From Melioribacter roseus (GTDB lineage Bacteria > Bacteroidota > Ignavibacteria > Ignavibacteriales > Melioribacteraceae): 37,263 nucleotides of DNA. The notes under the pieces are model-generated. The model saw only the letters and a list, made by a program, of their open reading frames with translations, searched no databases and was not told the origin of the DNA. Position numbers and translations under genes: made by a program. The stretch covers positions 1 through 37,263 of the forward strand of contig DYSW01000013.1 in NCBI GenBank assembly GCA_020726285.1, given 5' to 3'. Position 1 is the stretch's first letter, and each line of letters starts with the position of its first letter. Below, one piece after another: positions 1 through 37,263 of this stretch.

Positions 1-51
1 CACCTCTTGCTTAATTTCCATTTATAAAATTTGAAACATTCTGAGAATAAA

Positions 52-2055
52 ATGAAACTTCTTCTAACTTTGCTTTTCTTGATTTCACATATTTTTCCGC
101 AATCAAAAACCGAAATTCCTGCAATATTTGGGAATAATATGGTTCTCCAACAAAATACAGAAGTAACATTTTGGGGGAAAAGCAAATCAAATTCTAATAT
201 TGAAATTTCTTCGAGTTGGGGAAATTCGACAAAAACTACTTCAGATGAATTAGGGAATTGGAAAACTAAATTACAAACGCCAAATTTTGGGGAAAATTTT
301 ACGATAAATCTTCAATTTTCTGATACAACAATTACTTACCAAAATGTTTTAGTTGGTGAAGTTTGGATTTGCAGTGGACAATCGAATATGGAAATGCCAC
401 TCACTGGTTGGCTTCCTGCAGATTCTATAGAAGGTTCCAAAAATGCGATTGAGAATTCTTTTAATCGAAATATTCGTTATTTTACAGTTGAACATCAAGT
501 TTCTGAAACACCTGCTTTTAATTGTACAGGGAATTGGGTTGAACAAAATCCAGAAACAGCAGCTTCTTTCAGTGCAACCGCATTTTTCTTCGCTCAAAAT
601 ATCTATAATAAAACAAATATTCCACTTGGATTAATTCATTCAAGTTGGGGTGGAACTCCAATTGAAACGTGGACAAGTGCTGAAAAGTTAGCAACAACAG
701 AAAAGTATGCGAATGTTTTGAATGATATTAAAAATAATAAAGAAGAATTTGAAAATATTAATTCTTGGTTAAACACCAGAAATAAACAAAAAGTGTATGA
801 GAGAAAGATTAATGAGCGATGGAAAAATCTAAATTTTAACGACCAAAATTGTTCGAAAACTAACTTTGATGATAGTAAATGGAAATATATGAATTTGCCA
901 ACTGGTTGGGAATTTTCTGAAGTCGGAAATTTTGACGGTGTTATTTGGTTCAGAAAGAAAATAATTATTCCAAGTGAATGGAAAAACAAGGAATTAATTT
1001 TAGAATTAGGACCAATTGATGATATGGACATTACTTTTGTAAATGGAATGAAAATCGGAAGCTACGAACAAGATGGTTTTTGGAACATTGCCAGAACTTA
1101 CGAAATCCCAGCAAATCTTGTAAACGACACTTCCCTTTTAATTGCCGTTCGTGTTATTGATAATCAAGGCGGTGGTGGAATTTACGGAACATCAAATTTG
1201 CTAAATATTCATCCAAAATTCTCTCCCGAAACAATTTCTATTGCTGGCGAATGGAAATATCTTCCCGTTGCTGTTTTTCTAAACAACATATTTTATTCAT
1301 TTGACGTAGAAACTGAAGAATTCTTTCATATTCCGAAATTACCAGAACAATTGAACCAAAATACGCCAACAACACTTTTTAATGGAATGATTTCACCAAT
1401 TATTCCATTTACAATAAAAGGTGCAATTTGGTATCAAGGCGAATCTAACACTGGAGAACCAGAACTTTATGCAACTCTTTTTCCATTAATGATTTCAGAT
1501 TGGCGTGAAAAATGGCAAATTGAATTCCCATTTTACTTTGCACAAATTGCACCTTGGAATTACGGAACTGAAATTTTTTCGCAGATTTTACGAGAATCTC
1601 AATTAAAATCTCTTAAAACACCAAAAACTGGAATGGCAGTTACTATGGATGTCGCAAATTCTGAGAACGTTCATCCAGCAAAAAAACGTGAAGTTGGCGA
1701 ACGGCTTTCACTTTGGGCTTTGAAAAATGAATATGGAAAAGACATTATTCCATCTGGACCAATTTATGATTCATTTATAATCGATAAAGAGAAAATAATT
1801 CTCTCATTCTTATATGATGAAGGAATGTTTTTGAAACCGATTGACGGAAAAAGTAACTTTCAGATTGCTGGCGAAGATAGAATTTTTGTTGACGCACAAG
1901 TTGAGATTATAAATTATAAGCTGATTATTTCTTCAAATGAAGTGAAATATCCAAAATCAGTTAGATATTGTTGGGATAATACTTCATACGGAACTCTTTT
2001 TAACAACGCAAAACTTCCAGCTTCTTCATTCCGAACAGATAATTGGAAAAATTAG
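52..2055 (+). CDS. Secreted sialate O-acetylesterase (SASA/SGNH-type carbohydrate esterase)
   Basis: Likely removes O-acetyl groups from sialic acids or other acetylated sugars outside the cytoplasm. A signal peptide (MKLLLTLLFLISHIFPQS) follows the chosen ATG; an in-frame TTG lies 21 nt upstream, but starting there would put a charged leader before the hydrophobic core. Visible motifs (numbered from the ATG): GQSNM with the presumed nucleophile Ser111, the second block WYQGESN near 460-466, and the DVANSENVHP block (Asp533, His541) that supplies the acid/base residues in this family. Between about residues 255 and 390 is an inserted beta-rich segment resembling a galactose-binding/GH2 sugar-binding jelly roll, a common arrangement in Bacteroidota SASA proteins. 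Family assignment is confident; the exact acetylated substrate is not. No sialidase or sialic-acid transporter lies nearby. The gene is convergent with the next one and the two stop codons overlap. Confidence 0.88.
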   Translation: MKLLLTLLFLISHIFPQSKTEIPAIFGNNMVLQQNTEVTFWGKSKSNSNIEISSSWGNSTKTTSDELGNWKTKLQTPNFGENFTINLQFSDTTITYQNVLVGEVWICSGQSNMEMPLTGWLPADSIEGSKNAIENSFNRNIRYFTVEHQVSETPAFNCTGNWVEQNPETAASFSATAFFFAQNIYNKTNIPLGLIHSSWGGTPIETWTSAEKLATTEKYANVLNDIKNNKEEFENINSWLNTRNKQKVYERKINERWKNLNFNDQNCSKTNFDDSKWKYMNLPTGWEFSEVGNFDGVIWFRKKIIIPSEWKNKELILELGPIDDMDITFVNGMKIGSYEQDGFWNIARTYEIPANLVNDTSLLIAVRVIDNQGGGGIYGTSNLLNIHPKFSPETISIAGEWKYLPVAVFLNNIFYSFDVETEEFFHIPKLPEQLNQNTPTTLFNGMISPIIPFTIKGAIWYQGESNTGEPELYATLFPLMISDWREKWQIEFPFYFAQIAPWNYGTEIFSQILRESQLKSLKTPKTGMAVTMDVANSENVHPAKKREVGERLSLWALKNEYGKDIIPSGPIYDSFIIDKEKIILSFLYDEGMFLKPIDGKSNFQIAGEDRIFVDAQVEIINYKLIISSNEVKYPKSVRYCWDNTSYGTLFNNAKLPASSFRTDNWKN

Positions 2056-3431
2056 GTTTTTCTTGATTTCATTCCAATAAATTGAATAATTATCGAAACC
2101 AATAAACCGACTAACATCGGTTCCGATATTTCAGTGATTATAACTGATAAATTTAATTGTGGTTTTAATATTTGCCAAATAATTGCAATTAGCGGACTTA
2201 AAATCATCTGAAGATTGAGATATTTTTCTGAAATTCTAATTTTCGGGAAATAGGTTGAAAATACAGGCAAAATTAATCCTGGAATAATTATTGAACCAAT
2301 TACATACCATATTTGAATTATCGACTTAAAATAAATTGATACAATAAATGCAATAATTAAAGAAATTGCAATTCCCAAACGAGTTCTAAATATTAGCGAT
2401 TTTTCATCTTCATTTTTTGTAGAAAATAAATCATTCGCAAAAGTTAAGCCACTTAAAAACGTAATGCTGTTAAAAGTTGAAAGAATTGTGGCAAATAATC
2501 CAACATAAAATATTCCTTTCAAACCAATTGGTAAGATTTTGTCAGCCAATAGCGGAAAAGCCAATATTGGATTAATATTTTCATCCAAAATAACTCTTGC
2601 AAATAAACCGCTTGTAGTTGTCAGTAAATCAAAAATTGCCCAAAACCCAACTGAAATGATTATTCCCCATTTTGCGATTTTTTCATTAATTGCATTTGTA
2701 CTTCTCTGATGAAATCCCGGGTCAACAAATGTCCATAATGCAATTAAAAACCACACAAATAGATAAGTTGGAGAAACATTTTCGAGAGATAAGTGGTTTT
2801 TTGGAAGATTTTGAATAAGAAATGAAAAGTTGCCATAATTAGCAAAAAGGAATAAAAACATCATTCCAAAACCCAAAAACATTAAAATAAATTGAAATAA
2901 ATCTGTATTAATAGTTGTTCTGAAACCCCCTTTTATTAAAAATCCACCAACAATGATGATAGAAATTATTACTCCATAAATTTCATTGAAATTAAATAAA
3001 TGAGCGAATAGTGTTGAAAGCATTAAAAGATATGGAGCTGGATTTACCAATAAATAAATTAAAAATGCTGCAATTTTTGATGATTTTTCTCCGTATTCAA
3101 GTTTAATTTTTTGTGGAATTGTAAGTAACGAAGCTTTCCGTATTTTTTTTGAAAACACAAATGCAAAGAGAATCGCAAAAAAATAATAAGGAATTCCTTG
3201 TGTAAACCAACTAATTATTCCAAATGAGTAAGTGAATTCACCAATTCCTAAAATTCCACCATACCAAGTAGCGACAGTTGTTGCAACAAAGAGAATATAT
3301 CCCATTTTTTGTGAGCCAGCAAGAAAATCGCTTTTTGAATTTTTCTTCGTTTTAGTAACAAATCCTATAATAAATAGAATTATAAAGAATGATATTACTA
3401 TTAAAGTGTCGAATTTATGCAAAATACCCAC
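2052..3431 (-). CDS. Sodium:solute symporter (SSS family), candidate thiamine or thiamine-precursor transporter
   Basis: A 459-residue polytopic membrane protein with about 13 hydrophobic segments. The N-terminal pattern (a first helix, then KSDFLAGSQKMG, then ATWYGGILGIGE in the second helix) is typical of the SSS/SLC5 family (TC 2.A.21), which couples Na+ entry to uptake of sugars, vitamins, amino acids or organic acids. The substrate is not readable from sequence. It overlaps the thiamine pyrophosphokinase gene by 17 nt and is the last gene of an operon under a TPP riboswitch, so uptake of thiamine or a pyrimidine/thiazole precursor across the inner membrane is the best inference. Its position is the one PnuT holds in many Bacteroidota thiamine operons. 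Start at 3431 (MGILHKF) is the first in-frame Met and lies inside the preceding gene, suggesting translational coupling. Family confident, substrate inferred. Confidence 0.85.
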   Translation of the reverse strand: MGILHKFDTLIVISFFIILFIIGFVTKTKKNSKSDFLAGSQKMGYILFVATTVATWYGGILGIGEFTYSFGIISWFTQGIPYYFFAILFAFVFSKKIRKASLLTIPQKIKLEYGEKSSKIAAFLIYLLVNPAPYLLMLSTLFAHLFNFNEIYGVIISIIIVGGFLIKGGFRTTINTDLFQFILMFLGFGMMFLFLFANYGNFSFLIQNLPKNHLSLENVSPTYLFVWFLIALWTFVDPGFHQRSTNAINEKIAKWGIIISVGFWAIFDLLTTTSGLFARVILDENINPILAFPLLADKILPIGLKGIFYVGLFATILSTFNSITFLSGLTFANDLFSTKNEDEKSLIFRTRLGIAISLIIAFIVSIYFKSIIQIWYVIGSIIIPGLILPVFSTYFPKIRISEKYLNLQMILSPLIAIIWQILKPQLNLSVIITEISEPMLVGLLVSIIIQFIGMKSRKT

Positions 3432-4071
3432 TTTTTAGAGTTGTTAGAAAATTCCGCATTAATAATATTTTTCCATTTGATGATATTTTAATTGGATTTT
3501 GAATTGCCAAATTGCTCGTTCCATCTTTTTCACCAAATGGAAGAGCTTGATTTTTTAGTTCGTATTTCAAACCGATTGTGGAAATTTTGGTGAATTCATC
3601 CAAGCCGTATAGAGAAATTGTTTCTCCAATTTGCGTTTTAATTGAGATTTCGCCGAACAGCACATTAACAATTGTTTTTTGATGAACAAGATAAAGTTGA
3701 ATTTTTTCATAATATTTTAGCAAATTGCCAATGTTTCCGAAAGTGTGGTCTAATCTATCGCCCGAACCGCCAAAAATAATTGCTTTACTAACTTTTTTAG
3801 AAATTAGATATTTAATCGCTTTTTCAATATCTGTATCATTTTGGCGTTTTAGTTGCTCTGTTTTAATTCCCATTTTTTGGTAATATTCTAAATTTTCGTT
3901 GGAAATTGAATCAAAATCACCAATTATTAGATTTGGTAGAATTCCAATTTTTCTTGTGGAATTTGCACCGCCATCTGCCGCAATTAGAAAATCAAACCCT
4001 AAAGAAAGTAATTTGTTTATTTCACTTTTTCTTGGCAAATATCCATTCCCAACAATTATCGCATTTTTCAC
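3415..4071 (-). CDS. thiN: Thiamine pyrophosphokinase (thiamine diphosphokinase)
   Basis: Transfers pyrophosphate from ATP to thiamine to make thiamine diphosphate in the cytoplasm. Diagnostic motifs in order: ADGGAN (about 32-37), GDFDS (51-55), QNDTD (77-81) and GGSGDRLDH (101-109), which together form the ATP/Mg2+ and thiamine site of the TPK catalytic domain; a beta-rich thiamine-binding C-terminal part follows. At 218 residues it matches bacterial TPKs. The start codon is GTG, overlapping the stop of the upstream TonB receptor gene as GTGA, a classic coupled arrangement. It makes the effector (TPP) that the operon's riboswitch senses, so the pathway closes a feedback loop. The symbol follows the B. 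subtilis name; tnr3/TPK naming is also used in this group. Confidence 0.93.
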   Translation of the reverse strand: MKNAIIVGNGYLPRKSEINKLLSLGFDFLIAADGGANSTRKIGILPNLIIGDFDSISNENLEYYQKMGIKTEQLKRQNDTDIEKAIKYLISKKVSKAIIFGGSGDRLDHTFGNIGNLLKYYEKIQLYLVHQKTIVNVLFGEISIKTQIGETISLYGLDEFTKISTIGLKYELKNQALPFGEKDGTSNLAIQNPIKISSNGKILLMRNFLTTLKSGYFA

Positions 4072-6533
4072 AAACTCACCGAGATTCCAGCTAAAATATT
4101 TAATTCGGCAGCGGGAAAAAATTCCTTTCCAACAGCATAATGTGCGTAAAGATTATTGAAAATATTGTTTACTTGAACGAAAATTTTTCCATTTTTAATA
4201 ATTTCTTTCCCTTCATATTTGTATCCCAATTTCGCATTAGCGACAAAATACGAATCAACTTTATTGTCGTTGTAACCCACAAAAAATGGATATTTCGAAA
4301 TATAACTTGTTAGATTTTCATCAAAATTGTCAGAATAATAACTTCCAACATATTTTAAAATAAGTGTGGACGAAAATCTGTTTTTTGAAGCAGAAATTAC
4401 GATATTTCCTAACATTTCAGGGAAACCACCAATTTTGTTATTTGCAAGATTAATTGAATTTTCTTCATCAATTACGTGAATTCCTTCTTTAATATAATTC
4501 TTGCTCAATGTTAAATTTGATAAAATATTTAACCAATTTGTGGGTTCAAAAGTGGTTGATAATTCAATTCCACTGTGAATTGTTTTGGGCATATTGCCAG
4601 TAATTGCATCTCCAAAAATTCCAACTTGACCATTTTTTACAATTTCATTTTCAAACAACATATAGTAAAAATTTGCTGAAACAAATAGATTTTCGTTACG
4701 ATAATTCCAACCAAGCTCAAGATTTCTCATCATTTCTGGTTTTACAAGTGGTTCACTAAAATCGTAATTTCCGTTGGAATCTTGAAGGAAATTCGGTAAC
4801 TGTCCGTAATATGAGCCTTCAGCATCATAATAATTTTTTAACATTGGTTCGCGACTTATTTGCGACATACTCAAAAATAGATTCATTTTTTCAAGAATTT
4901 TATAATTCAATCCCATTCTTGGATTGAAAAATGTGTTGCCAACAGAAAAATTATTTGAAAGAAATTTTTCGTTCGAAATTGAATATTTGTGATTAGCAAC
5001 TTGTAATTCTAAAAAATAATTTAAAGTGGAATTGAATTGATAATTTTCATTTACAAATAGATTAAAAACTGTTTTTCCACCTTCGTAATAATAGAATTTC
5101 CTTTCTGGAGAAAGATTTTCGGGCAAACTATTTGCATATTTTACAATCCCAAAATGTTCGGAATTGTGCAAATGAATTTCTGAGCCGAAAGTAAATTCCC
5201 CGTTTTCATGTTGAATTTGTAATCTCGGAATCCAACCAAATTGATTATTGTTTACGGTTGCTCGTATAATTGTATTCGTAGGATTTTGTGTAGGAGAAAA
5301 TCCAAAATCACTTGTTAAACGAAGTGCGTTTGTATCAGCCCAACTTCCATCAAAATCGAAATATCCATTGCCAATTATCCAAAAAACAGCTGAATTAGCA
5401 AGAATATCTTCAGATATTTTAATTTCATTTAACAATTCGAAATGTGGTTGCGAGTAATATTCCTTTTCTTCGCTTCGTCTTTTTGTTGACCAATCTTGAT
5501 ATCGATTATTTTCATAATCGTAATCCCAATAACTATAATTCTCTTTTCGAAGATTTTTCTCAGAAATTACGTTTTTTGGTAAACCAAGATAGACCAAACC
5601 ATCGTTTATTGGTCCGCCATAAAAGTTGAAATTAGTTGTAATATTTTCGTCATATCGAGCTATTGTGAAATGAAAAGATTGATAATCAGCCCAAGCTAAA
5701 TCTCGATAACCAGATTTCAGTGTCCTACCAAATTTGGCATAAATTGAATATTTATTATCAATCAAACCGCTTGTAGCTGAAATCTGAAACTGACGAATAT
5801 TAAAACTCCCAAAATTTGATGATAATTTAATTTCCTTTTTGTTTGAAAATGGCGAAGTAATTAAATTTATTGAGCCTCCAATTGAAGGAAAACCAATCAA
5901 GCTATTACCAGCACCGAGTTGTACTTGAATTAAATCTGTACTGGAAAGTAAATCGGGAATATCAATCCAATAAACATTGTGATCTTCCGGGTCGTTTTGT
6001 GGAATTCCATTCACCGAAATTGAAATTCTGCGTTGTTCAAATCCACGAATATTAAGAAAGGAATAACCGAGTGAACCACCATCATCTGAATAAAATGTGG
6101 TTGAAGGAAGATTGCTGAGAATTTCGGGAATTGATTGGTTTGAGAAATTCTCTTCAATATAATTACTTTTCAATTCTGAAAAACCTGCGGATTTTTCATC
6201 ATTCTTGCCCTCAAAACCTTGGATTACAATTGATTGTGTAGAAAGAATTTTCGGTTTTAAAGCAATCAAAATGCTTTTGCTTAAAAGTCTGACATAAACT
6301 TTTTCGGTAGAAAATCCAATGTAAGAAACAAAAATGAAATCATTCATTTTAAGATTTGAAAGAAGAAATTCACCGTTTTTATCAGTAACAGTTCCAAAAG
6401 ATGAATTTTCTGCTTGAACATTGGCTCCAACAAGAATTTCTCCATTTTCTGAATTGACGACTTTCCCTCTCAAAGTTAAATCTTGAGCAAAAATAGCCGT
6501 GCATAAAATTAGAATTACGAACAATTTTTTCAT
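4068..6533 (-). CDS. TonB-dependent outer-membrane receptor, probable thiamine (vitamin B1) uptake
   Basis: An 821-residue outer-membrane active-transport receptor. Order of parts: signal peptide MKKLFVILILCTAIFAQ (1-17); carboxypeptidase-regulatory-like beta domain (about 20-100, motif GKVVNSENGEILVGANV); TonB plug (about 115-225, including LNIRGFEQRR and GFPSIGGSINLIT); then a 22-strand-type barrel ending in the aromatic-rich C-terminus LAGISVSL. I place the start at 6533 because GGAG lies 6 nt upstream; the TTG 12 nt further upstream overlaps that ribosome binding site. A TPP riboswitch and an intrinsic terminator stand directly in front of it, and a thiamine kinase follows with overlapping stop/start. 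Ligand assignment to thiamine or its phosphates rests on this context, as for the riboswitch-linked omr1-type receptors known in Bacteroidota. It is a clear paralogue of the receptor at 11370-14087. Confidence 0.92.
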   Translation of the reverse strand: MKKLFVILILCTAIFAQDLTLRGKVVNSENGEILVGANVQAENSSFGTVTDKNGEFLLSNLKMNDFIFVSYIGFSTEKVYVRLLSKSILIALKPKILSTQSIVIQGFEGKNDEKSAGFSELKSNYIEENFSNQSIPEILSNLPSTTFYSDDGGSLGYSFLNIRGFEQRRISISVNGIPQNDPEDHNVYWIDIPDLLSSTDLIQVQLGAGNSLIGFPSIGGSINLITSPFSNKKEIKLSSNFGSFNIRQFQISATSGLIDNKYSIYAKFGRTLKSGYRDLAWADYQSFHFTIARYDENITTNFNFYGGPINDGLVYLGLPKNVISEKNLRKENYSYWDYDYENNRYQDWSTKRRSEEKEYYSQPHFELLNEIKISEDILANSAVFWIIGNGYFDFDGSWADTNALRLTSDFGFSPTQNPTNTIIRATVNNNQFGWIPRLQIQHENGEFTFGSEIHLHNSEHFGIVKYANSLPENLSPERKFYYYEGGKTVFNLFVNENYQFNSTLNYFLELQVANHKYSISNEKFLSNNFSVGNTFFNPRMGLNYKILEKMNLFLSMSQISREPMLKNYYDAEGSYYGQLPNFLQDSNGNYDFSEPLVKPEMMRNLELGWNYRNENLFVSANFYYMLFENEIVKNGQVGIFGDAITGNMPKTIHSGIELSTTFEPTNWLNILSNLTLSKNYIKEGIHVIDEENSINLANNKIGGFPEMLGNIVISASKNRFSSTLILKYVGSYYSDNFDENLTSYISKYPFFVGYNDNKVDSYFVANAKLGYKYEGKEIIKNGKIFVQVNNIFNNLYAHYAVGKEFFPAAELNILAGISVSL

Positions 6534-6564
6534 TAAAAACTCCAAAAAAAAAAAAGATTTAAAA

Positions 6565-6587
6565 CAAAAAAGCCGTTGGAAAACGGC
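6565..6587 (-). terminator. Riboswitch-controlled intrinsic terminator
   Basis: On the minus strand GCCGTT, loop TTCC, AACGGC is followed by TTTTTTGTTTT. It sits between the TPP aptamer and the receptor's ribosome binding site, so it is the expression platform. The 3' arm AACGGCT can also pair with AGCCGTT at the 5' edge of the aptamer (plus-strand 6676-6682), giving a candidate antiterminator. Confidence 0.88.
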
Positions 6588-6595
6588 AAAAGTTG

Positions 6596-6690
6596 GTAAT
6601 ACTATTGTTTTCCTACGCCAGCATTACCCGGTTCAGGTTCAAGGGTATAATCTCAGTCCCAAATGGAACACCCCTAACGGCTTCAGTAAA
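6596..6690 (-). promoter_or_regulatory. TPP riboswitch (THI element)
   Basis: The minus strand carries the conserved THI-box parts in the right order: AGGGGTG, then CTGAGATTATACCC, then TTGAACCTGAACCGGGTAAT, then GCTGGCGTAGGAA. These make the P2/P3 pyrimidine-binding arm with CTGAGA and the P4/P5 pyrophosphate-binding arm. The aptamer precedes an intrinsic terminator and the TonB receptor, thiamine kinase and SSS symporter genes, so high TPP should stop transcription of thiamine uptake and activation. The outer P1 helix looks weak by eye, and its 5' strand is shared with a possible antiterminator. Confidence 0.95.
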
Positions 6691-6705
6691 TTAAAAAAAC
6701 GTATG

Positions 6706-6737
6706 CAAAATTAACATTCTTACTAAAATATACCAAA
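6706..6737 (-). promoter_or_regulatory. Putative Bacteroidota-type promoter of the thiamine operon
   Basis: The minus strand has TAATTTTG (6713-6706), matching the TAnnTTTG -7 consensus, with TTTG (6737-6734) 20 nt upstream as a -33 element. Transcription would begin near 6700, just before the aptamer. Pattern match only. Confidence 0.45.
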
Positions 6738-6800
6738 TATGATTTTCATATCATTAATTACGAAACAAATTTATTATACTTCATATAAAACGAACGTAAT

Positions 6801-7312
6801 ATGACTATCCAAAATTCCAGAATATTGATTATTGATGACGATGAAAATCTGTGTTATTTATTAAAAGAAGAATTAATTGACAAAGGTTTTTCGTTGATTT
6901 TGTTCACAATGGATTTGATGGGCTAAAAGCTATAGAGGAAATTCCCAAAGTAATTAATCTTAAGCAAGAAATTGAATTTTTGGCTGAAAAATTTAACGCA
7001 AAATCTTTTCACTTTTCGGTAGATATTCCAGAAATCTTTACAATTTTGATTAAAATATCAGATTTTAGACGAATTTTCGAGAATTTGATTCACAACTCAA
7101 TTGATGCAATTCAAGAAAACGGAAGAATTACAATCTTTGCGAAGGAAAATCTTAATTTAGATAAAATTGATATTCTTGTAATTCTGTGTTCAGGATTTTC
7201 GGATTTACAACTTTCAGATGGATTTTTGCCAGATTTAATAATTAAAAAACCTTATAATTTTGATTATCTAAATCATCAAATTCTGGAATTATTTCATAAT
7301 AAATTCAATTAG
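6801..7312 (+). pseudogene. Decayed hybrid receiver/histidine-kinase gene
   Basis: Two frames together read as pieces of a signalling protein. The ATG at 6801 begins a receiver domain (RILIIDDDENLCYLLKEEL) whose frame stops at 6924-6926. One frame over, the text continues as a normal receiver (VHNGFDGLKAIEE, from 6902), so a single base has been lost near 6893. That second frame then jumps, without the phospho-acceptor region, into a histidine-kinase ATPase N-box-like stretch (RRIFENLIHNSIDAIQENG, about 7069-7125), and then into something like a receiver C-terminus (LVILCSGF, IIKKPYNFDYLNHQI), ending at 7312. The G boxes of the kinase, the dimerisation His and the receiver Asp are all absent. 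I read it as a relic with one frameshift and at least two internal deletions. The second frame alone, from a TTG at 6980, could be called a 110-residue hypothetical protein. Confidence 0.75.
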
Positions 7313-7321
7313 GCAAATTGA

Positions 7322-8683
7322 CTAAATATCTAAATCGGCAATTTCCATTTTAATTATTTCATATTTCGGGAATTCAGAAAATAATTCATCATACAATTTT
7401 TCGGCATCGCCAACCACAACAATTATATTATTATCAACCAAAATGTTTTTCTTTGCGGCTTCAAGTACATCTGATTTTGTTACTTTTTCGATGTTTTCGC
7501 TCAGTTTTTCAAAATAATCTCTTTCTAACTTGTTGCGAACAAGAAAATGAATGTTTGAAATAAGATAACTTATCGTATCATCATAAATTGAAGAATTTTT
7601 AATCAAAAATGATTTTGCAAAGTTGAGTTCTTCATCAGAAATATCTTCGCGAATCAAATTCATTTCTTTGATAATTTCTTTCAACGCAAGAATTGTATTT
7701 GCGGTATCGACTGAAGTTCTAATGTTAAAATTTCCCAAACTATGCGATTGTACAAATTCACTTTGAATGCCATAAGTTAAACCTTTTTCTTCGCGTAAAT
7801 TATGGTTTAATCGGCTGCTAAATTGTCCTCCAAAAATTGAATTTAGCACTTTCATTGCATAAAAATGTGGTGAATCAATTTTATCAGAAATATTTGCAAG
7901 ATTTATTACACTTTGAGGAGCATCTTTTTTATTAATTAAAAAAATCTGGTTTTGCGGAACTTGAAAAACAATTTCTTTTTTTGATGACGAACTTCCGGTG
8001 GGAAAATCACCAAAATGTTTTTCTAATATGTCAGATAATTCCTGCGAATTAATATTTCCTACAACAATTATTTCAAGATCTTGAGCAATATAATTTTGCG
8101 AATAAAATTCTTTAATATCAGAATTTTCAATATTTTGAACTGTTTTTAAGGTTCCCATTGGGGAATTTTCAAAAGGAGTTTCTTTGAACAAGTATTTTTG
8201 AGAAACTAAAACTCCCAAATTTCGAGGATCATCTTTAATATGAACCAAAGAATCCAAATGTTTAGCTTTTTCACGATTAAAATCTTCATCTCTAAAATTA
8301 GGTTTCAGAAATATTTTAGATATAATACTTAAAAATTCATCAAAATTTTCTTTTAATGAAGAAAGATAAAATGTTTGATCAATTGTATTTACACCGCTAT
8401 CAAACGACGCACCTAATTTTTGAATAATTCTATCAATTTCAAGAGAGTTAAGATTTTCAGCACTTTCGTCAATCAATTTTCCAGTTAAAAATGCAGTTCC
8501 ACGTTTGTTTGCAGAATCACCGCCAGCACCTTTATGAAGTAAAAATCTTAATTGTAAAACCGGAAGTTGATTTCTTTCAACCAAATGCACCGCAATCCCA
8601 TTTTTAAGATAAAAAGTAGAATGAATTAGTGTTTTCAAATCGTATGAACTTGGCAAAACGGGAGGATTTTTTCTATTTATCAT
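7322..8683 (-). CDS. M16 family peptidase-like subunit, non-catalytic partner (R/Y-motif chain)
   Basis: Processing-peptidase fold of the M16B family (about 453 residues from the chosen start). The zinc motif HxxEH is missing: the matching position reads GTAFLTGKLIDES. In contrast the C-terminal half keeps the R/Y signature, FSSRLNHNLREEKGLTYGI, which in heterodimeric M16B enzymes supplies substrate-binding residues to the catalytic partner. The neighbouring upstream gene has the opposite pattern, so the two very likely form one heterodimeric metallopeptidase. The start at 8683 (MINRKNPPVL) overlaps the upstream gene's end by 11 nt and has a purine-rich AAAAGAGAAAG leader; an in-frame start at 8716 would add 11 residues. 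No signal peptide is visible, so a cytoplasmic location is likely. Substrate unknown. Confidence 0.88.
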   Translation of the reverse strand: MINRKNPPVLPSSYDLKTLIHSTFYLKNGIAVHLVERNQLPVLQLRFLLHKGAGGDSANKRGTAFLTGKLIDESAENLNSLEIDRIIQKLGASFDSGVNTIDQTFYLSSLKENFDEFLSIISKIFLKPNFRDEDFNREKAKHLDSLVHIKDDPRNLGVLVSQKYLFKETPFENSPMGTLKTVQNIENSDIKEFYSQNYIAQDLEIIVVGNINSQELSDILEKHFGDFPTGSSSSKKEIVFQVPQNQIFLINKKDAPQSVINLANISDKIDSPHFYAMKVLNSIFGGQFSSRLNHNLREEKGLTYGIQSEFVQSHSLGNFNIRTSVDTANTILALKEIIKEMNLIREDISDEELNFAKSFLIKNSSIYDDTISYLISNIHFLVRNKLERDYFEKLSENIEKVTKSDVLEAAKKNILVDNNIIVVVGDAEKLYDELFSEFPKYEIIKMEIADLDI

Positions 8684-9953
8684 TTTCTTTCTCTTTTGGA
8701 ACAATACAAAGTTCAAAATATTTTTTGGTTATATATTTTTTTGTAACATTTTGAATATCTTCAGTTTTTAGTTGGGAATATCGTTGTAAATCGTAATTAA
8801 ATGAATCTGGTTCGTTCAAAGTGCAATTGTAATTGTTAATTTTATTTGCAACGTGTTGAAGAAAATCAAGTTCCCAAACAAAACTTGAGCGAATCGAATT
8901 TTTGGACACAATCAATTCTTCTTCTTCCACACCATTTTGAATTAATTCTTCAATTTCTTCAAAAATTACTCGTTTTATTTCAGATAATTCCACTCCCATT
9001 TTGGCTGTGCACATAATTACAAACAAGCCTTCATTTTCCATAGAATATTGAAAAGCTGCTACATTTACTGCGATTTGCAACTCATAAACTAATTTTTTAT
9101 GCAATTTTGAATTTTTAGTTGAAGAAAGAACGTCAGCCAAAACATCTAAGGAAGAATCATCTGAGTGGAAATTTTTAACACTTTTCCAAACAATATATAT
9201 TCTTGGGAATTCAATATTATCTTGATGAATTACTTGTTTATCTTCTTGTATTTCCCATTCTGGAAAAACGGGTTGTTCAATTTTGTGCTTGTTTGGAATT
9301 TCTTCAAAATACTTCTTCACTAAGTCAAAGGTTTTTTCCTCGTCAAAGTTTCCAGCAATTACCAAACTAGCATTTTGTGGAGAATAAAATTTTTCAAAAA
9401 AAGAACGTACATCATCTAAAGTATAAGACTGAATTTCATTCAAATAACCAATTGTTGGAGTGTGATAAGGATGATTTTCAGGAAAAACATTTCCCATTAT
9501 CAATTCCCAAGATAAACCATAAGGAGCATTATCATAATTCTGTAATCTTTCATTTGAAACAACTTCAATTTGGTTAGTAAGTTTTGTTTGATTCAAAGCT
9601 GGAATCAAAAATCCCATTCTGTCAGATTCCAACCACAAAGCCAATTCCAATGCATTTGGAGGAAGTGTTTCAAAATAATTTGTTCTATCTAAACTTGTAC
9701 TTGCGTTCAGCTGTCCACCAGTTTCTTGTATATAACGAAAATGTTCTTCTTTTGCAACATTTTCGGAACCTTGGAACATCATATGTTCAAAAAGATGCGC
9801 TAATCCGCTCTTTGTGGGAAAATCGTAAGCCGAGCCAACTTTGTACCAAATATTAATAGCAACAGAAGACCGATTTTCATCTTTTACAAGTATAACTTGC
9901 AAGCCATTTTTGAGAATCTCTTTTCTGTAATTAATGTGTAAAATATTATCCAT
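8673..9953 (-). CDS. M16 family zinc metallopeptidase, catalytic subunit
   Basis: A 426-residue M16B (pitrilysin/MPP-like) peptidase. The inverted zinc motif HLFEH is at residues 53-57, with the distal ligand in VVSNERLQ (Glu135). The fold's second half is present, but its R/Y region is degenerate (NSKLHKKLVYELQIAVNV), complementing the intact motif of the downstream chain. The pair probably cleaves peptides in a closed clamshell chamber. The ATG at 9953 follows the stop of the phosphodiesterase gene by 8 nt, so all three are likely co-transcribed. No signal peptide is seen. Family and metal site are confident; natural substrate is unknown. Confidence 0.92.
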   Translation of the reverse strand: MDNILHINYRKEILKNGLQVILVKDENRSSVAINIWYKVGSAYDFPTKSGLAHLFEHMMFQGSENVAKEEHFRYIQETGGQLNASTSLDRTNYFETLPPNALELALWLESDRMGFLIPALNQTKLTNQIEVVSNERLQNYDNAPYGLSWELIMGNVFPENHPYHTPTIGYLNEIQSYTLDDVRSFFEKFYSPQNASLVIAGNFDEEKTFDLVKKYFEEIPNKHKIEQPVFPEWEIQEDKQVIHQDNIEFPRIYIVWKSVKNFHSDDSSLDVLADVLSSTKNSKLHKKLVYELQIAVNVAAFQYSMENEGLFVIMCTAKMGVELSEIKRVIFEEIEELIQNGVEEEELIVSKNSIRSSFVWELDFLQHVANKINNYNCTLNEPDSFNYDLQRYSQLKTEDIQNVTKKYITKKYFELCIVPKEKENDK

Positions 9954-9961
9954 AACTATTC

Positions 9962-11191
9962 TTATTTTAAAATGTGTTCAATTCTTTCTAAATCACCATC
10001 AATATTTTGGCGTGGTTCGATATTAAATATTTTGCATAAAAGTGGATAAATATCAATGTTTTTAATGGTCCCGGTTTTATAACCACTTTTGAATGCTGTA
10101 CCTTTTGCGAGAAAAATTCCATGCATTTCTATATTTCGATTGTCATATCCATGATTTCCGTGTACTTCTCCGTTATTGTAATCTTTGTTTGAATATTTAT
10201 CAATCAACGACCAACCTAAATCTGCAATTAGAACAATTTCAGAAATAAAAGGATGTTTATTGAAATGGAAATACTCGGGAATTTCTGATTTTTTATATGC
10301 TTTATAATGATTTTCATTTTTCTTTAACAAATCAAGTATTTTTTGCTCATTTTCTTTCTGTGTATCAATAAACATAAATGTCCCGGAATTCTGAGTTTTG
10401 TACGAAAATCCAGGTAAAATATCGTCAACATTAATTGTCCGTTCGGACGAAATTTCCGTCATTCCGTGGTCGGAAACAAAAATTATGTTTAAGCTATCTT
10501 TTATGTCACTTTTGTCAATTTCTTCAAGAAGATATTTAGTTGTTAAATCCATTTGATTGATTGACCAATTTGTGGAATCAGCATTTGGACCGAAATTATG
10601 TCCGTAATCGTCAGTTAAGCAAAAATATAATGTGATAAAATGCGGACGATTCTTTTGTGGATAATTCAACCAAGCAACAACTGAATCAATTCGAGTAGAA
10701 TATTTGACATTCCTATCAAATTCTTTATAAATATTTGGATGATAATTTTCGTCATTTACGGTTGACGAAGGCCAATAAAAACTCGCCGTTTTTATTCCAT
10801 TTCTTTGAGCAGTTACCCAAAAAGGTTCACCTAAATACCAATCGGATTTTTGAACTTCTGCTCTATTACCGAGTGAATATTTTCTTCCGTTCACATTATT
10901 ATAAATATTATTAGAAATAATTCCGTGATTTTCTGCATACATTCCAGTAATTATCGATAAATGATTTGGGAATGTTTTTGATGGAAAAACTGGTTCAAGA
11001 GATAATGCCCGAACTCCATTTTCAGCAAAATTTGTTAGTGTCGGAGTAATATTTCGGTCGAGATAATCATATCGAAAAGCATCATAAGAAACAAGAAGAA
11101 CATATGGTTTTTGTGCAAAACTATAATTAGTTAACAAAAATATTGCGATGGCAAAGCAATATATTGTGTTATAAAATGGGAAATTTTTCAT
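9962..11191 (-). CDS. Secreted nucleotide pyrophosphatase/phosphodiesterase (NPP, alkaline phosphatase superfamily)
   Basis: Two-zinc enzyme of the ectonucleotide pyrophosphatase/phosphodiesterase family, expected to hydrolyse nucleotide or phospholipid-type phosphodiesters in the periplasm. Signal peptide about 1-26 (ending NYSFAQ). Metal and catalytic residues visible: Asp37 in LVSYDA, nucleophile Thr73 in PSKTFPNH, TDDYGHNFGP (Asp194, His198), VSDHGM (Asp241, His242) and VHGNHGYDN (His347). Length of about 409 residues fits bacterial NPPs. I use the ATG at 11191; a TTG 15 nt upstream is in frame, but the shorter form has the better signal peptide. It heads a likely operon with the two M16 peptidase genes. 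Substrate class is inferred. Confidence 0.9.
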   Translation of the reverse strand: MKNFPFYNTIYCFAIAIFLLTNYSFAQKPYVLLVSYDAFRYDYLDRNITPTLTNFAENGVRALSLEPVFPSKTFPNHLSIITGMYAENHGIISNNIYNNVNGRKYSLGNRAEVQKSDWYLGEPFWVTAQRNGIKTASFYWPSSTVNDENYHPNIYKEFDRNVKYSTRIDSVVAWLNYPQKNRPHFITLYFCLTDDYGHNFGPNADSTNWSINQMDLTTKYLLEEIDKSDIKDSLNIIFVSDHGMTEISSERTINVDDILPGFSYKTQNSGTFMFIDTQKENEQKILDLLKKNENHYKAYKKSEIPEYFHFNKHPFISEIVLIADLGWSLIDKYSNKDYNNGEVHGNHGYDNRNIEMHGIFLAKGTAFKSGYKTGTIKNIDIYPLLCKIFNIEPRQNIDGDLERIEHILK

Positions 11192-11287
11192 GCTATTTAT
11201 TTTCAAATCAACAACCTTTACTTTTTCATAAGTTTAAAATAAGAATAATAATCCTTTAATTATCCCCGTAAATATGAAATTCATTTG

Positions 11288-11295
11288 CAAATATA
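11288..11295 (-). promoter_or_regulatory. Possible -7 element for the phosphodiesterase/M16 operon
   Basis: The minus strand reads TATATTTG, a perfect TAnnTTTG. The nearest upstream TTTG (11315-11312) is only 16 nt away, shorter than usual, so support is partial. Confidence 0.3.
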
Positions 11296-11314
11296 TGGGT
11301 AAATTTTCTTACAA

Positions 11315-11345
11315 ATAAAAAAGCCAGTCAAAAATCGACTGGCTT
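11315..11345 (-). terminator. Intrinsic terminator after the large TonB receptor gene
   Basis: A perfect 9-bp stem, AAGCCAGTC (minus strand, from 11345) with GACTGGCTT (to 11321) and a 7-nt loop, is followed by TTTTATTT on the minus strand. It lies 25 nt past the receptor's stop codon. Confidence 0.88.
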
Positions 11346-11369
11346 ATAAATTTGTTAAATCTGATAAGA

Positions 11370-14087
11370 TTATAATTTTATACCAAATCCGAAGTTAATA
11401 TATCTTTCAGGTCCTAAAAATACTTCAGCTCTTTGTGCAGAGTGTTTTTCAACTCCAGAAACTGTTGTAGGAATAGCGTTGTAGCTACTTTCATCAACCG
11501 CATCTGAAACGTAAGTTTCGTCAAATACATTGAATACATGTGCGAAAACATCCATTCTAACACCAGCAAATTTCCAAGGAAGAATATATCTAAAATGGAA
11601 ATCAACTAAATTATAAGCAGGTGTTTCCCAACTTTGTGTTGTATCTGTAGAAACAGTTCTGCTAAATGGATCGAAATCAGCATATAATTTTGCATTGTAT
11701 TTGTAAACCACTTGTGCTGTCATTCCTGGCATTGGGAAAACAGAAGCTTGTAATGCTAATTGTGTTTGTGGAGCATCACCAACTTTTAATCCATTTACAT
11801 AGAAATCATAATTTACAACAGGATCATCTGGATTGTCATAATTTTTATATGTACCACTTACGTCATCAGTGTATGTCCAGTTTCCTACAGAAATAGCACC
11901 ATCTACTCTGAATAAACTCATTGGTTGATAAGCAAGTTCTAACTCAACACCAGTATGAAGTGCATTCATACCAGTTAAGAATACTAAAGCTCCGTTTCCA
12001 GAAGTATCAGTTTGGACAAAACGTGAATATGCTCTGTCGTTCCATTGTGTATAATAAGCTGAAAGTTTTGCTGAGATAGTTTCAACTTCGTAATTAGCAC
12101 CAAGTTCAAAACTTGTAAATCTTTCATTTTTTGGAGCATCTGTAAAAACACCTTCATAATCATCAATTACTGCATCAAATATTGGTACTTTTTCTACATA
12201 ACCAAAGTTTGCATAAGCTGACATTTCTGTTGAAAATCTGTAGCTTGCTCCACCTTTAACTTGGAATCCGTTGAATCTGTCAGATTCTAAAGTAAATTCA
12301 TTTCCTGTTCCATCATCTTTAAAATGATCTGTATATTTGTAAGAAATTGTTGACCAAGCTAAAGTTCCGTAAGCAGTAAATAATGGAGATGAATATTCTG
12401 CACTACCATAAGCACCTAACCATTGTACATTGTTTGTGTTAAAGTAGTTGAATTTATCGCCAAGTGTTAAATATTGAGCTTCGCCATTCCAGAAATCGTT
12501 ATCGCCAGTTCTTGAATAGAAATCACCACCAAGTAAATCTCTAACTTCGTAATAATGTTCAATTTCTGCTAAACGAGCATCAACTCCAAAAACTGTTTTT
12601 ATGTTATCATTTAATTTATAAATAGCTTTTGATAAAACTCCCCAAGTATATTGGTTGTTTACGCTATTTCTTAAGATACCTTTTGATTGGTAACCGTGAG
12701 TTGAATCATAAGTCGTTAAGTTATTTGCGATTGTAGCATCAAAAGCAACAAAACGCGAAGGTGAAGGAATACCAACATGATAATTATATTTCATTGAACC
12801 ATACGTGCCAGAACCTCCGCCTGTTCCACCTGAAAAATAACCAGTTGTATATACAGAAAGTTGGTTAGACAAGTTTGAATACCAGTTCAAGTTAACTTGT
12901 GGTTTGTGGTAGTAGTTTTCGCGTTCATTGATAAAGTCTTCAGCATATCTATCACTAGTTGAACCAGTCCAAGATTGTAGTCCTTTATATGAAGAACTAA
13001 CAGGACCCCAAGTTTGGTTGTAACGTCTTCCAGCGCTAGATTGTGCAAAATATTGGGCTTGTTCAGAAGTATAACCTAATTTATCCATTACCCATGTTGA
13101 ATCATAAGCAGCTGCATTTTGTCTGTACATATTTTGACCGTGTCTTTGTGGAGCACCAACTGCATAAAATTCAATGCGGTTATTTTCATCAACATTGTAA
13201 GCTGCACCAAGATAATATGCCCAAGCATCTGTCCAAGTTGCATCAACAACACCGTCGCCAGTTTTACGAACAACACCAACTGTTACAGCATATTTATCGT
13301 TAATTAAACCTGTGTGACCGAATAAACTTGTTTTGATGAATGAGCCAGCACCAAATTCTTGCTTTAAGCTGAAGCCCATATCTTGAGCAGTTGGGTCAGT
13401 AATGATGTTCATTGTTCCACCAATAGATGGAGTGGCTAAGTTAACAGCTGTTAGACCTCTTTGAACCTGAATTGATGAAGTTGCATCACCAAGACCATCC
13501 CAATTTGACCAATAAACCCAACCGTTTTCCATATCATTTACAGGAACACCGTTGATCATAATTGCCATATTTCTTTGGTTAAATCCACGCACATTGATTC
13601 TTGCATCACCAGCACCGCCACCTTGTAAAGTAGCATAAACTGATGGTGTTGTGTTCAAAATCATTGGAATATCTTGTGAACCAAGTTTTAATTCCATGTC
13701 TTTTTTATCAACGTTTGTAAATGCAACAGGAGTTTCTTGTTCTTTTGCTCTATCAGCCAAAACTGTTAGATTCAAAGAAAATTGTTTGTCTTTTAGACTA
13801 AAATTTACTTCAGTGTTTCTTTGAACATCTAAAGTAACTTCTTTTGTTTCATAACCTATGTAGCTACATACAATAGTAACGTTTCCTTCGTTTACTGAGA
13901 AAGAAAATTTACCATTTGCATCAGATGCTGCACCAACATAAGTTCCTTTTACAACTACGTTTGCACCGATAAGATTGTCACCAGTGATTCCGTCAGTTAC
14001 TATACCAGAAACTGTATAGTTTTGTGCGAATAAAGATGATGTTACTAATAACATCACAACGGCAAATATTTTGTGCATTTTAGCCAT
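11370..14087 (-). CDS. TonB-dependent outer-membrane receptor, ligand unknown
   Basis: A receptor of about 905 residues: signal peptide MAKMHKIFAVVMLLVTSSLFAQ, carboxypeptidase-regulatory-like domain (about 24-105, GIVTDGITGDNLIGANVVVKG), plug (about 125-235 with INVRGFNQRN and ATPSIGGTMNIIT) and a long beta-barrel ending FGFGIKL. I set the start at 14087 because AAAGG lies upstream at good spacing; the 44 residues before it in the open frame look like leader sequence. An ATG 9 nt further in is also possible. No SusD gene follows, so it is not a SusC/SusD pair. Its codons are visibly richer in GCT, GGT, GTT and AAC than those of its neighbours, suggesting strong expression. It is monocistronic, with its own terminator. 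It shares plug and early barrel sequence with the thiamine-operon receptor, but no context fixes its ligand. Confidence 0.9.
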   Translation of the reverse strand: MAKMHKIFAVVMLLVTSSLFAQNYTVSGIVTDGITGDNLIGANVVVKGTYVGAASDANGKFSFSVNEGNVTIVCSYIGYETKEVTLDVQRNTEVNFSLKDKQFSLNLTVLADRAKEQETPVAFTNVDKKDMELKLGSQDIPMILNTTPSVYATLQGGGAGDARINVRGFNQRNMAIMINGVPVNDMENGWVYWSNWDGLGDATSSIQVQRGLTAVNLATPSIGGTMNIITDPTAQDMGFSLKQEFGAGSFIKTSLFGHTGLINDKYAVTVGVVRKTGDGVVDATWTDAWAYYLGAAYNVDENNRIEFYAVGAPQRHGQNMYRQNAAAYDSTWVMDKLGYTSEQAQYFAQSSAGRRYNQTWGPVSSSYKGLQSWTGSTSDRYAEDFINERENYYHKPQVNLNWYSNLSNQLSVYTTGYFSGGTGGGSGTYGSMKYNYHVGIPSPSRFVAFDATIANNLTTYDSTHGYQSKGILRNSVNNQYTWGVLSKAIYKLNDNIKTVFGVDARLAEIEHYYEVRDLLGGDFYSRTGDNDFWNGEAQYLTLGDKFNYFNTNNVQWLGAYGSAEYSSPLFTAYGTLAWSTISYKYTDHFKDDGTGNEFTLESDRFNGFQVKGGASYRFSTEMSAYANFGYVEKVPIFDAVIDDYEGVFTDAPKNERFTSFELGANYEVETISAKLSAYYTQWNDRAYSRFVQTDTSGNGALVFLTGMNALHTGVELELAYQPMSLFRVDGAISVGNWTYTDDVSGTYKNYDNPDDPVVNYDFYVNGLKVGDAPQTQLALQASVFPMPGMTAQVVYKYNAKLYADFDPFSRTVSTDTTQSWETPAYNLVDFHFRYILPWKFAGVRMDVFAHVFNVFDETYVSDAVDESSYNAIPTTVSGVEKHSAQRAEVFLGPERYINFGFGIKL

Positions 14088-14337
14088 TGAATAACCTTTG
14101 TTTTGTTTGTGATTTATTAATTGAATTAGTTGAAAATATTTGTATAAAAATTTATGGAAATTAAGTTTCAAAACCGTTTCAAGCTCCTTAAGTGATAAAA
14201 TTAAAAAATCCGTGTTCATTATATGATATTTTTATTTCGGAATTTAATTATTCAATCATTACTATTTTTAAGACGGGAAAATTTATTAATATTATTTCTG
14301 ATATCCAAAAAAAAAATCAAAAAGGTTATGCTTGTTT

Positions 14338-14832
14338 ATGAAAAAAGATTTGTTATCAAAATTATCCAAAATCAAAATTGTTGTTTCAGATGTTGATGGT
14401 GTTTTGACCGATGGTGGTATGTATTTCACAGATTCGGGTTTATTTATGAAAAGATTTGATGTAAAAGATGGAATGGGAGTAATTCTACTTAAAAAAGCTG
14501 GATTTTTAACTGGAATTATTACAAGTGATTCTACAGAAATTATTAAATCGCGTGCAAAAAGATTTGAACCCGATTTAATTGGAATTGGAATTTGGGAAAA
14601 ATTAGATTTTTTAAAATCATTTCTTGAGAAAGAAAACTTAACTCTCGAGAATGTTGCTTATATCGGAGATGATGCAAACGATTTGGATATTTTACAAGCT
14701 GTCGGATTTTCGGCATGTCCGAATGATGCAATTTCAAAGGTAAAGCAAGTGGTTGATTATATCTGCGCAAAATTTGGCGGAAACGGAGCATTCCGCGAAT
14801 TTGCCGATTTAATTATTGAAAATAAGAAGTAG
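14338..14832 (+). CDS. kdsC: KdsC-type HAD phosphatase (3-deoxy-D-manno-octulosonate 8-phosphate phosphatase)
   Basis: Small HAD-superfamily (subclass IIIC) phosphatase, expected to dephosphorylate KDO-8-phosphate for lipopolysaccharide core synthesis. Motifs: VSDVDGVLTDGG with the nucleophile Asp18 and acid Asp20, the KDGMG block, ITSDS (motif II), and YIGDDANDLDIL (motif IV). Length of about 164 residues is typical of these tetrameric capless enzymes. No other KDO gene is nearby, and close relatives act on neuraminate 9-phosphate or similar sugars, so the substrate is probable rather than certain. The start is ambiguous: ATG at 14338, or TTG at 14332, which has better spacing from AAAGG at 14321. 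It is convergent with hemL with a 34-nt gap. Confidence 0.85.
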   Translation: MKKDLLSKLSKIKIVVSDVDGVLTDGGMYFTDSGLFMKRFDVKDGMGVILLKKAGFLTGIITSDSTEIIKSRAKRFEPDLIGIGIWEKLDFLKSFLEKENLTLENVAYIGDDANDLDILQAVGFSACPNDAISKVKQVVDYICAKFGGNGAFREFADLIIENKK

Positions 14833-14866
14833 CGTGTTGCTGAAATACAATTATTCGTTCAACCCA

Positions 14867-16159
14867 CTATTTTACAAGTTGTTTCAAACTTTCGTAATTT
14901 GCTTCAATTGTTCGTTCTAAATCTTGGATTGAATGGGCCTCAGAAATAAACATAGCTTCAAACTGAGATGGTGCCAAGTAAAAACCGCGATTTAACATTT
15001 CATGAAAATAAATTGCATATTTCTTTGTGTCGGAAGTTAAAGCTGAATCGAAATCAGTAACTTCTATTTCTGTAAAAAATAAGCAACTCATCGAACCGAC
15101 GCGAGTTAATTGGAAATTTAATCCCAATTTTTCAAGATTTTTCTTAAATCCATTTTCTATAATTTTCGCTTTTTCTTCTAAATCTTTATAGAGATTTTGA
15201 TTAAATTTTATGTACTTCAAAGCCGCAATTCCTGCATTCATTGCAAGTGGATTTCCACTTAATGTTCCAGCTTGATAAACCGAACCAACTGGCGAGATTG
15301 ATTGCATAATATCTCTTTTCCCACCGAAAGCACCAACTGGCAAACCGCCTCCAATTATCTTTCCGAATGTTGTTAAATCGGCATTAATTCCATAATATTC
15401 TGATGCACCACCTTTGGCGACACGAAATCCTGACATTACTTCATCAAAAATTAAAACAATTTGCTGTTCGTTGCAGATTTTTCGTAATTCCCTTAAAAAT
15501 TCAATTTTTGCAGGAACTACACCCATATTTCCAGCAATTGGTTCAATGATAATTGCAGCAATTTCATTCTTATTTTCCTCTAAAAGTCGGTAAACAGAAT
15601 CAATATTATTGTACTTTGCAATAAGCGTGTCTTTAGCATTTCCAATTGTAACTCCTGGCGAATTTGGTTCACCTAAAGTTAATGCTCCGGAACCAGCTTT
15701 AATAAGAAAATAATCAGCGTGACCGTGGTAACAACCTTCAAATTTAATGAATTTATCTTTTCCAGTATAACCTCTTGCCAAACGAATTGCACTCATAGTA
15801 GCTTCGGTTCCGCTATTCACCATTCTAACTTGCTCAATTGAAGGGACAAGTTGTGTTATTAATTTCGCCATTTCGGCTTCTGGAGGAGTTGGAGTTCCGA
15901 AACTTGTTCCATTTTCAATTGCTTCTAATAATGCTCGCTTTATTATTTTGGGATTATGTCCAAATAAATGTGGTCCCCAACTACCGATATAATCTACAAA
16001 TTCATTTCCATCAACATCAAACATTTTTGAACCAATTCCTTTTTCCATAAAAATTGGATTTCCACCAACAGATTTAAATGCTCGAACGGGAGAATTAACT
16101 CCGCCGGGAATATATTTTTTTGCTTCTTCAAATAATGATAAACTTTTTTCAGTATTCAT
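14867..16159 (-). CDS. hemL: Glutamate-1-semialdehyde 2,1-aminomutase
   Basis: PLP-dependent enzyme turning glutamate-1-semialdehyde into 5-aminolevulinate, the second step of the C5 heme pathway after HemA (25185-26453). Visible features: N-terminal LFEEAKKYIPGGVNSPVRAF, VNSGTEATMSAIRLARG, the HGHAD block, IFDEVMSGFR and the PLP lysine in TFGKIIGGGLPVGAFGG (Lys267). About 430 residues, as usual for the family. The ATG at 16159 has AAGGA four nt upstream; the open frame extends 24 codons further up into the preceding gene but that part is not family-like. Last gene of the hemB-MFS-hemL cluster, 22 nt after the transporter's stop. Confidence 0.96.
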   Translation of the reverse strand: MNTEKSLSLFEEAKKYIPGGVNSPVRAFKSVGGNPIFMEKGIGSKMFDVDGNEFVDYIGSWGPHLFGHNPKIIKRALLEAIENGTSFGTPTPPEAEMAKLITQLVPSIEQVRMVNSGTEATMSAIRLARGYTGKDKFIKFEGCYHGHADYFLIKAGSGALTLGEPNSPGVTIGNAKDTLIAKYNNIDSVYRLLEENKNEIAAIIIEPIAGNMGVVPAKIEFLRELRKICNEQQIVLIFDEVMSGFRVAKGGASEYYGINADLTTFGKIIGGGLPVGAFGGKRDIMQSISPVGSVYQAGTLSGNPLAMNAGIAALKYIKFNQNLYKDLEEKAKIIENGFKKNLEKLGLNFQLTRVGSMSCLFFTEIEVTDFDSALTSDTKKYAIYFHEMLNRGFYLAPSQFEAMFISEAHSIQDLERTIEANYESLKQLVK

Positions 16160-16181
16160 AAAATCCTTCTTAAATAAAAAT

Positions 16182-17480
16182 TCAATTAATTTTTCTAAGT
16201 CTTGGGACAAAAATCCAAGAAATAATTCCAAAAATCAACAAAATTGAGGCACTAATTTGTATTGCTTTTGGTGAGCCAAAATTTTCAGCCAACATTCCAA
16301 TCCACAAAGCTCCAACGGGAAAAAGTGCAAAAAAACTAAATGTGTAAAAACTTAAAATTCTTCCTCTATATTTCTCTTCAACATTTGTTTGAATCAAACC
16401 ATTTGCTAAATTAAAAATAGTGATAATATTTCCACCGATAAAAACTAACACAAACACTGACATCCAAAAATTTTCAATAAATGAAAAAATTATTATCAAA
16501 ATCGGGAGTATAATTACACTTAATGAATAGTATTTGCCGCGAACAATATATTTGTTAACCGAAGCAATAATTAATGCAAACGAAACTGCTCCAATACCTC
16601 GTGCCGATTGTAGAAATCCGTTTGTAGTTGAATCTCCATGAAGAATTTTCACAGCCCAAGCCGGAAACAATGTAACCAATCCGAGTCCAAAAATGCTTAA
16701 AAATGCAGTTGTTAATATTATTGCGAGTAACAATTTTTTAGATTTTAAATAAATAAAACCTTCTTTAATTTCACTAAAAACTGATTTTTTTTCTAATTTC
16801 GCTTGAAATAGCTTTAGTTTCATTTTCTTTAAGTTAAATATTACTGCAAAAAATGAAATTCCATTTATGAAAAAGCAAACAGACGGGCCAAATAGTGCGT
16901 ATATAATTCCAGCAATTGCTGGTCCAACTGCAGTTGCTGTATTGAACATCGTTGAATTTAAAGCGATTGCATTTGTCAGATCTTCTTTTTCTACAAGTTC
17001 GTTTACAAATGCGTGCCGTGCAGTCGCATCAAACGAATTCCCAATTCCAGTAATAAATGCCAAAAGGATTATCATTTCCGGTTGAATCACTTTTGTAAAC
17101 GTTAAAGCAGCAAGTAAAAATGCCCAAAACATCATGTAAGTTTGAGTATATATTAAGATTTTTTGTCTCGGGAATCTATCTGAAATTACACCTCCATAAA
17201 ATGTGAAAATCCACGCAGGTAAACCGCCAGCAAACCCAACATACCCTAAATATGCTGGAGAATGTGTTAGTTCGAACACAAAAAAAGCGAGAGCTGTGGT
17301 TTGCATCCACGAGCCAAATAGAGAAACCATTTGTCCCCAAAACCATAAACGATAATTCGGATAACTTAACGCTACAAAAGTTTGTTTCAAGCTAAATTTC
17401 TGTGTTTCTACAACTTTATTTTTGATGTTGTTTTCGTTATCATTTATAGTTTTTGTAGATATTTCTGAGATATTTTTCAA
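16182..17480 (-). CDS. Major facilitator superfamily transporter (EntS/MFS_3-like)
   Basis: A 432-residue, 12-helix MFS protein. Its opening ([36 protein letters not shown]) and [15 protein letters not shown] in loop 2-3 resemble the MFS_3/EntS branch, which includes siderophore and drug exporters. About 30 polar residues precede helix 1. The start is TTG, overlapping the hemB stop as TTGA; no ATG exists before the first helix, so TTG is the practical start and translation is probably coupled to hemB. Position between hemB and hemL suggests a role tied to tetrapyrrole or iron handling, such as export of a porphyrin, heme or siderophore, but the sequence does not show the substrate. Confidence 0.88.
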
Positions 17481-18451
17481 CCTAATATTTTTGCCACATC
17501 TTTTGCAAAATAAGTTAAAATCATATCGGCGCCTGCACGTTTTATTGCAATTAGCGATTCTAACATAACACGTTCTTCGTCAATCCAACCTAATTTTCCG
17601 GCAGCTTTAATCATAGAATATTCACCACTAACTTGGTAAGCTGCAGTTGGCATTCTAAATTCTTCCTTTACTTTTGAAATTACATCTAAATAAGCACCTG
17701 CGGGTTTTACCATAATTATGTCAGCCCCTTCATCAATATCTGATTCGGCTTCGCGCAATGCTTCTTCAATATTTGCAATATCCATTTGATGAGAACGTCT
17801 ATCACCAAAACTTGGTGCTGAATCGGCAGCATCTCGGAATGGACCGTAGTAACCAGAAGCATATTTTACTGCATAAGACATTATTGGAATTTTCTCAAAT
17901 CCTTTATAATCAAGCGATTTTCGTATTGCTGCAACTCGCCCATCCATCATATCTGATGGAGCTATTATATCGGCTCCAGCTTCTGCGTGCGAAATAGCTT
18001 CTTTTGCAAGATATATTAGCGTTTCATCATTTACAATTTCATTATTTCTAATTATTCCACAATGTCCGTGAGAAGTATATTCACACATACAAACATCTGT
18101 TATAACTAAAATATCTTTTATTTCATTTTTTATTGCTCTAACTGCTCGTTGAATTATTCCTTCAGGATTATATGCTTCGCTTCCCATTTCATCTTTTTGT
18201 TCGGGAATTCCGAATAGAATTATCGCGGGAATTCCGAGAGAATGCACTTCTTTTACTTCCTGTACAAGTATGTCAATTGACATATTATATACACCAGGCA
18301 TCGAGCGCACTTCTTTCTTTATATTTTCTCCGGGACAAACAAATAGCGGGTAAATTAAATCTTCTTTTCTAATATATGTTTCGCGTACTAAATCTCTAAT
18401 TTTGGGATTATATCTTAAACGTCTTAATCTTTTGGTTGGGAATACTGACAT
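17477..18451 (-). CDS. hemB: Delta-aminolevulinic acid dehydratase (porphobilinogen synthase)
   Basis: Condenses two 5-aminolevulinate molecules to porphobilinogen. From the ATG at 18451 (GGAG five nt upstream) it is 324 residues, the family norm; the 35 codons of open frame above it are unconserved. Catalytic Schiff-base lysines are Lys196 ([10 protein letters not shown]) and Lys249 (IMVKPAG). The metal loop [14 protein letters not shown] has three cysteines (121, 123, 131), the zinc-dependent type. First gene of the hemB-MFS-hemL cluster; the other heme genes are on the opposite strand from 24347. Confidence 0.96.
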
Positions 18452-18523
18452 CTTTTCTCCGTTTTTGTTTATAGTTTTCTTTTCAGATCTGAAAAATTTG
18501 TTGTTTTTCAAATAATTGCTTGT

Positions 18524-18557
18524 CAAAATTACTAAGTTGTAAGTTGATAACCACAAA
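18524..18557 (-). promoter_or_regulatory. Putative promoter of hemB-MFS-hemL
   Basis: The minus strand has TAATTTTG (18531-18524) with TTTG (18557-18554) 22 nt upstream, giving a leader of about 65 nt before hemB. The spacing is slightly long. Confidence 0.3.
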
Positions 18558-18638
18558 TAAAGCGAAATTATGAAAGATATTCTTAATATTATTCATAATT
18601 GGGAGTGTAACGAGAAAGAATTCCTTTTAAAAATAAAA
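18558..18638. other. Gene-free spacer between hemB and the decayed two-component pair (first part)
   Basis: The stretch from the hemB start (18451) to 18848 has no credible gene. It holds the hemB promoter candidate, the terminator at 18629-18661 and, from 18715 to 18734, a 9-bp inverted repeat (AATCTTATT / AATAAGATT) with almost no loop. I tested the minus-strand frames of 18662-18847 for a continuation of the LytTR domain and found none. Confidence 0.5.
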
Positions 18639-18661
18639 TTGCCCTGCAACCAACAGGGCAA
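18629..18661 (-). terminator. Intrinsic terminator downstream of the decayed two-component pair
   Basis: A perfect 8-bp stem TTGCCCTG / CAGGGCAA with a 7-nt loop, followed on the minus strand by TTTTATTTTT. It would end minus-strand transcripts from the two-component region before the hemB promoter. Confidence 0.8.
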
Positions 18662-18847
18662 AATCCTCTGAGAAAACTCAAGAAATAACCATAACAAAGC
18701 CTCTATCCAAAACTAATCTTATTTCAATAAGATTTGCAAAAAAGCCGTGTGCAATATAAATTTTAAGGAAGCGTTGTGAGGTTTAAATTAGAATTTGCAT
18801 TATTTCAGAAGAAATTCGTTATAATTTTATGATAAATTGTAAAGTGG

Positions 18848-19304
18848 TTAATTTAAACTATCAAAAAACTTTACTTGAACATTGATGATGAATATTTTTT
18901 CCATCGTTTTAAGAGCAATTTTTTTGGGTTCGTTACTTTCAGAATTGATATTTGAAAAAATTGCTTCAAATTTCTCTATGTAGCTTTTATCGATTTCCTC
19001 TTCAACAATTTTGTTAATTGTTTGAATTAATTCCGAGCTTTTAAAAAGCAAATTCACTGAAAGCTGTAATAAAAATGATTTTCAAACCTTCATAATTTAT
19101 TTTTTGAATTTCATCAAAACCAGTTCCACCTTTAATATCTACATCAAGGAATACTAAATCTGGCTTTTTTGTTGTAATTTCTTCAATTCCAGATGAAACA
19201 GAATCAGCTTCTCCAATTATTTCAATTTGTGGGAAATATTCATGTAGAATTAACGAAATATTCTGTCTTGCAAATTCTTCATCATCAATTATTACGACTT
19301 TCAT
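18848..19304 (-). pseudogene. Decayed LytTR-type response regulator
   Basis: Begins as a normal receiver domain from the ATG at 19304: MKVVIIDDEEFARQNISLIL, PDLVFLDVDIKGGTGFDEIQ with the phospho-acceptor Asp, and IIFITAFSEFAF. The frame then stops at 19041, where a receiver should continue into its conserved C-terminal lysine motif. In another frame the next stretch reads KSSELIQTINKIVEEE (receiver alpha5/linker) and EPKKIALKTMEKIFIINV, like the opening of a LytTR DNA-binding domain, which then ends at 18848 without the rest of that domain. So an internal deletion with frame change at about 19041 and loss of the DNA-binding part have both occurred. It could not bind DNA as it stands. It lies 4 nt after the broken sensor gene. 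Confidence 0.8.
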
Positions 19305-19308
19305 TTTT

Positions 19309-19715
19309 TTAGCTCTTTGGTATCTCGAAAATAATTTTTGTGCCTTTTTCAACTTCAGTTTGTATTTCAAACTTAATTTTTTTCTTTGTCAAAAGATAAA
19401 TATTCTCAATTCTTTCATGTGTAATTTTTATCGCATAAGATTTATGATTTTCTTTTATCTCATTTTGAAAACCGGCGCCGTTATCTTCTACCGAAATTAA
19501 TAAATAATCATCTTTTTCATTAATTTCGACAAAAATAACTCCTTTTCCAAAATCCATATTTTTAATTCCGTGTTCAACAGCATTTTCAATAAATGGTTGA
19601 AGTAACATAGAAGGCATTTTTATTTGCTCTGGAATTTACCAATATCTTGTGCAAAACTCGCCGTAAAGCATCCAAGAATTAAATAAATTGATATTTTTAA
19701 TATTGTTTTAAACAT
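19309..19715 (-). pseudogene. Decayed LytS-type sensor histidine kinase
   Basis: The ATG at 19715 starts a signal peptide (MFKTILKISIYLILGCFTASFAQDIG) that runs into a stop at 19622-19620. In another frame the text from about 19640 reads IPEQIKMPSMLLQPFIENAVEHGI, the N-box of the LytS/YehU-type kinase ATPase domain, followed by VEDNGAGF (G1 box) and the C-terminus GTKIIFEIP ending at 19309. All sensory, membrane and phospho-acceptor-His regions that should lie between are gone: a single deletion has joined the signal peptide, out of frame, to the ATPase domain. The remaining ATPase frame (from 19617) could be called a 102-residue protein, but it lacks a dimerisation domain. Confidence 0.82.
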
Positions 19716-19793
19716 CGATTAACTTTATACTCTTTGAAATTAATAGTTTTTAGATAAAGATAATCTCTATTTTTGTAAAAAAAATATTGAAAT

Positions 19794-20450
19794 ATGACAA
19801 GAAGAAAGCAGCAAAAATTAGATACTTTCCACCTTTTTAAAAATGTAATTTTATCCAAAAATGGAAATGTTGAGCGTGAAGTTTTGAATTATCTTCAGCC
19901 AAATAAAGATTTTGTTCTCGAAATTGGTTGTGGTCGCGGCGATTATTCAATTTCTCTCGCACAGAAATTCCCTGACAAAAATTTTGTAGCACTTGACATT
20001 AAACCTGCAAGATTGTGGAACGGTGCCGATAATTCCTTAAAAATGGAATTAAAAAATATAGTTTTCTTACAAGGAGACGCAATTTTTCTTGATGAATGGT
20101 TTACATCTCTTAAATTCGCTGAAATATGGATAACTTTTCCTGACCCGCATTTCAAAAAGCGTTTAGAAAAAAGTAGATTAACAAACCACTTTTTCTTAAA
20201 AAAATATAGAAATATTCTTTTACAAAATGGTTTTGTACATTTAAAAACTGACGATGAAATGACATACAATTATGCCTTAGAACAAATTGAGATATTAAAT
20301 GCTAAAATTGATTTTTTATCAGAAGACATTTACTCAAGTTCGGAATTAAATGAAATTTTGAGTATTAAAACAAAGTATGAAGAAAAACATCTATTGGATG
20401 GGAAATCAATAAAAATTATAAAATTTAACTTCTTACCAGAATTAGAATAA
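19794..20450 (+). CDS. trmB: tRNA (guanine-N7-)-methyltransferase
   Basis: SAM-dependent methylation of G46 in the tRNA variable loop. Motifs: SAM-binding LEIGCGRGDYSISLA (about 43-57), DIKPARLWNGA, the signature ITFPDPHFKKR (about 112-122), HLKTDDEMTYNYA and the C-terminal TKYEEKHLLDGKSIK. At 218 residues it is full length. The ATG at 19794 is preceded by a TATTTTTG element at 19768-19775 that may be its promoter, which would give a very short leader. Single gene, pointing away from the decayed two-component pair. Confidence 0.95.
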   Translation: MTRRKQQKLDTFHLFKNVILSKNGNVEREVLNYLQPNKDFVLEIGCGRGDYSISLAQKFPDKNFVALDIKPARLWNGADNSLKMELKNIVFLQGDAIFLDEWFTSLKFAEIWITFPDPHFKKRLEKSRLTNHFFLKKYRNILLQNGFVHLKTDDEMTYNYALEQIEILNAKIDFLSEDIYSSSELNEILSIKTKYEEKHLLDGKSIKIIKFNFLPELE

Positions 20451-20475
20451 CAGCAAGCCAAAACAAGTTATTTGA

Positions 20476-20493
20476 TATTGTAATTCTACAATA
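20476..20493 (+). terminator. Weak hairpin after trmB
   Basis: TATTGTA, loop ATTC, TACAATA, a 7-bp A/T-rich stem 26 nt after the trmB stop. No T-run follows, so terminator function is doubtful. Confidence 0.3.
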
Positions 20494-20565
20494 ATTAAGT
20501 TACTACTTTACTGATTAGTTCTAAAAACTGATGATGAAAAAATGAACGAATAACTAAAAATAAAT

Positions 20566-20573
20566 TATATTTG
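20566..20573 (+). promoter_or_regulatory. -7 promoter element of the SRP RNA gene
   Basis: TATATTTG, a perfect match to TAnnTTTG, ends 14 nt before the mature SRP RNA start. A clear -33 TTTG is not seen at the usual spacing. Confidence 0.5.
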
Positions 20574-20586
20574 CTACCTAAATTTT

Positions 20587-20674
20587 CGGAGGTGTGCCGA
20601 CAGTTTGATGCCCAATCCCATCAGGTCCGAAAGGAAGCAGTGGTTAGCAGACATTCTGGGTGGCATTCCCTCCG
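20587..20674 (+). ncRNA. ffs: Signal recognition particle RNA (4.5S, small bacterial type)
   Basis: Contains the conserved SRP apical domain text CAGGTCCGAAAGGAAGCAG (20622-20640): the GGTCCGAAAGG tetraloop region plus AAGCAG of the asymmetric Ffh-binding loop. The ends pair as CGGAGG (20587-20592) with CCTCCG (20669-20674), and a run of seven T follows, so the terminal helix doubles as a terminator. Its length of about 88 nt fits the short bacterial form. The 3' T-run abuts the stop codon of the convergent phosphatase gene. Confidence 0.93.
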
Positions 20675-20679
20675 TTTTT

Positions 20680-21138
20680 TTATGTATAAATCAGAAAATC
20701 TAAATTCCCCGTAAATTTTTGTACACTATTTAAAAAGCTAATCTTTGCAATTGTACCAGGATGAAAATTGATAGCCGAACCAGTATTTGAGACTAAGTTT
20801 GATGCGTGGTAAGAAATATCAGGTTGGTGACCGACAAAAACCAAATTTTCAGCATCCATTGAATTAGCAATCGTGATAATAAAATCGGAAGTTGAACTTG
20901 ATTGTAAATCATTTTCGAGAATGATTGCATTCTTTACATCAAATTTAGTGCGAATTAATTCTGCCGTTTGTTTGGTTCTAATTAATGGTGATGAAAAGAT
21001 GTAATCAATTTGTGGAGCGTGTTTTTCCCAAAACTTTAATGTTTTATTAAATCTTTCAATTCCCTCTTCGCTAAGTTCTCTGTAAAAATCTTTGTATCCT
21101 TTCTCGGCTTTTGCGTGTCTAACTAAATAAATATTCAT
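20680..21138 (-). CDS. sixA: SixA-like histidine phosphatase (phosphohistidine phosphatase family)
   Basis: 152-residue member of the histidine phosphatase superfamily. The RHG-type motif reads LVRHAKAE with phospho-accepting His8; SSPLIRTKQTAE gives the second arginine; the second catalytic histidine is in VFVGHQPDIS (His104). The RHAKAE variant and short size are typical of SixA, which removes phosphate from His in phosphorelay or PTS proteins. The actual target here is unknown. Convergent with the SRP RNA gene and divergent from the NhaC antiporter, with 52 nt between the two starts. Confidence 0.87.
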   Translation of the reverse strand: MNIYLVRHAKAEKGYKDFYRELSEEGIERFNKTLKFWEKHAPQIDYIFSSPLIRTKQTAELIRTKFDVKNAIILENDLQSSSTSDFIITIANSMDAENLVFVGHQPDISYHASNLVSNTGSAINFHPGTIAKISFLNSVQKFTGNLDFLIYT

Positions 21139-21190
21139 AATTGGTAATCTTTCGTTATATTTTATTTTATAATAATAGCCGAAAAATAAC

Positions 21191-23026
21191 GTGAAAAAAC
21201 TAATTCTCTACCTATTTTTAGTACCAATTTTTGTTTTTGGAAAACATGATTCTGAAATTGCTAAACAAGTAATTTTAAGTGAAATTGAATTTAATGTTGA
21301 AATTCTCATTTCAGATTCACTTGAGAACTATGTAATTAAAAATGAAGATGGAAAAATTATTCAAGCAGAAATAAAATTGAATAATTTCAAAAATCTAAAA
21401 ATTGATGATGCTGGAAAGTACTTTGTGTATCAAAATCAGAAAATAGTTAAAGAAATTAGAGTTTTGCCAGCTTGGATTTCTGTTTTACCTCCACTTGTGG
21501 CTATATTTTTGGCTTTAATTTTTAAAGAAGTACTGATTTCACTTTTTGCTGGAATTTTTGTTGGGACTTTCTTTCTATATGATTACAATCTGTTTTCAGC
21601 CTTTTTAAGAGTTGTTGATACCATTTTGATAGATGTAATTGCAGATAGAGACCACATTTTTATTATACTTTTCACAACGTTAATTGGTGGCGTTGTTGGA
21701 ATAATTTCAGCTAATGGCGGCACTTTAGGGCTAGCAAATAAAATAATTCAATGGGCAAAAACTCCCAAAAGTGGAATGTTAGCAACGTGGTTTTTAGGTG
21801 TAATGATTTTTTTTGATGATTATGCTAATTCCCTTTTAGTAGGAAATATGATGAGACCAATTACAGACAAATTGAAAATATCTCGTGAAAAGTTGGCTTT
21901 TATTGTTGATTCTACTTCAGCCCCTATAACTTCACTTGTAATTGTAAGCACTTGGATTGGGTTTGAACTTGGGTTAATTTCAGAAGCACTTAAAATTACA
22001 GGAATTCAACTTTCTTCTTATGATGTTTTTATTCAAAGTTTGCCTTATAGATTTTACCCAATTGCAATAATTTTCTTTGTTTTCTGGAATAGTTATTCAA
22101 ATAGAGATTTTGGTCCGATGCTAATTGCCGAAAAGAAAGTAAGAAGCGGAAATTACAACTTTTCTGAAATTACGGCTAACAAAATTAGTAGCGGAAAATA
22201 TTTTGAAGTGAAATCACCAAAATGGTATAATTCCGTTATTCCAATTCTAATTATACTATTACTTACTTTATACGGATTATATTACACGGGAGTTCAAGCA
22301 ATAGAAAAATTAGGATTAACTACCTATTCAATCCGAGAAATAATTAGTAATTCTGATTCTTATTCAGCTTTACTTTGGGCAAGTTTTATTTCTGTTTTTG
22401 TTGCAACTTTTCTTACAATTTGGCAAAAAATTAAGAAACTTCACGCTGTAATTGATGATTTATGGGAAGGGCTTCGTTCGATGTTTGTTGCAATTGTTAT
22501 CCTAATTTTTGCTTGGGGAATTAGCTCAATTACAGCCGAACTTCATACAGCAGATTATTTAATTTCTGTACTTGTTGAAAATGTAGATATAAATTTTATT
22601 GCCGTTCTAGTTTTTCTTGTATCGGCATTAACTAGTTTTTCAACTGGGACAAGTTGGGGAACAATGGCTATTATTATGCCAATTGTTGTACCTTTAACTT
22701 GGCAAATGGGACTTTCAGATAATTTATCACAAAATATAATTCAATTCCATTTGCTAAATGTTGTTGGTTCAGTTCTTGCTGGTGCAGTTTTCGGTGATCA
22801 TTGCTCACCAATTGCCGATACTACAATTTTAAGTTCACTTGCCTCAAGTTGCAATCACATAGAACATGTTAGAACTCAACTACCATACGCTATTTTAGTG
22901 GGAATTGCTTCAATAATATTTGGGAATTTCGGTGTGCTTTTGGGTTTGCCAATTTGGCTGATTTACATTCTTTTATTTGGATTTTTGATTGGTTTCTTGC
23001 AGATAAAAGGAGAAAAAGTTAATTGA
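21191..23026 (+). CDS. Na+/H+ antiporter, NhaC family, with an N-terminal extracytoplasmic domain
   Basis: Multi-helix inner-membrane antiporter. Family landmarks: FFDDYANSLLVGNMMRPITD, STSAPITSLVIVSTWIGFE, FSTGTSWGTMAIIMPIVVPL and FGDHCSPIADTTILSSLASS. Such proteins exchange Na+ for H+, although some family members move other ion/solute pairs such as malate/lactate. Unusually, residues 1-17 look like a signal peptide (MKKLILYLFLVPIFVFG) and about 18-93 form a polar beta-rich segment before the first transporter helix, accounting for part of the extra length (611 residues). Start is GTG; a signal-like sequence directly follows it, which supports this start. Confidence 0.9.
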   Translation: MKKLILYLFLVPIFVFGKHDSEIAKQVILSEIEFNVEILISDSLENYVIKNEDGKIIQAEIKLNNFKNLKIDDAGKYFVYQNQKIVKEIRVLPAWISVLPPLVAIFLALIFKEVLISLFAGIFVGTFFLYDYNLFSAFLRVVDTILIDVIADRDHIFIILFTTLIGGVVGIISANGGTLGLANKIIQWAKTPKSGMLATWFLGVMIFFDDYANSLLVGNMMRPITDKLKISREKLAFIVDSTSAPITSLVIVSTWIGFELGLISEALKITGIQLSSYDVFIQSLPYRFYPIAIIFFVFWNSYSNRDFGPMLIAEKKVRSGNYNFSEITANKISSGKYFEVKSPKWYNSVIPILIILLLTLYGLYYTGVQAIEKLGLTTYSIREIISNSDSYSALLWASFISVFVATFLTIWQKIKKLHAVIDDLWEGLRSMFVAIVILIFAWGISSITAELHTADYLISVLVENVDINFIAVLVFLVSALTSFSTGTSWGTMAIIMPIVVPLTWQMGLSDNLSQNIIQFHLLNVVGSVLAGAVFGDHCSPIADTTILSSLASSCNHIEHVRTQLPYAILVGIASIIFGNFGVLLGLPIWLIYILLFGFLIGFLQIKGEKVN

Positions 23027-23072
23027 AAATTGTATGAATCATATCTCCATAAATATGTGTTATTTCCTCACG

Positions 23073-23538
23073 CTATTTTTCAAAAAAATCATCATCAATA
23101 TTTAGAAATTGACCAATATTGTCATCAATTCTGGGAAGATAATTATCACCAGGATTACCAAATTGGTATCTTCTAACAAAAATATTTGATACATAAGCAA
23201 TTGTGTGTTTCCAAAAATCTTGTGGTTTAAATTTTTCAAAAACTTTATTCATTTTAATTAAATTCATTACTGAAACGGCAAGTAGTATGTTGCGGATTTC
23301 AAAAAAACCAAGATGCATAACTGCTTGAGAAATATTAGTAATTTTTCCAGTTAATCCGAAAAATTGGACTATTTGCAATTCTTAAAACTTTGCTTGCTGA
23401 AACTTGGTCGGTTGAAATAATTTTTGCGATATCGTTTGTAGTGGAATGTCTATTTGCCATTGTATCTACTAACTTTTGGTAAATAACTGGAAGTGTAGGA
23501 AGTTCATTGAGTTTCGCTATAATTAATTCTTTTTTCAT
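23073..23538 (-). pseudogene. Frameshifted HDOD-domain signalling protein
   Basis: The first frame, from an ATG at 23538 (GGAG upstream), reads KLNELPTLPVIYQKLVDTMA and ISTDQVSASKVLRIANSPIF, a standard HDOD opening. It then runs out of frame at a run of five A on the plus strand (23359-23363). Removing one base restores FGLTGKITNISQAVMHLGFFEIRN, the expected continuation, in the frame that ends at 23073. Further on, the segment after KPQDFWKHTIAYV lacks the usual GLLHDIG core and jumps to a short tail, so a deletion is also likely. HDOD proteins are regulatory scaffolds; this copy appears dead. An in-frame ATG at 23583 overlaps the upstream Nudix stop as ATGA. Confidence 0.8.
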
Positions 23539-23579
23539 TTTCTCCAAATTCATAAATTCAATTGTGCAATTGAATGATT

Positions 23580-24242
23580 TCATTTAATATTAATTCTTTC
23601 TACAAACTTCATCAACAAAAAAGCAGTAATTCCCCATATTACACCAAATTGCGTTTCATACAAATATACTGGATAGCCATTTATTTCTCTTGTATTATGG
23701 TATTTTTCGGGCAGATTAAATTTTTTGGCTGGAGAAATTGATTTTTGCTTACCTTCAACTGATTTATTGGGATTTATAGAAATAGAAAAACTAAATTCAT
23801 TTGGTAAATTTTCTTTGAAATACGAAATTGGCATCGAAAATACTTTTGCAACTTCATTTTGCCGAAATTCAAGTTCAGTGATATCTGAAATCTCAAGTTG
23901 TCCAATAAATGCTTCGACCAAAACTCCTGTAACGTTCACAAAACTTCCTAGTTTGCCAAGATATTTGATTTGATTTCTTTTAAGCGACAATTCTTCCATT
24001 GCTTCACGAATTGCAGTTTTTTTGAAAATTTTATCATTTTCATCAAATTCTCCACCAGGGAAACAGACTTCACCTGGTTGCCTAATTCCTTCTGAACGAA
24101 TTTCAAATAAAATGTGCATTTCATCATTTTTGAAAAATATTGGAATTAAAACTGCCGATTTGAAAAAATGATCACAATTCAGAAGATTAGGTTTTGAAGT
24201 AAGAAATATTTCGATATTATTTAAAGTTATTCTCTTTTTCAT
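23580..24242 (-). CDS. Nudix hydrolase, CoA pyrophosphatase-like (NudL/YeaB type)
   Basis: 220 residues. The Nudix box reads GGEFDENDKIFKKTAIREAM followed by EEL (about 69-91); its spacing is one residue longer than the classic pattern, as in coenzyme-A Nudix enzymes. Just ahead is the UPF0035-like SEGIRQPGEVCFPGG stretch and SAVLIPIFF near residue 29. These enzymes cleave CoA or related nucleotides to 4'-phosphopantetheine and 3',5'-ADP. The final Gly of the Nudix box is replaced by Ser (EELSL), so substrate call is probable only. ATG at 24242; the frame ends overlapping the first ATG of the HDOD relic. Confidence 0.85.
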   Translation of the reverse strand: MKKRITLNNIEIFLTSKPNLLNCDHFFKSAVLIPIFFKNDEMHILFEIRSEGIRQPGEVCFPGGEFDENDKIFKKTAIREAMEELSLKRNQIKYLGKLGSFVNVTGVLVEAFIGQLEISDITELEFRQNEVAKVFSMPISYFKENLPNEFSFSISINPNKSVEGKQKSISPAKKFNLPEKYHNTREINGYPVYLYETQFGVIWGITAFLLMKFVERINIK

Positions 24243-24265
24243 TTCATTAAAAGGTGGTTATATAT

Positions 24266-24273
24266 TACATTTG
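24266..24273 (+). promoter_or_regulatory. Putative -7 promoter element of the heme operon
   Basis: TACATTTG matches TAnnTTTG and lies about 73 nt before the first gene of the operon. The candidate -33 (TTTC at 24242-24245, spacing 20) has one mismatch. Confidence 0.42.
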
Positions 24274-24346
24274 AATTGTAAACTTAAATCAAAAAAAAGC
24301 CAATTTCCAAACAAATAAATGAATTTTCAATAAATACTAGTACAAA

Positions 24347-25171
24347 ATGGATAGTTTTATCAATATTTTAAATTTATTCTTGTTGTTGTTCTACATTCTT
24401 TCTTTCACTTCATATTTACTCGATTTTAAGAATGATTTACCTTTTTTCAAGAATAGCAAAAGAATCTTTTTGTTTCTAACCATTTTAATTCATCTCATTT
24501 TTATTGTTTTGTTAACAAATGAATTAAAGCATTTTCCAATTACTAATAAATTTGAGATATTTTCATTAATATCATTTTCGATTGTATTTACATATTTTTT
24601 GATTGAATTGCTGACCGACATAAAAGGAACAGGGTTGTTTTTGCTCGCTTTATCGTTGATTTTGCAAGTTCAATCTGTATTCCTTTTCAAGATGAATCCA
24701 AATGTTTTACCAATCTTGAAATCAATTCCAATGGGACTTCACGTTTCTACAGCAATTTTGAGCTACACAGCTTTTTCAATTTCAGCTATCTATGCAATTT
24801 TATATTTTCTACTTTATAAAAGCATCAAATCCAACAAATTTGGGCTATATTTTAATAAACTTCCAGATTTAGAAATACTCGAAAAATTATCATTCACAGC
24901 AATGTCCATCGGGTTGGTTTTACTTTCAATTGCAATAATTATTGGGATAATTTGGCTGCCCTCCGCATTCCCAAATTTCAGCTATTATGACCCAAAAATT
25001 ATTTCGACTTTCATCGTTTGGATTTTTTATGCGGTTGGAATTTCACGAAAGGAACTTGGATATCTTTATGGTAAAAAGTTGATTAGGTTTGCAATTATTG
25101 GATTATTCTTAATAATTTTGGCAAGTATGGGACCATCATTTTTTACTAACTCATTCCACACTTTTGGTTGA
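24347..25171 (+). CDS. CcsA/HemX-family membrane protein
   Basis: 274 residues with about eight hydrophobic helices; the central part (IPMGLHVSTAILSYTAFSISAIYAILYFLL) matches the cytochrome c assembly (CcsA/CcmC/HemX) family. The tryptophan-rich WWD heme-binding loop of true CcsA/CcmF proteins is not seen. It stands 13 nt ahead of hemA, the same position as B. subtilis hemX, whose product lowers HemA amount. So a HemX-like role in controlling glutamyl-tRNA reductase is more likely than cytochrome c heme ligation. First gene of the heme operon. Confidence 0.82.
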   Translation: MDSFINILNLFLLLFYILSFTSYLLDFKNDLPFFKNSKRIFLFLTILIHLIFIVLLTNELKHFPITNKFEIFSLISFSIVFTYFLIELLTDIKGTGLFLLALSLILQVQSVFLFKMNPNVLPILKSIPMGLHVSTAILSYTAFSISAIYAILYFLLYKSIKSNKFGLYFNKLPDLEILEKLSFTAMSIGLVLLSIAIIIGIIWLPSAFPNFSYYDPKIISTFIVWIFYAVGISRKELGYLYGKKLIRFAIIGLFLIILASMGPSFFTNSFHTFG

Positions 25172-25184
25172 AAGGTATTTTTGA

Positions 25185-26453
25185 ATGGAAATTATCGGAA
25201 TTAGTTTAAGCTATCGAACTTGTTCTATAGAAAAACGTGAATCTCTTTATTTGAACGAATCTGAAAAAGAAGAGTTAATAAAAATTCTTAAAAACGGCTT
25301 CTTGCTTGAAGGAATTGTAATATCAACTTGTAACCGAACAGAAATAATTGGTCTGACAATTAATGATGAAATTACTATAGATATTTTAGTTGACAAAATT
25401 TTAGAATATAAACCTGTTGAAAATCTAAAATCTTCAGATTTTCTAAAATACTTCAATTGCACAGCTCTTAAGCATATTCTTGAAGTGGTTTCCGGAATTG
25501 ATTCACTAATTATTGGCGATAGTCAAATATTAGGTCAAGTAAAAGAATCATTTCTGCTCTCAGAAAAACTTAATTTTCTTGGAACCATTTTCCACAGAAT
25601 TGAGCAAATTTCATTGAAACTTGGAAAAAAAGTAATATCAGAAACCATTTTAGGCGAAGGTGCAGTTTCTATAAGTTACGCAGCAATTAAAGTTATCGAG
25701 AAAATATTTTCACATTTTCAGAATAAACAAGCTCTAATTATTGGTGCTGGCGAAACTGCCGAATTAGCTGCTATGCATTTGAATGAATTGAATTTAGAAA
25801 AGATGTATATTACAAACAGAACTCGAGAAAAAGGCGAAAATTTGGCAAATAAGATTTCGGCAGAATTTATTGAGTTTGAAAATTTTGATTCTATTTTGCA
25901 AGAAATTGATATTCTCATTTCCGCCACAAGCTCGCCAAATTTTCTAATTGATTTTGAACGAATAAAATCCATTGGAAAATTTAGAAGAGGAAAACCACTT
26001 GTTATTATGGATATTGCCATTCCGCGTGATATTGATCCAAAAGTGGCAAATTTAGATTGGATTTTTTACCACGATGTCGATTCGCTACAAAAATTTATCG
26101 ACCAAAATATCGAAAAGCGAAAAGCCGAGATTCCAAAAATTAAATCATTTATTCAAGATGAAATGGTTACATTTTTCTCGTGGTATAATACTTTACAAAT
26201 AATTCCAACGCTTAAAAATTTCCGTGATTTTTTTGAAGAAATTCGTTCCGATGAATTTGAAAAAATCAAAAACAAATTGTTGCCCGAAGAAATCGAGAAA
26301 GTGGAAAATATGACAAAACGATTAGTCGGAAGAATTTTGCATAACCCAACAATCAATCTAAAAAAACTATCAGAAGATAGTTCGAACTATGAAAAATCAT
26401 CAGAATATTCTAAAATGCTAATGGAACTTTATAATCTTTCAAAGAAAAGTTAA
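25185..26453 (+). CDS. hemA: Glutamyl-tRNA reductase
   Basis: NADPH-dependent reduction of glutamyl-tRNA(Glu) to glutamate-1-semialdehyde, the first committed step of the C5 heme route. Catalytic Cys49 is in VISTCNRTEI; the substrate-binding GIDSLIIGDSQILGQVKE follows; the NADPH site is IIGAGETAELAAMHL (about 186-200); a C-terminal helical dimerisation domain ends the protein. 422 residues, normal length. The product goes to HemL (14867-16159). The 121-nt gap to hemC is the only real break in the operon. Confidence 0.96.
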   Translation: MEIIGISLSYRTCSIEKRESLYLNESEKEELIKILKNGFLLEGIVISTCNRTEIIGLTINDEITIDILVDKILEYKPVENLKSSDFLKYFNCTALKHILEVVSGIDSLIIGDSQILGQVKESFLLSEKLNFLGTIFHRIEQISLKLGKKVISETILGEGAVSISYAAIKVIEKIFSHFQNKQALIIGAGETAELAAMHLNELNLEKMYITNRTREKGENLANKISAEFIEFENFDSILQEIDILISATSSPNFLIDFERIKSIGKFRRGKPLVIMDIAIPRDIDPKVANLDWIFYHDVDSLQKFIDQNIEKRKAEIPKIKSFIQDEMVTFFSWYNTLQIIPTLKNFRDFFEEIRSDEFEKIKNKLLPEEIEKVENMTKRLVGRILHNPTINLKKLSEDSSNYEKSSEYSKMLMELYNLSKKS

Positions 26454-26574
26454 AATGATATTTGAAGTCCATTTTTTAGAATTGCTTCTTTTGCAAAAGG
26501 AGAATTATTGAAATCTTTAGTTGTAAACGGATGTGTTTCAATCCGATTTTCTATCTTGAGAATAATAGGTAAAA

Positions 26575-27510
26575 ATGAATAACTCAGAAAAAAAACTTGT
26601 AATAGGAACTCGCACAAGCGATTTGGCTTTGTGGCAAGCAAATTTTATAAAATCAGAAATTGAAGCAAATTTTAATAATATTTCTGTTGAACTTAAACTA
26701 ATTAAAACAAAGGGCGATAAAATTCTCGATGTGGCTTTATCAAAAATTGGTGATAAAGATTTGTTCACAAAAGAATTAGAAACCGCACTTTTGAATAATG
26801 AAATCGATTTGGCTGTACACAGTCTGAAGGATTTGCAAACAGACATTCCAAAAGGTTTGAAAATTGCTGCAATCACAAAACGACACGATGTTAGCGATGT
26901 TTTGATTGCAAAAAAGAAAAATACTACAATTGAAAATTTGTCCGAAAATGCTAAAATTGCCACAGGTTCGCTGCGTAGAAAAAGTCAAATTTTAAGTATT
27001 CGTCCAGATTTACAAATTTTGGAATTACGCGGAAATGTTCCAACTCGAATTCAGAAATTTCTTGATTCTGATTGGGATGGAATTATTCTCGCAAAAGCTG
27101 GAGTTGATAGGTTGAATTTGGAAAAGCACATTTCGTTTGTAATTCCACTTAATCAAATTTTGCCCGCAATCGGGCAAGGAGCTTTGGGAATCGAAATCTC
27201 TTCAAAAAACAAGTTTGCTGAAGAAATAATTTCCAAATTAAATGATGCTAAAACTCAAATTGAAGTAACTGCCGAACGTGCATTTTTGAAGGAATTGCAA
27301 GGCGGTTGCCAAGTTCCAATTGGAGCTTTTGCTGAATTAAAATCAAATGGGCTCTATTTAAGCTGTTTTGTTGGTTCGCTTGGTGGAGAAATTACTTTCA
27401 GAAAAGTATTGCGTGGAAGCAAAAAAGATCCTATAAAACTAGGCAAAACATTAGCAAAAGATATGTTGAAAGCGGGCGCCAAAGAGATTTTAGATGAAAT
27501 CTATAGATAA
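26575..27510 (+). CDS. hemC: Hydroxymethylbilane synthase (porphobilinogen deaminase)
   Basis: Polymerises four porphobilinogens to hydroxymethylbilane. Features: IGTRTSDLALWQA at the N-terminus, VHSLKDLQTD with catalytic Asp86, GSLRRKSQI, LRGNVPTRI and the dipyrromethane-cofactor cysteine Cys245 in LQGGCQVPIGAF. 311 residues, full length. ATG at 26575; hemD begins 17 nt before its stop. Confidence 0.96.
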   Translation: MNNSEKKLVIGTRTSDLALWQANFIKSEIEANFNNISVELKLIKTKGDKILDVALSKIGDKDLFTKELETALLNNEIDLAVHSLKDLQTDIPKGLKIAAITKRHDVSDVLIAKKKNTTIENLSENAKIATGSLRRKSQILSIRPDLQILELRGNVPTRIQKFLDSDWDGIILAKAGVDRLNLEKHISFVIPLNQILPAIGQGALGIEISSKNKFAEEIISKLNDAKTQIEVTAERAFLKELQGGCQVPIGAFAELKSNGLYLSCFVGSLGGEITFRKVLRGSKKDPIKLGKTLAKDMLKAGAKEILDEIYR

Positions 27511-28261
27511 AAAGACCGTTTTGATAACTAAAAATCAAATTGAATTAAAAAATGATATTTCTGAAAAGTCGTTTGAAAAGTTCAATTTTATTTTTCTTCC
27601 GACAATTATTACAACTCGTAAGCAACTTTCGTGCGATGAACTGAAATTTGTTACAGATTATCAAAATTTTGATTGGATAATATTTTCATCGATAAATGCT
27701 GTTGAATATTTTTTTCAGATAATAAAAATTGAAGAATTTCGTGAATCAAAAATCAAAATAGCCGTTGTTGGTGAAAAAACAAAAAATGCAGTTATCAGTA
27801 AAAATCTAAAAGTGGAAATCTGTCCAAATAACTTTTCGCAAGAAGGATTAATTGAAGAATTTAGCAAAATCAATATAAATTTGGCAAAAATCCTAATTCC
27901 AACATCAGCTCAAAGTAGAACAAAATTGAAAATTGAGCTTGAAAATTTTGGAGCTGAAGTAAAACGAATTTGTATCTATAAAACATCAACAAATTTGGAG
28001 TTGAGGAATACGAAAATCATACACAAATTGCGTGTTGAAAAGCCAAATATTTTCATTTTTACAAGCCCAACAAGTTTTTATGGTTTTTTGGAATTAATAA
28101 ATGTTGAGATAATCGAAGAATATTTCAAAAATTCTGAAGTAATTTCAATCGGGCATATAACTTCTGAAGCAATTCAGAAAGAGAATGTTCAATCGCAAAT
28201 TATTTCTGAAAAATACACAATAAAATCAATTATTAACAAATTAGTGAAAAGAAGTAATTAA
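27494..28261 (+). CDS. hemD: Uroporphyrinogen-III synthase
   Basis: Closes hydroxymethylbilane with ring D inversion to uroporphyrinogen III. The family is poorly conserved, but the two-domain HEM4 landmarks are visible: WIIFSSINAVEYFF, KIAVVGEKTKNAV, FIFTSPTSFYGFLE and VISIGHITSEAI. Length (255) and placement between hemC (17-nt overlap) and hemE (no gap) make the call secure. Confidence 0.92.
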   Translation: MKSIDKKTVLITKNQIELKNDISEKSFEKFNFIFLPTIITTRKQLSCDELKFVTDYQNFDWIIFSSINAVEYFFQIIKIEEFRESKIKIAVVGEKTKNAVISKNLKVEICPNNFSQEGLIEEFSKININLAKILIPTSAQSRTKLKIELENFGAEVKRICIYKTSTNLELRNTKIIHKLRVEKPNIFIFTSPTSFYGFLELINVEIIEEYFKNSEVISIGHITSEAIQKENVQSQIISEKYTIKSIINKLVKRSN

Positions 28262-29308
28262 ATGATAAAAAACGATTTATTAATAAAAGCTGCAAAAATG
28301 CAGAAAACAGAACGAACTCCAATTTGGATTATGCGACAAGCTGGAAGATATTTGCCTGAATATAGAAAAATTCGCGAAAAAGCGGATTTTTTAACAATGA
28401 TAAAAACTCCAGAACTTGCAACTGAAGTAACAATTCAACCAGTTGAAATAATTGGAGTTGATGCTGCAATAATTTTTTCGGATATTCTCGTAATTCCAGA
28501 AGCAATGGGATTTGATTATTCAATGCAAGAAAAAGTTGGTCCGAAGTTCAAAAACCCAATTGTTTCGGTAAATCAAATCGAAAAAATTGAAATTCCTGAC
28601 GTTCGCGAAAAATTGAATTATGTTTTTGAAGCCGTGAAAATGACAAAATCGCAATTAATTGGAAAAGTTCCCCTTATTGGATTTTCAGGTTCGCCTTGGA
28701 CTTTGCTTACTTATCTGATTGAAGGCGGAAGTTCGAAGAATTTTGGGAAAACAAAAAAATTTATTCTGAACGAAAGAAAAGCAGCACATCAACTTTTAGA
28801 AAAAATATCGCTGACAATTATTGAATATGTAAGTATAAAAATTGAATCTGGGATTGATATTTATCAGATTTTCGATTCATGGGGCGGAGTTTTATCCAAA
28901 TCGCATTATTTGGAATTTTCGCTGAAATACATCGATTTTATAATTTCTGAACTGAAAAAGAGACACGATATTCCATCGATAATTTTCTCGAAAGGCGTAT
29001 TTAATTCGCTTGAAGAAATGTCGGAAACTCACGCAAATGTTATTGGTTTGGATTGGACAATTCCTATAGATTTCGCTAAAAAAGTAACAAATAACAAAAA
29101 AGCACTTCAAGGAAATCTTGACCCAACAATTCTTTATGCAAACGAAACAGAAATTGCAAACGAGACTGAAAAAGTATTAGCTGAATTTGGAAATGGAAAC
29201 GGGCATATTTTCAATCTCGGACACGGAATTTTACCAGATATTGAGCCGAGTAAATTGAAATTCCTTGTTGACTACGTAAAATCAGAAAGTAGAAAATATC
29301 ATGAATAA
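28262..29308 (+). CDS. hemE: Uroporphyrinogen decarboxylase
   Basis: Decarboxylates the four acetate side chains of uroporphyrinogen III to give coproporphyrinogen III. Signature PIWIMRQAGRYLPEYR (Arg25, Arg29) and IIFSDILVIPEAMG (catalytic Asp); also GFSGSPWTLLTYLIEG and the C-terminal FNLGHGILPDIEP. 348 residues, full length. ATG directly follows the hemD stop; overlaps hemN by 8 nt. Confidence 0.97.
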   Translation: MIKNDLLIKAAKMQKTERTPIWIMRQAGRYLPEYRKIREKADFLTMIKTPELATEVTIQPVEIIGVDAAIIFSDILVIPEAMGFDYSMQEKVGPKFKNPIVSVNQIEKIEIPDVREKLNYVFEAVKMTKSQLIGKVPLIGFSGSPWTLLTYLIEGGSSKNFGKTKKFILNERKAAHQLLEKISLTIIEYVSIKIESGIDIYQIFDSWGGVLSKSHYLEFSLKYIDFIISELKKRHDIPSIIFSKGVFNSLEEMSETHANVIGLDWTIPIDFAKKVTNNKKALQGNLDPTILYANETEIANETEKVLAEFGNGNGHIFNLGHGILPDIEPSKLKFLVDYVKSESRKYHE

Positions 29309-30680
29309 TTCACAAATAGATTTTGATTTAATCAAAAAATACGACAAACCGGGACCACGTTACACAAGTTATCCAACTGCACCACAATTTAGCGAAGATT
29401 TTTCTTATCCCGAATTTTTAACCGAAATAGAAAGTACAAACGCAAATTCTGAAAAAGATTTATCTCTTTATTTTCATCTTCCATTTTGCGATACTTTATG
29501 TTATTTCTGCGGTTGCAATATGATTGTAAGTAACAACAGAAAACGAATTTCAACTTATGTTCAAAATCTTGAAAAGGAATTGGATTTGCTTAAAAGTAAG
29601 CTAAATCCAAACCGAAAAATCTCGCAATTGCATTGGGGAGGCGGAACGCCAACTCATCTAAATCCAGATGAAATTGAATTCTTGGGCGAAGCAATTCGTT
29701 CACGATTCCAATTCAGAAAAGATGCGGAAATCAGTTGCGAAATCGACCCGCGTGGAATGACAATATCACACGTTGAAGCACTTCAAAAAGTTGGTTTTAA
29801 CCGAATAAGTATGGGAGTTCAGGATTTTAATCCACAAGTTCAGAAAGCTGTTAACAGAATTCAAAGTGAAGAAATTACTCGACAAGTAATTGATTGGGCA
29901 AGAGAATTGAATTTTGAAAGTATCAATTTAGATTTGATGTACGGTTTGCCATTTCAGGATTATAATTCTTTTTCATCAACTTTGGATAAAATTGTTGAAA
30001 TAAATCCAAATCGAGTTGCCGTTTTTAATTATGCGCACGTTCCTTGGATTAAAAAACACATGGAATTGATAAAAAAGGAAGATTTGCCAACTCCAGAGGA
30101 AAAATTCGATTTACTGAAATTGTCAATCGAAAAATTAACTTTCGCAGGATATGTTTTTATTGGAATGGATCATTTCGCAAAACCAGATGACGAACTCGCA
30201 ATTGCTTTGAAAAACAAGCAACTTTATCGAAATTTTCAAGGTTATTCTACAAGAAGCGGAACAGATTTGCACGCTTTGGGAATTACGGGAATCAGTCAGT
30301 TTGGCGATGTTTATTCCCAAAATGTTAAAACAGAAAAAGAATATTTTGATGCAATTGAAAAAGGTGAAATTCCAATTGCAAAAGGTTATAAAATGAACCA
30401 AGACGACATTTTGAGAAAAGATGTAATTATGCGAATAATGTGCGATTTTGAACTCGATTTTACCAAAATTGAAGAGAAATACAACATCAATTTTGAGAAT
30501 TATTTTGCTTGGGGAATTAAAAATCTTACAGAATTGATAAATGATAAATTGGTTGAAATATTGGATAAAAAGTTGATTATCAAAGAAAAAGGTAGATTAC
30601 TTGTGCGAAATGTGGCAATGAATTTTGATGCATTTATCGAAAATCAGATAGACAAAGTAAAATATTCGAGGACAATTTAA
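29301..30680 (+). CDS. hemN: Oxygen-independent coproporphyrinogen III oxidase (radical SAM)
   Basis: Radical-SAM enzyme converting coproporphyrinogen III to protoporphyrinogen IX. The N-terminal GPRYTSYPTAPQF (18-30) and the iron-sulfur motif FCDTLCYFCGCN (Cys63, Cys67, Cys70, plus Cys72) mark true HemN rather than HemW. LHWGGGTPTHL follows as the SAM region and the C-terminal HemN domain is complete. 459 residues. No oxygen-dependent HemF gene is in this window. Confidence 0.96.
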   Translation: MNNSQIDFDLIKKYDKPGPRYTSYPTAPQFSEDFSYPEFLTEIESTNANSEKDLSLYFHLPFCDTLCYFCGCNMIVSNNRKRISTYVQNLEKELDLLKSKLNPNRKISQLHWGGGTPTHLNPDEIEFLGEAIRSRFQFRKDAEISCEIDPRGMTISHVEALQKVGFNRISMGVQDFNPQVQKAVNRIQSEEITRQVIDWARELNFESINLDLMYGLPFQDYNSFSSTLDKIVEINPNRVAVFNYAHVPWIKKHMELIKKEDLPTPEEKFDLLKLSIEKLTFAGYVFIGMDHFAKPDDELAIALKNKQLYRNFQGYSTRSGTDLHALGITGISQFGDVYSQNVKTEKEYFDAIEKGEIPIAKGYKMNQDDILRKDVIMRIMCDFELDFTKIEEKYNINFENYFAWGIKNLTELINDKLVEILDKKLIIKEKGRLLVRNVAMNFDAFIENQIDKVKYSRTI

Positions 30681-31627
30681 TGAAAAAAGTTGCTGTAGTT
30701 TTGTTTAATCTTGGCGGACCAGATAGTTTGCAATCCGTTCAACCTTTTCTTAAAAATCTTTTTAGCGACCCAGATATTTTCAAAATTCCAGTCGGACAAA
30801 AATTGTTTGCGAAACTGATTTCTTCGCTTCGTTCGAAAAAAGTAGCAAACCAGTACAGACAAATTGGTGGAAAATCGCCAATAAATGAGCTTACGGAAAA
30901 TCAAAAAATCGCTTTGGAAAGTGTTTTGCAAAAGGAAAATACACATTTCGAAGTCTTTGTTGCGATGAGATATTGGCATCCATTAACAGAAGAAATTGTG
31001 AAAACAGTTGAACAAGGGAATTTCTCAAAGATAATTTTGCTTTCGCTTTATCCGCATAAATCAATTGTAACAACTGGTTCTTCTATAAACGAATGGTTTC
31101 GATTTTACAAAGGAAATCGAGAAAAGATTGCAATAATTGAAGAATATCACAATAATTCTGAATATCACAAAACAATTAATCAGCGAATTGACCAAACTTT
31201 GGTTGAATTTTCAGAAAACGAGAAAGTCGAGTTTTTGTTTAGTGCACATAGCGTTCCTCAAAGTTTGATTGCAAGCGGCGACCCATATCAATCACAAATT
31301 CTTGCAAGTATTGATGGAATTATGCAACAGCGAACTGACAATCGACAATTCCACGTAAGTTACCAAAGTAAAGTTGGTCCTGTAAAATGGCTTGAACCGT
31401 CAACCGAAAAATTCGTTGAAGAACTCGGGAAAAATGGTGTGAACAACTTGCTTGTAATTCCAATTAGCTTTGTTACGGACCATATTGAAACACTTTTTGA
31501 GCTTGGAATTGAATATCGAGAAGTCGCAGAAAGAAGTGGAATTAAAAATTTTCAAGTGATGAAAGCAATAAATAGCTCTAAGATATTTATAAATATGTTA
31601 AAAAATTTGGTACTTGAAAAATTATGA
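30680..31627 (+). CDS. hemH: Ferrochelatase
   Basis: Inserts Fe2+ into protoporphyrin IX, the last step of heme synthesis on the protoporphyrin branch. Conserved residues: LFNLGGPDSL at the N-terminus, His190 in FLFSAHSVPQS and FVTDHIETLFELGIEY (His268, Glu270). 315 residues. Its ATG shares one base with the hemN stop (TAATG) and its stop overlaps hemY as ATGA. No cysteine cluster for a 2Fe-2S centre is seen at the C-terminus. Confidence 0.96.
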   Translation: MKKVAVVLFNLGGPDSLQSVQPFLKNLFSDPDIFKIPVGQKLFAKLISSLRSKKVANQYRQIGGKSPINELTENQKIALESVLQKENTHFEVFVAMRYWHPLTEEIVKTVEQGNFSKIILLSLYPHKSIVTTGSSINEWFRFYKGNREKIAIIEEYHNNSEYHKTINQRIDQTLVEFSENEKVEFLFSAHSVPQSLIASGDPYQSQILASIDGIMQQRTDNRQFHVSYQSKVGPVKWLEPSTEKFVEELGKNGVNNLLVIPISFVTDHIETLFELGIEYREVAERSGIKNFQVMKAINSSKIFINMLKNLVLEKL

Positions 31628-32991
31628 TGAAAAAAGAAATAGTAATTCTTGGCGGTGGAATTTCGGGTTTAACAACTGCATTTTGGATGAAAGAAGCAAA
31701 TTCTGATTTTATTTTGTTCGAAGCAAATTCCGAAGTTGGCGGGAAAATGCAAACGGAAATAACTGACGAATTTTTAATAGATTACGGACCAAATAGCGGC
31801 TTGGAAACAAATCCGCATATTCGAGAAATAATTGCCAAAATTGGCTTGGAAAGCGATTTTATTTATTCAAATCCACAAGGAATTAAAAGATATATTCTTA
31901 AAAATGGAGAATTGCAAGCTTTGCCAATGTCGCCAAAATCGTTTCTTTCTACTAAATTATTCTCAACAAAAGCAAAATTAAGATTACTTGCTGAACCATT
32001 TATTGGAAAATCTGAAGATGGATATTATCAAAGTATTGCTCAATTTGTAGAAAGAAGATTAGGAAAAGAATTTCTTGATTACGCAATCGATCCGTTTGTT
32101 TCTGGGGTTTTTGCTGGCGACCCGACAAAGTTGAGTGTGAAATCTGCTTTCCCGAAATTATACAGACTAGAAGAAGTTTACGGTGGTTTGATAAAAGGCA
32201 CAATAAAAGGAGCAAAAGAACGCAAAAAACGTGGTGAAGAATCAAAGCAAAGTGCCAAAATGTTTTCAATGGAATTTGGAATGCAGACTTTTGCAAAAGG
32301 AATCGCAAAACACATTGGCGAAAATATTCTAACAAATTCAATTGTGAAATCAGTTGAAAAGTGGGAAAATTCCTATAAAATTGTCTATTTGGAGAATAAT
32401 CTTGAACAAGAAATTGTTGCAAATAAAATAATCTCGACATTGCCAGCTTATGCTGCAAGCAAAGTTTTTGCAAAAATTGACAACGAGTTAAAAAATCATT
32501 TGGATAAAATTTTCTATCCAACAGTGATGGTTTTATTTGTTGGATATGAAAAGCAACAAATTCGAAGAGAATTAGATGGTTTTGGCTTTTTGATTCCAAC
32601 ATTAGAAAAAAAGAATTTTCTTGGTGGAATTTGGAGTTCAACAATATTCGAAAACCGTTCGAATTCGCAAAATGCAGCATTTACTATTTTTGTAGGCGGA
32701 GCAAAAGACCAAAATCGAAATTGGAAAAATCCGACAAAAATTATTGAAGAAGTTTTATCGGAATTCCAAAAAACGATGAATATTGACGGAAAACCAAATT
32801 TTGTTCGACATAAAATCTGGGGAAATGCAATTCCGCAATACAATCTTGGCTATATCGAACATGAGAAATATTTCCAAAAATTTGAAGAAGAGAACAAAGG
32901 AATTTTCCTTTCTGGAAATTATAGAGGTGGAATTTCAGTTGGTGATTGCGTTAAGAATTCGAAAATAAATTTTGAGAGAATTATGATTTAA
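31624..32991 (+). CDS. hemY: Protoporphyrinogen oxidase, FAD-dependent (HemY/HemG type)
   Basis: Oxidises protoporphyrinogen IX to protoporphyrin IX with FAD. N-terminal dinucleotide fold IVILGGGISGLTTAF and FEANSEVGGKMQTE; PPO-type central block YAIDPFVSGVFAGDPTKLSV; C-terminal FAD closure FLSGNYRGGISVGDCV. 455 residues. The double ATG at its start overlaps the hemH stop. The typical enzyme uses O2 as electron acceptor. Some databases name this flavin type hemG; it is not the small flavodoxin-like E. coli HemG. Confidence 0.95.
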   Translation: MMKKEIVILGGGISGLTTAFWMKEANSDFILFEANSEVGGKMQTEITDEFLIDYGPNSGLETNPHIREIIAKIGLESDFIYSNPQGIKRYILKNGELQALPMSPKSFLSTKLFSTKAKLRLLAEPFIGKSEDGYYQSIAQFVERRLGKEFLDYAIDPFVSGVFAGDPTKLSVKSAFPKLYRLEEVYGGLIKGTIKGAKERKKRGEESKQSAKMFSMEFGMQTFAKGIAKHIGENILTNSIVKSVEKWENSYKIVYLENNLEQEIVANKIISTLPAYAASKVFAKIDNELKNHLDKIFYPTVMVLFVGYEKQQIRRELDGFGFLIPTLEKKNFLGGIWSSTIFENRSNSQNAAFTIFVGGAKDQNRNWKNPTKIIEEVLSEFQKTMNIDGKPNFVRHKIWGNAIPQYNLGYIEHEKYFQKFEEENKGIFLSGNYRGGISVGDCVKNSKINFERIMI

Positions 32992-33018
32992 AAGCGATTT
33001 GAAACTCAAACCGCTTTT
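32990..33018. terminator. Bidirectional terminator between hemY and the convergent nuclease-family gene
   Basis: AAAAGCGATTTGA and TCAAACCGCTTTT form a 13-bp stem with one A/C mismatch and a 3-nt loop. The T/A tracts are within the stem ends, so it can serve both strands. It begins at the last bases of the hemY stop. Confidence 0.7.
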
Positions 33019-33028
33019 CATAAAGTTT

Positions 33029-34039
33029 TTATTTTGAAGAAAGTACAAATTTTGCATAAACTGCAAGATGATCTGTATAACCACCAAGATATTTTTTCCC
33101 TCCAAAAGTTCTAAACGGACTACCTTTGTATTTCCCTTCTTGCTCAAGAAGATAATCCAATTTATTTATTGAATAGCTTCCATCTAAATATTTCAAATTT
33201 GAATTTTTCACAACATCTTGCGAAACAATAATTTGATCAATCATTCCCCAAACTCCTTGATAAAGATAACTACCTTCATTGTTATCATCTTTAACTGATG
33301 ATAGATTTACAAGATCATTTTTTTCATACGTTGGCAAACCATATTTTTTAGCCGAAAGAACACAAGCGATTGAAGTATTGTGTGGTTCATCGTTAAAATC
33401 GCCTATAATGATTACATTGTTTTTAATTTCTTTCCTACTCATATATCCTTTTAAAACATTTGCGGCAGAAATACGATTCGATTCACTTTTTTCTTCTCCA
33501 CCAGCACGAGAAGACCAGTGATTTACAAATATGTTTATGATTTCGCCGCTATTTGCTTGTAGTTTGTTGTAAAAAACATAACGCGTTGTTCTATTTTTTT
33601 CAATTGGAACTACAATTGTGTCTGTAGCAAGTAACTGAAATTTATCTTTTCTAAATGCTAAACCAACATCAATACCACGAATATCTTGCGATTCCGTATA
33701 ACTTATTTCGTATTTGTCGCCATTATTTACTTTCGAAAAAAGCAATTCAAGCATAGATTTATGCTCAACTTCCTCAAATGCAATAATATCTGGACCTTTG
33801 CCACAATTCATTTCTGAAATGACTTTGGATAGATTTAGAACTTTGTGATTTAGCCTTTCTTCAGTCCAATTGTTTGCGCCGTTTGGTGTAAATTCTTCGT
33901 CTTTGGTTTTTACGTCATCAATTGTGTCAAATAGGTTTTCAATATTCCAATTAGCAACAAAAATTGTATCCTTAACCTGAGAAAAACTTATCGAGAAACT
34001 AAAGAACAATATTAAAACGACTTTCATTTTTGAATTCAT
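33029..34039 (-). CDS. Secreted endonuclease/exonuclease/phosphatase (EEP) family protein
   Basis: 336 residues with a signal peptide (MNSKMKVVLILFFSFSISFS). The DNase I-like EEP fold motifs are all visible: VANWNIENLFDT, DIIAFEEVEHK with the metal-binding Glu, VNHWSSRAGGEE, IIGDFNDEP and the C-terminal catalytic TDHLAVYAKF. Likely a Mg2+-dependent extracytoplasmic nuclease or phosphodiesterase; nucleic acid versus other phosphodiester substrate cannot be told. ATG at 34039 has AGGA 7-8 nt upstream; the second Met (34027) is an alternative. Divergent from polA with 49 nt between starts. Confidence 0.9.
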   Translation of the reverse strand: MNSKMKVVLILFFSFSISFSQVKDTIFVANWNIENLFDTIDDVKTKDEEFTPNGANNWTEERLNHKVLNLSKVISEMNCGKGPDIIAFEEVEHKSMLELLFSKVNNGDKYEISYTESQDIRGIDVGLAFRKDKFQLLATDTIVVPIEKNRTTRYVFYNKLQANSGEIINIFVNHWSSRAGGEEKSESNRISAANVLKGYMSRKEIKNNVIIIGDFNDEPHNTSIACVLSAKKYGLPTYEKNDLVNLSSVKDDNNEGSYLYQGVWGMIDQIIVSQDVVKNSNLKYLDGSYSINKLDYLLEQEGKYKGSPFRTFGGKKYLGGYTDHLAVYAKFVLSSK

Positions 34040-34088
34040 TTATAATTCCTTTCTATGTTATGTATATTTAAATCAAAAAAAATAGTTG

Positions 34089-36848
34089 ATGATGAAAAAT
34101 AAGAAAATATTTATTGTAATAGATGCTCTTGCCATAGCTTATAAATCATATTTTGCACACCTTAAAAACCCGCTATCAAATTCCAAAGGAGAATCAACTT
34201 CGGCGATTTTTGGGTTTGCAAATAGTTTGTTTAAGGTTTTTGAAGAATACAAACCAGATTTTTTAGCAGTTGCGTTCGATTCAAAAGAGAAGACTTTCCG
34301 ACATGAAAAGTATGATTTTTACAAATCTTCACGAGCGGAAATGCCAGAAGAATTAATTCCACAAATTCAGAAAATAAAGGAATTTGTTGAGTTACTGAAT
34401 GTTCCGATATTGATTCAGTCAGGTTATGAGGCGGATGATTTAGTTGGCTCAATCTTAAAAATTGCAGAAAAGCAAGATTTTGCTTGTTTTGCTGTAACTC
34501 CAGATAAAGATTACATTCAATTAATAAATGAAACTACAAAAATAATTCGTCCAGGAAAAGGCGGCGATGAATGGCAATTGTTGGACTGCGAAAGTGTGAA
34601 AAATGATTACGGATTCCAACCAATAATGATGATTGATTATCTCGGTTTGGTCGGCGATTCTTCAGACGATATTCCCGGAGTGGCTGGAATTGGTCCGAAA
34701 AGTGCGACTGAATTAATTCAGACTTATGGCGGAATTGACGAGATTTATCAGAATATCGAAAACATAAAAAAGGAAGCTATCAAATCCAAATTGGAAAATG
34801 GTAGAGAAAAAGCATTTTTATCCAAAGAATTGGCTACAATTGTAACTGATATTCCAATAAATATTGACTTTGAAAACGAAAATTGGCGTAATCTTGATTT
34901 CGAAAAGTTATCCTCATTTTTAGTTCAGCTTGAATTAAAGAGTATTCACAATAAAGCTGTCAAATTGTTTGGGGAAAATCAGACTGAGGCGAAAAAGGAA
35001 ATTCCAAAAATTCCACACTTTGTAAATAAAAATTATAAACTGATTACTACAAAAAATGAATCTAAAAAACTTGTTGAATATTTATCTGAATTTGAATTTT
35101 TAACTTTCGACACTGAGACTGATGGTTTGGATTTGTTTTCATCAAAATTGGTTGGAGTTTCATTTTGCGTAAAAAGTAGTGAAGCATATTTTGTGGCAAT
35201 AAATCCAACACAAAATTCCACTGATTTATTTTCAAAGCAGATAGATAACCGCTTGCCATTTGAAGATTTTGATGAGATTTTTTCGCCATTGTTTGCAAAC
35301 AAGAGAATAAAAAAAATAGCACAAAACGGAAAATTCGATATTGCTATTTTAAGAAGCCGAGGAATTACAGTCGAAAACTTTTATTTCGATACAATGCTTG
35401 CAAGTTATTTGATTGATGCCGACCAAAAACACGGAATGGACGAACTTTCGCAGAAATACTTAAATTATAAACCAATTCCATTTTCTGACTTGGTGGGCGA
35501 TAAAAAAGATTCGAGCAAAATATTTGATGTAGGAATTGAGAAATTAACCGAATACGCAGCGGAAGACGCAGACGTAACATTCCGATTATATGAAATATTC
35601 AAAGATATTCTCGACAAAGAAAATTTAGCGGAATTGGCGTTCAAGGTTGAATTCCCGCTTGCAATAGTTCTTGAAAATATGGAAAGAAACGGCGTAAAAG
35701 TCGATAAAAAAATGCTTGAAGATTTTAGTATTCAATTACAAAAAAGGTTAGATCTTCTTACAACTGAGATTTATCAAATTGCTGAAGTAAATTTCAACAT
35801 CAATTCGCCAAAACAATTACAGAAAATTCTATTTGAAAAATTGAAATTGCCAACAACTTTAAAAACTAAAACCGGCTTTTCTACAGATGCAAAAAATTTG
35901 GAAGCATTGCAAGGCAAACACCCGATAATTGATTTTTTACTTGAATACAGACAAATTGCAAAATTAAAATCGACTTATGCGGAAGCTTTGCCGAAATTGA
36001 TAAATCCCAAAACGGGCAAAATTCATACAACATACAACCAAACAATTGCGTCTACTGGCCGACTTTCTAGCGTAAATCCAAATTTGCAGAACATTCCAAT
36101 ACGAACTGAACTTGGTCAGGAAATTAGAAAAGCATTTATTCCAAGCGATGAAAATCATGTAATAATAAGTGCAGATTACAGTCAAATTGAATTACGGATT
36201 ATGGCAAGCATTTGTGAAGATCCTTTCCTTACGAAAGCGTTCTCAGAAAATGCTGACATTCACAAACGAACTGCGGCTTTGGTCTTTCAAATTGAAGAAG
36301 AACAAGTTACCTCTGATATGCGAAGAAAAGCAAAAGAAGTAAATTTTGGAATCTTATATGGTTTGGGTGCTTTTGGGCTTAAAAGCAGATTAGGAATAAC
36401 GCAAACTCATGCAAAAGAAATTATCGACACATATTTTTCAACTTTCCCAAATGTAAAAAAGTTTATGTCTGATTCTATCGATTTTGCAAGAAAAAATGGA
36501 TTTGCACAAACACTTTTATTAAGAAAACGTTTTTTGAGAAACATTAACAGTAAAAATGGTGCCGTTCGTCAATTTGAAGAAAGAGTTGCAATCAATATGC
36601 CTATTCAGGGAACTGCAGCGGATTTAATTAAAATCGCGATGATAAATATTCACCAAGAATTTATTGCTAATAATTTAATTAGCAAAATGGTTTTACAAGT
36701 TCATGACGAGTTGGTTTTCGATGTTTACAAACCAGAAATTGAAATTGTAAAGAAAATTATCACCGAAAAAATGGAAAGTGCAATAGTTCTGAATGTTCCA
36801 TTGCGAGTTGAAGTAGGAATTGGCAAAAATTGGTTGGAAGCACATTAA
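34089..36848 (+). CDS. polA: DNA polymerase I
   Basis: 919 residues with all three classic activities. 5'-3' flap exonuclease (about 1-290): GYEADDLVGSI, TPDKDYIQLI, GLVGDSSDDIPGVAGIGPKS. Proofreading 3'-5' exonuclease (about 310-505) with intact acidic residues: FDTETDG (Asp341, Glu343), AQNGKFD (Asp417) and YAAED (Asp493), so it should be active, unlike Taq or Bacillus enzymes. Polymerase (about 520-919): motif A SADYSQIELR (Asp696), finger RRKAKEVNFGILYG, motif C QVHDELVFDV (Asp873). A Phe stands at the E. coli Phe762-equivalent (NFGILYG). The start could be either of two adjacent ATGs, or the TTG just before; I use the first ATG. Removes Okazaki primers and fills repair gaps. Confidence 0.97.
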   Translation: MMKNKKIFIVIDALAIAYKSYFAHLKNPLSNSKGESTSAIFGFANSLFKVFEEYKPDFLAVAFDSKEKTFRHEKYDFYKSSRAEMPEELIPQIQKIKEFVELLNVPILIQSGYEADDLVGSILKIAEKQDFACFAVTPDKDYIQLINETTKIIRPGKGGDEWQLLDCESVKNDYGFQPIMMIDYLGLVGDSSDDIPGVAGIGPKSATELIQTYGGIDEIYQNIENIKKEAIKSKLENGREKAFLSKELATIVTDIPINIDFENENWRNLDFEKLSSFLVQLELKSIHNKAVKLFGENQTEAKKEIPKIPHFVNKNYKLITTKNESKKLVEYLSEFEFLTFDTETDGLDLFSSKLVGVSFCVKSSEAYFVAINPTQNSTDLFSKQIDNRLPFEDFDEIFSPLFANKRIKKIAQNGKFDIAILRSRGITVENFYFDTMLASYLIDADQKHGMDELSQKYLNYKPIPFSDLVGDKKDSSKIFDVGIEKLTEYAAEDADVTFRLYEIFKDILDKENLAELAFKVEFPLAIVLENMERNGVKVDKKMLEDFSIQLQKRLDLLTTEIYQIAEVNFNINSPKQLQKILFEKLKLPTTLKTKTGFSTDAKNLEALQGKHPIIDFLLEYRQIAKLKSTYAEALPKLINPKTGKIHTTYNQTIASTGRLSSVNPNLQNIPIRTELGQEIRKAFIPSDENHVIISADYSQIELRIMASICEDPFLTKAFSENADIHKRTAALVFQIEEEQVTSDMRRKAKEVNFGILYGLGAFGLKSRLGITQTHAKEIIDTYFSTFPNVKKFMSDSIDFARKNGFAQTLLLRKRFLRNINSKNGAVRQFEERVAINMPIQGTAADLIKIAMINIHQEFIANNLISKMVLQVHDELVFDVYKPEIEIVKKIITEKMESAIVLNVPLRVEVGIGKNWLEAH

Positions 36849-36861
36849 AATTAAATATTTG

Positions 36862-36892
36862 TTGCATAAGAACAATGAAAGCAATATAATTG
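36862..36892 (+). promoter_or_regulatory. Possible promoter of the tRNA gene
   Basis: TTG (36862-36864) and TATAATTG (36885-36892, one mismatch to TAnnTTTG) are separated by 20 nt, and the tRNA starts 24 nt later. Confidence 0.3.
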
Positions 36893-36916
36893 AACTCGTT
36901 TTTTCAAAACTTTTTT

Positions 36917-36990
36917 GGGCCTATAGCTCAGCCGGTTAGAGCATCTGACTCATAATCAGAGGGTCGGTGGTTCGAACCCATCTGGGCCCA
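36917..36990 (+). tRNA. tRNA with CAT anticodon (elongator Met or Ile2)
   Basis: Complete cloverleaf: acceptor GGGCCTA / TGGGCCC (one T/G wobble), D-arm GCTC...GAGC, anticodon stem TCTGA / TCAGA with loop CTCATAA (anticodon CAT), T-arm GGTGG-TTCGAAC-CCATC, discriminator A. CCA is not encoded (ACAAG follows). The anticodon stem lacks the three G/C pairs of initiators, so it is not fMet. The GGGCCTATAGCTCAG 5' half resembles tRNA-Ile, leaving Met and lysidine-modified Ile2 both possible. Confidence 0.93.
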
Positions 36991-37016
36991 CAAGTCGAAA
37001 GACTTTAAAAATGCGG

Positions 37017-37050
37017 AAAGCTCAATTTCGAAAGGAATTGAGCTTTTTTT
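37017..37050 (+). terminator. Strong intrinsic terminator after the tRNA
   Basis: AAAGCTCAATT pairs perfectly with AATTGAGCTTT (11 bp, 8-nt loop) and runs into seven T in all. A smaller hairpin, AAGTC-GAAA-GACTT, lies just before it at 36992-37005. Confidence 0.9.
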
Positions 37051-37263
37051 ATTTAAGTGAGGTGAATAATGAGATTTTAAGTGAACATTACTAAATCAGA
37101 AAAGCAGTGAACCGTAAACTATAAATAGTTAAGAATTAATAGTGAAAAATGTCTGAATCAAGATTTACAAGAATATTGAATTTTCAGAATTAAAACAAAA
37201 AAACAAAACCAGTTTAAGTCTAAGAACTAAAAACTATTCACAATTGACAATTTGCAGTTCACT
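37051..37263. other. Gene-free A/T-rich tail
   Basis: No open frame or RNA gene is recognisable. The text is repetitive: AGTGA recurs several times (followed by GGTGAATAATG, ACATTAC, ACCGTAAAC, AAAATG), with AACTATAAATAGTT as an inverted repeat and AATTGACAATTTGC-type A/T motifs toward the end. It reads like low-complexity intergenic repeat material and is cut by the window edge. Confidence 0.4.

Follow-up and report, generated by a model that had tools for sequence, protein, structure and literature searches.

Decay of a sensor kinase–LytTR regulator pair and genome-wide depletion of two-component genes in a Melioribacter genome

Does a stretch of DNA that carries pieces of a sensor kinase beside pieces of a LytTR response regulator still encode a working signaling system, and, if it does not, is the decay confined to this locus or part of a wider pattern in the genome? 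The question arises from a window of 37,263 nucleotides (the whole stretch of DNA that was analyzed), which is contig 87 (DYSW01000013.1) of a 2.06-Mb assembly of Melioribacter roseus in 140 contigs (GCA_020726285.1, hereafter G000; completeness 100, contamination 1.73%). Decay was called by reference to G001, the nearest genome, which belongs to the same genus and has ~92% DNA identity to G000 and a completeness of 100, and the syntenic G001 stretch (L009) was aligned to the window by blastn. At a completeness of 100, G000 is smaller than its same-genus relatives (2.06 Mb vs 2.4 Mb for G001 and 3.1 Mb for G003, the latter 96% complete); the less complete genomes of the genus have 2.0 Mb (G002, completeness 77) and 2.4 Mb (G004, completeness 85). 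We consider the locus to hold, very probably, only the functionless remains of a LytTR regulator and a sensor kinase of the TPR type, and to be one of many losses in a process of gene loss that is biased toward signaling.

What remains of the sensor and the regulator

An earlier note on this DNA, made from its letters, described both genes of a sensor–regulator pair as decayed side by side. Alignment with the relative bears this out, for in G001 the pair stands whole between the same neighbors. The G001 sensor is an open frame of 638 aa (L009:10415-12331, minus strand) in which Pfam finds TPR families, a His_kinase domain (PF06580) at residues 441-520 and HATPase_c. The regulator is an open frame of 249 aa (L009:9662-10411, minus strand) with Response_reg at residues 3-111 and LytTR at 151-241. 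Gene order at the locus is identical in the two genomes: a gene that we take by eye from its protein sequence to be hemB-like, the regulator, the sensor, and a gene that we take on the same grounds to be trmB-like. Identity between the window and L009 is ~90-93% around the locus, and the blastn alignment is interrupted at three sites, where deletions have left the following features in the window.

18639-18661, minus strand: hairpin resembling a terminator, downstream of both genes; one was detected here, vs a mean of 0.4 in shuffled sequences
18848-18873, minus strand: C-terminal residues and stop codon of the regulator; the ORF 18848-19057 ends KFFDSLN, as does the G001 regulator
18873-18874, minus strand: junction of a 249-bp (83-codon) deletion after regulator residue 158, by which nearly all of LytTR is removed
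18874-19046, minus strand: regulator remnant, residues 102-158, with the receiver end, the linker and the first LytTR strand; 91% identity, out of frame with the receiver piece
19045-19046, minus strand: junction of a frame-shifting 44-bp deletion in the regulator, missing after residue 87; blastn break at 19044-19047
19044-19304, minus strand: regulator remnant, receiver residues 1-87; 89-90% identity to the G001 regulator, phospho-acceptor Asp kept
19309-19635, minus strand: sensor remnant, residues 531-638, HATPase_c; 94% identity, dN/dS 0.10, no internal stops, stop codon at 19309-19311
19636-19640, minus strand: sensor deletion junction, with blastn breakpoints at 19636 and 19640; 1,513 bp of the G001 gene are missing and 3 bp (TAC) stand instead
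19626-19715, minus strand: sensor remnant, residues 1-30, a signal peptide by eye; 73% identity to the G001 sensor, the short frame stopping at 19620

The net loss from the sensor is about 1,510 bp, and residues 31-530 are missing. Gone with them are the TPR region, a membrane segment (recognized by eye) and the His_kinase domain with its phospho-acceptor His; the HFIFNSLN stretch of the G001 sensor, which we take by eye to be the kinase histidine box, lies inside the deleted part. The two surviving ends (residues 1-30 and 531-638) sit in different frames, in agreement with the earlier description of a sensor reduced to signal peptide and ATPase and joined out of frame, and the second of them still matches HATPase_c in Pfam at 33.8 bits, above the cut-off. 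The name LytS that had been given to this sensor does not hold: the intact G001 sensor carries TPR families, and the 5TM-LYT family has no match in it (Pfam, E 0.001). In its domains, and as two adjacent genes on one strand, the intact G001 pair is like the systems formed by LytTR regulators and PF06580 (LytS-type) kinases. It differs from LytS in its input, which is TPR rather than 5TM-LYT, and the window copy differs further in being broken in both genes. TPR input parts are common in Bacteroidota.

The regulator had been said to keep its receiver. Residues 1-87 and the Asp do remain, but the domain is cut short at residue 87 of ~111, and Response_reg matches the remnant over positions 1-81 of 111 only (50.9 bits, Pfam), which makes the receiver incomplete. 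The deleted 44 bp include the codon for Lys in ILKPF of the G001 regulator, presumably the conserved receiver Lys, and this same deletion, with its junction at 19045/19046, accounts for the loss of frame that had been noticed. The length of the other deletion, 249 bp, is divisible by three. The view that LytTR is reduced to its first strand needs only the amendment that the last residues of the regulator are retained as well. The earlier placing of the deletion points to within a few bases is matched by the blastn breaks (18873/18874, 19044-19047 and 19636-19640), and the preserved gene order and downstream terminator by synteny with G001 and the hairpin at 18661-18639.

Taken together, the three deletions would have removed the parts for sensing, for autophosphorylation, for proper receipt of the phosphate and for DNA binding. 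Because the sensing, His, receiver-end and DNA-binding parts are missing, no signal would be expected to pass from this sensor to this regulator. A profile search for LytTR (PF04397) returned 0 matches across the G000 genome, so that its LytTR output branch seems to have been lost altogether; the same family has one match in G001, two in G003, one in G004 and none in G002, which is 77% complete. G003 contains an intact LytTR pair in other gene surroundings, with a related sensor that is 38% identical over residues 24-621. Another genome, G007, was set aside as a reference for polarity, its pair having a different, shorter kinase.

Elsewhere in the window lie a second broken pair and a broken HDOD gene.

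6801-6943, plus strand: remnant of a second regulator, which in G001 has 459 aa and is of the sigma-54 activator type; nothing beyond residues 1-48 is left, and these are divided between two frames
6926-7312, plus strand: remnant of its partner, in G001 a 328-aa protein that combines HATPase and receiver domains; 444 bp are deleted internally at 7159-7174
23073-23583, minus strand: HDOD gene, coding for 285 aa in G001 and broken here by the loss of 324 bp at 23195/23196 and a frame change near 23350

From the second pair (6801-7312), 1,406 and 444 bp are missing relative to G001. Its two junctions share 5 and 9 bases between their arms (at least 5 are shared in 2% of random pairs and at least 8 in 0.06%), and the three junctions of the LytTR pair share 2-3 bases (at least 3 occur in 25% of random pairs). 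We claim no common mechanism for the deletions. An unsystematic look at the junctions of this window revealed no insertion sequences.

Two-component genes across the genome

The decay of the pair had been treated as a local event, a view that is overturned by profile searches and gene-by-gene comparison, which reveal depletion and breakage of two-component genes throughout the genome. Receivers number 15 in G000 vs 36 in G001, and HATPase_c matches 20 vs 38, broken copies being included in these counts. Among the other genomes of the genus, G003 (96% complete) has 41 receivers, the one at 77% completeness has 22, and the one at 85% has 25. Sigma-54 activator matches, a count that includes other AAA proteins, stand at 10 in G000 vs 14 in G001. 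The control families are represented by 30 vs 29 matches (ABC_tran), 7 vs 7 (Sigma70_r2) and 44 vs 48 (Por_Secre_tail), and HDOD barely differs, with three full-length copies (one with a stop) and two fragments of the window gene in G000 and four copies in G001. Chemotaxis may be decaying in G000 too. MCP has four matches in G001 over 157-170 of 172 positions, vs one over 153 positions in G000 together with three partial matches of 63, 97 and 67 positions, of which that of 67 does not reach the cut-off. The CheW gene, uninterrupted in G001, is divided between two frames in G000 (G000:C85:30192-30604), and for a CheA-like G001 gene (C33:60485-62350) that combines HATPase and CheW domains, the G000 stretches compared yield no piece.

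To test this gene by gene, the window, two large contigs of G000 and a portion of another were each compared with their G001 counterpart; the contigs were chosen for synteny by family matches, and the window's contig because of the finding itself. The 351 G001 ORFs yielded 312 that were scored, with 39 omitted (38 in blocks at stretch ends that have no counterpart, and 1 antisense). A gene was called lost when absent from its place in the G000 stretches compared, and such a gene could lie elsewhere in G000. Two-component genes were broken or lost in 8 of 12 cases (6 broken, 2 lost) and other genes in 18 of 300 (11 broken, 7 lost; Fisher p 3e-7); the corresponding figures are 4/8 vs 17/273 when the window's contig is excluded (p 0.0013) and 7/11 vs 13/164 for genes of at least 300 aa with early stops counted (p 2e-5), all of these Fisher values being too small since operon genes are not independent. 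The comparison is conservative in that the group of other genes includes an MCP and an HDOD gene and that some of its lost genes may sit elsewhere.

Two places on one G001 contig deserve separate mention. A LysR gene and its neighbor (C13:66956-68881), scored as lost, are situated at a synteny break and may well be elsewhere in G000. At G001:C13:21477-22978 (L068:1477-2978), G000 has a broken M48 peptidase gene and lacks, in that place, a PRAI-type (trpF-like) gene; the loss of a tryptophan step in G000 is possible.

A wider tally compared 62 receiver- and kinase-type genes of G001 with 604,809 bases of G000. In G000, 13 of them are intact, 15 are decayed, 1 carries a stop and 33 have no piece of at least 72% identity, two weak matches (65% and 68% identity) being scored as no piece. 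The single gene with a stop is an HDOD protein whose receiver match falls below the cut-off. The kinase-type genes derive from the 38 HATPase_c matches of G001, of which 36 were listed and 34 used after two gyrase-/MutL-like ones had been excluded. Most of the G000 stretches were picked for their receiver or HATPase matches, and genes lost together with their surroundings are unscored for remnants. The G000 receiver matches, 15 in number, all fall within the stretches, as do 16 of 18 listed HATPase_c matches (20 in total, the two unlisted ones being weak), and this makes an intact copy elsewhere unlikely; the two listed matches outside the stretches are, as we judge from their length, gyrase- and MutL-like. 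Both flanks were placed for 12 of the 15 decayed genes and one flank for the other 3, and these genes are spread over 11 G001 contigs. Three of the 33 genes without a piece have both flanks placed and are thus absent from their place, while the flanks of the remaining 30 are unplaced on the stretches compared. Controlled for flanks in this manner, the comparison gives 16 broken or lost genes out of 26 for the two-component group vs 22 out of 361 for the others (36 and 166 genes, respectively, were set aside because their flanks were unplaced).

The traffic has not been entirely in one direction. By a hand count over 344 kb of alignment, there are 26 places where G000 falls short of G001 by over 20 bp (~30 kb) and 8 where the converse holds (~12 kb), these length differences being unpolarized and exclusive of a 12,153-bp gap on C13 whose genes are on another G000 contig. 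The reverse test, with 377 G000 ORFs, uncovered two genes (345 and 174 aa) that are interrupted in G001 by an internal stop, besides a few that match partly; judged by coordinates, no receiver or HATPase gene of the G000 sample is a fragment in G001. An 8.7-kb block that holds a receiver and a HATPase gene (G000:C65:51132-59858, L041) has no counterpart in the G001 stretches compared, and this G000-only block and the two G001 stops together indicate that loss is not all one way. The lineage of G000 is, very probably, shedding two-component genes throughout its genome, along with some, at the least, of its chemotaxis genes, much faster than other genes, and a sister genome at ~92% DNA identity still keeps those genes.

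Selection on the remnants and the weighing of explanations

The earlier note regarded the erosion as fairly recent, and we grade this as probable. The remnants of the pair have a pooled dN/dS of 0.22 relative to G001 (bootstrap 95% 0.13-0.37), vs a median of 0.12 for intact genes (5th-95th percentile 0.06-0.27; n=274, at least 100 aa). The value is 0.17 when the signal peptide is left out (bootstrap 95% 0.09-0.30), and singly it is 0.10 for the ATPase remnant and 0.38 for the receiver remnant. Four intact two-component genes in the sample range from 0.08 to 0.19. The pooled remnants of seven broken signaling genes (the LytTR pair, the second pair, the HDOD gene and two other kinases) reach 0.29, slightly over the intact 95th percentile of 0.27, with single values of 0.16-0.36. 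The dN/dS of the remnants fits recent decay plus some neutral drift. We dropped relaxed selection as a clock: the neutral share on the G000 branch was 0.10 with limits of -0.08 and 0.41, an interval too wide for that use.

The ATPase remnant, at 0.10, gives no indication of relaxed selection, which is compatible with recency but also with retained function. In the latter case the remnants would persist as small proteins, one an ATP-binding domain standing alone (ORF 19309-19617, beginning with ATG) and the other a truncated receiver; the open frame of 108 codons, the low dN/dS and the preserved Asp of the receiver are all in keeping with this. We nonetheless regard it as highly improbable: the truncated receiver is without its end and the kinase remnant without its histidine domain, different pieces survive in other broken genes, and a low dN/dS is equally expected from young decay. 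An artifact of assembly or binning, whereby the cell has a complete pair from which the assembler omitted pieces, deserves equally little credence. The assembly is a draft in 140 contigs; yet under a strict rule 276 of the 300 other genes are intact (against 11 broken and 7 absent), 6 more have a single stop that falls within 8% of the start or 4% of the end of the alignment, and breaks recur in 15 two-component genes matched to 11 G001 contigs. Nor would the 2-3 bp shared at the junctions of the locus suffice to deceive an assembler; in the second pair, however, 9 bp are shared at one junction.

A broader alternative is general turnover of accessory genes, two-component genes being merely among the dispensable genes of the genus. 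Also broken or missing are a GH18 protein with a sorting tail, an AMP-ligase, the LysR gene with its neighbor and a GmrSD restriction gene, as such turnover would predict. Families that vary across the genus nevertheless hold their numbers between G000 and G001 (the Por_Secre_tail, ABC and sigma counts given above), and the flank-controlled comparison still sets 16/26 two-component genes against 22/361 others, the others being unmatched for conservation. We hold general turnover to be unlikely, though it is the most credible of these alternatives. Hardly any weight attaches to the converse polarity, in which G000 is ancestral and the genes were gained by G001. Genes present only in G001 and without a G000 remnant are not polarizable by sequence alone, but fragments in place cannot precede full genes, by which a gain is refuted for every gene with a remnant; the more distant G003, of the same genus, has 41 receivers and an intact LytTR pair.

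We therefore retain the reading of the locus as a dead pair within a signaling-biased loss. As for its cause, we propose that a steadier niche may have deprived sensing of its use or made it a burden; selection is here indistinguishable from drift. A more general and decidedly tentative idea, which we think rather doubtful at present, is that a bacterium with no known host may shed phospho-sensing early in genome reduction, before sigma factors, transport and biosynthesis, and that this shedding could be favored in a constant niche. If true, the half-decayed loci, together with a sister genome in which the set is still full, would make the order, rate and selective value of signaling loss measurable in nature.

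Known cases and neighboring features of the window

Each element of this picture is of a kind already known, and the single locus taken alone is ordinary. Leptospira borgpetersenii is reported to have lost signal transduction genes alongside many pseudogenes, a loss proposed to follow a narrowed habitat (PMC2229662). G000 is like it in combining signaling loss with pseudogenes; the Leptospira case, as reported, involves insertion sequences and a mammalian host, whereas G000 shows internal deletions, has no known host and has a close relative that retains the genes. Pelagic Methylophilaceae are described in part of another report as having two-component systems and chemotaxis strongly reduced with genome size (PMC6794327). 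There, as far as that part goes, sigma factors drop and streamlined genomes are credited with few pseudogenes, in contrast to G000 with its sigma count of 7 vs 7 and its many remnants. G000 is unlike a genome that has finished streamlining in that 15 two-component genes persist as fragments and Sigma70_r2 stays at 7 vs 7. By this analogy, sigma factors being held and remnants being many, G000 is perhaps at an earlier stage than the streamlined Methylophilaceae. Fewer transcriptional regulators are reported for host-dependent bacteria in sections of a further study (PMC2688493). In yeast evolved in a constant environment, signaling networks are reported to have been the main target of loss, by an adaptive route (PMC3836717); both yeast and G000 lose signaling genes, the one a laboratory eukaryote on that account and the other a natural bacterium with deletions.

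Titles and abstract beginnings among the literature matches listed, a scope outside which preprints and subscription journals fall, held no published report of this decay. In the parts of the Melioribacter roseus genome paper that were covered (PMC3534657), the sole passage with the term 'two-component' stands in the reference list. The value of G000 lies in a loss caught half-way, with fragments at many loci and a relative at ~92% identity that retains the genes. With such a genome one can study the order in which sensors disappear, whether a kinase and its regulator are lost jointly, and whether selection or drift is at work.

Several other features of the window were observed along the way. 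A TPP riboswitch at 6593-6685 (minus strand), upstream of a gene at 4068-6545 that by eye is TonB-dependent receptor-like, adjoins the second decayed pair; riboswitch and gene together suggest thiamine uptake. A gene for the bacterial small SRP RNA is located at 20584-20680 (plus strand), directly downstream of the trmB-like gene. Just before it, 97 bp at 20451-20547, flanked by GAATAA direct repeats, are present in the window and absent from G001, which is perhaps a deletion in G001. The block at 23196-26438 is only ~85% identical to G001, vs ~91-93% in its flanks, and could reflect recombination or faster change in one genome. Immediately beyond it, at 26439-26568, the window has ~120 bp more than G001 between two genes that by eye resemble genes of haem synthesis.
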